Part shown: piece by piece, positions 1 to 64,000 of the stretch
How positions within the stretch are numbered: the first letter of the stretch is position 1
Layout of the letters: each line of letters starts with the position of its first letter
Assembly: GCF_022919135.1 (NCBI RefSeq)
Contig: NZ_CP095049.1
Span: forward strand, 3,166,501 to 3,230,500
Source of the DNA: Hymenobacter cellulosivorans
GTDB lineage: Bacteria; Bacteroidota; Bacteroidia; Cytophagales; Hymenobacteraceae
Direction of reading: 5' to 3'
Length of the DNA: 64,000 nt
Notes under the pieces: generated by a model
What the model saw: only the letters and a program-made list of their open reading frames with translations
The model's database searches: none
Told to the model about the DNA's origin: nothing
Position numbers and translations under genes: made by a program

Positions 1-26
1 GGCTTTCCGCAAGCGCCGGGTGTGAG

Positions 27-68
27 GTGAGATGGTGAAATAGTGAGTTGGTGAGTTAGTAAAGTAGA
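27..68. repeat. GTGA-rich dispersed repeat, copy 1
   Basis: This tract repeats GTGA units spaced 7-8 bases apart. Its core (GGTGAGATGGTGAAATAG) closely matches the arms at 35207-35236 and 44337-44359. Only one arm is visible; a partner could lie left of the window. Confidence 0.55.
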
Positions 69-83
69 ATCCTTTCAACCGTT

Positions 84-166
84 ATGCCGAGCAGCGCGAA
101 GACTCTGGCGTGCTGATGTTGTTTTATTGGTCATCCTGAGCGGCGTGTAGTAGAGCGAAAGACTTT
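84..166. repeat. Pair of degenerate dispersed intergenic repeats
   Basis: Two neighbouring copies of one theme occur: GTTATGCCGAGCAGCGCGAAG at the left and GTCATCCTGAGCGGC followed by GAGCGAAAGACTTTCCTC at the right. A third partial copy lies near 63208. From general knowledge, similar GTCATGCTGAGC-type repeats are common between genes in Hymenobacter. No function is visible. Confidence 0.4.
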
Positions 167-367
167 CCTCTATGTTCTGATAACCGTTATTCAACGTACT
201 AAAGCCCTATACCGCAGCTGTAAAGTGTTTTTGTGCATTGGTAAAAGCTGCAGTGGGGTAGGGGAGGAAGGTCCTTCACAAAGCGGACGTCAGATAAAGG
301 ATGACCAATAGAAAGAAAGACATGACAGCCAGCTAGAGCAGCAGGTACGGCAGGCGGCATAGTTGGC

Positions 368-375
368 TACCTTTG
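368..375 (+). promoter_or_regulatory. Bacteroidota -7 box upstream of the MFS gene
   Basis: TACCTTTG matches the Bacteroidota -7 consensus TAnnTTTG at every fixed base. It lies 58 bases before the TTG start at 434. No clear -33 TTG lies at the usual distance. Confidence 0.5.
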
Positions 376-433
376 GGTTCCCATCCGCCCTTGGTGCAAG
401 CCCCCGCTTGTACTGCCGTTTCCCACCCGCTTC

Positions 434-1624
434 TTGGAACCCGCCGCCTGCAAACCCCGCCCCTGGATTCTGCCCGTTATAGTATTCGCCCAATTTGCCG
501 GCACCTCGCTCTGGTTTGCCGGCAACAGCGTGCTGCCCGAGTTGCTCCGAAACCCCGGCCTGCGAGGGGCTAGCCTGGGCGGAGTGGTGTCGGCTGTGCA
601 GCTGGGCTTTATCGTGGGTACGCTGGTATTTGCCCTGCTCTCCCTGGCCGACCGGGTGCCGCCGGCCCGCCTGTTTTTGCTCAGTGCCCTGGCCGGCAGT
701 CTGACCAACCTGGGCTTGCTGCTGCCCGAATTATCAGCCGCCGGACTGCTGGCGATGCGGTTCGGCACGGGCCTGTGCCTGGCCGGCATCTACCCGGTGG
801 GCATGAAAATAGCGGCCGACTACTACGCCGGGGGCTTGGGCAAAGCGCTGGGCTTTCTGGTGGGGGCACTGGTGTTGGGTACGGCCTTGCCCCACGGCCT
901 GCGCTGGCTCGGGGCCGGTTTGCCCTGGCCGGCGGTGGTGCTGGCCACCTCGGGCCTGGCAGCCGGCGGCGGACTACTGCTCTGGCTACTGGTGCCCAAC
1001 GGTCCGTTTCGGCGGCCCGGTGCGCGGTTGGCGCTGAGCGCCGTGCGCGGTGTCTGGCAGCATCCACCGTTTCGGGCTGCGGCCCTGGGGTACTTTGGGC
1101 ACATGTGGGAGCTCTACACGTTCTGGGCCTTTGTGCCGCTGCTGCTGACCATTTACCGGCAGCTTCATCCTGAACTGCGGGAGCTGCCGGCCGGGCTGGC
1201 TTTTGGAGCCATTGCCAGCGGGGCTTTGGCCTGCGTGGGCAGCGGCTACCTGGCCCAGCGCTGGGGCTCACTGCGGCCGGCCCGGCTGGCGCTGTGGGTA
1301 TCGGGGGCGGGCTGCGTGCTGAGCCCTCTGCTGCTGCAGTTGCCGCTGCCCCTGTTTGGGGCGGGCTTGCTAGTTTGGGGCATGGCCGTCGTGGCCGACT
1401 CGCCGCAGTTTTCGGCCCTGGTGGCTCAGCAGGCCCCGGCGGCCATCAAGGGCACGGCCCTCACGCTGGTTACTTGCCTGGGCTTCGCGCTGACCATCGT
1501 AAGCTTACAGGCTTTTGGGGCATTGCAAAGCCTGGTCGATGGGCGCTACCTGTTTTTGCTGCTGGCTCCGGGCCCGGCGTTGGGGCTGTGGGCCACACGC
1601 CAGGCCCGAAGCCAGCAGTTTTAG
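434..1624 (+). CDS. MFS transporter
   Basis: The 396-residue protein is almost wholly hydrophobic, with about 12 membrane segments. An acidic-free first helix carries FAQFAGTSLWFAGNS, a pattern seen in one group of major facilitator proteins, and the second half repeats the six-helix layout. It should be an inner-membrane secondary transporter; no substrate can be read from sequence. The start is a TTG at 434, the first usable in-frame start after the predicted promoter at 368. The next gene on the same strand starts 112 bases downstream, so co-transcription is uncertain. Confidence 0.8.
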   Translation: MEPAACKPRPWILPVIVFAQFAGTSLWFAGNSVLPELLRNPGLRGASLGGVVSAVQLGFIVGTLVFALLSLADRVPPARLFLLSALAGSLTNLGLLLPELSAAGLLAMRFGTGLCLAGIYPVGMKIAADYYAGGLGKALGFLVGALVLGTALPHGLRWLGAGLPWPAVVLATSGLAAGGGLLLWLLVPNGPFRRPGARLALSAVRGVWQHPPFRAAALGYFGHMWELYTFWAFVPLLLTIYRQLHPELRELPAGLAFGAIASGALACVGSGYLAQRWGSLRPARLALWVSGAGCVLSPLLLQLPLPLFGAGLLVWGMAVVADSPQFSALVAQQAPAAIKGTALTLVTCLGFALTIVSLQAFGALQSLVDGRYLFLLLAPGPALGLWATRQARSQQF

Positions 1625-1724
1625 CGAATGCCGTCAGCAATGTTGGGTAGAATATAAGATCCGATTGAAAAGTAAAAGATAGCAACTAATGGCGGCTGGT
1701 CCGGGCAAACCGGCCCCGGACCCG

Positions 1725-1732
1725 TATACTTG
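1725..1732 (+). promoter_or_regulatory. Near-consensus -7 box abutting a start codon
   Basis: TATACTTG matches TAnnTTTG except one base and ends only 4 bases before the ATG at 1737. If used, the mRNA would be leaderless or nearly so. Confidence 0.4.
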
Positions 1733-1736
1733 CCCC

Positions 1737-2069
1737 ATGAGCCTCGACCCCACCACTTACTTTCACCACGCCGCCGACGAGGAGAAAACCACCGTCTACA
1801 CCCAGACCCCCGACGGTGACCTGGAATCCCACGACGCGCTGCTGATTGCCCAGACGCACCAGCAACGCTTGTTTGTAACCCTGGAAAAACGCCGCCGCTA
1901 CGTGACTTACACCTTCGTGGACGATTCCTCGGATGAGGTGGAGCTGGATTTTGTGCAGGACTACCAGGAGGTAGAAGACCTGCTCGAAGACGCGGGCCTC
2001 TTTGGCCGCCACGACGGGGAGGTGGGCATCGTGTACCACAACCTGCTGTTTCTGCTGATGAACCCGTAA
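1737..2069 (+). CDS. Small acidic conserved hypothetical protein
   Basis: I do not recognise a named family. The 110-residue product is acidic and soluble, with no signal peptide or membrane segment. It begins MSLDPTTYFHHAADEEKTT and looks like a compact alpha/beta fold; its middle is rich in Asp and Glu (DDSSDEVELDFVQDYQEVED). An in-frame ATG at 1689 exists, but the 16 extra residues are Gly/Pro-rich and would span the -7-like box, so 1737 is preferred. The msrB gene follows after 24 bases, which suggests joint transcription. Confidence 0.65.
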   Translation: MSLDPTTYFHHAADEEKTTVYTQTPDGDLESHDALLIAQTHQQRLFVTLEKRRRYVTYTFVDDSSDEVELDFVQDYQEVEDLLEDAGLFGRHDGEVGIVYHNLLFLLMNP

Positions 2070-2093
2070 GCCGGCCGTGGCGGTTATAGGCCC

Positions 2094-2555
2094 ATGCTTC
2101 GCTGGCTCGATGTTCTGACTTTCGCTAAATACAGCAACCCCGAGCCGCCCCGGCGGGTAGAGAAAACTGCGGCCGAATGGGCCGCTGAGCTCACGCCCGC
2201 CCAGTTTCGGGTGCTGCGTGAGCAGGCCACCGAGCCGCCCTACCGCAATGCCTACTGCCGCAGCTACGAGCCCGGCCGCTACGAGTGCGTGGGCTGCCGC
2301 AGCCTGTTGTTCGACTCGGCCACGAAGTACCACGCCATATCGGGCTGGCCCAGCTTTACCCAACCAGCGGCCAAGAGCGCTATTCGCTACCACTTCGACG
2401 ACAGCCATAATATGCAGCGGGTGGAAGTGCGCTGCAACGTGTGCGGGGGCCACCTGGGCCACGTCTTTCCCGACGGCCCCGCCCCGGCCGGGCTGCGCTA
2501 TTGCATCAACTCGGAGAGTCTGGTGCGGGTGGAAGAAAACGGAATACTTTTTTAA
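2094..2555 (+). CDS. msrB: Peptide-methionine (R)-S-oxide reductase
   Basis: This enzyme repairs oxidised methionine by reducing the R-sulfoxide in proteins. The 153-residue protein has the full MsrB layout: zinc-binding CxxC pairs at Cys65/Cys68 and Cys114/Cys117, the GWPSF motif at residues 84-88, the GGHLGHVFPDGP block, and the catalytic Cys137 in RYCINS. There is no MsrA fusion and no signal peptide, so it is probably cytoplasmic. It follows the small protein at 1737 by 24 bases and is convergent with the SDR gene. Confidence 0.93.
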   Translation: MLRWLDVLTFAKYSNPEPPRRVEKTAAEWAAELTPAQFRVLREQATEPPYRNAYCRSYEPGRYECVGCRSLLFDSATKYHAISGWPSFTQPAAKSAIRYHFDDSHNMQRVEVRCNVCGGHLGHVFPDGPAPAGLRYCINSESLVRVEENGILF

Positions 2556-2820
2556 TCGTATTGGCGTCCGCTCAGAAAATGTAAACCACCGTTTAGATGG
2601 ACTAGAATCATAAGCAAACAGGCCGGTTGTTTCTTCCGGGTCACACTGACCACGTACAGCACTAGTTTTTCCATGCCTAGGCCGGCAAGCAGTTGAGCTT
2701 CTGCTGGCTTGAAGTGTTGGGTGAGGCCCGTCCCGCCCTGTCGTAATCTGAGCTAGAGAGACGTAAGCAGCCGGCGGCTGACAATTTTTATCGCTATGTA
2801 GGGGAAGGCAAGCGGGCAAC

Positions 2821-3615
2821 TTACCGCGTCGAGACCTTCCCCTGGGGCTGGGCAAAAGCCTCCGTTACACCCTTGCTCATTTGCTTGAGCAGCAAGCCGG
2901 GGGCCAGGCGACTCATGTAGCGCATGACGCGCGACAGGCCGGGGTAGATTTCCAGTCTATCGTGCTGGAGCCCTTCAATGGCTTGGGCGATGAGCTTGCC
3001 CGGATCCATTAGCATGCTCTCGTCCATCACGCCGGCAAACGGGTCCGCCAAGGGCGTTTTGGCGGCGGGCGCGACCAGTTCAAACACCTTCACTTGGGTG
3101 TGCTGCAGTTGCACCCGCAGGGCTTTGGTGTAGGCGCGCAGCCCCGCCTTGGTACCCCCGTAGATAGGAGCCAGCGGAAATGGCGTCAGGGCCAGGCCCG
3201 AGGTAACGTTCAGGATGGCGGCTGTCTTTTGGGTTTTGAGGTGGGGCAAGAATTGCTGTACCATGCGAATGGGACCCGACAAGTTGATTTCGACTTCCCG
3301 GGTGAGGTCGAGCAAGTCCAGCGTTGGGTCTTGCAGGTTTAGCTTGCGCATTTCCCCGGCGTTGTTAATCAGAATGTTAAGCGCCGGAAATTGGCTGACA
3401 ACCTGTTGGTAGAGGTGCTGGATAGCCTGCGGGTCGCTTACATCACTTTGAAAGGTGTGCACGCGGGGCAAGCGGCGCTTGGTGTCGTCGAGCTTGGCTT
3501 GGTTGCGGCCCGTGATAAGCACGGTGTTGCCCAGCTCTAGTAGCCGGGCCGCAAATTCGTAGCCAAAGCCGCTGGTACCGCCGGTAATGAGGATGGTGTT
3601 GTGACGTAAGTCCAT
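2821..3615 (-). CDS. Short-chain dehydrogenase/reductase, DltE-like
   Basis: A classical SDR oxidoreductase of 264 residues. The nucleotide-binding TGGTSGFG motif lies near residue 10, followed by NNAG near residue 85 and the catalytic set Ser (VTSGLAL), Tyr and Lys (YGGTK). The family uses NAD(P)H to interconvert carbonyls and alcohols; the substrate is unknown. An upstream extension to 3705 exists, but the Rossmann strand starts directly after the ATG at 3615 (MDLRHNTILITGG), so that start is chosen. A near-consensus -7 box (GACCTTTG on the minus strand) lies just upstream. The AraC gene ends 98 bases upstream on the same strand, so it is a likely regulator. Confidence 0.88.
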   Translation of the reverse strand: MDLRHNTILITGGTSGFGYEFAARLLELGNTVLITGRNQAKLDDTKRRLPRVHTFQSDVSDPQAIQHLYQQVVSQFPALNILINNAGEMRKLNLQDPTLDLLDLTREVEINLSGPIRMVQQFLPHLKTQKTAAILNVTSGLALTPFPLAPIYGGTKAGLRAYTKALRVQLQHTQVKVFELVAPAAKTPLADPFAGVMDESMLMDPGKLIAQAIEGLQHDRLEIYPGLSRVMRYMSRLAPGLLLKQMSKGVTEAFAQPQGKVSTR

Positions 3616-3713
3616 AGGTTGGTAGGGGAATAATGACCGGGCAAAGGTCTGCCCGGAAACCAACGGGGTGTTTGCGTCCAGCAATCCATCTTTTGCAAAA
3701 TTCACACCTGGGC

Positions 3714-4643
3714 CTACAGCCGAAAGGCACCGGGCGAAAAGGAAGTCTGCCGCTTGAAGAAGTTGGAAAAGTGCGCGACTTCCGCAAAACCGAGGCTGTC
3801 GGAGATTTCCGAGATGTTCCAGTTGGTTTGCCTGAGCAGCAGCTTGGCTTCCTGGATGACGCGGCCCGCAATCAGCTCGGTAGTGGTGCGGCCGGTATTT
3901 TCCTTCAGCACCTTGTTCAGGTGGTTGACGTGCACGGCCAGTTGGTCGGCGTAGTCCTTGGCCGTGCGCAGCCGCAGCTTCTGCTGCGGCGTTTCGATGG
4001 GAAACTGTCGCTCCAGCAGCTCTGCAAACAGCGAGCTTACCCGCGTTGCGGCCGTGTGCGCCGGGTAGAGCGCCGTAGCCGGCTGCAGCTTTTGCCCCCA
4101 GTGAATCAGCTCCAGCACGTAGGTGCGCAGCAGGTCGTACTTGTAGGCGTAGGTCGAGGTAATTTCGCGGGCCATCTTGCGGAAAAGGTCGTGGATTTCA
4201 GCGTATTCCCCGTCCGTAAGGGCAAAGACTGGGTAGCCGCCCGGCTGAAAGAGGGGCAATTCCTCCAGCCGCACGCCGCTCTTGGCGGGCAGCAAAAACG
4301 CGTCGGTGAACACGCAGAAATAGCCGTCCTGCTCCTGGTCTTCGGGCAGCCAGTGGTAGGGTACCTTGGGCGTGGCAAACAACAGCGCGTGCTGCTCTAT
4401 TTCCACCACTTTATCCGCGTACTCGGCCCGGCTGCGGCCCCGGATGAGGCTAATCTTGTAATACGCCCGCCGGTCGTACGGCATAGTCGGCTTCTCGCGG
4501 TGGTGCCGAAAGAGGTCGGCTACGTTAAAGACGTTGAAGTGGCCGATTTCCTGCTGAATATCGGGTGGTAGCAGGGTGTGCAGTTCCGCGCCGGCCGCCG
4601 TAGCCAGCTGCTGGTAAAAAGCGTTAAGCGAAGTGGTTTGCAT
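3714..4643 (-). CDS. AraC-family transcriptional regulator
   Basis: The 309-residue protein has an N-terminal cupin-like sensing half (residues about 20-180) and a C-terminal AraC DNA-binding half with two helix-turn-helix motifs. The second is marked by ISEISDSLGFAEVAHFSNFFKRQTSFSPGAFR, given here as its diagnostic pieces SLGFAEVAHFSNFFKR and SPGAFR. It probably controls the SDR gene directly downstream. Its own promoter region carries a perfect -7 box and a pentanucleotide repeat (see 4664-4702). The inducer is unknown. Confidence 0.9.
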   Translation of the reverse strand: MQTTSLNAFYQQLATAAGAELHTLLPPDIQQEIGHFNVFNVADLFRHHREKPTMPYDRRAYYKISLIRGRSRAEYADKVVEIEQHALLFATPKVPYHWLPEDQEQDGYFCVFTDAFLLPAKSGVRLEELPLFQPGGYPVFALTDGEYAEIHDLFRKMAREITSTYAYKYDLLRTYVLELIHWGQKLQPATALYPAHTAATRVSSLFAELLERQFPIETPQQKLRLRTAKDYADQLAVHVNHLNKVLKENTGRTTTELIAGRVIQEAKLLLRQTNWNISEISDSLGFAEVAHFSNFFKRQTSFSPGAFRL

Positions 4644-4663
4644 CGGTTGAGCATTGCGAAATC

Positions 4664-4671
4664 CAAAGGTA
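4664..4671 (-). promoter_or_regulatory. -7 box of the AraC-type gene
   Basis: On the minus strand this reads TACCTTTG, a perfect TAnnTTTG match, 20 bases before the ATG at 4643. The expected -33 position falls inside the adjacent GGTAA repeat. Confidence 0.55.
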
Positions 4672-4680
4672 GGGCTTCTA

Positions 4681-4702
4681 GGTAAGGTAAGGTAAGGTAA
4701 GG
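4681..4702. repeat. Pentanucleotide tandem repeat (GGTAA)4
   Basis: Four perfect GGTAA units plus GG start 9 bases upstream of the AraC -7 box. A change in copy number would shift the DNA upstream of that box in steps of 5 bases. Confidence 0.9.
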
Positions 4703-5107
4703 CTGGCCGCGCGCAACTGCTGGCCCCGGGTGCCGGCCTTGGCTAAAAAGTTGGGTTAAACGGCGCTCCCTATTCGACAAAAAAGAGCAAGGACCAGAGG
4801 CGGCCTAACATAAACGCTCCTTTCCCTGGACTGCTTCCCCAATAGTCTCTCCACAGTTCAGGGATGCTATGGTGCAGTCTCGGCCGAGGCAAATAAACAG
4901 GTTCACCTTTCAACGTTCACGAAACTCCGATTTTGCGACGAGCTTCCTGAACTCCTGGCTTTGCAGACGATTTGGGGTGGACAAGCCGGGCACTATGCAC
5001 CCGGCCTAGTGCCCAGCCGAACCAGGAGCCGCTCGCCTCCGTGGCTAACCCGTCCGCGGTTTGCGCAGTATAGCCCCCAACACCTTTCCGGACCTGCCCG
5101 CGGCTTC

Positions 5108-7651
5108 ATGGCGACACCTCCTTCTGCATCTGCTTCCTCCTCTGACTTCACCGGCTTCGTGCGCGTGCGCGGGGCCCGGGAACACAACCTCAAAAACGTC
5201 GACGTCGACATTCCCCGCGACGCCCTGGTCGTATTCACGGGCGTGTCGGGCTCGGGCAAGTCGAGTTTGGCCTTTGGCACGCTCTACGCCGAGGCCCAGC
5301 GCCGCTACCTCGAATCCGTTTCGCCCTATGCCCGGCGCCTGTTTCACCAGATGGCCGTGCCCGAAGTCGACAGCATCGACGGGCTGCCGCCGGCCGTAGC
5401 CTTGCAGCAGCAGCGCGGCACGCCCACCACCCGCTCGTCGGTAGGCTCGGTGACGACGCTCTCGAACCTGCTGCGCATGCTCTATTCCCGGGCCGGCGAC
5501 TACCCCGCGGGCCAGGGCATCGTGTATGCCGAAGGGTTTTCGCCCAACACGCCCGAGGGTGCCTGCCCGCAGTGCCACGGCCTGGGCCGCATCTTCGAAG
5601 TAACGGAGCAAACCATGGTGCCCGACCCCACGCTCACCATCCGGGAGCGGGCCATTGCGGCCTGGCCCCAGGCCTGGGGCGGACAAAATCAGCGCGACAT
5701 CCTCGTGACCCTGGGCTACGACGTGGACACGCCCTGGCAAGACCTGCCCCAGAAAGACCGGGACTGGATTCTGTTTACCGACGAGCAGCCCGTGGTGCCG
5801 GTGTACCCCGGCTACTCGCCCCAGGAAACCCAGCGGGCCCTCAGGCGCAAGGAGCCGCCGAACTACATGGGCACCTTCACTGGGGTGAAGCGCCACGTGC
5901 TGCACACCTTTGCTACGACCCAAAGCCCCCTGATGAAAAAGCGGGCCCTGCAGTACATGCTCAGCACCGAGTGCCCCACCTGCCAGGGCAAGCGCCTACG
6001 GCCCGAGTCGTTGGCGGTACAATTCGCCGGCCTCGACATTGCCGACATGGCCCGCCTACCGCTCAAGCGGGTGGCAGGCCTGCTCCAGCCCTACGCCGAC
6101 GGTACCGCCGCGGGCCGTAAAAAGCAGGACGCCGCTCATCCTGAGCAAGCCATCGTGGCCCAGCGCATTGCCGAAGACCTTTGTGCCCGCCTTAGCGTGT
6201 TGTTGGATTTAGGGCTGGGCTACCTGGCCTTGGAGCGAAGTACGCCCACCTTGTCGCCCGGCGAATTGCAGCGCCTGCGCCTGGCTACGCAGTTGTATTC
6301 CAATCTGTTCGGCGTCGTGTACGTGTTGGATGAGCCCTCGGCTGGCTTGCATCCTTCCGATACCGAAGCCTTGCTCAATGCCCTGCACACCCTGAAAAAG
6401 GCCGGCAACTCGCTGTTTGTGGTGGAGCACAACCTGGACGTAGTGCGCCAGGCCGACTGGCTCGTGGACGTGGGGCCGGCCGCCGGGGAACAGGGCGGAG
6501 AAATTCTCTACAGCGGCGCGCCGGCGGGTTTGGCGAACGTGGCTGCCTCCCAAACCCGGCGTTATTTATTCAACGAAACCGCCGCTCAAGCCCGCACCCC
6601 GCGCCTGCCCAGCGGCTGGCTCAAGCTGCAGGGCGTCACGCGTAACAACCTTAGTAACCTCGCCGTGGAGTTTCCGCTGGGAGTGTTTACCACCGTCACG
6701 GGCGTGTCGGGCTCGGGCAAGTCGAGTCTGGTAAGCCAGGTGCTAGTAGAGTTGGTAGCCGAAAGCTTAGGCCAGCAGGTGGAAGCCGAGGAAGAGGAAA
6801 CCGACCCGCTGGAGCAGTCCGCCCCCACGACTACCGGCGGCCGAATTGTGAGCGGTATGGAGCAGATCAAGCGCCTGGTGCGCGTGGATCAGAAGCCCAT
6901 CGGCCGCACGCCCCGCTCCAACATGGCTACTTATACTGGCCTGTTTGACCACGTGCGCAAGCTGTTTGCCGCCACGCCCGCCGCCAAAAAGCGCCGCTAC
7001 GACGCTGGGCGGTTTTCTTTCAACGTAGCTAAGGGGCGCTGCGAGAATTGTCAGGGTGAAGGCTCTGTGATGGTGGAATTGCTGTTTTTGCCCAGCGTGT
7101 ACGCGCCCTGCCCGGTGTGCCACGGAGCCCGCTACAACGCCAAAACCCTGGAAATAACCTACCGTGACAAGAACATTGCCCAGGTGCTGGGCCTGACGGT
7201 AGACGATGCCTGGGCCTTTTTCACCGATGAGCCTGTCGTGCATCGGGCCCTGACGGTGCTGCGCGAAGTGGGCCTGGGCTATCTGCGCCTGGGGCAGCCC
7301 GCCACCGAGCTCAGCGGGGGCGAGGCCCAGCGCATCAAGCTGGCTACCGAGCTGCAGCGGGCCCAGCGGGGCAATTCCCTCTACATCCTCGACGAGCCCA
7401 CCACCGGCCTGCACCCCTCCGACGTGGAAAAGCTGCTCACCCAGCTCGACGGCCTGGTAGAAGCCGGCAACACGGTCATCGTCGTGGAGCACGACATGCG
7501 CGTGGTAGCCGGCTCCGACTGGGTGATGGACGTAGGGCCCGGCGCCGGCGACGAAGGCGGCCACATTGTGGCGGCCGGTCCGCCCGCTGCCGTAGCCAAG
7601 ATAAAAGAAAGCCGCACGGCTCCGTACCTGAAACGGTTTCAGGGCCGGTAG
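5108..7651 (+). CDS. uvrA: Class II excinuclease ABC subunit A (UvrA2-like ATPase)
   Basis: A tandem ABC ATPase of the UvrA family, 847 residues against about 940 for housekeeping UvrA. Walker A motifs (GVSGSGKSS) occur near residue 45 and again near residue 530. ABC signatures LSPGE and LSGGE precede the DEPSAGLHP and DEPTTGLHP Walker B blocks. Zinc-module cysteines are visible as [21 protein letters not shown] and CPVCHG. After RMLYSRAG only about 15 residues separate the signature region from the first zinc module, where UvrA proper has the roughly 115-residue UvrB-binding domain. That loss defines class II UvrA, linked in some bacteria to DNA-damage or drug tolerance rather than UvrB-dependent repair. 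The ATG at 5108 is preferred over an upstream frame start at 4961. Confidence 0.88.
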
Positions 7652-7837
7652 CTGCGGGACTGAGTAGCAGGTTTGGGCGGGCTCAAAAGTCCAGGATCTG
7701 CGTGAGCAGGCTTCTTGCAGTCAAGTGCTTAGGGCTCAAATAGCGTAGGGCTAAAGTCGGGGCGAGGGCAAAAGTGGGGTGGGGCAAGTAGCCACGGCCG
7801 CTACTTTGGGGCCTTCTCCACGCTTACTGCTCTTTTC

Positions 7838-8446
7838 ATGTTGCGCCAAGTACCACTTGCCCTCGTTTGCTTCCGCCTGCTGCTGGGCTTTGCCGTGTTC
7901 GGACTGTGCTGGGCGCCGCCCACACCGCCGCTGCGGCAGTTGCTGGCAGGGCTGGTCGTGCTGGGCCTGCTTTCCGACATTTTTGACGGCATCATTGCCC
8001 GGCGCCTGGGCGTGGCTACTGCCAAGCTGCGCCGCCTCGATTCGAGCGTCGACACTATTTTCTGGCTGTGCGTGGTGGCGGGCGTGGTGCGGTTCTGCCC
8101 ACGCTTTTTGCCCAACAATGCCGGCTGGATTGGCGTGGTGCTGGGCCTGGAGGCGCTGACGTACGGGGTAAGCTACGCCCGCTTCCGCAAGGAAATTGCC
8201 TTGCACACGCTCGGGGCCAAGCTCTGGACCCTGCTGCTCACAGCCATGCTGCTACAGTTGCTGCTAACCGGGCAAACTGGTTGGCTATTTGGGGCTTGCG
8301 TGGCGCTTGGCATTGTGAGCCGGCTAGAGATTCTGGGCATCGTGTGCATCCTGCGCAGCTGGGCTGCCGACATTCCTACGCTGTATCACGCCCTGCAACT
8401 GCGCCGGGGGCAGCCTATCCGGCGCCATCCGCTGTTCAATGGCTAA
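7838..8446 (+). CDS. CDP-alcohol phosphatidyltransferase family protein
   Basis: An integral membrane protein of 202 residues with about five to six hydrophobic segments. It carries the family motif from Asp47: DIFDGIIAR, then Asp68 and Asp72, the metal and CDP-binding aspartates. The conserved glycine of the motif (four residues before Asp68) is Leu64 here. The family joins a CDP-activated lipid or alcohol to an alcohol acceptor in phospholipid synthesis; the acceptor cannot be predicted. A -7-like box with one-base-short spacing (TACTTTG, 7802-7808) lies upstream. The PmtA-like methyltransferase starts 98 bases downstream, suggesting a shared role in head-group formation. Confidence 0.8.
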   Translation: MLRQVPLALVCFRLLLGFAVFGLCWAPPTPPLRQLLAGLVVLGLLSDIFDGIIARRLGVATAKLRRLDSSVDTIFWLCVVAGVVRFCPRFLPNNAGWIGVVLGLEALTYGVSYARFRKEIALHTLGAKLWTLLLTAMLLQLLLTGQTGWLFGACVALGIVSRLEILGIVCILRSWAADIPTLYHALQLRRGQPIRRHPLFNG

Positions 8447-8544
8447 GTTTGAGTGGCCGCTAGCTCAACTACAGACCTGCGCCACCGGCTGCCGTACATA
8501 GGCTGTTGGCTTATTAGCCCATTTTACGTAACCACCGCTGAGCC

Positions 8545-9117
8545 ATGCTGCCGCCTTTTGTTGAAGAGTTTTTTCGCAACCCCGCTACCGTCGGCTCCCT
8601 GGTGCCCAGCTCCCGGGATCTGACCGACAAGGTCATGGAGCCCATCGACTTTGCCACGGCCACTTGCATCGTGGAGTATGGGCCGGGCACGGGTGTTTTC
8701 ACGGATATGCTCCTGGCCCGCCGGCGCGCCGAAACCGTGGTGGTGCTGGTCGAAGTCAGTGAGCGGTTTTGTAAGCTGCTGCGGGAGCGTTACGCCGGCC
8801 AGCCCAACGTGCATGTCATTCTCGGCTCGGCCGATAAAACGGCGGATTACCTGCGTCCCCTCGGCCTTACCCGCGCCGACTACGTGGTGTGCGGCCTGCC
8901 GTTTTCGTCGTTGTCGCGCCGCCTGGGCTGGCGCATTCTGGAGCACACCCAGCACGTGCTCCAGCCCGATGGCAAGCTAATTTTGTTCCAGTACTCGCTG
9001 CAGAACACGCGTCTGTTCGAGCGTTTTTTCAGCTTGCGCCACCAAGAACATGTCCTGCTCAACCTGCCCCCGGCCTACGTACTGGTCTATGAGCCGAAGC
9101 CGGAATCCGCCGCCTAG
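8545..9117 (+). CDS. Class I SAM methyltransferase, PmtA-like
   Basis: A 190-residue methyltransferase. The opening FFRNPATVGSLVPSSRDL resembles phospholipid N-methyltransferases (PmtA type), and SAM motif I is VEYGPGTGVFTD near residues 43-54. CGLPFSSLS near residue 113 replaces the NPPY-like motif, as in PmtA relatives, and the fold is shared with rRNA adenine dimethylases. Its place after a CDP-alcohol phosphatidyltransferase supports a lipid substrate, but this is inference. Its TAG stop overlaps the stop codon of the convergent sulP gene within a shared CTAG. Confidence 0.72.
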   Translation: MLPPFVEEFFRNPATVGSLVPSSRDLTDKVMEPIDFATATCIVEYGPGTGVFTDMLLARRRAETVVVLVEVSERFCKLLRERYAGQPNVHVILGSADKTADYLRPLGLTRADYVVCGLPFSSLSRRLGWRILEHTQHVLQPDGKLILFQYSLQNTRLFERFFSLRHQEHVLLNLPPAYVLVYEPKPESAA

Positions 9118-10661
9118 CCGGCCTCGGTGGCCACGCGGTACTCCGGGTCTTCCAGGATGTTAACCTCAATCAGGGCCCCGGCTTTGTGAAGCAACTGGCG
9201 GCAGTCGGGGCTGAGGTGGCGCAGGTGCAGGATTTTGCCCACGCGCTGGTAGCGCTCCGTGAGCTTGTTGAGCGCCTCAATGCCCGACATATCGGCCACC
9301 CGGCTGTCGCGGAAGTCGATGACTACCTCGGCCGGGTCCTGGGCCACGTCGAACTTATCAGTAAAGGCCTGGACCGAGCCAAAGAAAAGCGGCCCGTAGA
9401 TTTCATAGTGCTTCGTGCCGGCCGCGTCCACGAACTTGCGGGCCCGGATGCGCTTGGCGTTTTCCCAGGCAAAAGCCAGGGCCGACACGACCACGCCCAG
9501 CAGTACGGCCAGGGCCAGGTTCTGGGAAATGGCCGTTACCAGCGTTACCAGCAGCATTACTAGCACGTCGGTCAGGGGCATGCGGCGCAGAATCCGCAGG
9601 CTGGCCCATTCGAAGGTGCCGATAACGACCATGAACATGACGCCCACCAGCGCGGCCAGCGGCAGTTGCTCAATCAGGGAGGAGCCTGCTACCACGAACA
9701 ACGCCAGCGCCACGGCCGCCACCACGCCCGAGAGCCGCCCCCGCCCCCGGGATTCGAGGTTTACCATGGTCTGCCCTATCATGGCGCAACCGCCCATGCC
9801 CCCAGTCAGGCCCGAGGCAATATTGGCCAGGCCCTGAGCCACGCAGTCCTGATTGCCGCGGCCCCGGGTATCGGTCATTTCATCTACCACGGTGAGCGTG
9901 AGCAGGCTTTCGGTAAGGCCCACCAGGGCCATAATCAGGGCGTAGGGAAACAGCAGGATCAGCGTGGCCCAGGTAAGCGGCACCTGGGGCAGGTGCAGCG
10001 CCGGCAGCCCGCCCGCAATGGAGGCAATGTCGCCGACAGACTTGGTTTCGAGCCCGCCCCCAATAACCAGGGCCGATACCACCACAATGGCCGTGAGTGA
10101 CGCCGGTACGGCCTTGGTCAGCTTGGGCAGCACATACACAATGGCCATCGTCAGGGCCACCAGCCCCAGCATCAGCCCCAGCGCGGGGCCGGTGAGCCAC
10201 TGCTCAGTGCCGGCCGCATCCCGGGTTTTGAACTGCTCCAGCTGAGCCATGAAAATGATGAGGGCCAGGCCATTGACGAAGCCATACACCACGGGCTGGG
10301 GCACGAGGCGGATAAACTTGCCGAAGCGCAGTACGCCCACGGCTACCTGCAGCAGGCCCATCAGCAGCACGGCGGCAAACAGGTATTCGGGGCCGTGCTG
10401 CACCACCAGGCTTACGATAACCACGGCCACCGAGCCCGCCGCGCCCGAAATCATGCCGGGCCGGCCACCGAAGATACTGGTGATAAGGCAAATAACGAAC
10501 GCCGACCCAATGCCAACCAACGGGCTGATATGGGCCAACAGGGCAAAGGCCACTACCTCGGGCACCAGGGCCAGGGCCGTGGTCAGGCCGGCCAGGATTT
10601 CGTTTTGGGGGTTGATGGTATACTGGGCCAGGTAGGGCCGGAGTTGAAAAGAAGAAAGCAT
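9114..10661 (-). CDS. SulP-family anion transporter with STAS domain
   Basis: The 515-residue protein has 10-12 membrane segments beginning with the SulP region NEILAGLTTALALVPE, then a C-terminal STAS domain (from about residue 405) containing VIDFRDSRVADMSGIEAL-like sequence with the conserved serine. SulP proteins move sulfate, bicarbonate or related anions across the inner membrane. The ATG at 10661 (MLSSFQLRPYL) is chosen because the upstream extension is not SulP-like and contains a terminator-like hairpin. The leader has its own promoter, a possible Cys-containing leader peptide and competing hairpins, which suggests sulfur or cysteine control; this is untested. Confidence 0.9.
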   Translation of the reverse strand: MLSSFQLRPYLAQYTINPQNEILAGLTTALALVPEVVAFALLAHISPLVGIGSAFVICLITSIFGGRPGMISGAAGSVAVVIVSLVVQHGPEYLFAAVLLMGLLQVAVGVLRFGKFIRLVPQPVVYGFVNGLALIIFMAQLEQFKTRDAAGTEQWLTGPALGLMLGLVALTMAIVYVLPKLTKAVPASLTAIVVVSALVIGGGLETKSVGDIASIAGGLPALHLPQVPLTWATLILLFPYALIMALVGLTESLLTLTVVDEMTDTRGRGNQDCVAQGLANIASGLTGGMGGCAMIGQTMVNLESRGRGRLSGVVAAVALALFVVAGSSLIEQLPLAALVGVMFMVVIGTFEWASLRILRRMPLTDVLVMLLVTLVTAISQNLALAVLLGVVVSALAFAWENAKRIRARKFVDAAGTKHYEIYGPLFFGSVQAFTDKFDVAQDPAEVVIDFRDSRVADMSGIEALNKLTERYQRVGKILHLRHLSPDCRQLLHKAGALIEVNILEDPEYRVATEAG

Positions 10662-10689
10662 ACGAAACTGAGTACGGGCTCGAATTGGG

Positions 10690-10728
10690 CAAAAGAAAAG
10701 CCGCCTGCTTTCAACGGAAAGCGGCGGC
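10690..10728 (-). terminator. Terminator-like hairpin in the sulP leader
   Basis: On the minus strand a 12-bp GC-rich stem (10717-10728 with 10700-10712, one bulged base, loop CGTT) is followed by TTTTCTTTTG. It lies 29 bases upstream of the sulP ATG, so it would stop transcripts before the gene. Confidence 0.65.
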
Positions 10729-10743
10729 GCGGGGCAAGCAGGC
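10703..10743 (-). promoter_or_regulatory. Candidate antiterminator pairing
   Basis: The minus-strand segment GCCTGCTT (10743-10736) is perfectly complementary to AAGCAGGC (10710-10703), which is the 3' arm of the terminator hairpin. The two pairings exclude each other. Confidence 0.45.
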
Positions 10744-10749
10744 CAGTCC

Positions 10750-10794
10750 TCAGGGTGGGGTGAGCTTGAAAATAGGAGCGGAGCAACAAGGCAT
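10750..10794 (-). CDS. Putative 14-residue leader peptide with tandem Cys codons
   Basis: The short frame reads MPCCSAPIFKLTPP and then TGA. Codons 3 and 4 are both cysteine (TGT TGC). It begins 9 bases after a perfect -7 box and ends 6 bases before the antiterminator segment. That spacing fits ribosome-mediated attenuation: a ribosome stalled at the Cys codons leaves the antiterminator free, and one at the stop codon would cover it. Translation of such a short frame cannot be shown from sequence, and two Cys codons could be chance. Confidence 0.35.
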   Translation of the reverse strand: MPCCSAPIFKLTPP

Positions 10795-10803
10795 ACGTCC
10801 GTG

Positions 10804-10811
10804 CAAAAGTA
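10804..10811 (-). promoter_or_regulatory. -7 box of the sulP leader transcript
   Basis: On the minus strand this is TACTTTTG, a perfect TAnnTTTG match. It places a transcription start near 10798 and a leader of about 137 bases before sulP. A TTTG occurs only 12 bases upstream, so a normal -33 element is not evident. Confidence 0.5.
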
Positions 10812-10912
10812 CGCAGCCTGGCACAAAGCGCCGGCCGGAAGAGGAATTCTGGGCAGTAGGCCGCGCCTGGGCGCCTACTTCGCCAAACCTGATAAGAGCT
10901 GCAAACAAAGGC

Positions 10913-10951
10913 CCCGGCTGGTATTGCTCATGGGAGGCAACACCAGCCGGG
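10913..10951 (-). terminator. Terminator of the T9SS gene
   Basis: A 10-bp perfect stem (10913-10922 with 10942-10951), extended by a 3-bp inner stem, follows the stop codon at 10988 on the minus strand. It is followed by GCCTTTGTTTG. Confidence 0.6.
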
Positions 10952-10987
10952 AACAGCTCAAAACGCAGGATTCGGTAACGACGGGCC

Positions 10988-12238
10988 TTATTCAACCCGT
11001 ACCCGCACGGTGCTGCGCTGCCCGACCGGGGTGGTAGCCTCCACTACGTACAGACCCGCGCGCAACTCTCGCAGCACGGTGCTCGGCTGGCCGGTAAGGG
11101 TTGCTCCGGTAGCCACCTGCCGGCCCAGGGCGTCGCGCACTATGAGCTGCACGGCTTGCTGCTCCCCGGGCAGCTCCAGCGTCAGGCGGCCATCCGTTAC
11201 GGGATTCGGGTATACTTGCAGGGTGCCGGCCCTGGCCTGGACCGGGCGCACCCCAGTAATTACGCGCAGGTTGTCTTCGCCCGAAAACCAGATGCTGAAA
11301 TAGTTGCGCAGCGTGCTGAAACTGGCGTTGGTATGGTAGAGCAGCAGGGCCGGCTGGGAAGAATTTTCGCGGTAGAAAGCCGTCTGGTAAATGTCGCGGC
11401 GCTGCACGGCCTGCTCCATGCGCAGGGCCTGCAATACCACGGCCGGCGCCAGCTGACGGTTGATGTAGGCAGTATCGAGCGTCAGAATATGAGTGCGCAC
11501 CATCAGAACCGGCACGGAGACGCTGCCTCCCGCCGGCTTGGGAAGCTTCAGCGTGCCGTAGCCAACCACGTCGGTCTGAGTGGTTACGTGATGCGCCACC
11601 CGCACTTTAGCCGCGTTCAGACCTAAATCCCGCACGGTTACTTCCATTCGGTGTATAGTGTGATAAATGCCTCGTTCCGAGGAGGTAGCGGTAAGTGGCA
11701 GGGGCGGGTAAATACGACTTTCGTACCAACCATTCTGGGCCGGCAACTGCAGAAAATCACCCGGGGTTCTGTCAGCACGTTCAATAGCCCACTGTTGCTG
11801 AGGGTAAGAACCAATCGTAACTGGAGGATTACCTATACCTGGCAGGACGCTGGGAGTAAAGACATCAAACCCTTGTCCGGTAAAGCTGGTCCAGAGCCCG
11901 AGGTGGGGCAAGGCATAGTTCTGAGTGCTTGGGGCGGGTAAAACATAGCTGCGCGTGGCAGCGGCAAAAGGACCGGTAGCGGGTGGCGGCAGATACGTCT
12001 GCTCCAGTGCTGAGGAGTCGGCCGTAAGCGTGCTGTAATCCCACACCTGCCCGGGGCCCGGCTGGGGCAGCACGAAGCCCGGGTGCAGCGCGCCGTGCAT
12101 GGGCAGATACCGGTCTACGGCCGTGGCGTTGGCCGGGAAGTTGGCTTGCGTGAGCGTAATAGGTCCCGTTTGGGCAGTGGCCGTTAAGCCAGTCAGCAGG
12201 GCCCCCAGAAGCAGCGCTGCGGGTAGATAATACTTCAT
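10988..12238 (-). CDS. Secreted protein with type A T9SS sorting domain
   Basis: The 416-residue protein opens with a signal peptide (MKYYLPAALLLGALLTG, cleavage after ATAQ). The central part is a beta-rich domain I do not recognise. The last 80 or so residues form a type A T9SS C-terminal sorting domain: LQVYPNPVTDGRLTLELPG, then LRELRAGLYVVEA and a basic end. It should be exported through the outer membrane and released or anchored at the surface. The start at 12238 directly precedes the signal peptide; an extension to 12289 would place 17 residues before it. The gene sits downstream of purU on the same strand. Confidence 0.82.
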   Translation of the reverse strand: MKYYLPAALLLGALLTGLTATAQTGPITLTQANFPANATAVDRYLPMHGALHPGFVLPQPGPGQVWDYSTLTADSSALEQTYLPPPATGPFAAATRSYVLPAPSTQNYALPHLGLWTSFTGQGFDVFTPSVLPGIGNPPVTIGSYPQQQWAIERADRTPGDFLQLPAQNGWYESRIYPPLPLTATSSERGIYHTIHRMEVTVRDLGLNAAKVRVAHHVTTQTDVVGYGTLKLPKPAGGSVSVPVLMVRTHILTLDTAYINRQLAPAVVLQALRMEQAVQRRDIYQTAFYRENSSQPALLLYHTNASFSTLRNYFSIWFSGEDNLRVITGVRPVQARAGTLQVYPNPVTDGRLTLELPGEQQAVQLIVRDALGRQVATGATLTGQPSTVLRELRAGLYVVEATTPVGQRSTVRVRVE

Positions 12239-12387
12239 GATAAAATGGATAAGGACAAGCAGATAAGGGCCGGCTTTCCGTCCGCCCACTGCCGCATGAC
12301 TATTCTCCCGGTCCTGGCGTTGCGCAGGGTAGTAATTTTATTTCCGGACTGAAAAAAGCCTGGGTATAGTGGCTGGCTAAGCGCGGC

Positions 12388-13242
12388 TCAGTCGAAGATA
12401 ATTGTCTTGTTGTGGTGCACGAATACCTGCTCGGCAAAGACCAGTTGCAGGGAGCGGGCTAGTACGATTTTCTCCACGTCGCGCCCGGCCTGGGCCATTT
12501 CGCTGGCGCTCTGGGTATGGTCAATCGGGATGACGCTCTGGGCAATGATGGGGCCCTGGTCGAGCTGCTCGTTTACGAAGTGGGCCGTGGCTCCAATGAT
12601 TTTCACGCCCCGCGCATACGCCTGGGCGTAGGGGCTGGCGCCCACAAAAGCGGGCAGAAACGAGTGGTGAATGTTGATGAGCCGGTTGGCGTAATGGGCC
12701 ACAAATTCCGACGACAGAATCCGCATGTACTTGGCCAGCACTACAAATTCGGGCTGGTAGCCAGCCAGCACGTCCAGCACTTCCTGCTCGTGGGCCTCAC
12801 GGGTTTTGCCCTCGTGGCTGATGTGGTGAAACGGCAGGCCAAACTGCCGGGTGATGTCGCCGAGCTTGGGGTAGTTGCTGATGACGGCCAGCACCCGGGC
12901 GTTGAGTTCCCCGAAGGCGTGGCGCACCAGCAGTTCGCTCAGGCAGTGGTGCTCCTTGGTCGCCATCAGCACGATGTTCTTGGCCCGGTTGTCCGACAGG
13001 CGGATGTCGGCCGCGGCGGGCAGGGCCTGGCGCAGCTCCTGAACCAAGGCTTCGGCGTCGAAGGCTCCGGCAAACTCGGTGCGCATGAAAAACGTGTTGT
13101 CGGCCCGCTCCACAAACTCCCCGTTGCGGATAATATTCAGGCCGCGGGCAAACAGCACCCCGGTGATTTTGTACACCAAACCGGGCTCATCGGAGCAGCG
13201 AATCAGCAGGATATGGGACGCGGGAGCAGCAGAAGTAGACAC
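12388..13242 (-). CDS. purU: Formyltetrahydrofolate deformylase
   Basis: PurU hydrolyses 10-formyl-THF to formate and THF, balancing the one-carbon pool. The 284-residue protein has an N-terminal ACT domain (ILLIRCSDEPGLVYKITG, residues about 10-85) and a C-terminal formyltransferase-fold domain with the NIHHSFLPAF and LDQGPIIAQ motifs that carry the active-site His and Asp. Two GTG starts are possible, 13242 (MSTSAAPASH) and 13266. The nearer one is chosen because a near-consensus -7 box (minus-strand TACATTTA, 13275-13282) would put the transcription start between or close to them. Confidence 0.9.
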   Translation of the reverse strand: MSTSAAPASHILLIRCSDEPGLVYKITGVLFARGLNIIRNGEFVERADNTFFMRTEFAGAFDAEALVQELRQALPAAADIRLSDNRAKNIVLMATKEHHCLSELLVRHAFGELNARVLAVISNYPKLGDITRQFGLPFHHISHEGKTREAHEQEVLDVLAGYQPEFVVLAKYMRILSSEFVAHYANRLINIHHSFLPAFVGASPYAQAYARGVKIIGATAHFVNEQLDQGPIIAQSVIPIDHTQSASEMAQAGRDVEKIVLARSLQLVFAEQVFVHHNKTIIFD

Positions 13243-13487
13243 GGCACGGGAGCTTAGGCAAAACACAAACCGCGTAAATGTAACCGCCCGCGCCGGTTTT
13301 GCCTTGGCCGGGGTGCCTTAAATTGCCGCGGCCCAACCGGGCCGGTAGCAGCCCGCCAAGAAAGATGAGCGTGGGCTGCTCACCCAGGAAATTGGCAGCC
13401 CGGCCTGAAACTGCTAGCTTTAAAGTTCAGTATAGCCCTGACCGTCGCAGGTTGTCCGGCTTTTACTTATTACCTGAGTTGCCAGTT

Positions 13488-14309
13488 ATGGATGTTCTAA
13501 GGCGCAATAATGTCACTGTTTCCGGGTCGGGTACGCAGACCATGGTGCTGGTTCACGGCTTCGGCTGCGACCAGCACATGTGGCGCCTGGTGGCTCCGGC
13601 CTTCGAGACCCACTACCGCGTGGTGCTGCTCGATCTGGTAGGGGCGGGGCAGTCGGAGCTGGCCGCCTACGAGCCCGCGCGCTACAACACACTGGCCGCC
13701 CACGCCGCCGACATCCTCGAAGTACTGGCTGCCCTCGACCTGCGCGGCGTGGTATTCGTCGGGCATTCGGTGAGTGCCATGATTGGGGTGCTGGCCGCTA
13801 TTCGGGAGCCCGCCCGCTTTGCCCAGCTGGTGCTGGTGGCGCCCTCACCCCGCTACCTCAACGACGCGGGCTACACCGGCGGCTTCGAGCCAACCGACAT
13901 CGACGAGCTGCTGCACGCCATGGACAGCAACTACCTGGGGTGGTCGGGGGCCATTACGCCCGTCATCATGGGCCACCCCGAGCGGCCCGAGCTCAGTGCT
14001 GAGCTCAACAACAGCTTCTGCCGCACCGACCCCACCATTGCCCGCCACTTTGCCCGCGTCACGTTTCTGTCCGACAACCGCGCCGATTTGCCCCTGGTGC
14101 GCACCCCAGCCCTGATTTTGCAGTGCGCCCACGATGCCCTGGCGCCGCTGGCCGTGGGCTATTACCTGCAGCAGCACCTGCCCGCCGCCGAGCTGGTTAT
14201 TCTCGACACGTCGGGCCACTGCCCGCATTTGAGCGCGCCCCAGGCTACCATAGCGGCCATGTTTCACTTTCTAGGCCTTGGGGCCTCGCAGCCAGATGAG
14301 CCCCGCTGA
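13488..14309 (+). CDS. RsbQ-like alpha/beta hydrolase
   Basis: A 273-residue alpha/beta hydrolase with the catalytic triad Ser94 (GHSVSAMIG), Asp216 (CAHDALAP) and His244 (TSGHCPHLSAP). The segments FCRTDP, ARHFARVTFLSDNR and LILQCAHD strongly resemble Bacillus RsbQ, which supplies an unknown small-molecule signal to the PAS domain of RsbP; plant KAI2/D14 hormone receptors belong to the same family. The ATG at 13488 is chosen because homology begins there (MDVLRRNNVTVSG). Its stop overlaps the next gene's start by 14 bases, so the two are translationally coupled. It probably makes or modifies a ligand for the downstream PAS kinase. Confidence 0.88.
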   Translation: MDVLRRNNVTVSGSGTQTMVLVHGFGCDQHMWRLVAPAFETHYRVVLLDLVGAGQSELAAYEPARYNTLAAHAADILEVLAALDLRGVVFVGHSVSAMIGVLAAIREPARFAQLVLVAPSPRYLNDAGYTGGFEPTDIDELLHAMDSNYLGWSGAITPVIMGHPERPELSAELNNSFCRTDPTIARHFARVTFLSDNRADLPLVRTPALILQCAHDALAPLAVGYYLQQHLPAAELVILDTSGHCPHLSAPQATIAAMFHFLGLGASQPDEPR

Positions 14310-15465
14310 AGAAGAGGAGTTACCCGCCCTCGACCTGCGGCTCACGGAGGAAAACGTGGAAGACCTCTACGAGCAGGCCCCCTGCGGCTACTGCTCTTGC
14401 CTGCCCGATGGCACGCTGGTTAAAATCAATCAGACGCTGCTAAGCTGGCTGGGCTACGCTCGGGAAGAGCTGGTGGCCCGCCATTGCCTGCAGGATTTAC
14501 TCACGGTGGGAGCCCGCCTGCACTACGAGTCGTTTTGCGCGCCGCTGCTGCTCATGCAGGGGCAGGTGCGGGAAATCAGCTACCAGCTCCGCCGCGCCGA
14601 TGGCTCCTTGCTACCGGTGCTGCTGAGTGCCACGCTGCTTCGCGACACCGAAGGGCAACCCTTGGTAATCCGGGCCACGCTGTTCGACATCACCGAGCGG
14701 CGCAAGTACGAGCAGGAGCTGCTGCGGGCCCGGGCCGAGGCGGAAAGTCAGCGCATGCAGCTCACGGTCAAGAACGAGCAGCTGACCCGCATCAATGGAG
14801 AGCTCGACAACTTCGTATACACCGCCTCCCACGACCTCAAGCAGCCGGCCAGCAACATGCAGGGCTTGTTTGATGAGCTCAAGCGCACGGCCTCGTTTCA
14901 CGACCCCGAAGCGGCCCACATGCTTACCATGTTCGACGATGCCCTGCGCCAGATTCTGGGCACCATCGAGGGCATGACCGAAGTGGTGCAGCTGCAGCGT
15001 CAGCTCGATCAGGTGCCCCGGGAAAACATTGATTTGCAGGAAATCACCGAGGAAATCATGCGCAACCTACAGCCCCTGCAAACCGGTACCGTCGATTTTA
15101 CTCTCGACTTCGAGGCCGCTCCGCGCCTGCAGATGTCGCGCCCGGCCCTGCACAGCCTGCTCTACAACTTGCTCAGCAATGCCGTGAAGTATGCCCATCC
15201 CGAGCGGCGCCCGCACGTGTGGGTCAGCTCCGGCCGGGTCGCCGAGGGCCTGATGCTAAGTGTGCGCGACAATGGTTTGGGCATCGATTTGCAGCGCCAC
15301 GGCCAGGAGTTATTCCAACTGTTCCGCCGCTTTCATACCCAGGTACCGGGCTCGGGCGTGGGCCTGTACCTAGTCAACCGGCTGGTGCGGCAGGCCCACG
15401 GCCGGCTGGAAGTCGACAGTGCGGTAAACGAAGGCACAACGTTCCGGATTTTTCTGCCAGCGTAA
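14296..15465 (+). CDS. PAS-domain sensor histidine kinase
   Basis: The 389-residue kinase has an N-terminal PAS domain (about 22-140, ending in the FDITERRKYE hinge), a coiled coil (about 137-170), a HisKA region with His179 in YTASHDLKQP, and an HATPase domain with the N box LLSNAVKYA, G1 DNGLGID and G2 GSGVGLYLV. No membrane segment or receiver domain is present, so it is a soluble kinase. No response regulator is adjacent. The ATG at 14296 overlaps the hydrolase gene; a TTG at 14278 is also possible. Pairing with an RsbQ homologue implies the PAS domain reads the hydrolase product. Confidence 0.9.
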   Translation: MSPAEEEELPALDLRLTEENVEDLYEQAPCGYCSCLPDGTLVKINQTLLSWLGYAREELVARHCLQDLLTVGARLHYESFCAPLLLMQGQVREISYQLRRADGSLLPVLLSATLLRDTEGQPLVIRATLFDITERRKYEQELLRARAEAESQRMQLTVKNEQLTRINGELDNFVYTASHDLKQPASNMQGLFDELKRTASFHDPEAAHMLTMFDDALRQILGTIEGMTEVVQLQRQLDQVPRENIDLQEITEEIMRNLQPLQTGTVDFTLDFEAAPRLQMSRPALHSLLYNLLSNAVKYAHPERRPHVWVSSGRVAEGLMLSVRDNGLGIDLQRHGQELFQLFRRFHTQVPGSGVGLYLVNRLVRQAHGRLEVDSAVNEGTTFRIFLPA

Positions 15466-15599
15466 ACAGAGGATGCTGAGTGCTAAAATAGTAAGACGAA
15501 GTAAGCAACTCAGATTCAATACGTGCTATATTTTACCTTGTCTAAGCAGGCAATAGGAGCTTGCAGCTTTGCATACTATACACCTTACTTTCTCATACC

Positions 15600-15860
15600 A
15601 TGAACGTACAAGACAAGTACCCTAACCCTAACACCGCTCATCATTCTATTGAGTGGGGAGAAGCCACTTGGGATGAGGACGACTTCTCTATTAGAAACCG
15701 CTACAACACGGAGGATGGCAAATTCAATAGAAGTGGCTCAAGTGAGGTACCGTGGGAGGATTTCAAGCTTATGATTCACCAGAGCATTCAGAGGGGCCAT
15801 TTCTCGAAGCAGGACATTGCGAATCTCCTGAAGGACATGGCAGAATATATAGCCAAATAG
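15600..15860 (+). CDS. Small hypothetical protein
   Basis: I do not recognise this 86-residue protein. It is hydrophilic, Trp/Asp/Glu-rich at the start (HSIEWGEATWDEDDF) and ends with a likely amphipathic helix (SKQDIANLLKDMAEYIAK). No signal peptide or Cys motif is seen. The ATG at 15600 is preferred over a frame start at 15561, whose extra residues are hydrophobic and unlike the rest. Its base composition is visibly more AT-rich than its neighbours, hinting at a recent arrival. A promoter-like TATATTTT lies at 15527-15534. Confidence 0.55.
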   Translation: MNVQDKYPNPNTAHHSIEWGEATWDEDDFSIRNRYNTEDGKFNRSGSSEVPWEDFKLMIHQSIQRGHFSKQDIANLLKDMAEYIAK

Positions 15861-15880
15861 CCTTCGTAGCCAGCTTGTGC

Positions 15881-15946
15881 GAAACGGCCTTTTGTCGATT
15901 GTTAGTTCGGATTAGTCCAAATTAACAATCGGCAAAAGGCCGTTTC
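15881..15946. terminator. Long inverted repeat between convergent genes
   Basis: The 24-base arms (15881-15904 and 15923-15946) pair perfectly apart from one G-U wobble, with an 18-base loop. The position between convergent genes suits a bidirectional terminator, although the plus-strand tail (TCTCTT) is only weakly T-rich. Confidence 0.6.
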
Positions 15947-16008
15947 TCTTAACTATGGTAAACGAGGGCTACAACCGTAAGCAGGCGTACAATTGGCTGC
16001 GCGGTTGC

Positions 16009-18813
16009 TTACCGCACTACCTCCAGCCAGCCCTTGGTGGCCGGGCCGGAACCGGCCGGGCGGAGCAGGTAATAATAAACGCCCGGGGCCGCGTCCCGAC
16101 CCCAGTCGTTCTGGTAAGCGTTGGTCTGGTAGACCTTTTTGCCCCAGCGCGAATAGATTTCTAGGCTCCAGGGGCCGCGGCTCAACTCGTTGATAACGAA
16201 GGTGTCGTTACGGTTGTCACCATTGGGCGTAATAACGTTGGGCGCAAAAAAGCAGGATTCGTAGGCCACGTTGCGGCTGGCCGTGCGCGTATCACAAGGC
16301 GTGGTAATGCGCAGCGAATACAAGCCCGGCTGCGTGACCCGCAGCGTGGAGCCGGTAGAGCCATCCGACCAGCGAAACGTGACGCCGGGGCCGCTGAGGG
16401 CAGGGGCATGCAGGGTCAGGGTTTTTTCCAGGCACAGCGTCGTATCGGGGCCGAGCGTGAAAGTGGGGGCCAGCGGGGCGGTTTGTACCAGCAGGGAGTC
16501 GCGGCTGGTGCAGCCGCCCGAGTAGGTGAGCAGCACTTTGTAGTACCCCGGCCCCGTGACGATGATATCGGGCGTGGTGGCGCCGGTACTCCACTGGTAG
16601 GTCAGCGCGTCGGGGTTTAGGGCTGTGAGGCGAAGCGTGGTGTTGGGGCACAGCAACGTATCGCCGCTCACGGAAGCTACCTTCGCTACCGGCGGGCCCA
16701 CCGTGTGTTCTTGGGTGATGCTGCAGCCATCGGCAAAAGTGGCCGTCACGGCGTAGGTGCCTGCCTGGCCCACGCGCAACGTCGGGGTGGTTTCGCCGCT
16801 TCTCCAGCGGTAGCCCACCACGGCTGCGCCGCTGCCGGTTGCGGTAAGCGTGGTGCTTTGGCCCGGGCACAGCTGCTGCCGCCCGCTGATGCTAAGCCCG
16901 TTGCCCACCACGGTCACCTGAGTTGTAGCCGCGCAGCCGGAGCTGAACTGGGCCGTAACCGAATACGTGCCCGGCTGGCTCACGCTGATGCTGGGCGTAG
17001 TGGCCCCGGTGCTCCAGCGCAGGCTGCGGGCGCCCGTGGCCGTGGCGGCCAGCGTGGCCGAACTGCCCGGGCACAGCGGTGCCGTACCGCCGGTTATTTG
17101 GACGGTGGGCGTAATGCTCTGCACCCGGTGCGTTTCGGTGAAGGTATGTCCCCCGGCAAAAGTGGCCGTAACGGAATACGTGCCGGCCTGACTGACGCTG
17201 ATGCTGGCCGTAGTAGCACCAGTGCTCCAGCGGTAGCCCGTTACGGTGCCGGTAGTGGTGGCCGTGAGCTGCACCTGCCCGCCGCGGCATACCACTGAAT
17301 CGCCGTTGAGAGTCAAGCTGTTGTAGGCCCCCATCCGGGCCACGAAGCTCGGTTTTCCAAAAACGGGGCCGTTGATGCTCAGGCCCGGGCTGGTGCCGAG
17401 CTTGACGGGATATTCAAAGGCTTCTCCGCTCATGTAAGTAGTGTGGCCCGGACCTACAGCAACGCAGATACCATTGTCGGTCCGGCGACCCGCGGCCGGC
17501 GTCGCCCAGCGCCAGACACCGCTGGAGGTGAGCATGGCCGTGAACCCGTCGTGGTCACCTAGGCTAGTAAGCGAGGGTAGAGGGCCAAACTGGGCCGTGC
17601 GTTCAAAAGAGCCCGTTACGAAGCAGTTGCCGCTGGCGTCCACGGCCAGGTTGTTTGCACAGTCGTCGCCGGCTCCTCCGGCCCGTACGCCCCATTGGTA
17701 CGTGCCGGCCGGGTTGAGCTTCGCTACGAAGGCATCAGTGGCGGAAGAGGCAGTCAACTTGATTGAGCCCAGGGTGATAGAGCCCGAAAAGCCCCCGGAA
17801 ATATACGCGTTGCCCGCCGCATCAGTAGCTATTTTTGGGGCTCCATGGTGGTCAAAGGAGCCGTAGCCTCTCCCTCCAAGACTTCCGGTAATGCTAGTAG
17901 CCCAGCGTAAAGTACCTTGGTCCGTGAGTTTAGCGACAAAGCCGCCAGGTGTAGTTAAATTGAAGGGGCCATTAGTATTGGCGTTGAAATAAGCCTGGCC
18001 GGCCAGCAGTAGATTTCCCCCAGCATCAAGGGTAATGCCGCTGCCCATGTAGCCGCCCCGGCTACCGCCTGACTTAGCCCACTGCCAGGCTCCCTGGGAA
18101 TTGATTTTGGCTACAAATACATCCGAAGCTGGTTTGCCGCTGGCAATTACGGCCGGGAGTAAAACGTTGCCAAAGACCGCCGCGGAGGCATATTCACCGG
18201 TGATGTAAGCGTTGCCCCCGGCATCCACCGCAATGTCCCTGCTGTCATCCGCGCCCACACCGCCGCCCTTGGTTGCCCAGAGCCAGTTGCCATTCGGGTC
18301 CAGCTTCGCTACAAATACTTCGGCGCTGTTGAAATCAAGGCCATCGACGGAATTAACGAGCGAAATGGCCCCGAACGAAATTGTTGGACTCAGAAACGTA
18401 CCAGTGATGTAGAGGTTGCCGGCCGCATCCCGCGCAATGGCATGACCAGAATCAATATAATTTCCCCCGGCCTGGGCAACCCAGACCACGCCGCCGGCCG
18501 GGTTAACCTTAACGACCAGAATGTCGGTTTTGGCCGATGTAATCGTGGCCGAGCCATAGAGGGCGGTACCTTCATACTCGCCAACGATATAGCTATTGCC
18601 GGCCGCGTCTACGACCATATCGTAGATGAAGGAAAAGGCATTAGGACCAGTACCCACGGGTACGGCCATTTCGAACTCAGGAGCCTGGGCCCGGGCCGCC
18701 AGCGGTAGCATCAGCAGGCTGCCAAACACAAGAACCAAGGTTAGTAAAGTCCGGTAGGAGGGAAGTAGAGAAGACAAACCAATACCTATAAAAGGATAAC
18801 GGGACCCGCGCAT
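16009..18813 (-). CDS. SBBP-repeat/Ig-like surface protein with type B T9SS domain
   Basis: The 934-residue protein has an N-terminal hydrophobic signal (LLTLVLVFGSLLMLPLAARA). About 450 residues of SBBP-type beta-propeller repeats follow, recognisable by recurring DAAGNxYITG and VxVAKLxPxG units. Next come about five Ig-like modules with the pattern WSTGATTxSISVSQxGTYSVTA, and a gliding-motility-associated type B T9SS domain at the end (FFAPNVITPNGDNRNDTF, then IYSRWGKKVYQT). It should be exported and attached to the cell surface, probably as an adhesin-like or structural protein. The ATG at 18813 sits just before the signal; an earlier start at 18861 cannot be excluded. Confidence 0.85.
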   Translation of the reverse strand: MRGSRYPFIGIGLSSLLPSYRTLLTLVLVFGSLLMLPLAARAQAPEFEMAVPVGTGPNAFSFIYDMVVDAAGNSYIVGEYEGTALYGSATITSAKTDILVVKVNPAGGVVWVAQAGGNYIDSGHAIARDAAGNLYITGTFLSPTISFGAISLVNSVDGLDFNSAEVFVAKLDPNGNWLWATKGGGVGADDSRDIAVDAGGNAYITGEYASAAVFGNVLLPAVIASGKPASDVFVAKINSQGAWQWAKSGGSRGGYMGSGITLDAGGNLLLAGQAYFNANTNGPFNLTTPGGFVAKLTDQGTLRWATSITGSLGGRGYGSFDHHGAPKIATDAAGNAYISGGFSGSITLGSIKLTASSATDAFVAKLNPAGTYQWGVRAGGAGDDCANNLAVDASGNCFVTGSFERTAQFGPLPSLTSLGDHDGFTAMLTSSGVWRWATPAAGRRTDNGICVAVGPGHTTYMSGEAFEYPVKLGTSPGLSINGPVFGKPSFVARMGAYNSLTLNGDSVVCRGGQVQLTATTTGTVTGYRWSTGATTASISVSQAGTYSVTATFAGGHTFTETHRVQSITPTVQITGGTAPLCPGSSATLAATATGARSLRWSTGATTPSISVSQPGTYSVTAQFSSGCAATTQVTVVGNGLSISGRQQLCPGQSTTLTATGSGAAVVGYRWRSGETTPTLRVGQAGTYAVTATFADGCSITQEHTVGPPVAKVASVSGDTLLCPNTTLRLTALNPDALTYQWSTGATTPDIIVTGPGYYKVLLTYSGGCTSRDSLLVQTAPLAPTFTLGPDTTLCLEKTLTLHAPALSGPGVTFRWSDGSTGSTLRVTQPGLYSLRITTPCDTRTASRNVAYESCFFAPNVITPNGDNRNDTFVINELSRGPWSLEIYSRWGKKVYQTNAYQNDWGRDAAPGVYYYLLRPAGSGPATKGWLEVVR

Positions 18814-18964
18814 CAGGCGGCTTTCAGCCAAAATTGGAGAGAAATAGCCGTGGTCCAACAAAAGCTGGGCAAAGCTACAACATCGATGCCGGCTGTTTAT
18901 ACCTGATTCGATATATAAAGCAGCTTGTGGAGCACAACACTAGTAACTGCCTGGTGCTAATGCG

Positions 18965-18972
18965 TATGTTTG
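18965..18972 (+). promoter_or_regulatory. -7 box abutting the DinB/YfiT start codon
   Basis: TATGTTTG is a perfect TAnnTTTG match, and the ATG begins 6 bases after it, at 18978. Transcription from this box would start at or next to the ATG and give a leaderless mRNA. No -33 TTG is seen. Confidence 0.45.
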
Positions 18973-18977
18973 GCAGC

Positions 18978-19514
18978 ATGGAAACGAGCCTGACCGACCT
19001 GCAATATCCCATTGGCAAGCCCACACTGCCCGACGGACCCCTAACGCCCACCGAGCGGACGGAATATATCAACCAGCTAGCCGCCTTGCCGGCCCTGCTC
19101 ACCGCTGCGGCCCGCAAGGCTGGGGGTGTGCGCCTGGAAAACTCCTACCGCCCCGGCGGCTGGAGCGGCCGGCAGGTGCTGCACCACGTGGCCGACGTAC
19201 ACCAGAACTTCGACATGCGGTTTCGCCTGGCGCTGACCGAGGAGAATCCCACCATCCGCCCCTTCGACATGAATGCCTGGAATGAGCTGCCTGACGTGGC
19301 CGCCTCCCCCGTCACCGTGTCGCTGACCCTGCTGGAGGCCGTTCACTCGCGCTGGGTCACGCTGCTCTGGCACCTGACCGACGAGCAGTGGCAGCGCACC
19401 TTTTACCACCCCAGCTACCAGCGCGCCTACACCCTGGAGCAGGCCCTGGTACAATACAGCTGGCACGGCCGTCACCACCTGGCTCATATCGAGCTGCTGA
19501 GCCGGGAGGAGTAA
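18978..19514 (+). CDS. DinB/YfiT-family putative metal-dependent hydrolase or thiol transferase
   Basis: The 178-residue protein matches the YfiT/BstA branch of the DinB four-helix fold: MDxLQYPIGKP-like start, YRPGGWSGRQVLHHVADVHQN, and WHGRHHLAHI near the end. The histidines in these two blocks form the metal site. In Bacillus the family transfers bacillithiol to electrophiles; the role here is inferred. The start METSLTDLQYPIGK at 18978 matches the family, so the open frame back to 18834 is left out. It is convergent with the SMP-30 gene, with a 16-base gap. Confidence 0.8.
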   Translation: METSLTDLQYPIGKPTLPDGPLTPTERTEYINQLAALPALLTAAARKAGGVRLENSYRPGGWSGRQVLHHVADVHQNFDMRFRLALTEENPTIRPFDMNAWNELPDVAASPVTVSLTLLEAVHSRWVTLLWHLTDEQWQRTFYHPSYQRAYTLEQALVQYSWHGRHHLAHIELLSREE

Positions 19515-19530
19515 GGTTTTTTTCTGCTTT

Positions 19531-20430
19531 TTACGCGCCCCGGTACTCGTTGGCGGGCACGCCCACGGCGCCGGGCTCAGTGGCAAAGACGTTACCGCTG
19601 AGCGGGTACTGGGCCAGTTGCTCGGGTGTCAGATCCTGGCGGGCTGTGGTAATAAACAGCGTTGTAAGGCCCGGACCGCCAAAGGCACAGGAAGTGGTAT
19701 GCGGCGCGGGTACCGGCACCGAAGCCAGCTTTTCACCTGAGGCGGGGTCGTAGCACACCACTTGGGCTCCACCCCAGAGCGCAATCCAGAGGTGGTTGTC
19801 GGCGTCGATGGTCATGCCGTCGGGGGAGCCGTCTTTTTCCGGAATCCGGATAATCACGCGGCCGTTGGTAATAGCCCCGCTGGCGTGGTCGTAGTCGAAG
19901 GCCTGCACCGACTGGGTGGGCGTGTCGACGTAGTACATCGTGCGTTGGTCCTGGGTCCAGACCAAGCCATTGGAAATTGAAACCCCGGCCAACATGGTGT
20001 GCAGGCTGCCGTCGGCATCGAGCCGGTACAGCGCAGCCTGGTGCTCGGCGCCGTCCATGTCGAGCGTACCGACCCAAAACCGCCCGGCCGGGTCGCACTT
20101 CCCGTCGTTGAAGCGCAGACTGGGAGTTTCCAGCGGGTTGACCAAACAAGTCAGTTCGCCGGTACCGGTGTGGAGCCGGTGCAAACCGCTTTGCAGGGCC
20201 ACCAGCACAGAATCGGGGCCAGCCGGCACCACGGTACCCACTTTGGAGCCAGTCGGCAGCTGCCGGTCGTGGCCAGTGACTGGATCAAAAATGTGGAGAG
20301 CCTGTCCTTCGATATCAACCCAGTACAGGCGTTGGTCGAGCGGGTTCCAGAGCGCGCCTTCACCCAGCTGGGCCTGGGCCGGCACGGCCACGCGCACGGC
20401 CGGAGCGGAGGTTGGGACTGGCGTCATCAT
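19531..20430 (-). CDS. SMP-30/gluconolactonase-family lactonase
   Basis: A six-bladed beta-propeller lactonase of 299 residues. Metal-binding residues are visible in LGEGALW (Glu), ISNGLVW (Asn) and SPDGMTID (Asp), all standard for SMP-30. Family members hydrolyse sugar lactones to aldonates. As last gene of the galactonate operon it probably opens D-galactono-lactone to D-galactonate. Its ATG overlaps the stop of dgoK (ATGA), so translation is coupled. A second in-frame ATG directly follows the first. Confidence 0.87.
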   Translation of the reverse strand: MMTPVPTSAPAVRVAVPAQAQLGEGALWNPLDQRLYWVDIEGQALHIFDPVTGHDRQLPTGSKVGTVVPAGPDSVLVALQSGLHRLHTGTGELTCLVNPLETPSLRFNDGKCDPAGRFWVGTLDMDGAEHQAALYRLDADGSLHTMLAGVSISNGLVWTQDQRTMYYVDTPTQSVQAFDYDHASGAITNGRVIIRIPEKDGSPDGMTIDADNHLWIALWGGAQVVCYDPASGEKLASVPVPAPHTTSCAFGGPGLTTLFITTARQDLTPEQLAQYPLSGNVFATEPGAVGVPANEYRGA

Positions 20431-21440
20431 TCAGCGGGTTTTGAGTTGGTAAGCTGGCCCGACTTGCGCAGGCGCTGCAGCACCGCGGCCTGACCTTGCA
20501 AAGTAACTTCCTCGGCACCTTTGATGGTCAGGGAAGTTAGCCGCTCGGTAATGCCCAGCAGTTGCAGAGCCGCTTTGTAGTGCTGCACCAGGGCTTCTTC
20601 GCCGGCCAGCACCACCGGGCCGCGGAAGCCAGGGGGAAACGTACTTAGCTCAGAGCCAATAAGCAGGCCGCTGAGAAAAAAGAAGTTCTCGGGCTTGCTG
20701 CGCTTGTCAAACAGTTGGTTGGTACGCACCAGAAAGGCGTTGTGCAGCAGGTTTTCGGCCTGGCTGGCCTGCACGCCTTGTTCGAAAGCCTGCCGGTGTT
20801 CGGGCCGCTGGAAGTCGTCGGCTTTTTCCACGGCCGAGGCCAGAATGCTTTGCTTGGAAAGCAGGGCGAAAAACTCCCCGGTCATGTAGGTTTTCAGCTC
20901 CGTAGCCTGGCCCTGGCGAATGGTAACGTGCTTGGCGTGAGTGCCCGGGTGCAGAAACAACTGCTCCTGCTCGGTAGCGGCAAAGCCGCAGCCCACGAGC
21001 TGCACTTCCTCGCCCCGCATCACGTCGTCCTCACTCTTAACCCCCGAAATGAGCAGCACCGGGTGGGCAAAATCAGCCGAGGCGGGCAGCAGCTTGGTGT
21101 CGAGGTCGGAGCCGTCCACGGCGAAGGGCAGGGCTTTGTAGGGCAATTCCAGCATGCCCACCGTGGAGGAGGCCATACCCGAAATGACGACCGGCACGCC
21201 GCTCAGCGGGCGGCCAAACTCCTGCTCGATTTTCTGCGCATGCCCAGCCAGAATCTGGAGGTAGAAGCCCAGGCGCCGGTCATCTGGCTGCTTAGTTTCC
21301 TGCCACTTGGCAAAGGTGGCCGCGTTGCCCTCGTCCGATTTCGAGGTGGCTACCACCCGCAAACCGGGCAGCTCCACCAGCTTCAGCCGAAACGACGACG
21401 TGCCCCAGTCACAGCTCAGAAAGTGCGTTAATTCGTCCAT
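20427..21440 (-). CDS. dgoK: 2-dehydro-3-deoxygalactonokinase
   Basis: DgoK phosphorylates 2-keto-3-deoxygalactonate at C6 using ATP. The 337-residue protein starts with the family's phosphate-binding motif LSCDWGTSSFRLKLV and contains VVISGMASSTVGMLELPY and LFLHPGTHAKHV, both typical of DgoK. It lies between dgoD (47 bases upstream) and the lactonase, with a 4-base overlap to the latter. The order aldolase, dehydratase, kinase, lactonase on one strand indicates one operon for D-galactonate use. Confidence 0.92.
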   Translation of the reverse strand: MDELTHFLSCDWGTSSFRLKLVELPGLRVVATSKSDEGNAATFAKWQETKQPDDRRLGFYLQILAGHAQKIEQEFGRPLSGVPVVISGMASSTVGMLELPYKALPFAVDGSDLDTKLLPASADFAHPVLLISGVKSEDDVMRGEEVQLVGCGFAATEQEQLFLHPGTHAKHVTIRQGQATELKTYMTGEFFALLSKQSILASAVEKADDFQRPEHRQAFEQGVQASQAENLLHNAFLVRTNQLFDKRSKPENFFFLSGLLIGSELSTFPPGFRGPVVLAGEEALVQHYKAALQLLGITERLTSLTIKGAEEVTLQGQAAVLQRLRKSGQLTNSKPAE

Positions 21441-21487
21441 AGCGCAGGTTTAAACCCAGTTCGTATTCTGGTCTCTACGCAAACTGA

Positions 21488-22633
21488 CTACCATTCGGCC
21501 ACGCTGCCGTCGGTGTTGCGCCACACCGGGTTCTTCCAGTTGTGCCCGATTTGGGCGCGTTGCTTCACATATTCCTCGTTGATTTCGATGCCCAGCCCCG
21601 GCCCGGTCGGGATGTTGGCGTAGCCGTTGTGGTACTCAAACACGGTCGGGTCCACGAGGTAATCGAGCAGGTCATTGCCCACGTTGTAGTGAATACCCAG
21701 ACTCTGTTCCTGAATAAAAGCGTTGTGGCAGGTGGCATCCACTTGCAGGCAGGCGGCCAGGGCAATGGGCCCGAGCGGGCAGTGGGGGGCCGCGGCCACG
21801 TCGAAAGCCTCGGCCATGCTGATGATTTTCTTGCACTCGGTGATGCCGCCGGCGTGCGAGAGGTCGGGCTGAATAATGTCGGCGTAGCCGTCGATGAGCA
21901 GCTGCTTGAAGTCCCAGCGGGAAAACATCCTTTCGCCGGTGGCAATGGGAATGGACGTGTGGCGGGCAATGTCGCGCAGGGCCTCGTTGTTTTCGGCCAG
22001 CACCGGCTCTTCAATAAACATCGGCCGGAACGGCTCCAGCTCCTTGGCCAGAATCTTGGCCATGGGCTTGTGCACCCGCCCGTGAAAATCCACCCCGATG
22101 CCCAAATACGGATCCACGGCACGTACGGCGGCAATGCGGGCCACGGCGGCGTCAATCTTGGCGTAGCTATCCAGGTAGCCCATCTCGTCGGTGGCATTCA
22201 TCTTGATGGCCGTGAAGCCCTTGTCGACCATGCCCTGGGCCGCCAAACCCACGTCGTGGGGCCGGTCGCCGCCAATCCAGGAGTAAACCCGCATCGTGTC
22301 GCGGGCCAGACCGCCGAGCAGCTGGTAGATAGGGGCGTTGAAAAACTTGCCCTTGATGTCCCACAGGGCCTGGTCGATGCCGGCCAGGGCGCTCATCAGA
22401 ATCGGGCCACCCCGGTAAAAGCCACCCCGGTAGAGCACGTTCCAGTGGTCCTCGATGGGCAGCGGACTTTTGCCCAGCAGGTTGCCCATCAGCTCCTGCA
22501 CGGCCGTGGCCACGGTGGCGGCCTTGCCCTCAATCACCGGTTCGCCCCAGCCCACGAGGCCTTCATCGGTTTCGATTTTGAGAAACAGCCAGCGTGGCGG
22601 CACCTGATACAGCTTAAAACCGGTGATTTTCAT
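21488..22633 (-). CDS. dgoD: D-galactonate dehydratase
   Basis: An enolase-superfamily (mandelate racemase subgroup) dehydratase of 381 residues; it converts D-galactonate to 2-keto-3-deoxygalactonate. Opening [20 protein letters not shown] is typical of DgoD. Metal ligands are visible in VDFHGRV (Asp), FIEEPV (Glu) and [11 protein letters not shown] (Glu). A catalytic His lies in HCPLGPIAL. Full length and no disruptions. It follows the aldolase gene by 29 bases. Confidence 0.93.
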
Positions 22634-22662
22634 AGGTAGTGAATTGAGAAATGAGGAGCAGG

Positions 22663-23298
22663 CTACTGGGCCGAAATAGCCTCTACAAATTGCTGGGCCT
22701 TATGGGTAAGCTGCCGCAGGTACTCGTCCGACACGGGCTGGCTGGTATCGACCAAGGAGCTGCCCAGTCCATAGGCTGCCGCGCCGGCCTGCTTAAACTC
22801 GCGGATGTTGTCCAGCTTCACCCCGCCCGTGGGCATAAGCGGAATAAAGGGCAGCGGCCCTTTGATATCCTTGAAATACGTGGCGCCCAACGAAGCCGGA
22901 AACACCTTGATGATGTCGGCGCCGTGCTCGTAGGCGGTCAGGATTTCGGTGGGCGTGAAGGCCCCGGGAATGCTGATGGCCCCGTAGCGCTTGGTCATTT
23001 TGATGGTCTTCACATTCAGCGTAGGCGAGATGATAAACCGGGCCCCGGCGTTGAGGGCCAGGCGGGCCGTTTCGGGGTCCAGCACGGTGCCCGCGCCCAC
23101 CATCATTTCCTCGCCCAGCTCCGTGGCCACTTTCTCGATGCCTTCCAAGGCTTTAGGCGAGTTGATGGTAATTTCCACCGACCGGATGCCACCCGCGTGC
23201 AGGGCCCGCACAATGCTCACCAAATCGTCGGGGTTGGCCCCGCGGATAATCGAAACCAGCTGGTGCTGGAGCAAATGGGATAAAACAGAAGGTGCCAT
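22663..23298 (-). CDS. dgoA: 2-dehydro-3-deoxy-6-phosphogalactonate aldolase
   Basis: A class I KDPG/KDPGal aldolase of 211 residues. It cleaves the phosphorylated keto-deoxy sugar acid to pyruvate and glyceraldehyde 3-phosphate. The proton-shuttling Glu lies in SVEITINSP, and the Schiff-base Lys in [18 protein letters not shown] binds phosphate. From sequence alone KDPG aldolase is possible, but the adjacent dgoD and dgoK point to the galactonate branch. It is the first gene of the dgo set and lies 83 bases downstream of gpmA. Confidence 0.88.
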
Positions 23299-23381
23299 AG
23301 CGGTACTCTACAGTGAGGTTGGATAGAAAAAGGCCGGTTTGCTTAACGCAGCAATGGCCGGCCGCGTTGATGTAGCCGCGC

Positions 23382-23987
23382 TTATAAGTCCCACATACGC
23401 CCGATGTGCAGGTCGGCTGTCAGCTCGTATACCCGTACGCCGCCGGTCGGAATTTCCAGGGCTTCCACCTGGGCCACGGTCAGGCTTTCGAGCTGCATGC
23501 GCAGGGCCCGCAGCGTGTTGCCGTGCGACACGACCAGCACGTGCTGGCCGCGTTGCAGCTGGGGCGCAATTTCCTGCTCGTAGTAGGCTACGGCCCGTTC
23601 CTGGGTGTGGTGCAGGGTTTCGCCCTCGGGCGGGGCGTCCTCGTAGCTGCGCCGCCAGGTATTGACCTGCGTTAAGCCGTATTTGCGGACGGTTTCAGCT
23701 TTGTTCAACCCCTGCAGCGCCCCGTACATCCGTTCCCGCAGCGCATCGGCGGCATGTACCGGCACCGTAGCTTGGTGCAGCTGCTCCAGAATCAGCTCCA
23801 GGGTGTGCCGGGAACGGACCAGCGTGGAGCAATAAGCTTGGTCGAAGTGAAAGTCGCGCAGCTTGGCCCCGGCGGCCCGGGCTTCGGCCTCGCCCTGGGG
23901 CGTGAGGGCCACGTCGAGCCAGCCCGTAAATACGTTAGCCAGATTAGCCACCGACTGCCCGTGCCGGACCAAAACCAGAGTTGCCAT
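23382..23987 (-). CDS. gpmA: 2,3-bisphosphoglycerate-dependent phosphoglycerate mutase
   Basis: The 201-residue protein is a histidine phosphatase-fold mutase: LVLVRHGQSVANLANVFTGW carries the phospho-accepting His, RERMYGALQGLNK matches GpmA, and VVSHGNTLRAL carries the second His. It interconverts 3- and 2-phosphoglycerate in glycolysis. It is somewhat shorter than E. coli GpmA (about 250), as in many Bacteroidota. The ATG at 23987 fits the first strand; the extension to 24035 is not conserved-looking. A near-consensus -7 box (minus-strand TACTATTG, 24015-24022) lies upstream. Co-transcription with dgoA would link galactonate-derived triose to pyruvate. Confidence 0.9.
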   Translation of the reverse strand: MATLVLVRHGQSVANLANVFTGWLDVALTPQGEAEARAAGAKLRDFHFDQAYCSTLVRSRHTLELILEQLHQATVPVHAADALRERMYGALQGLNKAETVRKYGLTQVNTWRRSYEDAPPEGETLHHTQERAVAYYEQEIAPQLQRGQHVLVVSHGNTLRALRMQLESLTVAQVEALEIPTGGVRVYELTADLHIGRMWDL

Positions 23988-24025
23988 AAGAGCGTGGTTA
24001 GGTTGGAAAAGGCTCAATAGTATGC

Positions 24026-24078
24026 CAACCCACATGAATGCGGCGTGAAGTACGGCAACGCCGCATTCATGCGGGTTG
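24026..24078. repeat. 21-bp inverted repeat between divergent genes
   Basis: Arms 24026-24046 and 24058-24078 are complementary at 20 of 21 positions, the exception being a G-U compatible pair. They flank an 11-base spacer just upstream of the predicted gpmA promoter. Confidence 0.8.
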
Positions 24079-24191
24079 CCAGTCAGCAGCCACTCTGGTG
24101 GTGAAAACTAGAATGGTTCGGGCCTCCTTCGTAATTTCACGGCGTCGGTGCCGGTGCCGGCTCTGTAGCCCGTAGCTTTTCCCTTGCTCCT

Positions 24192-24434
24192 ATGAAGATT
24201 ACCCCGTTTTTTGTTGGTGCCCTGCTTATGGGGAGCACCCTGCTAAGCAGCTGCAATCAGCAAGCCGCCGATACCAAGGCCACCGAGCAGCCCGACTCCG
24301 CCGCAACCACCGAAGCTGCCACTACTCCGGTGAAGGCGGCTCTCTATGAGTGCCCCATGGGTTGCGAAGGCAGCCAGAGCGACAAACCCGGCAAGTGCCC
24401 GGTTTGTGAAATGGAACTCGAAAAGAAAAGCTAG
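24192..24434 (+). CDS. Small lipoprotein with heavy-metal-binding domain
   Basis: The 80-residue protein has a lipoprotein signal with lipobox LSSC (Cys21), a Thr/Ala/Glu-rich linker and a C-terminal YECPMGCEGSQSDKPGKCP module followed by VCEMEL. This Cys-rich unit is the heavy-metal-binding domain also found at the ends of CusB-type copper efflux proteins. It should sit in the periplasm anchored by lipid and bind copper or a similar ion. A near-consensus -7 box (TAGCTTTT, 24173-24180) precedes the ATG. A strong terminator follows, so it is monocistronic. Confidence 0.8.
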   Translation: MKITPFFVGALLMGSTLLSSCNQQAADTKATEQPDSAATTEAATTPVKAALYECPMGCEGSQSDKPGKCPVCEMELEKKS

Positions 24435-24460
24435 GTCCGCCTTCTTTGCTCATTTGTCAG

Positions 24461-24527
24461 GCCCCGGCGGCCGGATGAAGTCACCCACAACAAGGTGAGT
24501 TTATCCGGCCGCCGGGGCTTTATTTTT
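24461..24527 (+). terminator. Intrinsic terminator of the lipoprotein gene
   Basis: A perfect 16-bp GC-rich stem (24461-24476 with 24503-24518), with a second inner 5-bp stem (TCACC/GGTGA), is followed by TTTATTTTTT. Confidence 0.9.
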
Positions 24528-24743
24528 TCCTGTTAGAAGACCCCGCAAAAGACGCTGCTACCAGATAAATTGACCCCAAACGTTTGCGGAAACCCATTCA
24601 GTTGCATTATTTACAGGAATAGGAAAGCATGAATATTGCTAAATAGGCCTTTTTTAGCGGACAATTCCGCATTTGAAACCAAGCTAAGTATTTGCATAAG
24701 TGCAGTAAACTCATTACTTGCATCTGCTTAACAATTCGGTAAC
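24528..24743. other. AT-rich leader region of the pyrimidine degradation genes
   Basis: No gene is seen. The segment is AT-rich and likely holds the mmsA promoter. A TTG at 24692 with TACTTG 20 bases later is only a weak match to the consensus. Confidence 0.4.
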
Positions 24744-26216
24744 ATGGAAGTGGAAACATTGAAGTATCCCGCGGTACGGAACTACGTGGCCGGGCAGTTT
24801 GTGGACAGTAGCGGGCCGCGTAGCTTAGAGGTGTTTAGTCCGCTGAGCGGGGCCGTCATTTCTACAGTGCCCTTGAGCGGAATGGAAGCCCTTGACCAAG
24901 CCGTGGATGCTGCCAAAGCCGCCTTTCCTGCTTGGTCGGCCACGCCCATCAAGGAGCGGGTGCAGATTTTCTACCGGTATAAGACGCTGTTGGAGCGCAA
25001 TATGCAGGCCCTGGCCGACCTTGTGCGCGAAGAAAACGGCAAGACCTACGACGAGGCCCGCGCCGAAGTCGAAAAGGCCATTGAACTGACCGAGTTTGCC
25101 TGTTCCATGCCCCAGCTTATTCAGGGCGAGTTTCTGGAAGTCAGCAAGGGGGTAGAAGCTCGGGTAGAGCGTAAGCCCCTGGGTGTGGTGGCCAGCATTG
25201 CGCCCTTCAACTTTCCCAATATGGTGCCCCACTGGACCATCCCGAACGCGCTGGTGCTGGGCAATACGATGATTCTGAAGCCCTCGGAAGTGGTGCCGCT
25301 GAGCGCGGGCCGTATTGCCGAGCTGCTCCAGGAAGCCGGCCTGCCCGACGGCGTGCTCAACATTGTGCACGGCGACCGGGAAATCGTGGAGGCTATCTGC
25401 GACCATCCTGGCATCGAGGCCGTGTCGTTCGTGGGCTCCACCAAGATTGCCAAAGTCGTTTACGTCCGAGCTACTAGCAACCTGAAGCGGTGCGTGGCGC
25501 TGGGCGGGGCCAAAAACCACCTGATGGTATTGCCCGACGCCCACCCCGACATGACGGCCTCCAACGTAGCGGCCTCCATGTCGGGCTGTGCGGGGCAGCG
25601 CTGCATGGCCGGCTCTACTATGGTCGGCGTCGGGGCCGTGGACCATATCGTGAGCAAGCTCGTCGAGGAAGCCCGCAAGATTGTGCCCGGCCAGAATCTG
25701 GGCTCGGTTATCAGCAAGGAAGCCAAGGCCCGTATCGAAGCCTACATCACCGAAGCTGAAGCGGCCGGCGCTAAAGTCCTGCTCGACGGCCGAGGTGCCG
25801 TGGTGCCCGGCCACGAAGATGGTTACTACGTGGGTGCCACCGTCGTGGATTATGTCACGCCCGACATGCGCATTGCCCAGGAAGAAGTATTCGGACCGGT
25901 GCTAGCCATCCTGCGCACCAACACGCTGGATGAGGCCCTGGCCATCGAAAACGCCAACCCCTACGGCAATGCCGCGGCGGTATTCACCAGCAGCGGCAGC
26001 TCGGCCCGCTACGTCATGGACCACGCCTCGGCCGGCATGATTGGCGTCAATATCGGCGTGCCGGTGCCTCGGGAGCCGTTCTCCTTTGGCGGCTGGAACG
26101 AGTCGAAGTTCGGGGCCTGCGACATCACCGGCAAAAGCTCCATCGAGTTCTGGACCCAGCTCAAGAAAACCACCACCAAGTGGAACCCCGAGTCGCGGGT
26201 GAACTGGATGAGTTAG
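24744..26216 (+). CDS. mmsA: CoA-acylating methylmalonate-semialdehyde dehydrogenase
   Basis: An aldehyde dehydrogenase of 490 residues with the MMSDH pattern: IAPFNFPNMVPHWTIPNALV, the FVGSTKIAK NAD-binding loop, and the catalytic Cys in GCAGQRCMAGS. MMSDH enzymes oxidise malonate or methylmalonate semialdehyde to acetyl- or propionyl-CoA with NAD and CoA. Here the neighbours make these semialdehydes from beta-alanine or beta-aminoisobutyrate, which fixes the likely role as the last step of uracil/thymine degradation. It is the first gene of the cluster. Confidence 0.92.
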   Translation: MEVETLKYPAVRNYVAGQFVDSSGPRSLEVFSPLSGAVISTVPLSGMEALDQAVDAAKAAFPAWSATPIKERVQIFYRYKTLLERNMQALADLVREENGKTYDEARAEVEKAIELTEFACSMPQLIQGEFLEVSKGVEARVERKPLGVVASIAPFNFPNMVPHWTIPNALVLGNTMILKPSEVVPLSAGRIAELLQEAGLPDGVLNIVHGDREIVEAICDHPGIEAVSFVGSTKIAKVVYVRATSNLKRCVALGGAKNHLMVLPDAHPDMTASNVAASMSGCAGQRCMAGSTMVGVGAVDHIVSKLVEEARKIVPGQNLGSVISKEAKARIEAYITEAEAAGAKVLLDGRGAVVPGHEDGYYVGATVVDYVTPDMRIAQEEVFGPVLAILRTNTLDEALAIENANPYGNAAAVFTSSGSSARYVMDHASAGMIGVNIGVPVPREPFSFGGWNESKFGACDITGKSSIEFWTQLKKTTTKWNPESRVNWMS

Positions 26217-26294
26217 TCCCGGTTAAAGCTATCTGAGCGGAAAGCTCCATGCTTTTTCATTTACCTGGTAATCAGCGCTTGTCGGCGCTGGAGT

Positions 26295-26315
26295 GGTAGC
26301 TTTTTGCTACCTTTT
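26295..26315 (+). other. Small intercistronic hairpin with T tract
   Basis: GGTAGC and GCTACC form a 6-bp stem around TTTTT, followed by TTTT. It may be a weak terminator or processing signal between mmsA and the aminotransferase gene. Confidence 0.45.
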
Positions 26316-26363
26316 AAGACGCCAAACCTCGTTCTTTTGCTTGCCAATACCATTACTCTCCCA

Positions 26364-27719
26364 ATGGAAACCTACACCGACACCGATAAAGACCAGATTC
26401 TTCACGATAACCTGGAGCACACGCTGTTTTCCTGGTCGAAGCAGGCTGGACTGAACCCTATCAATGCCGAACGCGCCGAAGGCGTGTACCTCTGGGACCG
26501 GGACGGCAAGCGCTACATCGACTTCAGTTCCCAGCTTATGAACGTCAACATTGGGCACGGCGACCAGCGCGTGACCGAAGCTGTGGCCGCTCAGATGCGG
26601 GAGCTTAGCTATGTGTACCCCGGCATGATTACCAAGGCCCGTGGCGAGTTGGGCAAGAAGCTCGCGGAAATTACGCCTCCCAACCTGACCAAGGCCTTTT
26701 TTACGCTTGGTGGGGCCGAGGCCATTGAAAACGCCATCAAGCTGGCCCGTGTCTATACCGGCCGGCACAAAATCGTGACCCTGTACCAGTCGTTTCACGG
26801 AGCTTCCTACGGGGCCATCAGCGCCGGCGGCGACCCACGCAAGTTTGCCGTCGACAGCCAGGCTATGCCGGGCGTGGTGCACGTGGAGAATCCGTACTTC
26901 TACCGTTGCCCCTGGTACAGCTCCACGCCGGAAGAATGCGCCGAGCGCGCCGCAGCGGCCATGGAGCGCATCATTCAGTACGAAAACCCGGGCAGCGTGG
27001 CGGCCATTATCCTGGAAGGCGAGTCGGGCACCTCGGGTTGCATCAAGTATCCGCCCACGTACTGGCAACGAGTGCGTGCCATCTGTGATAAGTACGGCAT
27101 CCTGCTGGTGGCCGATGAGGTGATGAGCGGCTTCGGGCGGACCGGTAAGTGGTTTGGCTCCGACCACCACGGCGTGAAAGTAGACCTGATGTGTATGGCC
27201 AAGGGCATTACGGCCGGCTACCTGCCCCTGGGCGCGGTGATGGTCGACGAAGTTATTGCCAAATCCTTCGACGACAAGCCTTTGCCGCTAGGTTTGACCT
27301 ACTCGGCCCACCCCGTGTCGTGCGCTGCAGCCGTGGCCGTGCTGAACATCTACGAGGAAGACAACCTGCTTGAAAACACCGTGGCCTTGGGCCATTACCT
27401 CGACGAGCGGATGGCCCAGCTGATAAAGCAGCACCCCAGCATCGGCGACTGGCGCAATACGGGCTTGTTCGGCTGCATTGAGCTAGTGAAAAACCGTGCT
27501 ACCAAAGAGCCCATGGCTCCCTGGAATGCGGCTCCGAGTCAGATGGAAATTATGAATAAGGTGGCCGCTAAAATCAAAGAGCTGGGCATGTACACCTTCG
27601 TGCGCTGGAACTACATTTTCGTGGCCCCACCGCTGAGCATTACCAAGGATGAACTCGACGAAGGACTGGACATCCTTTCCCAGGCCATCAGCCTTGCCGA
27701 CGAGTATGTGACGGGGTAG
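26364..27719 (+). CDS. Class III aminotransferase (beta-alanine/beta-aminoisobutyrate)
   Basis: A fold-type I PLP aminotransferase of 451 residues. GGAEAIENAIKLAR binds cofactor phosphate, LLVADEVMSGFGRTG holds the PLP Asp, and CMAKGITAGYLPLGAVM holds the PLP-linking Lys. The class moves omega-amino groups to pyruvate or 2-oxoglutarate. The neighbours imply that it turns beta-alanine into malonate semialdehyde, feeding mmsA. The ATG at 26364 (METYTDTDKDQ) is preferred over an upstream start at 26304. A promoter box for hydA downstream suggests it ends a two-gene unit. Confidence 0.85.
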   Translation: METYTDTDKDQILHDNLEHTLFSWSKQAGLNPINAERAEGVYLWDRDGKRYIDFSSQLMNVNIGHGDQRVTEAVAAQMRELSYVYPGMITKARGELGKKLAEITPPNLTKAFFTLGGAEAIENAIKLARVYTGRHKIVTLYQSFHGASYGAISAGGDPRKFAVDSQAMPGVVHVENPYFYRCPWYSSTPEECAERAAAAMERIIQYENPGSVAAIILEGESGTSGCIKYPPTYWQRVRAICDKYGILLVADEVMSGFGRTGKWFGSDHHGVKVDLMCMAKGITAGYLPLGAVMVDEVIAKSFDDKPLPLGLTYSAHPVSCAAAVAVLNIYEEDNLLENTVALGHYLDERMAQLIKQHPSIGDWRNTGLFGCIELVKNRATKEPMAPWNAAPSQMEIMNKVAAKIKELGMYTFVRWNYIFVAPPLSITKDELDEGLDILSQAISLADEYVTG

Positions 27720-28090
27720 CCATCGGCACAAAAACTTCTGAAAAAATGGTCATGTCTCCTCTCTGCTTGAAGGGCAGAATGGTTGACATGACATGACGGG
27801 ACGAGCTGTTTTCAATACCAGCTACTCGCAGCATTCCTCCTTTTGAAAGGAATGGCGGGCCCGCCTATTTACACCTGTCTAAAAACAGGACTAAACAGCG
27901 CCGGTAGCTGCTGTGAATACAACGGCTAATTGGCCGTGCGCAAATAACTTTCTGGGATGCTTGACCATCGGCTTAAATAGCTTTGGGACACTGTTTTCCT
28001 TTCTGAAAAATAAGCCGGTGCTATAGCTTGCTTTTAGGCCGGAAAAAGCCTACTTTTTCTAACTGAACTTCTTTCACTTTTTCCATCTGC
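27720..28090. other. Intergenic region with several small hairpins
   Basis: No gene is visible in 371 bases. Hairpins include GTCATGTC/GACATGAC around 27750-27795, CATTCCT/AGGAATG near 27833-27855, the palindrome GGCGGGCCCGCC and CCTGT/ACAGG near 27880. A promoter box for hydA lies at 27978. Confidence 0.5.
27978..27985 (+). promoter_or_regulatory. -7 box upstream of hydA
   Basis: TAGCTTTG matches TAnnTTTG fully. The closest upstream TTG (27961) is 14 bases away, shorter than usual. The leader to the hydA ATG would be about 100 bases. Confidence 0.4.
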
Positions 28091-29467
28091 ATGGCGTCTT
28101 TGCTACTTAAAAATGGCCGCGTCGTAACGGCCGATTCCGATTCCGTGTGCGACGTGCTGGTGGAAGGGGAGACGATAGTGGCCATCGGCCGAAACCTGCC
28201 GGTACAAGCTGACCAAACCATTGACGCCACGGGCAAAATCATTGTACCCGGCGGCATCGATCCGCACGTGCATCTGGATATGCCATTTATGGGCACCTTC
28301 AGTTCCGATACCCACGAAACCGGCACCCGCGCCGCCCTGCACGGGGGCACTACCACCGTCATTGACTTCGTGCTGCAGAAACAGGGGCACAGCCTGCGCG
28401 AGGCCCTGACCGAGTGGCAGGGGCGGGCTACCGGCACGGCCGTTGGCGACTATTCGTTTCACATGGCCGTGACGGATTTCAATCCCAATACCAAGGCCGA
28501 AATCCAGGACATGATAGCCGAGGGAATTACCTCGTTTAAAACCTTCATGGCCTACAAAGGCGCCCTCATGATAGACGACGCCCAGATGGTGGGGCTGATG
28601 CAGGAGGTGAGCCGGCACGGCGGGCTGGTGACGGCCCACGCCACCAACGGCGACATGATTGACACGCTCATTGCCCAGCACCGGGCCGCGGGCAAACTCA
28701 CCCCGCTCTACCATTATTTGTCCCAGCCCGAAGTCACGGAAGCCGAAGCTTCGGGCCGCTTCTGTGACATTGCCAACTACACCGGCGTCAATTCCTACAT
28801 CGTGCACCTCACGTGCGAGGGCGCCCTGAATCAGGTGCGGCGGGCCACCGAGCGCAACCAACGGGTGTTTGTGGAAACCTGCATTCAGTACCTGGTGCTC
28901 GATGCGTCGCTGTACGAGGATGAGGTGCACGGGGCCAAAGTGGTAATGTCGCCGCCACTGCGCGAGAAAAAGGACCAGACCACACTCTGGGCCGGCATCA
29001 ACCAGGGCCTGGTGCAGGTGGTGGGCACCGACCACTGCCCCTTTATGTGGGAGCAGAAGATGCTGGGTAAGGACGACTTCAGCAAGATTCCCAACGGCCA
29101 TCCCGCCATTGAGCACCGCATGGAGCTGCTGTTTTCGGAAGGCGTAACGACCGGCAAAATAAGCTTGCAGAAGTTTGTGGAAGTAACCAGCACCAACGCG
29201 GCCAAGATCTTCGGTATGTTTCCGCGCAAAGGCACCATCAGCATTGGCGCCGACGCCGACCTGGTGCTCTTCAACCCCGAGAAAAAGCACACGATTTCGG
29301 CCGACACCCACCACATGAACTGCGACTACTCAGCCTATGAAGGCTGGGAGCTGACCGGCAAAGTCGACACCGTAATCCTGCGCGGGCAAGTGGCCGTGCA
29401 AAACGGCGAAACCAAAGTCGGCCGCGGCTACGGGCAGTTTATCAAGCGCGGCAAAACGGCTTTCTAA
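28091..29467 (+). CDS. hydA: Dihydropyrimidinase
   Basis: A cyclic amidohydrolase of 458 residues that opens dihydrouracil to N-carbamoyl-beta-alanine. The metal site is visible as GGIDPHVHLDMPF, and the carboxylated Lys lies in FKTFMAYKGAL. Further metal ligands are in VTAHATNGD and VGTDHCPF. Length and motifs fit dihydropyrimidinase/hydantoinase. The next genes supply the reductive step before it and the carbamoyl hydrolase after it. Confidence 0.93.
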   Translation: MASLLLKNGRVVTADSDSVCDVLVEGETIVAIGRNLPVQADQTIDATGKIIVPGGIDPHVHLDMPFMGTFSSDTHETGTRAALHGGTTTVIDFVLQKQGHSLREALTEWQGRATGTAVGDYSFHMAVTDFNPNTKAEIQDMIAEGITSFKTFMAYKGALMIDDAQMVGLMQEVSRHGGLVTAHATNGDMIDTLIAQHRAAGKLTPLYHYLSQPEVTEAEASGRFCDIANYTGVNSYIVHLTCEGALNQVRRATERNQRVFVETCIQYLVLDASLYEDEVHGAKVVMSPPLREKKDQTTLWAGINQGLVQVVGTDHCPFMWEQKMLGKDDFSKIPNGHPAIEHRMELLFSEGVTTGKISLQKFVEVTSTNAAKIFGMFPRKGTISIGADADLVLFNPEKKHTISADTHHMNCDYSAYEGWELTGKVDTVILRGQVAVQNGETKVGRGYGQFIKRGKTAF

Positions 29468-29498
29468 AGCTAGAAAGCTGGTTCCCTCTTTCGATTAG

Positions 29499-29625
29499 GA
29501 GGGGTTAAGGGTGGTTGAAACACCAGAACGAGTCCTAAAACGAATGCTGCGAAGTCGTTCAACGCGCAACCATCCCGGTCCTTCGGGCCACCCCTCTTTG
29601 AAGAAGGGATGCTTCGTGTTGACAC
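29499..29625. repeat. Intergenic hairpin-rich repeat unit
   Basis: The gap between hydA and the ureidopropionase gene holds GGAGGGGTTAAGGGTGGTTG, a CCCGGTCCTTCGGGCC hairpin and a CCCCTCTTTGAAGAAGGG hairpin. The arrangement looks like a REP-like intergenic element. I recall similar elements in Hymenobacter, but have no second copy in the window. Confidence 0.4.
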
Positions 29626-29669
29626 TGCAAATCAACCTACTTCCCAACCCTTTTCTCCTCTCTTTCCCA

Positions 29670-30536
29670 ATGCCAAGAATTGTTAAATCGGGCCTGATCC
29701 AGATGAGTCTGCCCCTCAGTGAAGGCGAAGGCACCATTGCCGAAATCATGGAAGCCATGGTGCAGAAGCACATTCCGCTCATCGAAGAAGCCGGTCGCCA
29801 GGGCGTGCAGATTCTGTGCTTGCAGGAAATCTTCAACACGCCCTATTTCTGCCCCGGCCAGGACAAAGCCTGGTACGCCTCGGCCGAGGCGGTGCCCGGC
29901 CCCACCACGGACCGCATGGCCGAGTACGCCAAGAAGTACAACATGGTAATGATTGTGCCGATTTACGAGCGGGAGGCCGCAGGCTTCCTCTACAACACGG
30001 CCGCCGTGATTGACGCCGACGGCACCTACCTGGGCAAGTACCGCAAGAACCACATTCCCCACACGTCCGGATTCTGGGAGAAGTTCTTTTTCAAGCCCGG
30101 CAACCTGGGCTACCCCGTGTTCCAGACCAAGTACGCCAAGGTGGGCGTCTATATCTGCTACGACCGGCACTTTCCCGACGGGGCCCGGGTGCTGGGCCTC
30201 AACGGGGCCGAAATCGTGTATAACCCCTCAGCCACCGTGGCGGGCCTTTCGCAGTATCTGTGGAAGCTGGAGCAGCCGGCCCACGCGGCGGCCAACGGCT
30301 ACTTCATGGGCTGCATCAACCGCGTCGGCACCGAGAAGCCCTGGAACCTGGGCAAATTCTACGGCACGTCCTACTTCGTAGACCCGCGCGGGCAGATTTT
30401 CGCCCAGGCCTCGGAAGACAACGACGAGCTGCTAGTGGCCGAGTTCGACCTCGACGAGATTGACGAGGTGCGTGCCACCTGGCAGTTCTTCCGCGACCGG
30501 CGCCCCGAAACCTACGAGAAGCTCGTCGAACTGTAA
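29670..30536 (+). CDS. Beta-ureidopropionase (nitrilase superfamily)
   Basis: The 288-residue nitrilase-fold amidohydrolase has the Glu-Lys-Cys triad: Glu in LCLQEIFNTPYF, Lys in KYRKNHIPHT and Cys in VYICYDRHFPDGAR. It should cleave N-carbamoyl-beta-alanine to beta-alanine, CO2 and ammonia. N-carbamoylputrescine amidase is the nearest alternative family, but the setting between hydA and preTA favours pyrimidine degradation. The ATG at 29670 is chosen because the frame upstream (to 29511) runs through the REP-like repeat. Confidence 0.9.
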   Translation: MPRIVKSGLIQMSLPLSEGEGTIAEIMEAMVQKHIPLIEEAGRQGVQILCLQEIFNTPYFCPGQDKAWYASAEAVPGPTTDRMAEYAKKYNMVMIVPIYEREAAGFLYNTAAVIDADGTYLGKYRKNHIPHTSGFWEKFFFKPGNLGYPVFQTKYAKVGVYICYDRHFPDGARVLGLNGAEIVYNPSATVAGLSQYLWKLEQPAHAAANGYFMGCINRVGTEKPWNLGKFYGTSYFVDPRGQIFAQASEDNDELLVAEFDLDEIDEVRATWQFFRDRRPETYEKLVEL

Positions 30537-30563
30537 GCTTTCATTCTTCTAAGTGTTTGAATA

Positions 30564-30595
30564 GCAAGGGTTGGTGGTCAAACGCCAATCCTTGC
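30564..30595 (+). other. Intercistronic hairpin
   Basis: Arms 30564-30574 and 30585-30595 form 11 pairs, one of them G-U, with a 10-base loop. No T tract follows, so mRNA processing or stability is more likely than termination. Confidence 0.55.
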
Positions 30596-30694
30596 CTGCG
30601 CTTGTAGTGCCTGGTGGGTAGCCTCCTGCCCACGTGTTGCCTGTCCCATTTTCCTTTTGCTATTGCCCCACCGTTACCCTCTCCCTTCAGTACC

Positions 30695-32026
30695 ATGGCC
30701 GAGTACAAAACCCCTACTTCCGAGCCGGAATTTCACGCCAACTTCGCCCAGATCAAGCCCCGGATGAACAACACCGAGGCCCTGTTCGAAAGCTCGCGCT
30801 GCCTGTTCTGCTTCGACGCCCCTTGCATCAAAGCCTGCCCCTCCGGCATCGACATCCCCCAGTTCATTCGTCAGATTAATACCGGCAATACCACCGGCGC
30901 GGCCCGCACGATTTACGAGGCCAACTACTTCGGCAACGCCTGCGGCAAAGTGTGCCCCACGGAAGTGCTCTGCGAAGGCGCCTGCGTGTATAACCTACAG
31001 GACGTAAAGCCCATCGAAATTGGGCGGCTGCAGAGCTTCGCCACCCGCGAGGCCATTGAGCACAATAAAGCGCTCTTCGGACCCGGCGCGCCCAACGGCC
31101 GTAAGGTGGCCATAATAGGAGCGGGGCCGGCCGGTATTTCGGCCGCCTGCGAGCTGCGCAGTCTGGGCTACGAAGTCGACGTGTTTGAGGCCAAGTCCCA
31201 GCCCTCGGGCCTGACGGTGTACGGCGTGGCACCCTATAAAATCACCAATGAGGAAGTGCTGGCCGAAATGACCTACCTGGAAAACCAGTTTGGCTTCCGG
31301 GTGCAGTACAACCAGCCCATCGCCTCGCGCCGGGAACTGGAAGCCCTGGAAGAGTCTTACGACGCTATTTTTCTGGGCATTGGGCTGGGTGCCACCAACC
31401 CGCTGCTGCTACCCGGCGAGGAGCGCCACAACTGCGTGGGCGCCGTAGAATTCATCGAGCAGCTGCGTATGCGCCACCACCAGACGGCCGTGGGCCGCAA
31501 GGTGATTGTGCTCGGCGGCGGCAATACGGCCATGGACGCAGCTTCGGAGTCGGCCCGGATGGGGGCCGAGGACGTGATTCTGGCCTACCGCCGCGGCAAG
31601 GAGGAAATGGGGGCCTACGAGTTTGAGTACGACCTGGCTAAGGGCGTGGGCGTAAAAGGCTTGTTTAACGTGGCTCCGGTCGAGATTGTAGGCAACGGCA
31701 AGGTCGAAGGCGTCAAGTTTATTCGCACGGCTACCCTCCACGGGCAGGTGCAGGTGGTGCCCGGCAGTGAGTTTGTTGAGCCCTGCGACATGGTGATTAA
31801 GGCTACCGGGCAGGCCAAGCAAACCCAGCTCTTGAGTCTGATTCCGGGGTTGGAAGTCGACAACAGAGGCCGCATCGTGGCCGATGCGCGCACCGGCCAG
31901 ACCACTAACCCCAAGTATTTCACCTCCGGCGACGCCCGCAACGGCGGGGCTGAAGTAGTCAATGCCGCCGCCGAAGCCAAAGCCACGGCCCGCGGCATCC
32001 ACAAGTTTTTGGCGGGTAAGTATTAG
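30695..32026 (+). CDS. preT: NAD-dependent dihydropyrimidine dehydrogenase, PreT subunit
   Basis: PreT is the flavoprotein subunit of the bacterial uracil/thymine reductase. The 443-residue protein has N-terminal iron-sulfur cysteines (CLFCFDAPC, CPSGIDIP, CGKVCPTEVLCEGAC), an FAD dinucleotide motif VAIIGAGPAGISAACEL and an NADH motif VIVLGGGNTAMDAA. It reduces uracil to dihydrouracil together with PreA. The ATG at 30695 (MAEYKTPTSEPEF) is preferred; a frame start at 30614 adds a hydrophobic stretch that is not typical. The preA gene follows after 62 bases. Confidence 0.93.
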   Translation: MAEYKTPTSEPEFHANFAQIKPRMNNTEALFESSRCLFCFDAPCIKACPSGIDIPQFIRQINTGNTTGAARTIYEANYFGNACGKVCPTEVLCEGACVYNLQDVKPIEIGRLQSFATREAIEHNKALFGPGAPNGRKVAIIGAGPAGISAACELRSLGYEVDVFEAKSQPSGLTVYGVAPYKITNEEVLAEMTYLENQFGFRVQYNQPIASRRELEALEESYDAIFLGIGLGATNPLLLPGEERHNCVGAVEFIEQLRMRHHQTAVGRKVIVLGGGNTAMDAASESARMGAEDVILAYRRGKEEMGAYEFEYDLAKGVGVKGLFNVAPVEIVGNGKVEGVKFIRTATLHGQVQVVPGSEFVEPCDMVIKATGQAKQTQLLSLIPGLEVDNRGRIVADARTGQTTNPKYFTSGDARNGGAEVVNAAAEAKATARGIHKFLAGKY

Positions 32027-32075
32027 TTGTTGGCTGCGCCAACTTTCAGACTACTAACAACTAGCAACCAACAAC
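32025..32075 (+). repeat. GTTGTT/AACAAC inverted repeat between preT and preA
   Basis: GTTGTTGG at the preT stop codon (32026-32033) pairs with CCAACAAC (32068-32075), with an alternative AGTTGTT/AACAACT pairing. The spacer then repeats CAACGAA up to the preA ATG, so arms touch both genes. Confidence 0.45.
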
Positions 32076-32088
32076 GAACAACGAACCA

Positions 32089-33498
32089 ATGCCAGATCTG
32101 TCCATAAACTTTGCCGGTATCAAGTCGCCTAATCCGTTCTGGCTGGCTTCGGCGCCGCCCACCAATTCGGGCTACCAGGTCATGAAAGCCTTCGATGCGG
32201 GCTGGGGTGGGGCCGTGTGGAAAACCCTGGGCGTGCCCGTCGTCAACGTGTCGAGCCGCTACGGGGGCGTCAATTACCGGGACAAGCGCTTGGTTGGCTT
32301 CAACAACATCGAGCTGATTTCGGACCGTCCGCTCTCGGATAACCTGCGTGAAATCGAGGAAGTGAAAAAGCGTTTCCCTAACCACGCCGTCATTGCCTCC
32401 CTGATGGTGCAGAGCCGGCAGGAGTGGCACGACATCGTGCGCGACGTGCAGAACGCCGGCTCCGACGGCATCGAGCTCAACTTCGGTTGTCCCCACGGCA
32501 TGTGCGAGCGGGGCATGGGCTCAGCAGTAGGGCAGGAGCCGGAGGTGCTCCAAACCATTGTGGAGTGGGTAATGGAAGTGGCCAAGATTCCGGTTATCGT
32601 CAAGCTCACGCCCAACATCAGCGACATTACCGAGCCGGCCATGGCTGCCCGTCGCGGCGGGGCCGACGCCATTTCGCTCATCAACACCATTCAGAGTATC
32701 GTGGGGGTGGATCTGGACTTGTTTGCGCCCTACCCGATAGTGGACGGCAAAGGTTCGAACGGAGGCTACTGCGGCCCGGCCGTGAAGCCCATTGCCCTGA
32801 ATATGGTGAAGAACTGCGCCCAACACCCCAAGGTGCAGCTGCCAATTTCCGGCATCGGGGGCATCGAAAACTGGCGCGACGCGGTGGAACACATCCTGCT
32901 CGGGGCCAGCAGCGTGCAAGTGTGCACGGCGGCCATGCACTTCGGCTTTGGCATCATCCGGGAAATGACCAGCGGCCTGGAGCAATACATGAGTGAAAAA
33001 GGCTTCCACACGATATACGACATGGTGGGCAAGGCCCTGCCCAACGTGAAGCACTGGGAAGACCTCAACCTCAAGTACAAAGTCACAGCCCAGATCAACG
33101 AGGACAAGTGCATCGGCTGCCAGCTCTGCTATACGGCCTGCGAAGACGGTGCCCACCAGGCCATCCGGCTGCAGGAAGGCACCCGCGTACCCGAAATCAT
33201 CCAGGAAAACTGCGTGGGCTGTAACCTGTGTTCCCTGGTGTGCCCCGTAGAGCAATGCATTACGATGGAACGCCGCGACGATGGCACCGAGCACCTGACC
33301 TGGAAGGAGCGCACCGAGGCCGGTACCATCCCGACGGAATTCAACGATGAGCGCGCCGGGGGCCGCCACCACTGGGTACCGGAGCCCGCCGCAGCCCTGG
33401 ATAAGGAGAAGCATAAAACTCTGCCCGGCAAGGCCCGGCAGTACGCCCAGACTGCTGCTGCAACGGCAACTGCCACAGTAACTTCCAGCTCCGGATAG
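32089..33498 (+). CDS. preA: NAD-dependent dihydropyrimidine dehydrogenase, PreA subunit
   Basis: The catalytic subunit of the PreTA complex, 469 residues. The N-terminal two thirds form an FMN-binding dihydroorotate dehydrogenase-like barrel (KSPNPFWLASAPPTNSGYQ, GCPHGMCERGMGSAVGQ with the active Cys, SGIGGIENWRDA). The C-terminal part is a 2[4Fe-4S] ferredoxin: CIGCQLCYTAC and CVGCNLCSLVCPVEQC. A roughly 60-residue variable tail rich in Ala and Thr follows. It ends the operon; a terminator lies 41 bases downstream. Confidence 0.94.
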   Translation: MPDLSINFAGIKSPNPFWLASAPPTNSGYQVMKAFDAGWGGAVWKTLGVPVVNVSSRYGGVNYRDKRLVGFNNIELISDRPLSDNLREIEEVKKRFPNHAVIASLMVQSRQEWHDIVRDVQNAGSDGIELNFGCPHGMCERGMGSAVGQEPEVLQTIVEWVMEVAKIPVIVKLTPNISDITEPAMAARRGGADAISLINTIQSIVGVDLDLFAPYPIVDGKGSNGGYCGPAVKPIALNMVKNCAQHPKVQLPISGIGGIENWRDAVEHILLGASSVQVCTAAMHFGFGIIREMTSGLEQYMSEKGFHTIYDMVGKALPNVKHWEDLNLKYKVTAQINEDKCIGCQLCYTACEDGAHQAIRLQEGTRVPEIIQENCVGCNLCSLVCPVEQCITMERRDDGTEHLTWKERTEAGTIPTEFNDERAGGRHHWVPEPAAALDKEKHKTLPGKARQYAQTAAATATATVTSSSG

Positions 33499-33539
33499 TG
33501 TAGGTTTGCTACCAAGCCTGCCCGGCAGCAGGGCATGAG

Positions 33540-33586
33540 CGCGGCTCGGTACTAGGAGTGTCTCCTGGCGCCGAGCCGCGTTTCTT
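33540..33586 (+). terminator. Terminator after preA
   Basis: A perfect 10-bp stem (33540-33549 with 33571-33580) with an inner AGGAG/CTCCT stem is followed by TTTCTTA. Confidence 0.75.
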
Positions 33587-33808
33587 ATGGGCAAAGCTTA
33601 GCTGTAAGCGGGTACGGAAGTCGCCTATTAAGTAAATTTTTTATTGTGTAAATACCAAAGAATGAAGGCCTAAGTTTCTTGTTAGAACAAAAGTTATATT
33701 AATTATTGACTTAGTTATAAAATATGCGTTACTTGTTCATGCTACTCTTCTACATCCCACCTACTGTAGAGATTCCCCCTTTTTTAGCTTCCTCACCAAC
33801 AGTAGTCT
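33587..33808 (+). other. AT-rich promoter region of the exopolysaccharide locus
   Basis: The sequence becomes strongly AT-rich from about 33620. It should hold the promoter for the glycosylphosphotransferase gene. TTG at 33706 followed 21 bases later by TACTTGTT is a weak consensus match. Short overlapping open frames here are not convincing genes. Confidence 0.45.
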
Positions 33809-35206
33809 ATGGAACGATATCGACACTACTCCGACGCGTCGCGCCTGGTTTTGCCCGTGGTAGATGTGCTCCTGATTTTCTGGGCTTTCCGCCTGGCGGG
33901 CCGCATGGTCTGGGGAACCTGGCAATTTACCGGCTACTCGCCCTTCTGTTTTGTGATTTTCTGCCTGCTCTGGTGGCTGCTTTCCGGGCAATTTGCCAAC
34001 ATCTACCGGGTCGATAAGCTGATTACCTACCCCGAGAAGCTGCTCTACCTGATGCGCACCTTCCTATTGCACGCCTGCCTTGTGCTAGCCGTGGTGTGGG
34101 TCATGGAGCTTAACTGGCTGTCGTTGCGCTTCATCTTTGCCGTCTATAGCTTTTCGGTGGCCGGGGTAGTAGTGGCCAGGTTCCTGATGACGTTCTGTTA
34201 CCGGGCCTACCACCAGCACGTGGCCCGGCCCCACACCCGCTTTATCATCGTTGGGGCCGGCGAGAGTGGGCAGGAGCTGTACCGCTTTCTGGCCTCCCAC
34301 GACCCGGTCGGTAATCAGTTTCAGGGTTTCTTCGCCGATGAGCCCGTGGCCGAGGGCCTGCGGCCTTACGTGCGCGGCCCGTTAGCCGAGCTGAAAAGCT
34401 ACTGTCTGCGCACTACTATCGACGAAATCTACTTCACCCTGCCCCTCGACCGGCACGAACTCATTGAGGACTTGTCGCAGTTTGCCGACGACCATTTCCT
34501 CTCGTTCCGCATTGTGCCCGACTTCCGCGGCACCGTGCGCCGCGAAGTCAATGTGTACTTCTACGACCATTTGCCCATTCTCACCATCCGGCACCAGCCC
34601 CTGGGCATTCGCACCAATCAGGTACTCAAGCGCCTGTTCGATATCGGCTTTTCCCTGGGCGTTATTACGCTGGTATTTCCTTTTATTCTGCCTATTCTGG
34701 CCCTGCTCATCAAGCTCGACTCGCCGGGACCGGTATTCTTCAAGCAAATGCGGCCGGGCAAGCGCAACCACCTGTTTCCCTGCTACAAGCTGCGCACCAT
34801 GCGCGCCGACCACCGCCAGGCCGAGCTGCAAGCCACCCTGGGCGACCCGCGCGTAACCCGGGTGGGCAAGTACCTGCGCAAATACAACCTGGACGAGTTG
34901 CCCCAGTTTTTCAACGTGCTGCTGGGGCATATGTCGGTGGTGGGGCCCCGGCCCAACATGGTGTCGCAGCTGGAAGAATACTCCAAGCACATCCGCACCT
35001 ACCAGATGCGCCACGCCGTGACGCCCGGCATCACCGGCTATGCCCAGGTGAACGGCTACCGCGGCGAAACCCGCGCCCCCCAGGCCATGCGCAAGCGGGT
35101 GGAATATGACCTTAAGTATATGGAAACCTGGACGTTCGGCCTCGATATGAAAATCATCGGCAAAACTGTCTGGAACATGATTCGCGGCGAGAAAAATGCC
35201 TACTAG
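33809..35206 (+). CDS. Polyprenyl-phosphate glycosylphosphotransferase (WcaJ/WbaP type)
   Basis: This 465-residue membrane enzyme starts exopolysaccharide repeat-unit assembly by moving a sugar-1-phosphate (often glucose) onto undecaprenyl phosphate. Four to five N-terminal membrane helices are followed by a CoA-binding-like domain ([17 protein letters not shown]) and one more helix. The catalytic C-terminal domain carries [44 protein letters not shown] and GPRP. The donor sugar cannot be read from sequence. It is the first gene of the plus-strand EPS unit, and a WecG-type transferase follows. Confidence 0.92.
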
Positions 35207-35344
35207 CGGCGAATGAGTGAGATGGTGAATGAGTGAGGTTTTGCTTTGCTGGCGCAAGCTAAAAGTTCTCAATATCAGCCTATTGCTCTGCTCATTGGCT
35301 TTGTCCTTCCTACTTCACTCATTCACCATCTCACTCATTCGCCG
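35207..35344. repeat. Perfect 30-bp GTGA-type inverted repeat spanning an intercistronic spacer
   Basis: The arms at 35207-35236 and 35315-35344 are perfect reverse complements. The left arm starts at the last base of the upstream stop codon region and the right arm ends at the base before the ATG at 35345. The spacer is 78 bases. The arms share the GTGAGATGGTGAAT core with repeats at 27-68 and 44337-44359. Confidence 0.93.
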
Positions 35345-36124
35345 ATGCTGCCCAAACGCTTAGTGCTGGATTCGTGGATTTCTACCGGCTCTCCGGCTGA
35401 CTTCGTGACGGCCATCTTGGCGTTGGGAGCGGCCCGGTCGTCGGCTTACGTGTGCTGCGCCAATGTGCACATGGTGGTGGAAGCCCATCAGTATCCCGAT
35501 TTTCGCCGCATTCTGGATGAAGCTGCCATTGTAACGCCGGATGGTAGTCCAGTAGCGGCGGCGGTTGGCTGGTTTCATAATCAACCCCAAGCTCGCATTG
35601 CCGGCATGGATCTGCTGCCCATGTTGTTAGAGGAAGCGGCCCGGCGCGGGCAGTCGGTGTATTTCTACGGCACTACCGACGAAGTGCTGGCCGCCATGGT
35701 GGCCCGGGCCCGGCGCGAACTGCCCAACCTGAAAATTGCCGGCACCCACTCGCCGCCGTTTCGGCCGCTCACGCCCGAGGAAGACGCCGCCGAAGTAGCT
35801 GCCATCAACGCCGCCGACCCCGATTTGCTGTTTGTGGCGCTGGGTTGCCCGCGGCAGGAGCGCTGGATGGCGGCCCACCAGGGCCAGATTCGCAGCTGCA
35901 TGCTGGGAGTAGGCCAGGCTTTTCCGGTGTACGCCGGTTTGGAGCCCCGTCTTCCCGCCTGGGCCCGGCGCTTGTGGCTCGAATGGGCCTACCGGCTCTA
36001 CTTGGAGCCTAAACGGCTATGGAAGCGCTACTTGCACACAAATACCAAGTTCCTGCTTCTATTGGGGCGCCGGACTGCGGCCTACCTGGTTAGGCGGCCC
36101 ACAGCGCCCCTAGCTAGCAGGTAG
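35345..36124 (+). CDS. WecG/TagA/CpsF-family glycosyltransferase
   Basis: A GT26 family transferase of 259 residues. Diagnostic parts are the NVHMVVEAHQYPDFR block, VTPDGSPV, and LLFVALGCPRQERWM, followed by MLGVGQAFPVYAGLEPRLP. Family members add N-acetylmannosaminuronic acid, ManNAc or other sugars to a lipid-linked acceptor, usually as the second step. Its place after the initiating transferase supports that. The ATG at 35345 is chosen as it directly follows the inverted repeat; an earlier frame start at 35246 lies inside it. Confidence 0.88.
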   Translation: MLPKRLVLDSWISTGSPADFVTAILALGAARSSAYVCCANVHMVVEAHQYPDFRRILDEAAIVTPDGSPVAAAVGWFHNQPQARIAGMDLLPMLLEEAARRGQSVYFYGTTDEVLAAMVARARRELPNLKIAGTHSPPFRPLTPEEDAAEVAAINAADPDLLFVALGCPRQERWMAAHQGQIRSCMLGVGQAFPVYAGLEPRLPAWARRLWLEWAYRLYLEPKRLWKRYLHTNTKFLLLLGRRTAAYLVRRPTAPLASR

Positions 36125-36204
36125 GCGAGGCGTGTAGGCCCAAACTGTTACTGGATAAAATTTATTGGTAATTGATTTTTGTTAAATTATAATCATAAAA
36201 TTTA

Positions 36205-36234
36205 TTGACATTATTATAATAAATAGTATATTTC
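36205..36234 (+). promoter_or_regulatory. Promoter of the CDP-sugar gene set
   Basis: TTG (36205-36207), 19 bases, then TATATTTC (36227-36234) fits the Bacteroidota TTG-N19-TAnnTTTG pattern with one mismatch. It lies in an AT-rich spacer 87 bases upstream of rfbF. Confidence 0.65.
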
Positions 36235-36321
36235 ACTATCCAAGAAGCACCCAGTAAGCCAAGCCTTACTTCTGATATTGTCTTCTTTCCCCGATTCTTT
36301 TTCAACCAGTACCCACACAGC

Positions 36322-37212
36322 ATGAAAGCAGTAATACTCGCGGGCGGCTATGGCACCCGAATCAGCGAAGAAAGCGGCGTCCGGCCCAAACCCATGGTGG
36401 AAATTGGCGGCAAGCCCATTCTGTGGCACATTATGAAGATTTATTCCCACCACGGTATCCGGGACTTCGTAGTGTGCTGCGGCTACAAAGGTCACATGAT
36501 AAAGCAGTACTTCTCGGATTATTTCCTGCATAATGCCGATGTGACGTTTCGGATGGACCGCAACGAAATGCAGATTCACCGCAGCAACGCCGAGCCCTGG
36601 ACCGTGACGCTGGTGGATACCGGGCAGGAAACCATGACTGGCGGGCGTTTGCGCCGGGTGCGCGAGCATCTCGACAACGAAACCTTCTGCCTGACCTACG
36701 GCGACGGGGTGGGCAACGTAGATATTCAGGCTGCTATCCGCCACCACCAGGAGCAGGGCGCGCTGGCCACGCTCACGGCTGTGCGCCAGCCGGGCCGCTT
36801 TGGGGTTTTCTCGCTCGGCGAGGAATCGAGCCGCATTTCCAACTTTATGGAAAAGCCCGAAGGCGGCGAAACGCCCTGGATTAACGGGGGCTTCTTCGTG
36901 CTGGAGCCCGCCGTGTTCGACTACATCGATGATGACGACACGGTCTGGGAAAAAGGCCCGTTGGAGCGTCTGGCGGCCAATGGCGCCCTGGCGGCCTACC
37001 GTCATACCGGTTTCTGGCAGCCCATGGACACGCTGCGCGACCGGAACATGCTGGAGGAAATGTGGAGCACTGGCAAGGCCCAGTGGAAAATATGGGGCAA
37101 TACTACCAGCGTACCCGCCCCAGACCCCGTGCTGACCGATATTATGACCTCGGCAGTGGCTGCCCCGGCCGGGCAGCGCGTCGCAGCTCCCACGCTGCTA
37201 CCCAACGCCTAA
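36322..37212 (+). CDS. rfbF: Glucose-1-phosphate cytidylyltransferase
   Basis: The 296-residue nucleotidyltransferase makes CDP-glucose from CTP and glucose 1-phosphate. The signature [20 protein letters not shown] and [15 protein letters not shown] at the N-terminus is characteristic of RfbF, and LTYGDGVGN and NGGFFVLEP follow. A 40-residue tail rich in Ala and Pro ends the protein and is probably variable. It opens a four-gene plus-strand unit (epimerase, RfbC-like, SAF oxidoreductase). No CDP-glucose 4,6-dehydratase gene is present in the window. Confidence 0.92.
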
Positions 37213-37303
37213 CATCCTTTCCGACTGGCTCCTACACCTTTCCGCCCTGGCGCGGCTGGGCTCCTCTTGCCTTGTATTTCACAATTCAATTCCTTCTTCT
37301 AGT

Positions 37304-38407
37304 ATGCAACGCATCCTAATAACTGGTAATATGGGCTACGTCGGGCCTGGCGTGGTGCGCCACCTGCGGCGTGTATTTCCCAAGGCTGAGCTTATCGGCT
37401 ACGACATGGGCTACTTTGCCCACTGCCTGACCGGGACCGGGCGTCTGCCCGAATCCCGCCTCGACCGGCAGCTCTTCGGCGACGTGCGCCACCTGCCCGA
37501 TTCATTGCTGCAGGAAGTCGATGCGGTAGTGCATCTGGCCGCTATTTCCAACGACCCCATGGGGCAGACCTACGAGGATGTGACTCTGGAAATAAACTAC
37601 CGGGCTGGCATCTGGCTGGCGCGGCGGGCCAAGGCCGCGGGCGTATCGTCCTTCGTGTTTGCCAGCTCCTGTAGCATGTACGGCGCGGGCGGCGACGGGG
37701 CCAAAACCGAGAATTCGGCACTGAACCCGCTGACAGCCTACGCCCGCAGCAAGGTGCTGAGCGAGCAGGAGCTGGCTCCGCTGGCCGATGAAAGTTTCTG
37801 CGTGACCTGCCTGCGCTTTGCCACGGCCTGCGGCTGGAGTGACCGGTTGCGTCTAGACTTAGTGGTCAATGACTTTGTAGCGGGAGCCGTGGCTACGGGC
37901 CGCATCAGCATCCTGAGCGACGGCTCGCCTTGGCGGCCGCTCATTCACGTGCAGGACATGGCCCGGGCCATTGAGTGGGCCATTGGCCGGCCCGCCGACG
38001 TCGGCGGTAGCTTTCTGGCCATCAATGCCGGTTCGGAAGAGTGGAACTACCAGGTGCGGGATTTGGCCGCGGCCATTGCCGCCATTATTCCCGGCACTGA
38101 AGTGGAGCTCAACCCCGCTGCCCCGCCCGACAAACGCTCATACCGCGTGGATTTCAGCCTGTTCCGCCAACTCGCCCCCAACCACCAGCCCCAGCGCACC
38201 CTGGCCGATACCATCACCGAGCTGCGCGACGGCCTGCTCGGCATGGGCTTCCGTGACCCGGAATTCCGCTCGTCGCAGCTGATGCGGCTGCGCGTGCTCA
38301 CGGCCCTGGGTGAAACCGGGCAGCTGGACGAAGGGCTGAGCTGGACCGCGGAAAAAGCACCTGCGCCTGTCAAGGCTGCCGAGCCCGCCGAGTTGGCTTT
38401 GTCCTGA
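37304..38407 (+). CDS. NAD-dependent epimerase/dehydratase (extended SDR)
   Basis: An extended SDR of 367 residues. The N-terminal motif ILITGNMGYVGPGVVRHL binds NAD(P); VVHLAAISNDPMG and the catalytic Tyr-x3-Lys in YARSK follow, with a Ser in FASSCSMYG. It is not the RfbG type, whose opening motif is different. Its substrate is probably a CDP-sugar made by the adjacent RfbF, but epimerase, dehydratase and reductase activities cannot be told apart. The tail beyond residue 340 is Ala/Pro-rich. Confidence 0.82.
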   Translation: MQRILITGNMGYVGPGVVRHLRRVFPKAELIGYDMGYFAHCLTGTGRLPESRLDRQLFGDVRHLPDSLLQEVDAVVHLAAISNDPMGQTYEDVTLEINYRAGIWLARRAKAAGVSSFVFASSCSMYGAGGDGAKTENSALNPLTAYARSKVLSEQELAPLADESFCVTCLRFATACGWSDRLRLDLVVNDFVAGAVATGRISILSDGSPWRPLIHVQDMARAIEWAIGRPADVGGSFLAINAGSEEWNYQVRDLAAAIAAIIPGTEVELNPAAPPDKRSYRVDFSLFRQLAPNHQPQRTLADTITELRDGLLGMGFRDPEFRSSQLMRLRVLTALGETGQLDEGLSWTAEKAPAPVKAAEPAELALS

Positions 38408-38461
38408 CCCTCTACTGCGCTTAGTATTTCCCCTTTTCTGCCACCGCTACACCTCCTTTCT

Positions 38462-39031
38462 ATGATTTTCACGGAAACCGAACTATCTGGCGCTTTTATC
38501 ATTGACGTCGACCGGCTATCGGATGAACGCGGCTTTTTTGCCCGTTCCTGGTGCGAAGACGAGTTTGCCGCCCACGGCATTCTCATGCCCCCATTGCAGG
38601 CCAACGTGTCGTCGAACCCGCGAAAAGGCACTCTGCGCGGCATGCACTTCCAGCTGCCGCCCCACGAGGAAACCAAGCTGGTACGCTGCACCCAGGGCGC
38701 CATCTACGACGTCATCGTGGATTTACGGGAAGAGTCGCCGACGTATGGGCAGTGGCTGGGCGTGGAGCTGACGGCTTCCAGCTTCCGGATGCTGTTCGTG
38801 CCGGGCCGCTTTGCCCATGGCTTCCTAACGCTCACCGACAATACCGACGTGTGCTATCAGGTGTCGGCCAAGTACGCCCCAGGGGCCGAGCGGGGCCTGC
38901 GCTGGAACGACCCGGCCATCAACATTCAGTGGCCTTTCGAGCCCAAGCTGGTGTCGGAGAAGGACAGCAGGCACCCGGATTTCCAGCTGCTGGTGCCCGA
39001 AATTCAAACCGAAGCCCGACTGGTAGAATAG
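38462..39031 (+). CDS. dTDP-4-dehydrorhamnose 3,5-epimerase family protein
   Basis: A cupin-fold sugar epimerase of 189 residues. The catalytic His is in LRGMHFQLPPHEETKLV, preceded by FNxNxS-like QANVSSNPRKGTLRG, and the Tyr lies in DNTDVCYQVS. FVPGRFAHGFLTL completes the active site. The classical substrate is dTDP-4-keto-6-deoxyglucose, but no rml genes are in the window. The RfbF neighbour suggests it epimerises a CDP-keto sugar instead. Confidence 0.85.
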   Translation: MIFTETELSGAFIIDVDRLSDERGFFARSWCEDEFAAHGILMPPLQANVSSNPRKGTLRGMHFQLPPHEETKLVRCTQGAIYDVIVDLREESPTYGQWLGVELTASSFRMLFVPGRFAHGFLTLTDNTDVCYQVSAKYAPGAERGLRWNDPAINIQWPFEPKLVSEKDSRHPDFQLLVPEIQTEARLVE

Positions 39032-39114
39032 GTAGGCGCCGGGCCCGGGAAAACCTGGGCCCGGCGCGTGCTTTTCACGCGGGCTGCATTTCTCACTCTC
39101 ATTTTAGAACACGC

Positions 39115-40467
39115 ATGATACTAGTAGACAAAGCCCTGGCCGAACGGCAGCGCCTGGGCCAGCCCATCCGCGTGGGCATGGTGGGCGCGGGCTTTATGGC
39201 TAAGGGCGTGGCCCGGCAGATTTGCCGCTACGTGCCCGGCATGGAGCTGGTGGCCATTGCCAACCGCACCCTCGACAAAGCCCGGCAGTGCTACGAGGAA
39301 GCCGGCACCCTGGCCCCGCGAGAGGTAGCCTCGGTGAGTCAGCTCGAAGCCTGCATTGCCCAGGGCCTGCCCGCCATTACCGACGACGCGCTGCTGCTGA
39401 GCCGGGCCGAGGGCATCGACGCCATCATCGAGGTGACCGGGGCCGTGGAGCACGGCGCCCGGGTGGTGCTGGAGGCCATTCGGCACGGCAAGCATATCGT
39501 GCTGCTCAACGCCGAGCTGGACGGCACCGTGGGCCCGATTCTGAAAGTGTATGCCGACCGGGCCGGGGTAATCTATACCGTGGCCGACGGCGACCAGCCC
39601 GGCGTGACGCTCAATCTGGCCCGCTTCGTAAAGGGCATTGGAGTGAAGCCGGTGCTGTGCGGCAACATCAAGGGCCTGCACGACCCGTACCGCAACCCGA
39701 CCACCCAGGAGGGCTTTGCCCGGCAGTGGGGCCAGAACCCGAGCATGGTTACCAGCTTCGCCGACGGCAGCAAAATTAGCTTCGAGCAGGCTGTCATTGC
39801 CAACGCCCTGGGCATGCAGGTGGCGCAGCGCGGCATGCTGGGCCCGACTGTGGCGCCCGGCACGCCCATCAGCAAGGCCGCCGAGTGGTACCCGCAGGAG
39901 CTGCTGCTCAGCGGCGGCCCCGGCATCGTGGACTACGTGGTGGGCGCCGAGCCTGGCCCCGGCGTCTTCGTGCTGGGCACCATCGATGACCCGGTGCAGC
40001 AGCACTATCTGAAGCTCTATAAGCTCGGGCCCGGGCCGCTGTACTGCTTCTACACGCCTTATCACCTCTGCCATTTCGAAACGCCGACTACCGTGGCCCG
40101 CGCCGTGCTCTTTGGCGACGCGGCCCTGGCCCCGGCTGGCGTTATGCAGGTCGAGGTGGTAACGGCGGCCAAGATTCCGTTGTTTGCCGGCCAGACCCTG
40201 GACGGCATCGGGCACTACCACACCTACGGCCTGGCCGAAAACGCCTCGGTAGCCGACCAGGAGCGGCTTTTGCCCATCGGCGTGGCCGAGGGCTGCATCC
40301 TGCGCCACGACGTGCCCAAAGACCAGGTGCTGACCTACGACGACGTGCTGCTGCCCGAAGGCCGCCTCATCGACCAGTTGCGCCAGGAGCAGGCCGCGTA
40401 TTTCGGCCAGGCCCAACCGGCCAAAGTAGCAGCTCCGACGGAGGCCGCGGCAGTGGCCGGGGAATAA
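39115..40467 (+). CDS. Homoserine dehydrogenase-like oxidoreductase with SAF domain
   Basis: The 450-residue protein has an N-terminal Rossmann domain (VGMVGAGFMAKGVARQI), a middle domain with ADGDQPGVTLNLARFVKG and GNIKGLHDPYRNPTTQ, and a C-terminal SAF domain (KIPLFAGQTLDGIGHY to the end). This matches the group of predicted homoserine dehydrogenase-like proteins with SAF domains. True homoserine dehydrogenase activity is unlikely here. It is placed last in the CDP-sugar unit, so it may act on a sugar nucleotide or its precursor. The ATG at 39115 lies 83 bases after the RfbC-like gene; a longer open frame from 38551 overlaps that gene and is rejected. A poly-Ala/Pro tail is present. Confidence 0.8.
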   Translation: MILVDKALAERQRLGQPIRVGMVGAGFMAKGVARQICRYVPGMELVAIANRTLDKARQCYEEAGTLAPREVASVSQLEACIAQGLPAITDDALLLSRAEGIDAIIEVTGAVEHGARVVLEAIRHGKHIVLLNAELDGTVGPILKVYADRAGVIYTVADGDQPGVTLNLARFVKGIGVKPVLCGNIKGLHDPYRNPTTQEGFARQWGQNPSMVTSFADGSKISFEQAVIANALGMQVAQRGMLGPTVAPGTPISKAAEWYPQELLLSGGPGIVDYVVGAEPGPGVFVLGTIDDPVQQHYLKLYKLGPGPLYCFYTPYHLCHFETPTTVARAVLFGDAALAPAGVMQVEVVTAAKIPLFAGQTLDGIGHYHTYGLAENASVADQERLLPIGVAEGCILRHDVPKDQVLTYDDVLLPEGRLIDQLRQEQAAYFGQAQPAKVAAPTEAAAVAGE

Positions 40468-40502
40468 GCATAAGACAAGGCCGGCAACGGTATTTCAGTG
40501 GT

Positions 40503-40542
40503 AAAAAGCAGCGCCGTCCGGGAAGGGTGGTGCTGCTTTTTT
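40503..40542 (+). terminator. Terminator of the CDP-sugar unit
   Basis: AAAAGCAGCGCC pairs with GGTGCTGCTTTT (one G-U), followed by a further T run, 36 bases after the stop codon at 40467. Confidence 0.8.
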
Positions 40543-40593
40543 GTGGGCAAAATCTTGGCCGGAGTGTGATGGAAGGGAAGTGGGCCGAACCAA

Positions 40594-40638
40594 AAAAGCC
40601 CAGACTCAGCAGCAAACTGCTGCTGAGTCTGGGCTTTT
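40594..40638. terminator. Bidirectional terminator, 21-bp perfect stem
   Basis: Arms 40594-40614 and 40618-40638 are perfect complements around a 3-base AAC loop. A runs on the left and T runs on the right serve both strands, between convergent genes. Confidence 0.9.
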
Positions 40639-40660
40639 AAGATTGGTAAGCGGTGTTACC

Positions 40661-41677
40661 TTACACGACTACCGCAGCAGGTTCGGGCCGGGCAGAAAGT
40701 TGGGTAGGTGTGGTCGGGCCGGAAGCTGGCTGCCAGCCGCGCCGCGCCCGGGCCTGGATAATCTTCCGGCTTTCCACTGCCTCCCGCCAATGCTGCCATA
40801 TATACCGATACGCCGGCAAGGAGCTGCGCTCAAACAGTACCGAGTAAGCCATAATGGCCAGCTGCCGCGGAATGGCCTGTAGCAGCAGCCGCGGGGCCTG
40901 CGCAGGGGTCGTGTTTTTGATGAGCAGCAGCCACTGGTTTTTCACCGCGTCGGTTTTGATGGCGCTGGCCAGGCGGTTGCGCAGGCGTAAGTTGGCGGGC
41001 AAAAACTGTCGGGGGTGCAACGCGCGGCAGGAAGGCTCAAACCAGGTCCGCCAGCCGTAGAGCCGCCCGCGCCAGGCCACATCCCAGTCCTCTTTGTGGG
41101 CAAAAAAGCGCGGGTCGAAAAAGTGACCTTCTATCCGCAAATCATTAATAAAGCGGCGACGGAACAGCGGCAGCGCGCCATCGGCCCCGTCCACGTAGCC
41201 GGGCTCCAGCGCGGCCTCACTGACGCGCTGCCGGTGCAGGCGTAGTCTGTAGCGCCCATCAGGTAGGGCCGTCATACCGGCGCTGTCGATGTAGGGGTCG
41301 GCTTCCTGACTTTGCACCAGCAGTCCACACACCGTCCCGATTTGCTCGTCGCGCTGCATGGCTGCCACAGCCTTTGCCAGGTAGTCGGGCTGCATTTCTA
41401 CGTCGGGGTTTACCAGCAGCACGTAGTCCGACTGGGTGCGGTCCAGGGCGTAGTTGTGGCCGCCGCAGAAGCCGGTGTTTTGCGGCAGGCGATGCAGCTT
41501 CAGCCTCTTATCGGCGGCCGACAGTGCTTCAACCCGGGCACAGGTATCGTCGGCGGAGGCGTTATCGACTACCCAGAACTCAAAGTCTGAGTAAGTTTGG
41601 GCCAAGGCTGAGCGCAGGCAGGCCTCCACCGAGTCGGCGCTGTTCCAGGTGACGAGCGAAAGCAAAACGGAAGGCAT
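40661..41677 (-). CDS. Glycosyltransferase family 2
   Basis: A GT2 inverting transferase of 338 residues. The GT-A opening LLSLVTWNSADSVEACLRSA is followed by VVDNASADDT and NTGFCGGHNYAL. The metal-binding motif is LLVNPDVEM, and EDWDVAWRGRLYGW lies near the acceptor side. The type resembles rhamnosyl-like transferases, but donor and acceptor are unknown. It is the last gene of the minus-strand gmd unit, 31 bases from the end of a GT61 remnant. Confidence 0.87.
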   Translation of the reverse strand: MPSVLLSLVTWNSADSVEACLRSALAQTYSDFEFWVVDNASADDTCARVEALSAADKRLKLHRLPQNTGFCGGHNYALDRTQSDYVLLVNPDVEMQPDYLAKAVAAMQRDEQIGTVCGLLVQSQEADPYIDSAGMTALPDGRYRLRLHRQRVSEAALEPGYVDGADGALPLFRRRFINDLRIEGHFFDPRFFAHKEDWDVAWRGRLYGWRTWFEPSCRALHPRQFLPANLRLRNRLASAIKTDAVKNQWLLLIKNTTPAQAPRLLLQAIPRQLAIMAYSVLFERSSLPAYRYIWQHWREAVESRKIIQARARRGWQPASGPTTPTQLSARPEPAAVVV

Positions 41678-41708
41678 AGGAGGAAAAAAGAGGTGAAACG
41701 GGAGATGG

Positions 41709-41923
41709 CTAGGTACCCGGCGCGCAGAGCAGCATGTTTGCCCGGCCGGCGCTTACCGGCCCCACCATGGCCGGGGCCGGTAAGCGCCGGCCAACAAGGC
41801 TACTTTTTCCCGCAGACTCAATGGGCTGAGTTCGTAGCTCCGGAAGCCAAACGTGTTGAGCATCTTTTCGACTTCCGCCACGTTGCGCACGTGGCGGAAG
41901 CTCGTGTCGCGGCGGCTCACGTA
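41709..41923 (-). pseudogene. Degraded GT61 (DUF563) glycosyltransferase fragment
   Basis: Reading the minus strand from 41923 gives YVSRRDTSFRHVRNVAEV, then EKMLNTFGFRSYELSP and LSLREKVALLAGA. This aligns with YISRRDAPGRRVQPAAEV and SELSFAEKVALFSQA of the intact GT61 gene next door. After LLAGA the frame is lost. A second frame then continues with SAGRANMLLCAPGT and a stop, matching the family's GAGLxNxxF-type block. The 5' two thirds and the 3' end are absent, and a stop codon directly precedes the first segment. Confidence 0.8.
41744..41792. repeat. Perfect 20-bp inverted repeat inside the GT61 remnant
   Basis: Arms 41744-41763 and 41773-41792 are perfect complements with a 9-base spacer. 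The repeat lies exactly where the GT61 reading frame breaks. No T tract follows on either strand. Confidence 0.9.
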
Positions 41924-42081
41924 CTACCAGCGGACTAAAGGAATACGCTTGCAAAGCGGACAGAAACACCTGAAACATGAACCACCCTGCCCTTGGGTAA
42001 GTAGCAACTGGTGGTGAAGCTGTGGAATCGGGTGTGTCCGGTGTTTGTGCGAGTAAGCAGGAGCAGGACCGAGAAGTCAGC
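41924..42081. other. Spacer between GT61 gene and its remnant
   Basis: I see no further GT61 similarity or other gene in these 158 bases. Together with the remnant, it makes the 404-base gap between the GT61 and GT2 genes. Confidence 0.5.
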
Positions 42082-43326
42082 TTAGGCTTCTAGTTCAAGT
42101 TCGCGCTGCTGCGAGGAGCTTTTGGCGTGGCTCAGCAGCAGGCTCACCCGCTCCCGGAGCGTCGCCAAATCTACCTTCAGGTCTTCTCGGCTGGCGTCGT
42201 TGTGGTTGGTGGCCTCCTCCGGACTGTCGCACACTAGCCAGTCATAATGCTTGCCCAGGCGGGCGCACACTTCGCAGTAGTCGCCCAGGGCAAAGCTGCT
42301 GGGCAGCAGCTCCAATAGGGGAGCGGCCCGGGGCGAGAAGATGATGTTGCACAGGCCGGCCCCGATGGGCGAGATAATGGCTTTGGCCTGGCTGAACAGG
42401 GCGACTTTCTCGGCAAAGGAAAGCTCCGACAGCACATACGTTGCAAAGCCAAACTCCTGGGCCAGCATGGCCTCTACCTCGGCTGCGGGCTGCACTCGCC
42501 GCCCCGGTGCGTCGCGTCGGCTGATGTAGATGTAGGGGTTGAATTGGCGGGTGCAGGTGGCGGGCAGATACGTGTCGCGCAGAAACCGGAAAACCCAGTC
42601 GGGCGTGTGCACGCCCTTGCCGCGCACCGGTGAGCTTAGCAGCAGCCGGTCGGCCTGCAGGTGGCGGTGGGTGGTTACGTCGATAATCCGCTCAGGCCCG
42701 ATACCCAGTGGCGCCAGCGTTTCCAGCATAAAGCGCAGGTTGCGGTTGTACACCAGAAAGTAGTCAATGGAGTCGAGCAGGCCGGCTTCCCGTATCAGGT
42801 GCAGCCGCGGCAGCGAGTCAACCAGCCAATGGTAGTAGTTGCCCAGCGCGGCCCCGCCGCCCGAGAGCAGGCTGCACACGGTGCCCCTGACGCGGATGGG
42901 CGGCAGAAAAAAGCGCTGCTGGAAGATGTTGTTGTCGGCGGGCTGGGTCAGCTGCCACTTGCCGCGGGCATACTGAAACGACACATCCCCAATCAGCTTA
43001 TTATCGGCCGATATCACGGCCTCACTGTTGAAGTTGTCGGCGTAGAGACGGCCGTTGAGCACCTCCAGCGTGAAAGCCGGCGGTACCTCCTCCCAGTGCG
43101 GAAACTTGTTATAGCTGGGACCGGCCTCGTACAGGGCCGGCGGAATGTCCAGCGTGGAGGTATAAGCCGGATATATTTCCTGGTAAAAAACGCCACTTCC
43201 TATCTGGTGGGCTAGTTCTTTACTGGTCGGATGAATACCGGTTGGGCGGAAGTGCCCGTTGTAAGGAACGATTTCGCGCAGCAGCCGACCGGCACGCCGG
43301 CGGGCTCGGAGTAGCATATCGTGCAT
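42082..43326 (-). CDS. Glycosyltransferase family 61 (DUF563)
   Basis: The 414-residue protein has the GT61 core: GNYYHWLVDSLPRLHLI in the middle, YIYISRRDAPGRR and FAEKVALFSQAKAIISPIGA with GLCNIIFS near the C-terminus. Bacterial members act in capsule and LPS assembly, often as pentosyl- or hexosyltransferases. No membrane segment is seen. It lies 36 bases downstream of fcl and is followed by a degraded second copy. Overlap with gmd/fcl expression suggests it belongs to the fucose-containing polymer. Confidence 0.85.
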   Translation of the reverse strand: MHDMLLRARRRAGRLLREIVPYNGHFRPTGIHPTSKELAHQIGSGVFYQEIYPAYTSTLDIPPALYEAGPSYNKFPHWEEVPPAFTLEVLNGRLYADNFNSEAVISADNKLIGDVSFQYARGKWQLTQPADNNIFQQRFFLPPIRVRGTVCSLLSGGGAALGNYYHWLVDSLPRLHLIREAGLLDSIDYFLVYNRNLRFMLETLAPLGIGPERIIDVTTHRHLQADRLLLSSPVRGKGVHTPDWVFRFLRDTYLPATCTRQFNPYIYISRRDAPGRRVQPAAEVEAMLAQEFGFATYVLSELSFAEKVALFSQAKAIISPIGAGLCNIIFSPRAAPLLELLPSSFALGDYCEVCARLGKHYDWLVCDSPEEATNHNDASREDLKVDLATLRERVSLLLSHAKSSSQQRELELEA

Positions 43327-43362
43327 AAAACATGGGGGGAATGTGTGGTTGTTTGAGCGTGG

Positions 43363-44322
43363 TTAGGCCAAAGCCTGGAGTGGAGATAAGCGAACTGCCT
43401 GCCGCCAGTCGGCCGCGGCAATTACAGATTGCAGGCCTTCGGTAAGCCCAATCTGATGCCGCCAGCCCAGGGAGTGGAGTCTGCTGACATCGAGAAGCTT
43501 ACGGGGCGTGCCATCGGGGCGCGAGAAGTCATAGATAATTTCGCCGACGTAGCCCGTCAGCTCGGCAATAAGCTCGGCAAGCTCCTGAATGGAGATGTCG
43601 CGGCCGGTGCCCACGTTCACGGGCGCGGCTTCCTGATAGTGCAGCATCAGGTGCAGGCAGGCATCGGCCAGGTCGTCGACGTGCAGAAACTCGCGTCGTG
43701 GCGTGCCCGTGCCCCAGATGGTGACGCGGGGCAGGCCGCGCTCCACGGCTTCGCCAAACTTGCGCAGCATGGCCGGCAGCACGTGGGAGTTAGCCAGGTC
43801 GTAGTTGTCGCCGGGGCCGTAGAGGTTGGTCGGCATCACCGAAATGAAGTTGCTACCGTACTGCGCCCGGTAGGCCTCACAAAGCTTAAGGCCCGCAATT
43901 TTGGCAATGGCGTAGGGCTCGTTGGTCGGCTCCAGAGCGCCAGTCAGCAGGTATTCCTCCTTAATGGGCTGGGGGGCCATTTTGGGATAGATGCAGGACG
44001 AGCCCAGAAACAGCAGCTTCCGTACGCCGTGCTCGTGGCTCTGGCCCAGCACGTTGGCCTGTATCATCAAGTTGTCGTAGAGAAAATCTGCGCGGTAGGT
44101 ATTGTTAGCGTGAATACCGCCCACTTTGGCGGCGGCCAGAAAGACATATTCGGGTTTTTCCTGGGCAAAGAAGTCGGCCACGGCGGCCTGGTCGCGCAGG
44201 TCCAGCTCGGCCGAGGTGCGTACCACCAGGTTGTCGTAGCCAGCGCCGTGCAGGCGGCGCATAATAGCCGCCCCAACCATACCCCGGTGCCCGGCTACGT
44301 AGATTTTCGCGTGTTTGTCCAT
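43363..44322 (-). CDS. fcl: GDP-L-fucose synthase
   Basis: The bifunctional 3,5-epimerase/4-reductase of GDP-fucose synthesis, 319 residues. [16 protein letters not shown] binds [23 protein letters not shown] holds the Ser, and YAIAKIAG the Tyr-x3-Lys. [12 protein letters not shown] and [13 protein letters not shown] are typical of Fcl. It follows gmd, giving GDP-mannose to GDP-L-fucose. The intercistronic spacer holds the GTGA-type repeat arms. A GT11 fucosyltransferase in the same locus uses the product. Confidence 0.95.
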
Positions 44323-44336
44323 TAGGGAAGTAAAAT

Positions 44337-44454
44337 GGTGAGATAGTGAAATTGTGAGTCAGCAGGCTGGTGATTTGGTGGGTTTTATAGTCCGGCCGCA
44401 CAGATAGCGCAAGTCGTACATCAACTCACCAGTTCACCACTTCATCATCTCACC
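44337..44454. repeat. Imperfect GTGA-type inverted repeat between gmd and fcl
   Basis: GGTGAGATAGTGAAATTGTG (from 44337) faces CTCACC...CATCTCACC (44421-44454). The right arm touches the gmd stop codon (44455) and the left arm lies 15 bases before the fcl ATG. The layout is the same as at 35207-35344, but the arms have diverged. Confidence 0.7.
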
Positions 44455-45567
44455 TTATTCATCGTGGTACATTACCTGGTGCCCGGCTTCGAGCAGCACC
44501 GTGTCGCGGCGGAACAGCTTCACGTCGGCCTGCACCATGTCGGCTACCAGGGCCTGCAAATCATACTGCGGCTCCCAACCCAGCTCGGTTTTGGCGCGCG
44601 TCGGGTCCCCAATCAGCAGCTCGACTTCGGTGGGGCGGAAGTAGGCTGGGTCGACGGCAACCACCACCTGACCTTCGGGCACCTGGTAGTCGGGATTGGA
44701 GCAGGACACCACGTAGCCCACTTCGCTCACGCCTTCACCCACGAAGTTGAGCTCAATGCCCAGTTCAGCAAAGGCCAGCAGAATAAAGTCGCGCACGGTG
44801 GTCGTGACGCCGGTGGCAATGACGTAGTCGCGGGCCTCCTCCTGCTGCAGCATGCGCCACATGGCTTCCACGTAGTCGCGGGCGTGGCCCCAGTCGCGGC
44901 GGGCATCCAGGTTGCCCAGGAAGATTTTCTGCTGCAGCCCCATAGCAATGCGGGCCACGCCGCGGGTGATTTTGCGCGTCACAAAGGTTTCACCCCGCAG
45001 CGGCGACTCGTGGTTGAACAGAATGCCGTTGCAGGCATACATGCCGTAGGCTTCCCGGTAGTTTACCGTAATCCAGTAGCCGTACAACTTGGCCACGGCG
45101 TAGGGCGAGCGGGGGTAGAAGGGCGTGGCTTCCGACTGCGGCACCTGCTGCACCAGGCCGTAAAGCTCGGAGGTGGAAGCCTGATAAATCCGGGTTTTCC
45201 GGGCCAAACCCAGAATGCGCACGGCTTCGAGCAGCCGCAGCGTGCCCAGCCCGTCGACGTCGGCCGTGTACTCGGGCGTGTCGAACGACACTTTCACGTG
45301 CGACATGGCGCCCAAGTTATAAATCTCGTCGGGCTGCACTTCCTGCACAATGCGGATCAGGTTGGTGGAGTCGGCTAGGTCACCGTAGTGCAGCTTGAAG
45401 CGGACGTTGGCTTCGTGCGGGTCTTGGTAGAGGTGGTCAATCCGGTCGGTGTTGAACAGGGAGGACCGTCGTTTGATGCCGTGAACCTCGTAGCCCTTGC
45501 TCAGTAGCAGCTCGGCCAGATACGAACCATCCTGGCCGGTAATTCCGGTAATCAGTGCGCGCTTCAT
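44455..45567 (-). CDS. gmd: GDP-mannose 4,6-dehydratase
   Basis: Gmd converts GDP-mannose to GDP-4-keto-6-deoxymannose. The 370-residue extended SDR opens with [20 protein letters not shown], contains [27 protein letters not shown] and the catalytic Tyr-x3-Lys in [10 protein letters not shown], and has [17 protein letters not shown]; all are typical. The ATG at 45567 starts the Rossmann strand; the 10-residue extension is discarded. It is the first gene of a unit with fcl, GT61 and GT2. Confidence 0.95.
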
Positions 45568-45623
45568 ACAGATGTAGAAAAAGACAAAGTGGATCAAAAG
45601 GAGCAGAATAGCCCGCAGCCGCC

Positions 45624-45654
45624 CAAAGCGTACTTTATAGAACTATTGTATCAA
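45624..45654 (-). promoter_or_regulatory. Candidate promoter of gmd
   Basis: On the minus strand, TTG (45654-45652), 19 bases, then TACGCTTTG (45632-45624). The -7 element has one base more than TAnnTTTG. It lies 57 bases before the ATG in an AT-rich spacer. Confidence 0.45.
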
Positions 45655-45794
45655 ATTATTGTATTTAAAACGTGAATAGCAAGAGCGATGATAAAAATAT
45701 TTATTTTAAATATAAGTAAAGTTAAAAATAATGGGTTGCAGCTCCACTTGGCAAGGTGGCCATAGCCGTGGTTGATGAAACAGGGGTAAAAGCT

Positions 45795-45828
45795 AAAAGC
45801 CTGACCCTCTGCCGAGGACCAGGCTTTT
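45795..45828 (-). terminator. Terminator of the T9SS beta-helix gene
   Basis: AAAAGCCTG (45795-45803) pairs with CAGGCTTTT (45820-45828). It lies 31 bases past the stop codon at 45859 on the minus strand and ends in a T run. Confidence 0.7.
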
Positions 45829-45858
45829 GCCAAAAAATGAAACGAAGCTAGGGTCGAG

Positions 45859-48800
45859 CTATTTGCTGATCTGGATGCTTTTGCCAGTCAGGGAGCCGCT
45901 GGTGAAGCGCAGGAAGTAGTTACCGGCAGGCAGGTTGCTGACGTTAAGCTTATCGGTCGACAGGCCTTGCTTGAAAGCCACCTCCGAGTTCTGCACTACC
46001 GCGCCGCTCTGATTGAGAATGGCCACGCGCATGGTTTCGGTCTGAGCCTGATTCAGCTCGATGCTCAGCTCATTGGTCATAGGCGAGGGGTAGGCCGAAA
46101 CGCTGCCCACCATGGCCGTGGACGAACCAACGCTCGTGCGGGCCTGAGTCGTGGTGGCCGTGCCGGTGGCTGCCTTCCAGACTTCCACGCCGGAGAGGTT
46201 GGCATGGCCGCCGGAGGTCGATACGTTCAATGTACCGTCCGTCACGTTGGTCGTGAACGGGCCTACTTTCTCCCACTTACCGGCCGAGCCGCTGTTGTAG
46301 CCCGAGCGGACTGTCTGGCCTTCTACCAGGATGTTGAAGGTCTCAGCGTTATTGTCTTCCCACACATAGAGGTACACCTGGTACGTGCCGTTGGGTACGC
46401 TGCTGATGTTAACCCCCGTCGTGTTGCCATAGACCGAGGAGCGAATCATGCTAGCGCGGGTGGCGTCGGTAGCCGGGTTGAGCGTCACGCCCTGGTTGGC
46501 GAAGGGTGTACCGATGATCTGCACGCCGCTGGCCCCGTTGCTGGCCTGCCAGGCGTTGCCGTCGAGCGTGATGGCCGGACCGTTGATGTTGATGGCCCGG
46601 TAGAAAGAGGCTGCGGTCGGAGTAGTTGCGGTGGTTACCGTAACGGTTGCGGAAGCCGAGCTAGCGGCAGCGCCAGCATTATCGGTAGCGCGGGCCGAGA
46701 GCGTCAGGGTGCCAACGGTAGCGGCCGTGTAGCTGAGCTGGTACGGAGCCGAGGTGTCTTCGCCGAGCTTGGTAGCGCCGTTGAAGAACTCCACCTTGGC
46801 GACCGAGCCATCAGCGTCGGCGGCTGTGGCCGTAAGGTTCAGCACCGTGCCTACAGGTACGCTCGACGTAGCGGGCGAAGTCAGGCTAACCGTGGGTGCT
46901 GCGTTGGTCGGAGCCGTTGCCGAGCCTGCCCAAATTTCTACGCCGGAGAGGTTGGCCGTGCCGCCCGAAGTCGACATGTTCAATGTACCGTCGGTTACGT
47001 TAGCCGTAAATGGGCCTACTTTCTCCCACTTACCGGTCGAGCCGCTGTTGTAGCCCGAGCGGACCGTCTGGCCTTCTACCAGCAGGTTGAACGTCTCGGC
47101 GTTATTGTCTTCCCACACATAGAAGTACACTTGGTAGGCTCCATTGGGCACCGTAATAGCGGCGCCGGTCGTGGTGCCGTACACCGAGGAGCGAATCATG
47201 CTAGCGCGGGTGGCGTCGGTAGCCGGGTTGAGCGTCACGCCCTGATTGGCGAAGGGCGTACCGATGATCTGCACGCCGCTGGCCCCGTTGCTGGCCTGCC
47301 AGGCGTTGCCGTCGAGCGTGATGGCCGGACCGTTGATGTTGATGGCCCGGTAGAAGGCGCCGGCCGTGGGCGGGGTGATGATGACCGTCGAGGAGGTAAC
47401 CGTAACCGTAGCCGTGCCGGAGTTGGCAGTAGCGCCGGCGTTATCGGTAGCGCGGGCCGAGAGCGTCAGGGTGCCAACGGTAGCGGCCGTGTAGCTGAGC
47501 TGGTACGGAGCCGAGGTGTCTTCGCCGAGCTTGGTGGCGCCGTTGAAGAACTCCACCTTGGCGACCGAGCCATCAGCGTCGGCGGCTGTGGCCGTAAGGT
47601 TCAGCACCGTGCCTACAGGTACGCTCGACGTAGCGGGCGAAGTCAGGCTAACCGTGGGTGCTGCGTTGGTTGGAGTGCCGCTGCCTCCACCGTTGGTGTT
47701 GGTGCCGGTGCCGATGGTGATGCCGTTTGCTTTGAGTTTGTTGATCCAGCGGGTCCACTCGTCCTGCTCGGTCTGCAGGGTGATGGGGTTGGGCAGGTGC
47801 TGGGTGTTGGTGTGGATGGGAAAGCCGTAGTCGCCGTTGTCGTTGCGGTTGGGAAAGGGGTTGTTGGCTCCCCACTTGACCATGCCCATGGTGTTGTTGT
47901 CGACCAGGTGGTTGCCGAACAGGGCCTGCTGGTAGAAGTTGAAGACGGCGATGCCGCAGTAGGTGGCGTTGAGCTTGGTGCCGTTGGGCAGCAGCCCGCT
48001 GGTGACCATGCGGTTCTGGGTGTAGCGCACGTGGTGGCCGCCGGCGATGTTCATGGCCGAGTTGCACGTCGACACAAACTGATTCTGCGTGGCATCGAGG
48101 TAGCCCTGCTGGGAGCTGCCGTCGCCGTCGACGATCATGCCCGTACCGGTAAACTTGGTATCAGTGGCGGGGAAGGGGTAAGCACCCTGCACGTAGTTGT
48201 CGTGGATGCTCATGGGGCTGCTGGCTGTGCCGCCCGAGTTGTAGAAGTTGATGTTGTCTTCTACCAGCGAGTTGTTGGGCTCATTGATAACCTGGTTCCA
48301 GGCTACCTCTACATTGCTGAGGGCTTTCACCTGATTGAGACCCAAAAAATTACAGAACGTGCCACCGCCGTTGCGGTAGCGGCCATCCATATTCTTAGCC
48401 ACGTTGCGCCGTACCTTCAGCGTCTGCGAGGCCGAGCCGTCGCCGCTCCACTGGTAGATGGCGATACCGGTCGTATGTTCAAAGTAATTGTTCTCGATAG
48501 TTACCGAGCGGGCCCCGTTTACTTCCAGGAAGCGGCCATGGCGCTCGTTGTCGAGGCTTTGCTGCAAGCCATAGCCGCGGTTGTTGCGCACGGTCAGGTT
48601 GTAGCCGCCGGCATTGGCCAGAATCAGGTCGCCGGCACCCGCCAGAATGCAGTTCTCAATGATTACTGGCTGGGTAGTTTGGATAAGGATGCAGGGTACC
48701 CGGGAATTGGTACTCTTGAAATTGCCCGTATAAGTACCACCCTGGGTGATAGTGAGGGGACCGGAGTACGTCACATTGGGCGCTTGGCCCTGAGCCCGGA

Positions 48801-48915
48801 GTGACACGGGGAAAAAAGATGAGACCAACAGCACGAGCGCCAACAGGGGCAGAAAGTGTGTACCAGAGGAGGCGTTCCGGTTAGAACGGAACTGGAGTCC
48901 AGAGGTGTTTTGCAT
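45859..48915 (-). CDS. Secreted beta-helix/malectin-like protein with type A T9SS domain
   Basis: The 1018-residue protein opens with a signal peptide (HFLPLLALVLLVSSFFPVSL). Residues about 45-420 form a right-handed parallel beta-helix with many Asn-rich turns (RNNRGYGLQ, IENNYFEHTTGIAIYQW). Two copies of an Ig-like plus malectin-like module follow: SLTSPATSSVPVGTVLN, then FYRAININGPAITLDG, YVWEDNNAETFN and LSGVEIW. The end is a type A T9SS sorting domain (VSAYPSPMTNELSIELN). Beta-helix folds often act on polysaccharides, and the location in an EPS locus suggests modification or surface attachment of the polymer. The ATG at 48915 precedes the signal; a frame start at 49068 is rejected. A promoter lies about 420 bases upstream. 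Confidence 0.83.
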   Translation of the reverse strand: MQNTSGLQFRSNRNASSGTHFLPLLALVLLVSSFFPVSLRAQGQAPNVTYSGPLTITQGGTYTGNFKSTNSRVPCILIQTTQPVIIENCILAGAGDLILANAGGYNLTVRNNRGYGLQQSLDNERHGRFLEVNGARSVTIENNYFEHTTGIAIYQWSGDGSASQTLKVRRNVAKNMDGRYRNGGGTFCNFLGLNQVKALSNVEVAWNQVINEPNNSLVEDNINFYNSGGTASSPMSIHDNYVQGAYPFPATDTKFTGTGMIVDGDGSSQQGYLDATQNQFVSTCNSAMNIAGGHHVRYTQNRMVTSGLLPNGTKLNATYCGIAVFNFYQQALFGNHLVDNNTMGMVKWGANNPFPNRNDNGDYGFPIHTNTQHLPNPITLQTEQDEWTRWINKLKANGITIGTGTNTNGGGSGTPTNAAPTVSLTSPATSSVPVGTVLNLTATAADADGSVAKVEFFNGATKLGEDTSAPYQLSYTAATVGTLTLSARATDNAGATANSGTATVTVTSSTVIITPPTAGAFYRAININGPAITLDGNAWQASNGASGVQIIGTPFANQGVTLNPATDATRASMIRSSVYGTTTGAAITVPNGAYQVYFYVWEDNNAETFNLLVEGQTVRSGYNSGSTGKWEKVGPFTANVTDGTLNMSTSGGTANLSGVEIWAGSATAPTNAAPTVSLTSPATSSVPVGTVLNLTATAADADGSVAKVEFFNGATKLGEDTSAPYQLSYTAATVGTLTLSARATDNAGAAASSASATVTVTTATTPTAASFYRAININGPAITLDGNAWQASNGASGVQIIGTPFANQGVTLNPATDATRASMIRSSVYGNTTGVNISSVPNGTYQVYLYVWEDNNAETFNILVEGQTVRSGYNSGSAGKWEKVGPFTTNVTDGTLNVSTSGGHANLSGVEVWKAATGTATTTQARTSVGSSTAMVGSVSAYPSPMTNELSIELNQAQTETMRVAILNQSGAVVQNSEVAFKQGLSTDKLNVSNLPAGNYFLRFTSGSLTGKSIQISK
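46171..47672 (-). repeat. Tandem duplication of the Ig-malectin module
   Basis: Two near-identical DNA units occupy 46171-46910 and 46927-47672, offset by 750-762 bases. Stretches such as 46441 onward and 47191 onward are identical over dozens of bases. The unit encodes one Ig-like and one malectin-like domain. Confidence 0.88.
47731..48093 (-). repeat. Conversion tract shared with 49635-49997 (copy 1)
   Basis: This 363-base segment differs from 49635-49997 at only one base that I can find (G at the GGTGG site, A in the other copy). It encodes the last part of the beta-helix. The sequence outside both borders drops at once to paralogue-level similarity. Confidence 0.88.
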
Positions 48916-49489
48916 TCTGTGTGTTTTTAGAAAAGTAAACCCTATAGAGGGATGTTGTGAAAAACCCGGCATATGAACAAATCGTTTCAGCTGCCGTACT
49001 TGTTTTTTTACAATTGGTCTGTGGCTGCTACACTGGCGGCTCTTTTGGCAACGGCAGTCGCTATGCAATTCGTGCCTGCTTTTGCTACGTTCTTTTTGGG
49101 GTTGACCACGCGTATCGCCGTTCCCAAAATAAAGTATTAAAAGCCTTTAATCACCAAGTTGAGTGCTTTAGTAGCTACTCAAGACCAACATCATCCAGCG
49201 GCACAAAACTGGCGTCCCGCTTTACAACTCTTTTTTGGGTGCAATTAGAATCGTAGTGTCTACGTCTAATTAGAGCACTTATGAAAAAGTTAATCAGTAG
49301 GTGACTTGTTAAAGTCCTAAAACTGATATCGAGGTTCAGTGCAAATGTATAAAATTGATTTGTTATGCAAGACGCATGACAAAATAATATGTATTGTATT
49401 AATTTTATAAAAGACTTTGTTTATCGTATGCCGTTTTGTGTATATAGGATGTTCGTCTACTGTAAAGGTGGGTTGGTCCTACTAAAGCC
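48916..49489. other. Long leader region of the T9SS beta-helix gene
   Basis: This AT-rich region has no convincing gene. It holds a perfect promoter match at 49342-49370 directed toward the beta-helix gene, giving a leader of about 420 bases. A plus-strand open frame at 48957-49256 has no recognisable features. Confidence 0.5.
49342..49370 (-). promoter_or_regulatory. Promoter of the T9SS beta-helix gene
   Basis: On the minus strand, TTG (49370-49368), 18 bases, then TACATTTG (49349-49342), a perfect -7 match. Transcription would start near 49336. Confidence 0.65.
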
Positions 49490-49492
49490 AAA

Positions 49493-49515
49493 AAAGCACC
49501 CATGATGGGTGCTTT
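49493..49515 (-). terminator. Terminator of the wza-to-beta-helix operon
   Basis: A perfect 10-bp stem (49493-49502 with 49506-49515) with a 3-base loop is followed on the minus strand by TTTTTTGG, 51 bases past the stop codon at 49566. Confidence 0.88.
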
Positions 49516-49565
49516 AGTCAGCAACAAATAAAAAATTCTCCGGGGCGCCGGGGGCTTTACGGGTT

Positions 49566-50783
49566 TTACCGTTTGTCGGAGCGGGCAGTCGGGAGCGAAG
49601 GGGCGGCTGTGGGGCCTACCTGCACGCCATTGGCTTTGAGTTTGTTGATCCAGCGGGTCCACTCGTCCTGCTCGGTCTGCAGGGTGATGGGGTTGGGCAG
49701 GTGCTGGGTGTTGGTGTGGATGGGAAAGCCGTAGTCGCCGTTGTCGTTGCGGTTGGGAAAGGGGTTGTTGGCTCCCCACTTGACCATGCCCATGGTGTTG
49801 TTGTCGACCAGATGGTTGCCGAACAGGGCCTGCTGGTAGAAGTTGAAGACGGCGATGCCGCAGTAGGTGGCGTTGAGCTTGGTGCCGTTGGGCAGCAGCC
49901 CGCTGGTGACCATGCGGTTCTGGGTGTAGCGCACGTGGTGGCCGCCGGCGATGTTCATGGCCGAGTTGCACGTCGACACAAACTGATTCTGCGTGGCGTC
50001 CACGTAGGCGGTCATGGTCAGGGCCGAGGCGTTGTCGCCGTCGGTAATTATGCCGGTGCCGCTAAACTTGGCCGCGGTGGCTGGATACGGATAGGCGCCC
50101 TGCACGTAGTTATTATGCACCCGAATCGGGCTGCTGGCCGTGCCAGATGAGTTATACAGGTTGATGTTGTCCTCGACCAAAGATTGGTCGGGCTCGTTGA
50201 TAACCTGGTTCCAGGCTATTTCCACGTTGGCCAGGCCATGCACCTGGTTTAAAGAAATGCACGACACGGTGGTGCTACCCCCGTCGCGGTAGCGCCCGTC
50301 TATATTCTTAGCCGAGTTGCGCAGGATTTTCAGGGTCTGGGAGGCCGAGCCGTCGCCGCTCCACTGGTACACGGCAATGCCGGTGGTCTGGGTAAAGGCA
50401 TTGTTGAGTAAGCGCAGGTTGCGGGCCGAGTTGATTTCCAGAAACCGGCCCCGGCGCGTTTGGTCGCGGCTGGGACGCAGGCCCACGCCGGTGCAGTTTT
50501 CCACCGTCAGGTCGGCCCCGCCGGTAGTGGCCTCAATCAGATTGCCGGCCCCACTAAGCCGGCAGCCGCGCAGCGTGACGGGCTCGGTGGTGATAATGCG
50601 GATGCAGGGCACAGTAGAGTCGGTGCTGCGGTAGTCGCCAGTATACACGCCGCCCTTGCGAATAATGATGGCACCTGCCTGAGCCGGGGCCGTCAGCTGG
50701 GAGCCCGGCACTAGCAGACAAGTGCCGCTGCACAGCCAGGCCAGGCGCACGGATACATAGGACAGCATGGTGGAGGTAAGCAT
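49566..50783 (-). CDS. Right-handed parallel beta-helix protein without T9SS domain
   Basis: The 405-residue protein is a paralogue of the N-terminal part of the T9SS gene at 45859. It keeps GAIIIRKGGVYTGDYRSTDS, the Asn-rich beta-helix turns and an N-terminal hydrophobic signal-like stretch (LAWLCSGTCLLVPG). It ends soon after the helix, with no Ig, malectin or T9SS part, so it probably stays in the periplasm. The ATG at 50783 overlaps the stop of the fucosyltransferase gene (TAATG), which supports coupling and this start; a Met five codons later is the alternative. A role in trimming or modifying the polymer is plausible but unproven. Confidence 0.8.
   Translation of the reverse strand: MLTSTMLSYVSVRLAWLCSGTCLLVPGSQLTAPAQAGAIIIRKGGVYTGDYRSTDSTVPCIRIITTEPVTLRGCRLSGAGNLIEATTGGADLTVENCTGVGLRPSRDQTRRGRFLEINSARNLRLLNNAFTQTTGIAVYQWSGDGSASQTLKILRNSAKNIDGRYRDGGSTTVSCISLNQVHGLANVEIAWNQVINEPDQSLVEDNINLYNSSGTASSPIRVHNNYVQGAYPYPATAAKFSGTGIITDGDNASALTMTAYVDATQNQFVSTCNSAMNIAGGHHVRYTQNRMVTSGLLPNGTKLNATYCGIAVFNFYQQALFGNHLVDNNTMGMVKWGANNPFPNRNDNGDYGFPIHTNTQHLPNPITLQTEQDEWTRWINKLKANGVQVGPTAAPSLPTARSDKR
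49635..49997 (-). repeat. Conversion tract shared with 47731-48093 (copy 2)
   Basis: This is the partner of the 363-base near-identical tract at 47731-48093, shifted by exactly 1904 bases. Both ends are sharp. Confidence 0.88.
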
Positions 50784-51658
50784 TATTGATCCAGAAAAAC
50801 CTGAAAGTCGGCCAGCTGCACGGGCTGATTGGCCCGCGCCAGGTGCAGCAGCGGCACCTGACCGTAAAACGAAGCCCACATGGAGTAGGAGCTGGGTGGG
50901 CCCAGCACGTAGTTGCAGGCGGCCAGGGCGTAGAGGTCTTCCACAAAATGATTGGTAGCCAGATGCACCCGCAGGCCCGCAAAGTCGGCAAGGGTTAGCT
51001 CTTCATTCGAGCACAGCAGAAATGCTACCCGTTGCCCGGCCGGCAATTGTTCCTGCACAGCCCGCATGGCCCGGGCATAGGTGGCATTGTCGTAGAAATA
51101 AGCCCCGTTATTATACGTAGCATAGTCGCCGCGGCGAATGTGGACGCCCACCACTACGTCGGCCGACTCACGCAGGCCGGCCAGCAGCGCAGTTACGGCC
51201 CGGCGGTGGGGCTCTATGGGAGCAAAAAGCTGGCGCAATAGCGCGCCGTGGCGGGAGAAGTTGCGCTTATCCCGAAACTGCCAGCCGTGAGCCAGCACCA
51301 GGCCACCACGGGCCGCGGCCAGATAATCGGGTTGGTTGAGGTCGTAGTCCTGGTCGGGCAGGTCGGTGAGCAGGGCGGGGCGGCGGGGCAGCAGGCGGCT
51401 GGCCTGCCGCAGCAGCTCGAAGGCCCGCGGGTGCTGCACCAGGTCGAGCAAGCGGTCGAGGCGGGGCTGGCGGAAGGCATGCAGGCGCACCGGCAGGCCG
51501 CCAAAGTTGCCGGTGGCCGTGGCTTCAAAGAACGGGGCGTACCCGCCGAAGCTGGGGTTGGCCAGCTCGTAGCCGTACTCGGCCGCATTGGCCAGAAAGT
51601 GGGCAAACAGAAACAGCCGGTTGCCCAGCTGTCCGGTACGTTTGACGAGAATAACCAC
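50783..51658 (-). CDS. Alpha-1,2-fucosyltransferase (GT11)
   Basis: The 291-residue protein has the GT11 opening VKRTGQLGNRLFLFAHFLA and the diagnostic VGVHIRRGDYATYNNGAYF, where HxRRGDY binds GDP-fucose. FLLCSNEELTLADF and GPPSSYSMWASFYG complete the family pattern. It transfers L-fucose from GDP-fucose in alpha-1,2 linkage, linking it to gmd and fcl in this locus. Its stop codon overlaps the next start (TAATG). No membrane segment is seen. Confidence 0.9.
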   Translation of the reverse strand: MVILVKRTGQLGNRLFLFAHFLANAAEYGYELANPSFGGYAPFFEATATGNFGGLPVRLHAFRQPRLDRLLDLVQHPRAFELLRQASRLLPRRPALLTDLPDQDYDLNQPDYLAAARGGLVLAHGWQFRDKRNFSRHGALLRQLFAPIEPHRRAVTALLAGLRESADVVVGVHIRRGDYATYNNGAYFYDNATYARAMRAVQEQLPAGQRVAFLLCSNEELTLADFAGLRVHLATNHFVEDLYALAACNYVLGPPSSYSMWASFYGQVPLLHLARANQPVQLADFQVFLDQ

Positions 51659-51705
51659 GGGGCGGAGAAAAAGAAGGGGAAAGATGAATTCAGCGGGGCG
51701 GCCCC

Positions 51706-52548
51706 TCAGCCGTGCAGGAAATAGCCGGTAAGGCGGCGGGCGTAGCCGTTAAGCAAAAACAGCGGTACGAGCGGCACAGGGCAGTTTTTGAGCGCGAAGT
51801 GCGTGAAGTTGCGCAGATTGCCGCCGCCCCGGATGCCGAACAGATGCTGGTAATAGCCCTGCAGGCTGCGGTGGCGGCGCGTCTGTTCCTGCCCGCTTTC
51901 CTCGGGGTAGGTCAGCAGGTGAGCGTCGTAGTTGACGAAGACCGGAAAGCCATGCCGGCGTGCTACACTGGTAAAGTCGAAGTCGGCCAGGTAGTGAGGC
52001 AGGCGCTTTTCGTCGAACAGGCCAATGGCTTCGAATACGGCCACCGGTATTAGCAGGCCGCGGCCGGGCAGGTAGGTAACCGGGTGCAGGCCGTGGCGCT
52101 GGTCGGCGGGCAGGGTCTGTAGCAGGTCGCGGCGGGAGTGGGTCAGCCAGTTGAAGACCTCCCCGCCGTAGACCGGCTCCTTGGTGTGGGCATCCAGCTC
52201 CAGCGGACCCAGCAGCGCCCGGGGCTGCCGGCGCGACCAGAGCAGCATGCGTTCCACAAAATCGGGGGCGGCCACCACGTCATTGTTGAGAGTCAGGATT
52301 CGGTCGGCACCCTGCGTCAGGGCCCGCCGGATGCCAGCATTCACGCCTGCCGTCCAGAATAGCTGGCCCGTGCCGTCCACGACTTCCACTTCCGGAAACT
52401 CGTGGCGCAGCCGCTCCCCGGTGCCGTCCGTCGAGCCATCATCGACCACAATAACGCAGAAGCTGGACTGGGTTTGCTGGCGCAAGGAAAGCAGGCAGGC
52501 CTGGGTAAAGGACCAGCGGTTGAAAACGGGAATTACGATGAACAGCAT
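51706..52548 (-). CDS. Glycosyltransferase family 2
   Basis: A GT2 transferase of 280 residues. The GT-A start is IVIPVFNRWSFTQACLLSLR, then VIVVDDGSTDGTGERL, and the metal-binding pair is in ILTLNNDVVAAPDF. YLPGRGLLIPVAVFEAIG is the usual acceptor-side block. A short hydrophobic end (NCPVPLVPLFLLNGYARRL) may associate with membrane. It follows another transferase in the wza operon by 32 bases. Sugar specificity is not readable. Confidence 0.88.
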   Translation of the reverse strand: MLFIVIPVFNRWSFTQACLLSLRQQTQSSFCVIVVDDGSTDGTGERLRHEFPEVEVVDGTGQLFWTAGVNAGIRRALTQGADRILTLNNDVVAAPDFVERMLLWSRRQPRALLGPLELDAHTKEPVYGGEVFNWLTHSRRDLLQTLPADQRHGLHPVTYLPGRGLLIPVAVFEAIGLFDEKRLPHYLADFDFTSVARRHGFPVFVNYDAHLLTYPEESGQEQTRRHRSLQGYYQHLFGIRGGGNLRNFTHFALKNCPVPLVPLFLLNGYARRLTGYFLHG

Positions 52549-52580
52549 AGTAAAAGGAGTAGAAGGGCGACCGGGCGAGG

Positions 52581-53633
52581 TCAGGAATAGGTGAGAGGAG
52601 CCGCCGGGGCAGTGTGCGTGGCAGCTTCTTCGGGCTCAGGAGCGTAGGGCGGGTCCAGGGGCACGGTGCCCTGCTCCCGAAACCACCGGGGCACACGTTG
52701 CAGCAGGCGGCGGGTTTTGGCTGCTACCCGGCCGCTCAGGAATTCGCGGAAGTACTGCTGGTCGCGGCGCAGGTCGCGCAGCACCGCGGGCGGGTGCCGG
52801 AGCGGAAAGGCAAACTGCTCGGCCGCGGGGCGGGCAAACTGCTCGTCGGCGGCTGTGGTGTGGGTGGCGTCCTGCCCGAAGCCAATGTTGCAAACCAGGT
52901 TTACCGCCGGCAGAATAGTCAGGCCCGAGTTGGCGGCTACCGCAAAATGCCACTGGTAGTCCCAGATGCTGGGCGCCTGCCGGGCCTTATAAATGGCCTG
53001 AAAGCGCGGCAGCCAGTACTGGCGCTCCAGCAGGCTGGGGTAGAGGCTGCCGAGCAGGCGGCGGCGGCGCAGTTCGGGCAGCAGCTGCAGCTTAAAATCG
53101 AAGTGCTGCCAGGCCCGGCGCCACGAGGCCCAGCCCCAGCTTTGCACCTGCCCCGAGAAGTAGTAAGAGTCGGCGGCAGGATCCTGGGGGCGCAGGGCTT
53201 CGCGGGAAAAGTTACAGCCGCCAATGTGCATTACGCGGGCGTCGAGGCGGTAGCGGACCAGCAGCTCCTGGCAAAATTGGAAAAAATGCGGGCTGGGCAG
53301 GCAGTCATCTTCCAGAATGATACCCTCGGGCTCGCGCTCAAAAAACCAGTCGATGGCCTCAGCCGGGTTGAGGCCGCAGCCCAGGTTAGTTTCCCGAAAC
53401 CGGGTATATACCTCGCAGGGCCAGTCGATGTGGTCGGTAACCAGGGCCCGCACCTGGGCGCACAGCGCGGCTTCCGCCGGGCGGCCGGGGCGCGGACCAT
53501 CGGCGGCCACGTAGAGCCGGGCCGGGCGCGCCGCCCGAATAGCCAGCAGTACCTGCCGGGTCGACTCGGGCCGGTTGAAAATAATGAACAGCACCGGCGT
53601 AGACAGGCCGGAAGCACTATCAGAGGGAGACAT
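52581..53633 (-). CDS. Glycosyltransferase, nucleotide-diphospho-sugar transferase fold
   Basis: The 350-residue protein has a GT-A-like domain with the opening TPVLFIIFNRPESTRQVLLA, YVAADGPRPGRPAE, and EGIILEDDCLPSPHFFQFCQ, where EDD is the metal site. SWGWASWRRAWQHFD is a block typical of one family annotated as nucleotide-diphospho-sugar or HlpA-like transferases. The ATG at 53633 is chosen; the open frame extends back to 53867, but that segment is Pro/Phe/Arg-rich and overlaps the polymerase gene. It overlaps that upstream gene by 14 bases. Confidence 0.83.
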   Translation of the reverse strand: MSPSDSASGLSTPVLFIIFNRPESTRQVLLAIRAARPARLYVAADGPRPGRPAEAALCAQVRALVTDHIDWPCEVYTRFRETNLGCGLNPAEAIDWFFEREPEGIILEDDCLPSPHFFQFCQELLVRYRLDARVMHIGGCNFSREALRPQDPAADSYYFSGQVQSWGWASWRRAWQHFDFKLQLLPELRRRRLLGSLYPSLLERQYWLPRFQAIYKARQAPSIWDYQWHFAVAANSGLTILPAVNLVCNIGFGQDATHTTAADEQFARPAAEQFAFPLRHPPAVLRDLRRDQQYFREFLSGRVAAKTRRLLQRVPRWFREQGTVPLDPPYAPEPEEAATHTAPAAPLTYS

Positions 53634-54960
53634 GGGCGGGAGCGGTTGGCAACGTGGCGGGCGAAAATTGGGGAAGAATGGCCGCCTCCGGGTGGGAAAG
53701 AAGAACGGGAAGCTGTGCCGTTTCAGGCACCGTAGCGGATGGAGCCGGCTCCAGAACGGCCAGCTCGGCGGCGGCAAAGGCCAGGCCCAGCAGGCCGAAA
53801 AAGTACAGAGGCCAGTCGTAGGACACGCCGTAGAGCAAGCCACTGCCGGCGTAGGCCACCAAAGCAATGGTTTCCAGGGGCAGCGGCCGGGGCGGCGACA
53901 AACTCCGCACGACCAGCAGCAGCACCGGCATAATGGCCAGCAATACGCCGATCAGGCCGAAGTAAAACATCCGGTCGACGTAGAAGCTGTGGAAGTGGTG
54001 GCCCGTGTAGTCGGGCCACACCGGCTCCCCGGATTCCTGGTGGAAAAACTGCATGGGCAGCTCAAAGCCCTTCAGGCGCATGCCGGCCACGGGGTATTCC
54101 CACAGGAACGGCTCGTAGGCCTGAAACTGCTGCAGGCGCCAGCTGCCCGTGCCCTGACTGTCGCTGTTGGAGATATCCTCGATGTTGCTGTTGAGCTTCT
54201 TGAGCACGTCGGGGTTGTTCAGCACCACCGTCAGGCCCCCGAGCAGGCCAAAAAACAGCGGTATGAGCACCACCGGCAGGAAGCGCAGCAGGCTCAGGCG
54301 GGTGGTGCTGGCCCGGGCCACCAGGATCAGGTTGAGAAACAGGGCCAAGCCGGTGCTCAACCACACGGTTCGGTGTTGCAAAAAAATGATGATGCCCAAG
54401 TCAACGAAGAAGTAAAACAGAAAGAACAGCGACTTTCCGACCAAATAGCGGTTCAGAAAGTACACGGCCGGCAGTACCAGCAGAAAGGCGGAGGTGGTAT
54501 TCACGCCCCGTTCGTGGCTCAGAAAGCCGGCAATGGTGAAGGTTTCGGGGTGAAAAACCAGGATGTTGAGGGCTACCAGTACGGGCAAGGTCATCAGGAT
54601 AAACCCCAGGGGCGGAATGCCGTGGCGGCGGTAGTAGGCATACACGCCAAACAAGACCAGATACGGGGTGAGCTTGCTGAACACGTGCGGATACACCACC
54701 CAGGTGCCCCAGCCCGCGTACGACTCCAGGGCCAGGGCTGCCAGGCTCACAAGTACCAGCAGCAGCCAACGCCCCATGCCGGTCGAAAACCAGCGCCAGG
54801 AGCGCACAATCAGCCACGTTGCCAGTCCCAGCAGGGCGTAGTTGTACACCCGGAGCATGGGGTCGTCCTCGGCTTCCCACACGAAGCTGGAAAGCGCCGC
54901 ATCGGTAAACAGGACGACCAGCAGAACAAGCAGGTAGCGGAAGCGCAGGCTAAGTTTCAT
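53620..54960 (-). CDS. O-antigen ligase/polymerase-like membrane protein (Wzy type)
   Basis: A hydrophobic protein of 446 residues with about 11-12 membrane segments. A large periplasmic loop between two late segments includes DSQGTGSWRLQQFQAYEPFL, EYPVAGMRLKG and GHHFHSFYVDRMFYFGLIG. This layout, with a loop Arg/Gly pattern and a following helix, is typical of O-antigen polymerases and ligases. In a Wza/Wzc/Wzx locus it is likely the polymerase that extends repeat units in the periplasm. Sequence in this family is poorly conserved, so the call depends on topology and position. Confidence 0.8.
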   Translation of the reverse strand: MKLSLRFRYLLVLLVVLFTDAALSSFVWEAEDDPMLRVYNYALLGLATWLIVRSWRWFSTGMGRWLLLVLVSLAALALESYAGWGTWVVYPHVFSKLTPYLVLFGVYAYYRRHGIPPLGFILMTLPVLVALNILVFHPETFTIAGFLSHERGVNTTSAFLLVLPAVYFLNRYLVGKSLFFLFYFFVDLGIIIFLQHRTVWLSTGLALFLNLILVARASTTRLSLLRFLPVVLIPLFFGLLGGLTVVLNNPDVLKKLNSNIEDISNSDSQGTGSWRLQQFQAYEPFLWEYPVAGMRLKGFELPMQFFHQESGEPVWPDYTGHHFHSFYVDRMFYFGLIGVLLAIMPVLLLVVRSLSPPRPLPLETIALVAYAGSGLLYGVSYDWPLYFFGLLGLAFAAAELAVLEPAPSATVPETAQLPVLLSHPEAAILPQFSPATLPTAPAHVSL

Positions 54961-54983
54961 GGGAGCAGCGGCAAGGCAGAAAG

Positions 54984-56096
54984 TCAGATCAGGACGGGTT
55001 GCGGCACTTCCCGGGCGGCGCGGTACACCTCGTGGGTAAGGGCGGCGGTCCGTCTCCAGGTAAAGTCGCGCAGGCGCAGGGAGCCCAGCTGGGTCAGCTG
55101 CCGCCGTAGGTGCGGTTCGTGGAGCAAGAGCAGTAGCAGCTGGGCCAGGTCGGCGGGCTGCTGCGGGTCGAAGTAGAGGGCCGCGTCCTGGGCCGTTTCC
55201 GGAAAGCAGGAGGCGTTACTGAGCACCACGGGGCAATGCTGGGCAAAGGCTTCCAAAATCGGAAAGCCGAAGCCTTCGTAGCGCGAGGGAAACACAAAGG
55301 CCGCCGCGCCGCGGTACAGACTGGCCAGCTCGGCTTCCGACACCATTCCGGTAAACTGCACATTTGCCGTCAGGTCCAGCACCTGCAGGCGGTCCTGCTC
55401 GGCCTCCGTGGCCTTGCCGCCACCAGCGCACACCAGCCGCAGGCTGCGCTGGCCGGGCTGGCGCACCAGTTGGGCCAGGGCCTGAAGCAAACAGTCGAAG
55501 TTCTTGTAGCCCTGGCGGGTGCCCACGTACAGCAGGTAGCCCTCGGGCAGGGTAGGTTGCCCGGCCACCACCGGCGTGTAGCCGTGCGGCACCACCGTTA
55601 CCCGGTCAGGACTCACGGGCAGCAGGCGCAGAATGTCGGCGCGGGTGTGCTCCGAAACGGCAATAATCTGGTTGGCCCGCTGCGCAATCCGGCTCATCAG
55701 GGGTAAGTCAGTCAGCGGGTACTGCTCCCCGAACAGCACCGGTATCATGTCGTGAATGGTGATAACCAGGGGCTTGTCCTGCAGTTCGGGCAGAAAGTAA
55801 GGGTCATCAGTCAGCGTGGGATGAAACACATCGAACTTGCCCTGGCGCAGGGCCCGGCGGGACGCGGAGCGGTTCAGGTTCAGCATCAGCGAGAATCGGC
55901 CCCGAAAGCTCAGGTTCGGAAAAAAGCTCGAATGCCGGGAATGCTGCCGGTCTTTCAGGTACACATTGTTGGAAAGCACAACGGGCACGTGGGAGTGAAT
56001 GTCGGGGGCCGCGTGGTCGAGCAGGGCCCGGAAATAGCGCGAGACGCCGCCGACATTCTGCACGGTGAAGGCCTGGTGGTCGTAGAGAATGTTCAT
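54984..56096 (-). CDS. Glycosyltransferase family 4
   Basis: A GT-B retaining transferase of 370 residues. The N-terminal half begins MNILYDHQAFTVQNVGGVSRYFRALLDH. The donor half has LLYVGTRQGYKNFDCLLQAL and FVFPSRYEGFGFPILEAFAQ, in which the E-x7-E motif contacts the nucleotide sugar. The retaining mechanism suggests mannose or similar donors, but this is general to the family. Its stop overlaps the next upstream gene's frame in a 4-base arrangement with 56093, showing tight coupling. Confidence 0.9.
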   Translation of the reverse strand: MNILYDHQAFTVQNVGGVSRYFRALLDHAAPDIHSHVPVVLSNNVYLKDRQHSRHSSFFPNLSFRGRFSLMLNLNRSASRRALRQGKFDVFHPTLTDDPYFLPELQDKPLVITIHDMIPVLFGEQYPLTDLPLMSRIAQRANQIIAVSEHTRADILRLLPVSPDRVTVVPHGYTPVVAGQPTLPEGYLLYVGTRQGYKNFDCLLQALAQLVRQPGQRSLRLVCAGGGKATEAEQDRLQVLDLTANVQFTGMVSEAELASLYRGAAAFVFPSRYEGFGFPILEAFAQHCPVVLSNASCFPETAQDAALYFDPQQPADLAQLLLLLLHEPHLRRQLTQLGSLRLRDFTWRRTAALTHEVYRAAREVPQPVLI

Positions 56097-57310
56097 GCAA
56101 GGGAGGATGCAGTGTGTGTGGACGACAGGACAGAAGCGGGCTCAGCCTGGTGGGAAGGAGAGAGGGCGCGGAAATGAGCCAGGGTTTCCTGGTAAAAGCC
56201 GACCGTCTGCGCGGCCATGTGCGGCAGGGTAAAGCAGGCGGTAGCGTGGGCGTATTGACGAGCGTGCAGCACAAGGCGGGCCGCCTCATCGGCGAGCAGC
56301 AGGTGGAGGCGCCGGGCCAGCAGGGCCGGCTCGGTAGTAGGAGCAAACAGGGCTTCGGGCGTGGCTCCCAGCACTTCGGGAATGCCGCCGGTAGCGGGCG
56401 CCAGCACTGGCACCCCGGCCAGCACGGCTTCTACCAGCGCCAGGCCCAACGATTCGAGCCGGGCCGTGTGCACGTACACGGTAGCCTGCCGTAGCAAAGG
56501 AGCCACATCCGTTCGGTAGCCCAGCAGCAGCACGTGGTCGGTCAGGTCGTAGTCGGCAATGAGCTGGCGCAGGGTGGCTTCCTCGGGGCCTTTACCCACC
56601 AGTGCCACCACAAAATCGGAGCGGAGGTGGCGCAGTTCCCGGGCTATTTCCACGAGGTAGCGCTGGTTTTTGTTAGCATCCAGAAATCCCACGTTGAGAA
56701 TAACCGGCCGGCCCGCAACTTCGGGAATGACTAGCGCGGACCCGGCAGAGTCGGTACTTGCCGGCAATGGGCTGCCGCCATGAATGCGCCGGGTTACACA
56801 ATCGTCGGGCAGGAAGGGGCGGAAGCAGCCCAGCAGATAATCGGAAACGCCGATAAAGTACTGGGTTTGGGGCAGAAGCCAGGCGTACAAGCGGCGGATA
56901 AATCCGGCCGACAACCCGGAGAGCTGGTTGCGGCGAATGATTTCCTCGGCCGGATGCTCACTGGCATGCCCAGTCACGACCACCGGTATCCGGTCGTGCA
57001 GCGCCCGGCGCACGGCGGCTCCGCTGCCTACATCGTGGGCGTTGGCCAGGTCGTAATCGGCCTGCCGGGGTATGGCGGTGTAGAGCATGGCAAAATACCA
57101 CAGGTCCAGGGCTACCTCGGGGCCGGCCACCAGGGCTACCAGCCGCTGCAGGCCGCTGAGCACGCGTCGGCGGGACCCCTGCAGGGTATTGGGCGTAATC
57201 AGGTCTACCGTGTGGCCCAGCCGGCGCAGCTCGGTGGCCAAGTTCAGATAATGCACCCGCACGCCGCACGGTGCGGTTTCGCCCCAGTAAGACACAAACA
57301 GGATCTTCAT
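56093..57310 (-). CDS. Glycosyltransferase family 4
   Basis: A second GT4 transferase, 405 residues. It opens MKILFVSYWGETAPCGVRVH and contains ILNVGFLDANKNQRYLVEIA and the donor-site block VHTARLESLGLALVEAVLAG with its E-x7-E pair. A hydrophobic patch near residue 80 may dock to the membrane. Overlaps by 4 bases with both neighbours (flippase and GT4) suggest strict co-translation within the wza operon. Confidence 0.9.
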   Translation of the reverse strand: MKILFVSYWGETAPCGVRVHYLNLATELRRLGHTVDLITPNTLQGSRRRVLSGLQRLVALVAGPEVALDLWYFAMLYTAIPRQADYDLANAHDVGSGAAVRRALHDRIPVVVTGHASEHPAEEIIRRNQLSGLSAGFIRRLYAWLLPQTQYFIGVSDYLLGCFRPFLPDDCVTRRIHGGSPLPASTDSAGSALVIPEVAGRPVILNVGFLDANKNQRYLVEIARELRHLRSDFVVALVGKGPEEATLRQLIADYDLTDHVLLLGYRTDVAPLLRQATVYVHTARLESLGLALVEAVLAGVPVLAPATGGIPEVLGATPEALFAPTTEPALLARRLHLLLADEAARLVLHARQYAHATACFTLPHMAAQTVGFYQETLAHFRALSPSHQAEPASVLSSTHTASSLA

Positions 57311-58899
57311 GGCAGCACCGGGTTAGCAGTTGAATAGGCGGTTGTCGGGGCGTACCGGGTTGGGTTCAAAAAGCGCACGTAGCGGGCCAGCAACCGGCCC
57401 AGCACGCCGGAATGGCTTTGGGGCTCTAGGCGGTCGAGGAAGGCGCTCAGCTCGCGGCGCAGGCCGGGCAGTGGCACCAGCAGAATCAGCGTGCCCAGCA
57501 CCAGTCCGCCCACCAGCATCAGAACAAGCAGCGACACGACCGGCGGCAGCTGCCAGGAATTCAGGACCAACTGTACGCCGGCCAGCACAGAAGCAATGAC
57601 GGCCGCGTTGAACAGGCCCGGGACGTAGATACTCAGTAGTTGCCCGTATCTGATGGCTAAATCGTTATGCAGCAGGCGCATAAACAGGCCGGCATACAGC
57701 AAAGCGCCCAGATTCAGCGCCAGGGCGTAGCCCATCAGGCCCCAGCCATGGAGCAGCCAGAACAGCCCGGGCAGAATCAGCAGGTATTGCAGAATGATGA
57801 TGGTTTTCTCGCGCAGCCGGGCTCGGGCGTCGCTCACGATGCCGCCAAACATGGTCAGCAACATCAGGCTTGAGGTAAAGCTCATCACCCGCAGCAGGGG
57901 AATAGAGTCGCCCCACTTTGGGCCCAGCAGGCTGTATACCAATTCGGGGGCAGCTACCATCATGCCGGCGGCCGTGGGCAGGATAAATGCGGCCACCAGC
58001 GTCACGCTCGATAAATACACCTTGCGCAGACGGTCCGCATCGGCCTGTACCTGGCTGAAGGCCGGGAAAATGACCTTCGACACGCTGGTCGTGAGCATGT
58101 ACATCGGCAAGGACACCAGCATCCAGGCGCGGTTGTAGACGCCCAGCAGGGCCGTGCCCAGCACCCGCCCGATGATGAGCGTATCCAGGGAGCTGCCAAT
58201 AAATTCCAGGAAGCTGATCAGGGAAATACGGCTGCCGTAGCTCCACAGCGGCTGGTAATGCGCCCAGCTCAGCAGCGGCACCACCGAGTGGCGCGTCACG
58301 AGGTAGGCCAGCAGGCCCACCAGCAGCCCCTGGGCCACGCTGGCCGCCACCAGACTCCACACCCCGTAGCCGCTCAGGGCCATGCTCACGCCCACGCCGC
58401 CGTACGACACGATGTAGGAGCTGACTTCGACCAAGGCCAGGGTCCGAAACTGCATCGTGCGCCGCAGCAAGCTCAGGGCCGTGGCCGACAAGCCCGTCAG
58501 CAGCAGGCTCAGGGCCAGGGCCTGGGCCACGGGCACCACTTCGGGCTCGTGGAAAATATAGACCGACAGCGGGGCCAGCAAGATCAGCAGGCCGCCGAAG
58601 ACTATGCCCAGCAGCACCGAGGCCGTGAAGGCCGCCCGGACGTCTTCCCGGGTCAGCTCCTGCTTCTGAATAATGGCCTGCTCCATGCCCATCTGAGCAA
58701 AATAGCCGCCGAAGCGCAGCACCACGTTGGCCAGGGCCACCACCCCAAACGCGGCGGGTGTGAGCAGGCGGGCCATAATGGCGGTGTAGCCCACCTGCAT
58801 GATGGCCGTGAGAATAGTGGCCGCCGTGCTCCATTTCACGCCCTGCACCGTGGTCATGGTGAGGCTGGGACGCGGCTGATCGACAGTCGAGGTAGACAT
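57307..58899 (-). CDS. Polysaccharide flippase (Wzx-like, MOP superfamily)
   Basis: The 530-residue membrane protein has about 12-14 helices. Its N-terminal part GVKWSTAATILTAIMQVGYT, then IMARLLTPAAFGVVALANVV, is the classic start of MOP-family polysaccharide exporters. It should flip the lipid-linked repeat unit from cytoplasm to periplasm. It is encoded between wzc and the GT4 genes and overlaps the latter by 4 bases. The C-terminal tail is short and polar. Confidence 0.9.
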   Translation of the reverse strand: MSTSTVDQPRPSLTMTTVQGVKWSTAATILTAIMQVGYTAIMARLLTPAAFGVVALANVVLRFGGYFAQMGMEQAIIQKQELTREDVRAAFTASVLLGIVFGGLLILLAPLSVYIFHEPEVVPVAQALALSLLLTGLSATALSLLRRTMQFRTLALVEVSSYIVSYGGVGVSMALSGYGVWSLVAASVAQGLLVGLLAYLVTRHSVVPLLSWAHYQPLWSYGSRISLISFLEFIGSSLDTLIIGRVLGTALLGVYNRAWMLVSLPMYMLTTSVSKVIFPAFSQVQADADRLRKVYLSSVTLVAAFILPTAAGMMVAAPELVYSLLGPKWGDSIPLLRVMSFTSSLMLLTMFGGIVSDARARLREKTIIILQYLLILPGLFWLLHGWGLMGYALALNLGALLYAGLFMRLLHNDLAIRYGQLLSIYVPGLFNAAVIASVLAGVQLVLNSWQLPPVVSLLVLMLVGGLVLGTLILLVPLPGLRRELSAFLDRLEPQSHSGVLGRLLARYVRFLNPTRYAPTTAYSTANPVLP

Positions 58900-58936
58900 T
58901 GGATACCAGGAAAGAAGGGGAGAAGCGCCGTCGGGG

Positions 58937-61327
58937 CTACGACTGGCTGTAGGCGTAGGCGTTTTTCTTGTAGCGGTATTCGTAGGTCTTGGTGAAGTGC
59001 ATGTCGTTGATAATCATGTACAGCTGCTTCACTTTCTTCTCGTCGTAGAGCTCGTTGATCTGGCTGACCAGGCCCCGGTCGGTGTAGTTCTGGCGCACCA
59101 CGTAGATGTTGGCGTCGAGGTGGCGCACCAGCACGAAGAACTCAGCCACGTAGCCCACCGGCGGGGTATCGAGCAGCACGTAATCGTATTGTTTGCGCAG
59201 CTCCAATAGCAGCTGATCCATGCGGGCACTTTCCAGCAGCTCGGTGGGGTTGGGCGGCAGCGGGCCGCAGCAAATCACGTCCAGGTTGGGCACTTCGGTG
59301 GGCATACGGCAGTCATCGAGGGTGCTCAAACCCATCAGGTAGCTCGACAGGCCGTGCTCGGGGTTGGGGCCCAGGCCAAAGTAGCTGGCCACGGTGGGGC
59401 GGCGCAGGTCGCACTCCAGCAGCAGCACTTTGCGCCCACTGTGGGCCATTTCGGCCGCCAGGTTGACCGTGCAGAAGGTTTTGCCCTCGCCCGGCACCGA
59501 CGACGTGACGCCAATGAGCTTTTTATCCAGGCCGGCCGAGAGGTACTGCAGATTCACCCGAATCGAGCGAAACGACTCGGCAATGGGGCCTTTCACCTCG
59601 GTCAGCATGTTTTGCTTGTCGGTGCTGGAGCCGTGGGTCACCACGCCCAGCAGCGGAATGTTGGTGATGCGCGACAAGTCCTCTTTGCTCTGGATCCGGC
59701 GGTTCGACTTGTCCAGCAGCAGCACGATGCCCATGGGAATGAGCAGGCCGGCCACCAGGCTGATCAGGCCGACCAAGGCCGGCTTGGGCGCCGAAGGCCC
59801 GCCGCCCACCAGCTCGGTGTTGTCGATAACCTTCTTGTCGGTGGCGTTGGTAGCCAGGGCAATGGCGGCCTCCGAGCGTTTCTCCACCAGAAAGTTGTAT
59901 TTCTTGTCGTTGAAGTCACTCTCGCCCTTGAGGCGGGCCAGCTGCCGCTCATTTTCGGGCATGGCGCTGATGGCCCCGCGCACCCGGCCTAACTGGTCGT
60001 TCAGGTCGCGCAGGGCAATGTCGGTGGCGCGGTTCATGTTCACCAGGGTCTGAATCAGAGACTGTTTGGCGGTCCGAATCCGCTCGTCGAGCACCGTTAC
60101 CAGCGGGTTGTTGGTGCTGGCATTCACGCCCAGGGCGGCCCGCTGGCTGTTCAAGTCGGTGAGCTGCAGAATCAGGTTGTTGACCACCGGGTCGTCGATG
60201 CCTACGCTGCTGGGCGTGGCCATCTGGCTGGCGTCCTGGTTGGCGCGCAAGTAGCTGAGCATGTTGGCGTAATACTTCCGGTTGGTAGCCACCTTGGCCT
60301 GCATGGCTTCCAGCTCGCTCAGCTGCCGGATTCCTTCCCCGGATTGGGCTCCCACATCCACCACGCCCCGTGAGGAGCGAAACGAACTGAGCGCGGCCGC
60401 CGAGCGGCGCAACGAGTCCGAAAGCTTGCCAATTTCACCATCGAGAAAGGCCACGGTTTTGGCGCCGGTCAGGTTCTTTTCGCGCAGGTCGTCTTCCACG
60501 AATATGGCCATCAGCGTGTCCAGAAACTGCACCTGCTTGGCCGGCACCGAGCCCTTGGTTGTGAGTTCCACAATGCGCGACTCGTGGTCGATGGGCTTCA
60601 CTGCAAGCCGGCCCTGATAGTCGGCGGTAGTGCCGGCTAGGGTGTTGAGCGTAAAGAAGTAGCGTTCCTGAACTTCTCCCGCGGGAAAGCCCGGCTCGGG
60701 GCTGATGACGACCGTGAGCAGCGGGTGGCGTAGCGTGTCGCCGGCAGCCACGGTCTGGTCTAGGCTTACGTCCAGCACCTCGCGCACCAGTTCACTGGTG
60801 GGCAAACTGTAGAGCATGCCTTTCGGGGCCCGGGCGTGTACCCGAAACCGGCCTTGCCCGGCCGGCTCCACATAAATCCGCACCCCGGAAAGCTGGGGCG
60901 CCTGCAAATCGGGTGTTACCCGGAACGGCACCGAACCGGCCGGCCGCTCCCGCACCTGATAGTCGCGCAGGCCGTTGAGCCAGGTGTCCGGAGCGGCGTA
61001 GTACGACACGGCGTAGGGCAGGCGGGCCACGGCGCGCTGCACCACATCCACGGACTTAAGCAGCCCGATTTCGTCCTCCATCTTCACGCCCTTGTTCTGT
61101 ACTTCCAGAATCTGGAGCAGTTCCTGGGCCCGTTTCGAGCCCGAGCTCTGGTTGCCCAGCAGCATGGTAGCCCGGAAATCGTACACCGGCGCCTTCAGCT
61201 GCAGATACACGTAACCGATAAAGCCAGCCAGCAGCAGAGAGGCTACAAACAGCGGCCACCGGTTGCGCAGCTTGAAAAACAGGGCGTGGAGGTCTATTTC
61301 CTCGGTTGTGGTAGGGCGTGTATCCAT
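58937..61327 (-). CDS. Polysaccharide co-polymerase/tyrosine autokinase (Wzc-like)
   Basis: The 796-residue protein has an N-terminal Wzz domain (first helix WPLFVASLLLAGFIGYVYL), a long periplasmic coiled region, a second helix (LVGLISLVAGLLIPMGIVLL) and a cytoplasmic BY-kinase. Walker A is GVTSSVPGEGKT (about residues 606-617), Walker A' LLLECDLRRP, and Walker B VLLDTPPVG. The last 15 residues hold a Tyr cluster (YEYRYKKNAYAYSQS) for autophosphorylation. With Wza it controls chain length and export of the polymer. It lies 52 bases downstream of wza. Confidence 0.94.
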   Translation of the reverse strand: MDTRPTTTEEIDLHALFFKLRNRWPLFVASLLLAGFIGYVYLQLKAPVYDFRATMLLGNQSSGSKRAQELLQILEVQNKGVKMEDEIGLLKSVDVVQRAVARLPYAVSYYAAPDTWLNGLRDYQVRERPAGSVPFRVTPDLQAPQLSGVRIYVEPAGQGRFRVHARAPKGMLYSLPTSELVREVLDVSLDQTVAAGDTLRHPLLTVVISPEPGFPAGEVQERYFFTLNTLAGTTADYQGRLAVKPIDHESRIVELTTKGSVPAKQVQFLDTLMAIFVEDDLREKNLTGAKTVAFLDGEIGKLSDSLRRSAAALSSFRSSRGVVDVGAQSGEGIRQLSELEAMQAKVATNRKYYANMLSYLRANQDASQMATPSSVGIDDPVVNNLILQLTDLNSQRAALGVNASTNNPLVTVLDERIRTAKQSLIQTLVNMNRATDIALRDLNDQLGRVRGAISAMPENERQLARLKGESDFNDKKYNFLVEKRSEAAIALATNATDKKVIDNTELVGGGPSAPKPALVGLISLVAGLLIPMGIVLLLDKSNRRIQSKEDLSRITNIPLLGVVTHGSSTDKQNMLTEVKGPIAESFRSIRVNLQYLSAGLDKKLIGVTSSVPGEGKTFCTVNLAAEMAHSGRKVLLLECDLRRPTVASYFGLGPNPEHGLSSYLMGLSTLDDCRMPTEVPNLDVICCGPLPPNPTELLESARMDQLLLELRKQYDYVLLDTPPVGYVAEFFVLVRHLDANIYVVRQNYTDRGLVSQINELYDEKKVKQLYMIINDMHFTKTYEYRYKKNAYAYSQS

Positions 61328-61378
61328 ACGTGTGTGGGGTAAGAAGTCAGAAGGTCGGGAAGGGGATAGTGGGGTAGG

Positions 61379-62167
61379 TTAAAACACCTTTAAGTAGCTC
61401 AGAATCAAGACCAGGGAAGAAACACCGGCAAAGACCAGCCCCAGGTTGTTGGCGTTGCCACGGGTAGTGCGGGCCGCCAGCGGCTCCACGTACAGCGCGT
61501 CGTTGGGCAGCAGGTAGTAGTACTTCGACTTCAGCAAGTTCGGGTCGGTCAGATCCAGCAGCACTACTTCCGAGCCGTTGTCGGTTTGCCGGATCAGCTT
61601 CACGTTCTGACGGTTACCAAATTCGGTCAGGTCGCCGGCCAGGCCCAGGCCTTCCAGCAGCGTGGCCTGGGTGTTATAGATGAAGTAGCGGCCCGGCGCG
61701 CGCACCTCGCCCAGCACCGTCACCTTGAAGCTGAGCAGCTTGACCAGCACGTTGGCGTCGCGCACATACTTGCCCACCTCTTTTTGCACCAGAGCCTGGG
61801 CCCCGTCGATGGTGAGGCCTTCGACTTTGAGCTTGCCCACCGTGGGCAGGTTGATGCTGCCGGTTTCATCCACGGAGTAGCCGGCCAGAAACAGGTTGCT
61901 GGGGTCGCCGGAAAACACGGCCCGGCTGTCGGTGATATTAAAAATCTCGTTCAGGGCTGGCTGCACGCTCTGCACCCGAATGCTGAGCACGTCGCTGGGC
62001 TGAATGCGGTAAGCGCGTCGCTCGTTGGGCGCGCTCACCGGGTTTTGGGTGGAGTATTCCTTGCTTTGCAGGTAGGGCAGCTTCTGCTGCGCCACGCACC
62101 CGCTCAGCCACCACACGGCAGCACACAACACGACACGAACCAGGGTATTCAGGGTAGAAGGGCGCAT
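61379..62167 (-). CDS. Polysaccharide export lipoprotein (Wza-like)
   Basis: The outer-membrane export channel subunit, 262 residues. The signal ends in a lipobox (WLSGC), then YRIQPSDVLSIRVQS begins the polysaccharide export domain, and two SLBB-like domains follow (VTVLGEVRAPGRYFIYN). The C-terminal hydrophobic stretch NLGLVFAGVSSLVLILSYL may be the outer-membrane-spanning helix. The ATG at 62167 is preferred to a TTG at 62176. It is the first gene of the operon, preceded by a good promoter. Confidence 0.92.
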   Translation of the reverse strand: MRPSTLNTLVRVVLCAAVWWLSGCVAQQKLPYLQSKEYSTQNPVSAPNERRAYRIQPSDVLSIRVQSVQPALNEIFNITDSRAVFSGDPSNLFLAGYSVDETGSINLPTVGKLKVEGLTIDGAQALVQKEVGKYVRDANVLVKLLSFKVTVLGEVRAPGRYFIYNTQATLLEGLGLAGDLTEFGNRQNVKLIRQTDNGSEVVLLDLTDPNLLKSKYYYLLPNDALYVEPLAARTTRGNANNLGLVFAGVSSLVLILSYLKVF

Positions 62168-62289
62168 ACGCAACAAGGGCTAAGAAGGCAAAAGCAGCAG
62201 TTTCCGCAGGGCAGCCGTTCCGAGAAAAGAATAGCTAAAAGGAAACCATACCAAGTATTTCCGAGGAAACTACTTATAGAATATTTCCT

Positions 62290-62320
62290 TAAACATATTG
62301 GATAGATTTGATAAAGTCAA
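62290..62320 (-). promoter_or_regulatory. Promoter of the wza operon
   Basis: On the minus strand, TTG (62320-62318), 20 bases, then TATGTTTA (62297-62290), one mismatch from TAnnTTTG. The leader to the wza ATG is about 117 bases. Confidence 0.62.
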
Positions 62321-62352
62321 GGAGGATTAAAATAATTCTCATAATTAATTGT

Positions 62353-62370
62353 ATTGCATTAGGATGCAAT
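62353..62370. promoter_or_regulatory. Candidate operator (ATTGCAT inverted repeat)
   Basis: ATTGCAT, four bases, ATGCAAT form a perfect 7-bp dyad in the divergent spacer between wza and the response regulator, 32 bases upstream of the wza -33 element. It could bind a dimeric regulator. Confidence 0.4.
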
Positions 62371-62452
62371 AACTCACTGTCGACCTTAGCCTCGCCGGGG
62401 TCCGGGTCGAACAACTTACCTTGCTCATCTGTAGTAGCTGAAACAAACGCGC

Positions 62453-63130
62453 ATGAAAATTCTGCTGGTCGAAGACGAGCCCAAAGTGGCTTCGTTCCTC
62501 CATAAAGGGCTTACCGAGCAAACCCACGCCGTGGATATTGCCACCGACGGCGTCACGGGGCTGCGCCTGGCCCTGAGCAATCCCTATGATCTGCTGATTC
62601 TGGACAACCTGCTGCCCGGCCTCAGTGGCCTAGAAGTCTGCCGCCAGGTGCGCACCCAGAATTCGTCGGTGCCCATCCTGATGCTGACGGCCCTGGGCGA
62701 AACCGACGACAAAATCCGGGGCCTCGACGCCGGGGCCGATGATTATCTGGTCAAGCCCTTTGCCTTTCAGGAGCTGCTGGCCCGCATCCGGGCCCTGGTG
62801 CGCCGCCGCCACGAAGGCCCTACCAGCGAGGCCCTGCTCCGCCTAGCCGACCTCACCCTGGACCCCTCGCGCAAGCTGGTGCAGCGCGCCGGCCAGCCCA
62901 TTCAGCTCACCGCCCGCGAGTTTGCCCTGCTCGAATACCTGCTGCGCAACCAGGGCCGGGTCGTGTCGCGGGTGGACATTCTGGAGCAGGTCTGGGAAAC
63001 CAGCTTCGATACCGGTTCCAACGTCATCGACGTGTACATCAACTTCCTGCGCAAAAAAGTAGACAAGGACTTCACCCCCAAGCTGATTCATACCCTGGTG
63101 GGCATGGGCTACGTGCTGCGCGAGGAGTAA
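62453..63130 (+). CDS. OmpR-family response regulator
   Basis: The 225-residue regulator has a receiver domain with acidic residues in LLVEDEPKV, the phospho-acceptor Asp in LLILDNLLPG, and the switch Thr/Lys in MLTALGE and YLVKPFAF. The C-terminal winged helix (LTAREFALLEYLLRNQGRVV, then VIDVYINFLRKKV and TLVGMGYVLR) is of OmpR type. No histidine kinase is adjacent, so it is an orphan here. Its divergent arrangement with wza suggests that it may control the EPS operon, an inference from position. A TACCTTGC motif near 62418 may be its -7 box. Confidence 0.92.
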   Translation: MKILLVEDEPKVASFLHKGLTEQTHAVDIATDGVTGLRLALSNPYDLLILDNLLPGLSGLEVCRQVRTQNSSVPILMLTALGETDDKIRGLDAGADDYLVKPFAFQELLARIRALVRRRHEGPTSEALLRLADLTLDPSRKLVQRAGQPIQLTAREFALLEYLLRNQGRVVSRVDILEQVWETSFDTGSNVIDVYINFLRKKVDKDFTPKLIHTLVGMGYVLREE

Positions 63131-63318
63131 AAATAGCTGCTTGAAGAGGTGCTACCGAAGCAACCCGGGTGCTTACTTCAGAAGAAGCAGAACCCCGTAT
63201 CAACAACGTCATGCCGACCGCAGGGAGACATGATGGTTTATTCGAAGCAGGCTAGTCAAGGCGTTCTTTTCCTGACGGGCAGCGCGTAACTTGCGGGTAG
63301 AAAAGTAGCAAGAGTAGC

Positions 63319-64000
63319 GTGCAGGCGGCAGAAACCCGGAAAATCATTCACCTCGACATGGATGCCTTCTATGCCTCGGTGGAGCAGCGCGACAATCCCG
63401 AGCTGCGCGGGCAGCCCGTGGCCGTGGGCGGCTCCCGGCAGCGCGGGGTAGTGGCCGCAGCCAGTTACGAAGCCCGGCAGTTTGGGGTGCGCTCGGCCAT
63501 GGCCTCCGTGACGGCCCAGCGCAAGTGCCCCAGCCTGATTTTCGTTAAGCCTCGCTTTGAGGTGTATAAGGCCGTGTCGCGCCAGATTCGGGAGATTTTC
63601 GCCGACTACACGCCCCTGATTGAGCCCCTATCCTTGGATGAGGCCTACCTCGACGTGACCCACAACCTGAAAAGCATGCCCTCGGCCACCCGCATTGCCG
63701 AGGAAATCCGGGCCCGGATTCAGGCCGAAACCGGGCTGACGGCTTCGGCAGGCATTTCCTACAATAAGTTTCTGGCCAAGCTGGCCTCCGATTACCGCAA
63801 GCCCAACGGACAGTTCGTGATTAAGCCCGAACAGGGCCTGGCCTTCGTCGAAACTCTGGAGGTAGGGCAGTTTCACGGCATCGGGCACGTCACGGCCGCC
63901 AAGATGAACCAGCTCGGCATCTTCACCGGTCTGGATTTACGGCAGCAGTCGGAGCTCTTTCTACAGCAGCACTTCGGCAAGGCCGGGCGCTACTACTACG
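63319..64000 (+). CDS. dinB: DNA polymerase IV (partial, 3' end outside the window)
   Basis: A Y-family translesion polymerase; 227 residues are visible. The opening IIHLDMDAFYASVEQRDNPE is the family's metal-binding block, followed by GGSRQRGVVAAASYEARQFG and the second acidic pair in PLSLDEAYLDVT. SAGISYNKFLAKLASDYRKP lies in the palm and thumb region. The start is a GTG at 63319, the only one giving the complete N-terminal block; the ATG at 63358 would cut into it. The gene continues beyond 64000, including the little-finger domain. Confidence 0.92.
   Translation, partial: MQAAETRKIIHLDMDAFYASVEQRDNPELRGQPVAVGGSRQRGVVAAASYEARQFGVRSAMASVTAQRKCPSLIFVKPRFEVYKAVSRQIREIFADYTPLIEPLSLDEAYLDVTHNLKSMPSATRIAEEIRARIQAETGLTASAGISYNKFLAKLASDYRKPNGQFVIKPEQGLAFVETLEVGQFHGIGHVTAAKMNQLGIFTGLDLRQQSELFLQQHFGKAGRYYY

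Follow-up and report, generated by a model that had tools for sequence, protein, structure and literature searches.

Results

Organization of the sulP leader

The window, the whole 64,000-nucleotide stretch of the Hymenobacter cellulosivorans genome that was analyzed (contig NZ_CP095049.1, positions 3,166,501 to 3,230,500), carries on its minus strand a gene for a SulP-type anion transporter. The features of this gene and its leader, in window coordinates, are as follows.

10804..10811, minus strand: -7 box of the sigma-A type, TACTTTTG, read from the sequence
10750..10794, minus strand: leader ORF (uORF) MPCCSAPIFKLTPP-TGA, with the conserved part FKLTPP-stop, from the sequence and the comparison of SulP loci
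10742..10753, minus strand: 5' strand of a possible enclosing helix, CTGAGGACTGGC, overlapping the uORF stop codon, from the minimum-energy fold
10738..10749, minus strand: GGACTGGCCTGC, 3' of the uORF stop, the approximate predicted footprint of a ribosome at the stop codon
10691..10728, minus strand: intrinsic terminator, comprising the hairpin GCCGCCGCTTTCCGTTGAAAGCAGGCGGC (10728-10700) and the T tract TTTTCTTTT (10699-10691), supported by covariation
10668..10679, minus strand: 3' strand of the possible enclosing helix, GCCCGTACTCAG, 6 bases 5' of the sulP ATG
9114..10661, minus strand: sulP, encoding a 515-residue SulP/SLC26 family anion transporter with a C-terminal STAS domain, from Pfam

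The uORF runs for 14 codons from the ATG at 10794 to the stop codon TGA at 10752-10750. A preliminary description of this DNA had reported a perfect -7 box, a 14-codon frame with tandem Cys codons, a segment GCCTGCTT located 6 bases 3' of the peptide stop, and a terminator with a T tract ending 29 bases before sulP, whose ATG is at 10661. All of these elements are present: the box at 10811-10804, the tandem Cys codons within MPCCSAPIFKLTPP, and GCCTGCTT at 10743-10736, which is, as had been stated, the perfect complement of the terminator 3' arm AAGCAGGC (10710-10703) in the window sequence. The box and ORF rise above chance in the comparison of loci, and the terminator does so by covariation across leaders. 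In F. psychrophilum the TAnnTTTG box is described as spanning positions -12 to -5 (PMC9723704), and we therefore predict from the box position a transcription start near 10799.

The sulP product matches Pfam PF00916 with 161.9 bits, which satisfies the cut-off, and PF01740. The role in sulfate uptake proposed earlier is unproven: the score against the NCBIfam sulP subfamily TIGR00815 (231.7 bits) is below its cut-off of 380.45 bits, whereas the closest solved sequences, 5da0 and 5iof, are labelled 'Sulphate transporter'. At 20 loci whose downstream side was inspected by eye, without homology search, neither a cysteine gene nor a conserved neighbour was recognized among the ORFs downstream of sulP.

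Conservation of the uORF and its Thr-Pro-Pro-stop end

A box followed by an ATG and a short ORF ending in TP[PD]-stop was found in 89 of the 134 SulP loci of the window's family. The same strict definition holds for 7 of 45 loci of the order outside the family and for 19 of 80 named loci. Dinucleotide shuffling of the family loci gave no match in 40 and then 100 further rounds; 100 shuffle rounds gave no match in total for the order loci and a single one for the named loci. This strict definition is not satisfied in 45/134 family, 38/45 order and 24/24 class loci, so the device is dispensable or different there.

The details come from a catalogue of 94 uORFs chosen by their ending ([TA]P[PDL]); a separate list was built on the box and start codon alone. 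The TA..TTTG box precedes 92 of the 94, at 7-10 bases from the ATG in 87, and the stop codon is UGA in every case. Most uORFs have 13-14 codons, with the ATG predicted about 5 nt past the transcription start, and peptide length is nearly constant while the N-terminal residues vary. Of the 91 distinct uORFs in this catalogue, itself selected by the ending, 90 retain the Thr and all 91 retain the first Pro. The last Pro is replaced by Asp in five, with the stop still adjacent, and most ends read [LVI]TPP or NTPD. The third positions of the last codons vary and the residues are kept (Thr as ACT, ACC or ACG; the first Pro as CCA, CCG or CCC; the last as CCC, CCG or CCT). Wherever motif, box and a nearby ATG co-occur, they are in frame (95/95). 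There are also 15 loci with motif and box and no ATG 3-21 nt past the box, one of which, L203, is an artefact, its ORF containing a second box. L006 and L023 start with ACG and L187 with TTG, and in L183 and L184 an in-frame ATG lies just six codons 5' of the stop. L028, L030, L033 and L034 keep LTPP-stop and have neither ATG nor a near-cognate start at the usual place. Judged by this comparison, it is the LTPP-stop end of the ORF that is conserved, a point that the preliminary description had missed.

Linkage to sulP and distribution

In 204 genomes of the family, 67 of 80 places matching the pattern lie less than 450 nt upstream of a SulP gene on the same strand. For this count, G023 and G418, each listed twice at a single place because of two boxes, were entered once, and only 32 SulP places were taken from one of the SulP searches. 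Six of the 13 places without sulP were read. The counts leave out family genomes G468, G488, G497 and G498, the partial SulP hit of G486, the second piece of G466, and the partial hits of G380 (second place) and G165. Two of the features generally asked of a termination-arrest leader are found here, namely a conserved C-terminal Thr-Pro-[Pro/Asp] immediately 5' of the stop and a specific link to the downstream gene. Within the family, 72-349 nt separate the uORF from the aligned sulP start.

In the window's genome, two pattern searches returned only the window's own place. No TPP- or TPD-stop occurs within 500 nt before the domain match of its SulP paralogues L001 and L002; for L004 the corresponding stretch falls inside the gene and is hence uninformative. 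A class-wide search matched 22 of 395 genomes, including the window's, and the reversed pattern matched about as many; this pattern is blind to VTPP ends because it requires Leu or Phe before TPP.

The same peptide end is found 5' of sulP in Pontibacter, Rufibacter, some other Cytophagales and some Mucilaginibacter. The RNA downstream of the uORF is unrelated between genera despite the shared end: bases resembling G(A/G)ACTGGCC follow the stop in most Hymenobacter-type leaders and are not conserved in the other genera. Leader-peptide control of sulP is well supported by these comparisons. A literature search found no description of a TPP-stop leader before sulP, and the uORFs probably represent a new leader-peptide family attached to Bacteroidota sulP genes.

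Terminator and alternative pairings

Covariation was evaluated for 43 of 59 aligned Hymenobacter-type leaders, 16 close relatives having been dropped (alignment A1). The terminator pairs in 94.0% of cells, with changes on both sides in 7 of 12 pairs and a covariation score reached by 0/500 shuffles. On this evidence the terminator is real in the Hymenobacter-type leaders, and only these have the intrinsic terminator before the structural gene that is expected of a trp-type system. Conversely, the antiterminator of the preliminary description, GCCTGCTT with AAGCAGGC, pairs in 57.6% of cells as against 58.1% in shuffles, and at six of its eight pairs complementarity is lost in 11 to 34 of the 43 sequences; we rejected it. 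Pairings of GGC with the terminator 5' arm, and of the stop region with the terminator 3' arm and U tract, were also unsupported. A conserved, mutually exclusive antiterminator was thus not found, as none of these alternatives shows covariation.

The minimum-energy fold of the window leader contains a possible helix between 10753-10742 and 10679-10668, which would enclose the terminator. Across the 59 leaders, the stop region pairs better with its cognate pre-sulP segment than with permuted partners (0/300), in a test that ignores relatedness. A GGC/GCC helix around the terminator is paired in 95.3% of cells, with no covariation. The 3' segment contains TCAG in 38/59 leaders and CTCAG in 28/59. 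The evidence for this long-range helix is suggestive only.

Pontibacter/Rufibacter-type leaders have no shared terminator, and an alignment-wide fold gave no common structure. Structure 3' of the stop is modest in the search of these leaders (mean z -1.39 in 37 leaders, vs -0.79 in the next stretch of 36). Rfam returned no match at the gathering score and two hits far below it, with E values up to 10 allowed.

Discussion

The preliminary description read the leader as a trp-type attenuator in which a ribosome stalled at the tandem Cys codons frees GCCTGCTT for the terminator 3' arm and so raises sulP expression. The window itself agrees with this, having both the tandem Cys codons and an 8-nt stretch of perfect complementarity, and Cys-rich uORFs are described before cysteine genes in mycobacteria (PMC4633059). 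However, a Cys codon is present in only 14 of the 91 distinct uORFs and a tandem in three, so that no conserved regulatory run exists; the pairing is at shuffle level, and it is the opposite end of the peptide that is conserved. Orthologous leaders lack both the Cys codons and the alternative pairing, the very outcome that the preliminary description had named as refuting its proposal. The leader ORF after a promoter, the terminator and the conservation tied to sulP survive from this proposal; cysteine and the antiterminator do not. On the comparative evidence the Cys codons are incidental, cysteine sensing is highly improbable, and we dropped it.

Since the end is kept while the rest of the peptide drifts, a slowing of the ribosome at the stop codon is suggested instead of cysteine sensing. 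Comparison between loci establishes the uORF with its frame and TP[P/D]-stop end, and also that it is linked to sulP and that Hymenobacter-type leaders have a terminator. We propose, as a reading somewhat better than even, that the uORF is regulatory and acts through slow or arrested termination at UGA, with a logic like that of TnaC and no membership of that family. Transcription would start about 5 nt 5' of the uORF and a ribosome would load on the nearly leaderless ATG, making a peptide of 13-14 residues with Thr-Pro-Pro (or Thr-Pro-Asp) right before UGA. With UGA in its A site, the ribosome would then pause, because peptidyl-tRNA ending in Pro is a poor release factor substrate, or would be held by an unspecified signal. 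C-terminal Pro-Pro is reported to interfere with termination in E. coli (PMC3834316), release from Pro to be inefficient with both RF1 and RF2 (PMC7246954), and TnaC to stall while Pro24 occupies the P site and UGA the A site (PMC8429421). A ribosome is described as extending about 12 nt past the codon being translated (PMC4833913); the parked ribosome would mask the stop codon together with about 10 nt 3' of it. In Hymenobacter-type leaders, this stretch is one strand of the possible helix that closes over the terminator and reaches almost to the sulP start. How far the stop codon is occupied may thereby set sulP transcription through the terminator, or translation, most likely with the parked ribosome as the on state. 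The leading edge of the parked ribosome would lie about 10 nt short of the hairpin and no conserved antiterminator was found, so this reading does not account for the transcription step. Two further points count against it: 13-14 residues are short beside the 24 of TnaC, and C-terminal Pro is reported to cause no expression change in Mycoplasma pneumoniae (PMC7246954).

Slow termination might also serve without any sensing, by keeping one ribosome at the 5' end for mRNA protection, damped re-initiation or constitutive tuning. Pro-Pro-stop alone slows termination in the E. coli work (PMC3834316, PMC7246954), the downstream RNA differs greatly between genera, and leader genes have been proposed to aid re-initiation at a spacing of 10-14 bp (PMC4833913). 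The spacing to sulP is far from this value, the terminator covaries in Hymenobacter-type leaders, and the specific attachment to sulP suggests a gene-specific purpose; we regard a non-sensing uORF as unlikely. Retention of Thr and the first Pro would also fit an attenuator for proline (or threonine) starvation, with the ribosome waiting at Thr-Pro-Pro when charged tRNA is scarce. There are just two Pro codons, however, hard against the stop, the second can become Asp with the stop still adjacent, and a link between proline and a SulP transporter is not obvious, which leaves starvation sensing quite unlikely.

The conserved block could instead be an RNA or DNA element that binds a protein or metabolite, the reading frame being a by-product. 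The four loci that keep LTPP-stop without a recognizable start and the conserved post-stop bases of Hymenobacter-type leaders point this way, and an undescribed RNA is possible given that no Rfam family matched. Such an element is nevertheless very unlikely in view of the invariable frame, the third-position variation, the near-constant length with variable N-terminal residues, the Pro-to-Asp swap that preserves frame and stop, and flanking RNA that is not conserved across genera. CCC-UGA is a plausible slip site, and the window leader has an open +1 frame running into sulP, so that readthrough or frameshifting could fuse the uORF to sulP and open the terminator. We rejected this fusion, which is scarcely credible: the frame relation is mixed (0/1/2 in 24/14/10 Hymenobacter-type and 17/17/12 other leaders), and an open sulP frame is present in 34/48 and 3/46 of them, respectively.

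If termination-based control is correct, a leader peptide regulates by slowed translation termination in at least two Bacteroidota orders, and its conserved signal is very short, about three residues and a stop. Bacteroidota largely do without Shine-Dalgarno initiation. The system would offer a handle on slow release at Pro-ending peptides used as control, a pointer to the physiological signal and hence to the real substrate of an uncharacterized SulP clade, and an example of a peptide that stays in position as the RNA 3' of it is exchanged. As a tentative extension, more doubtful than slow termination itself, a single minimal, nearly leaderless termination-arrest peptide may occur in two forms, ending in TPP-UGA or in TPD-UGA. 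It would sense the transported anion or its metabolite inside the ribosome, hold off release factor 2 and gate sulP in at least two Bacteroidota orders, acting, depending on the lineage, together with an intrinsic terminator or with another downstream device.

The closest parallels are the gamma-proteobacterial termination-arrest leaders TnaC and SpeFL, likewise short peptides controlling a downstream gene (PMC8429421). TnaC also has Pro last before UGA, and its ribosome is held during termination, as that of the sulP uORF may be; TnaC is described as having 24 residues, Trp12 and Asp16 as conserved positions, tryptophan as ligand and a Rho site (PMC8429421). In contrast, the sulP uORF has 13-14 residues, a TPP/TPD end, an intrinsic terminator in one branch, and another phylum and target gene. 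The combination of Trp12, Asp16 and Pro24-UGA that marks the TnaC family was not found in the uORFs, which share the Pro-UGA end alone. YbeL-PP, which stalls at termination, also has Pro-Pro directly 5' of the stop (PMC3834316), at a protein C terminus rather than at the conserved end of a short leader ORF. Mycobacterial cysteine uORFs similarly precede sulfur-related genes; their Cys codons are described as clustered at the ORF end (PMC4633059), whereas Cys is sporadic in the sulP uORFs. The RAPP-type arrest peptides (ApdA, ApdP and relatives) place a Pro-Pro arrest motif 5' of a regulated gene, which is secA, secDF or yidC, with a RAPP or related motif (PMC13183943) in place of TPP/TPD and a stop. 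The uORF ends lack RAPP and share Pro-Pro, 'related motif' being loosely defined.

Another case of leader-peptide attenuation in Bacteroidota is reportedly the Bacteroid-trp RNA. It belongs to the trp genes. The amino-acid leaders of Flavobacterium also show such attenuation within this phylum and are described as preceding amino-acid biosynthesis operons (PMC9723704), in contrast to the sulP gene that follows the leaders studied here.

Leader of the Window sulP Gene

The elements listed in the preliminary description proved exact when the minus strand was read again, and they are arranged as follows.

10988-12289, minus strand: 433-codon ORF, upstream neighbor of the sulP leader
10811-10804, minus strand: promoter box TACTTTTG, read from sequence
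10794-10750, minus strand: leader ORF (uORF) MPCCSAPIFKLTPP-TGA, read from sequence
10743-10736, minus strand: GCCTGCTT, read from sequence
10728-10700, minus strand: hairpin, read from sequence
10699-10691, minus strand: T tract TTTTCTTTT, directly after the hairpin
10661, minus strand: ATG of sulP (515 aa)

Conservation of the Peptide End

A search with the window protein located SulP in 75 of 120 genomes of the genus, at 78 places. The leaders of all 78 were retrieved and 70 were compared side by side. Most of the 70 share a common layout: TA(C/T)(C/T)TTTG, about 8-10 bases, ATG, an ORF ending in TTC-AAG-CTC-ACC-CCA-CCC-TGA or a variant of it, GAGGACTGGCC or a similar segment, the terminator and then sulP. 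The N-terminal codons of the uORF, including the Cys codons of the window, are not common to the genus leaders, and the motif is absent from some of these leaders (for example loci L053, L054, L058, L059, L067, L068, L071 and L073).

With 56 further SulP loci added from elsewhere in the family (SulP in 57 of 80 genomes), the total came to 134 loci, among which we catalogued 94 uORFs ending in [TA]P[PDL] after TTTG. Their length is 14 codons in 50 cases, 13 in 42, and 17 and 24 in one case each. The box TA..TTTG precedes 92 of the 94, the gap between box and ATG is 7-10 bases in 87, and the stop codon is UGA in every one. The catalogue was selected by ending, so the following counts at the end positions of the 91 distinct uORFs are partly built in: Leu occupies position -4 in 69, followed by Val (10), Asn (5), Pro (4) and Ile (3); Thr stands at -3 in 90 and Pro at -2 in all 91; and position -1 holds Pro (84), Asp (5) or Leu (2). 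The Thr codons vary at the third position (ACT 40, ACC 34, ACG 15, ACA 1). Pro is encoded by CCA 75, CCG 12 and CCC 4 times at -2, and by CCC 60, CCG 21 and CCT 3 times at -1. Thus CCA accounts for 75 of 91 codons at -2, yet does not appear among those listed at -1, and from this bias the identity of the P-site tRNA may matter. When uORFs were listed by box and ATG alone, few other endings lay equally near the box (e.g., LTLPCS in L014). At five loci (L222, L223, L225, L226 and L228), NTPD-stop stands in place of LTPP-stop at the same site before sulP.

The strict definition (TA..TTTG, its first ATG at a distance of 3-21 nt, and an ORF of 6-30 codons ending in TP[PD]-stop) was matched by 89 of the 134 family loci, which are related and hence do not represent 89 independent events. 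Under dinucleotide shuffling, these 134 stretches gave no match in either 40 or a further 100 rounds. At the family, order and class levels, 95 of the places examined combine the motif, the box and a nearby ATG, and every one of these ATGs is in frame. The 45 family loci outside the strict definition count against the uORF model, as do 15 loci at these three levels where motif and box occur and a close ATG is missing; a second box makes L203, one of the 15, an artefact. A codon-level check revealed ACG as the start codon of L006 and L023, TTG as that of L187, and an in-frame ATG just six codons before the stop in L183 and L184, all with TPP-stop kept. L028, L030, L033 and L034 keep LTPP-stop, but neither ATG nor a near-cognate start codon stands where the start usually lies.

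The preliminary description had read the tandem Cys codons as the sensor of a possible cysteine attenuator. However, a Cys codon occurs in only 14 of the 91 distinct uORFs and tandem Cys codons in three (the window, L008 and L009). Because the Cys codons are this sporadic, we reject the cysteine attenuator identity.

Spread and Association with sulP

In other families of the order, SulP is present in 42 of 80 genomes at 47 places, 45 of which were read. An xTPP or xPD-stop end with an ATG at any spacing is found in 12 of the 45: MKNTHQKGSLTPP, MANTITIYNFNLPAVTPP, MIGYKIKKYRPTPP (UAA), MKNPILYKPTPTPP, MKSHLFSASPIIALTPP, MIAPSSLYPVTPP, MKRLLTNAPLTPP, MNHFLPLTPP, MTALKKPFLLSVTPP (486 nt away), MTCTPP twice and MKQNPD (UAA). 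The strict definition matched seven of the 45, and none in 100 rounds of shuffling. In other orders of the class (SulP in 24 of 80 genomes), it matched none of the 24 leaders; one of them ends in SPP (MKPKQKLLSQILPAVSPP). In L264, L266, L267 and L269, at class level, a TA..TTTG box is followed after 6-8 nt by the ATG of sulP itself, and these genes may be nearly leaderless, without a uORF.

From a scan of named genomes, whose query was headed by a Pontibacter-type sequence, the 80 best SulP loci were kept. The strict definition matched 19 of these, against one match in all over 100 shuffle rounds. Allowing near-cognate starts and any PP/PD end raised this to 21 of the best 80: 14 of 16 in Pontibacter, Rufibacter, Botryobacter and Sabulibacter, six of 15 in Mucilaginibacter and one of 21 in Pedobacter, with no Flavobacterium, Dyadobacter or Chitinophaga locus among the matches listed. 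The seven from Mucilaginibacter and Pedobacter all end in SPVTPP; Pontibacter and Rufibacter belong taxonomically to the Hymenobacteraceae. The peptide end therefore has a patchy distribution across Cytophagales and Sphingobacteriales.

A pattern of box, ATG and [Leu/Phe]TPP-UGA, searched in 204 family genomes, matched in 77 of them at 80 distinct places, whereas the reversed pattern gave one match each in six. Measured against the stronger SulP matches, 67 of the 80 places lie on the same strand less than 450 nt upstream of SulP. Six of the remaining 13 were read. In genome G116 (L150, C1:243600-246100), the LTPP-stop leader and the following hairpin are kept before an apparently truncated sulP. 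In-frame leader-like ORFs occur in G063 (L151, C74:50462-50519; MQSSRALVFRLTPP-stop, ending FRLTPP) and, after a TACTTTTG box, in G100 (L155, C12:128841-128895; MQGLSRTLFFTPP-stop, ending FFTPP). No sulP was found in the stretches read at L151 and L155, which may be orphan copies, serve other targets or be chance matches. At L157 (G026) the ORF is in frame and longer, and at L152 and L156 the pattern is out of frame. The place in G092, also among the 13, adjoins a contig end.

RNA Structure Downstream of the uORF

We aligned 43 of the 59 distinct Hymenobacter-type leaders, to which g5 and sulP paralogues contributed a few. The terminator hairpin is paired in 94.0% of cells, both sides change in seven of its 12 pairs, no shuffle attained its covariation score, and its pairing falls to 34-49% when the partner is slid along. 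The proposed terminator before sulP is kept in these leaders, in pairing and covariation. The antiterminator proposed with it did not hold up: its pairing (57.6% of cells) is no better than in shuffles (58.1%), and six of its eight pairs are broken in 11 to 34 of the 43 leaders. GGC pairs with the terminator 5' arm in 89.0% and with GCC past the U tract in 95.3% of cells, in both cases without covariation.

Partners were also permuted among all 59 leaders. The stop region pairs better with its own pre-sulP segment (-11.36) than with the segments of others (-10.58; 0/300), and the terminator arms likewise favor their own partner (0/300). No such preference for the own partner was seen when the stop region was paired with the terminator's 5' arm (299/300) or with its 3' arm and U tract (111/300). 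Since this permutation ignores relatedness, the helix between the stop region and the pre-sulP segment is considered suggestive. It appears as an enclosing helix, CTGAGGACTGGC with GCCCGTACTCAG, in the minimum-energy fold computed for the leader in the window; the whole fold is not unusual (z -0.90). TCAG precedes sulP in 38 of the 59 leaders. Outside the Hymenobacter type, the RNA that follows the uORF varies between genera, with a modest tendency toward structure directly after the stop (mean z -1.39 vs -0.79 further on).

Proposed Mechanism

The elements that recur across genera are the promoter box, an ATG predicted at about +5, a short ORF, Thr-Pro-[Pro/Asp]-stop and sulP; the predicted position is based on the Flavobacterium box at -12 to -5, as given in an excerpt of PMC9723704. 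Because the conservation is pressed against the stop codon, we argue for an effect on termination. Excerpts of earlier studies describe disturbed termination at C-terminal Pro-Pro in E. coli (PMC3834316), poor release from Pro with either release factor, and C-terminal Pro without expression change in Mycoplasma (both PMC7246954). TnaC holds RF2 while Pro24 occupies the P site and UGA the A site, and transcription of its operon is controlled in this way (excerpt of PMC8429421); an arrest peptide of Clostridia likewise stalls at its own stop codon (excerpt of PMC13183943).

We propose a ribosome pause at the stop codon of the uORF, either constitutive or imposed by a signal, which would alter termination or access to the start site of sulP. 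A ribosome parked there in Hymenobacter-type leaders would cover the strand able to pair with the pre-sulP segment, so that the simplest direction would be parked = on. About 10 nt would separate the edge of the parked ribosome from the terminator; owing to this gap and the lack of a conserved antiterminator, the model leaves the transcription step unaccounted for. The uORF may resemble TnaC in its mode of working, but it is not a member of TnaC, nor does it belong to the cysteine attenuators. Rfam gave no match to the leader, and among the open-access papers listed by our searches no title or abstract opening mentions a TPP-stop leader or a sulP leader peptide in Bacteroidota.

SulP Protein and Upstream Gene

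Domain matches identify the window sulP product as a SulP/SLC26 transporter that carries a STAS domain. It scores under the cut-off of the NCBIfam 'sulP' model and far under those of the BicA and DauA models. The nearest solved sequences, 5da0 and 5iof, are both labeled 'Sulphate transporter'; we take them to be the Deinococcus SLC26Dg protein, reported as a transporter of fumarate, not sulfate. Behind the leaders stand at least three SulP sequence types, with the compared examples 62-63% identical. A second terminator-like hairpin, at 10950-10901 on the minus strand (CCGGCTGGTGTTGC...GCAATACCAGCCGG, then GGCCTTTGTTT), probably ends the upstream gene (10988-12289).
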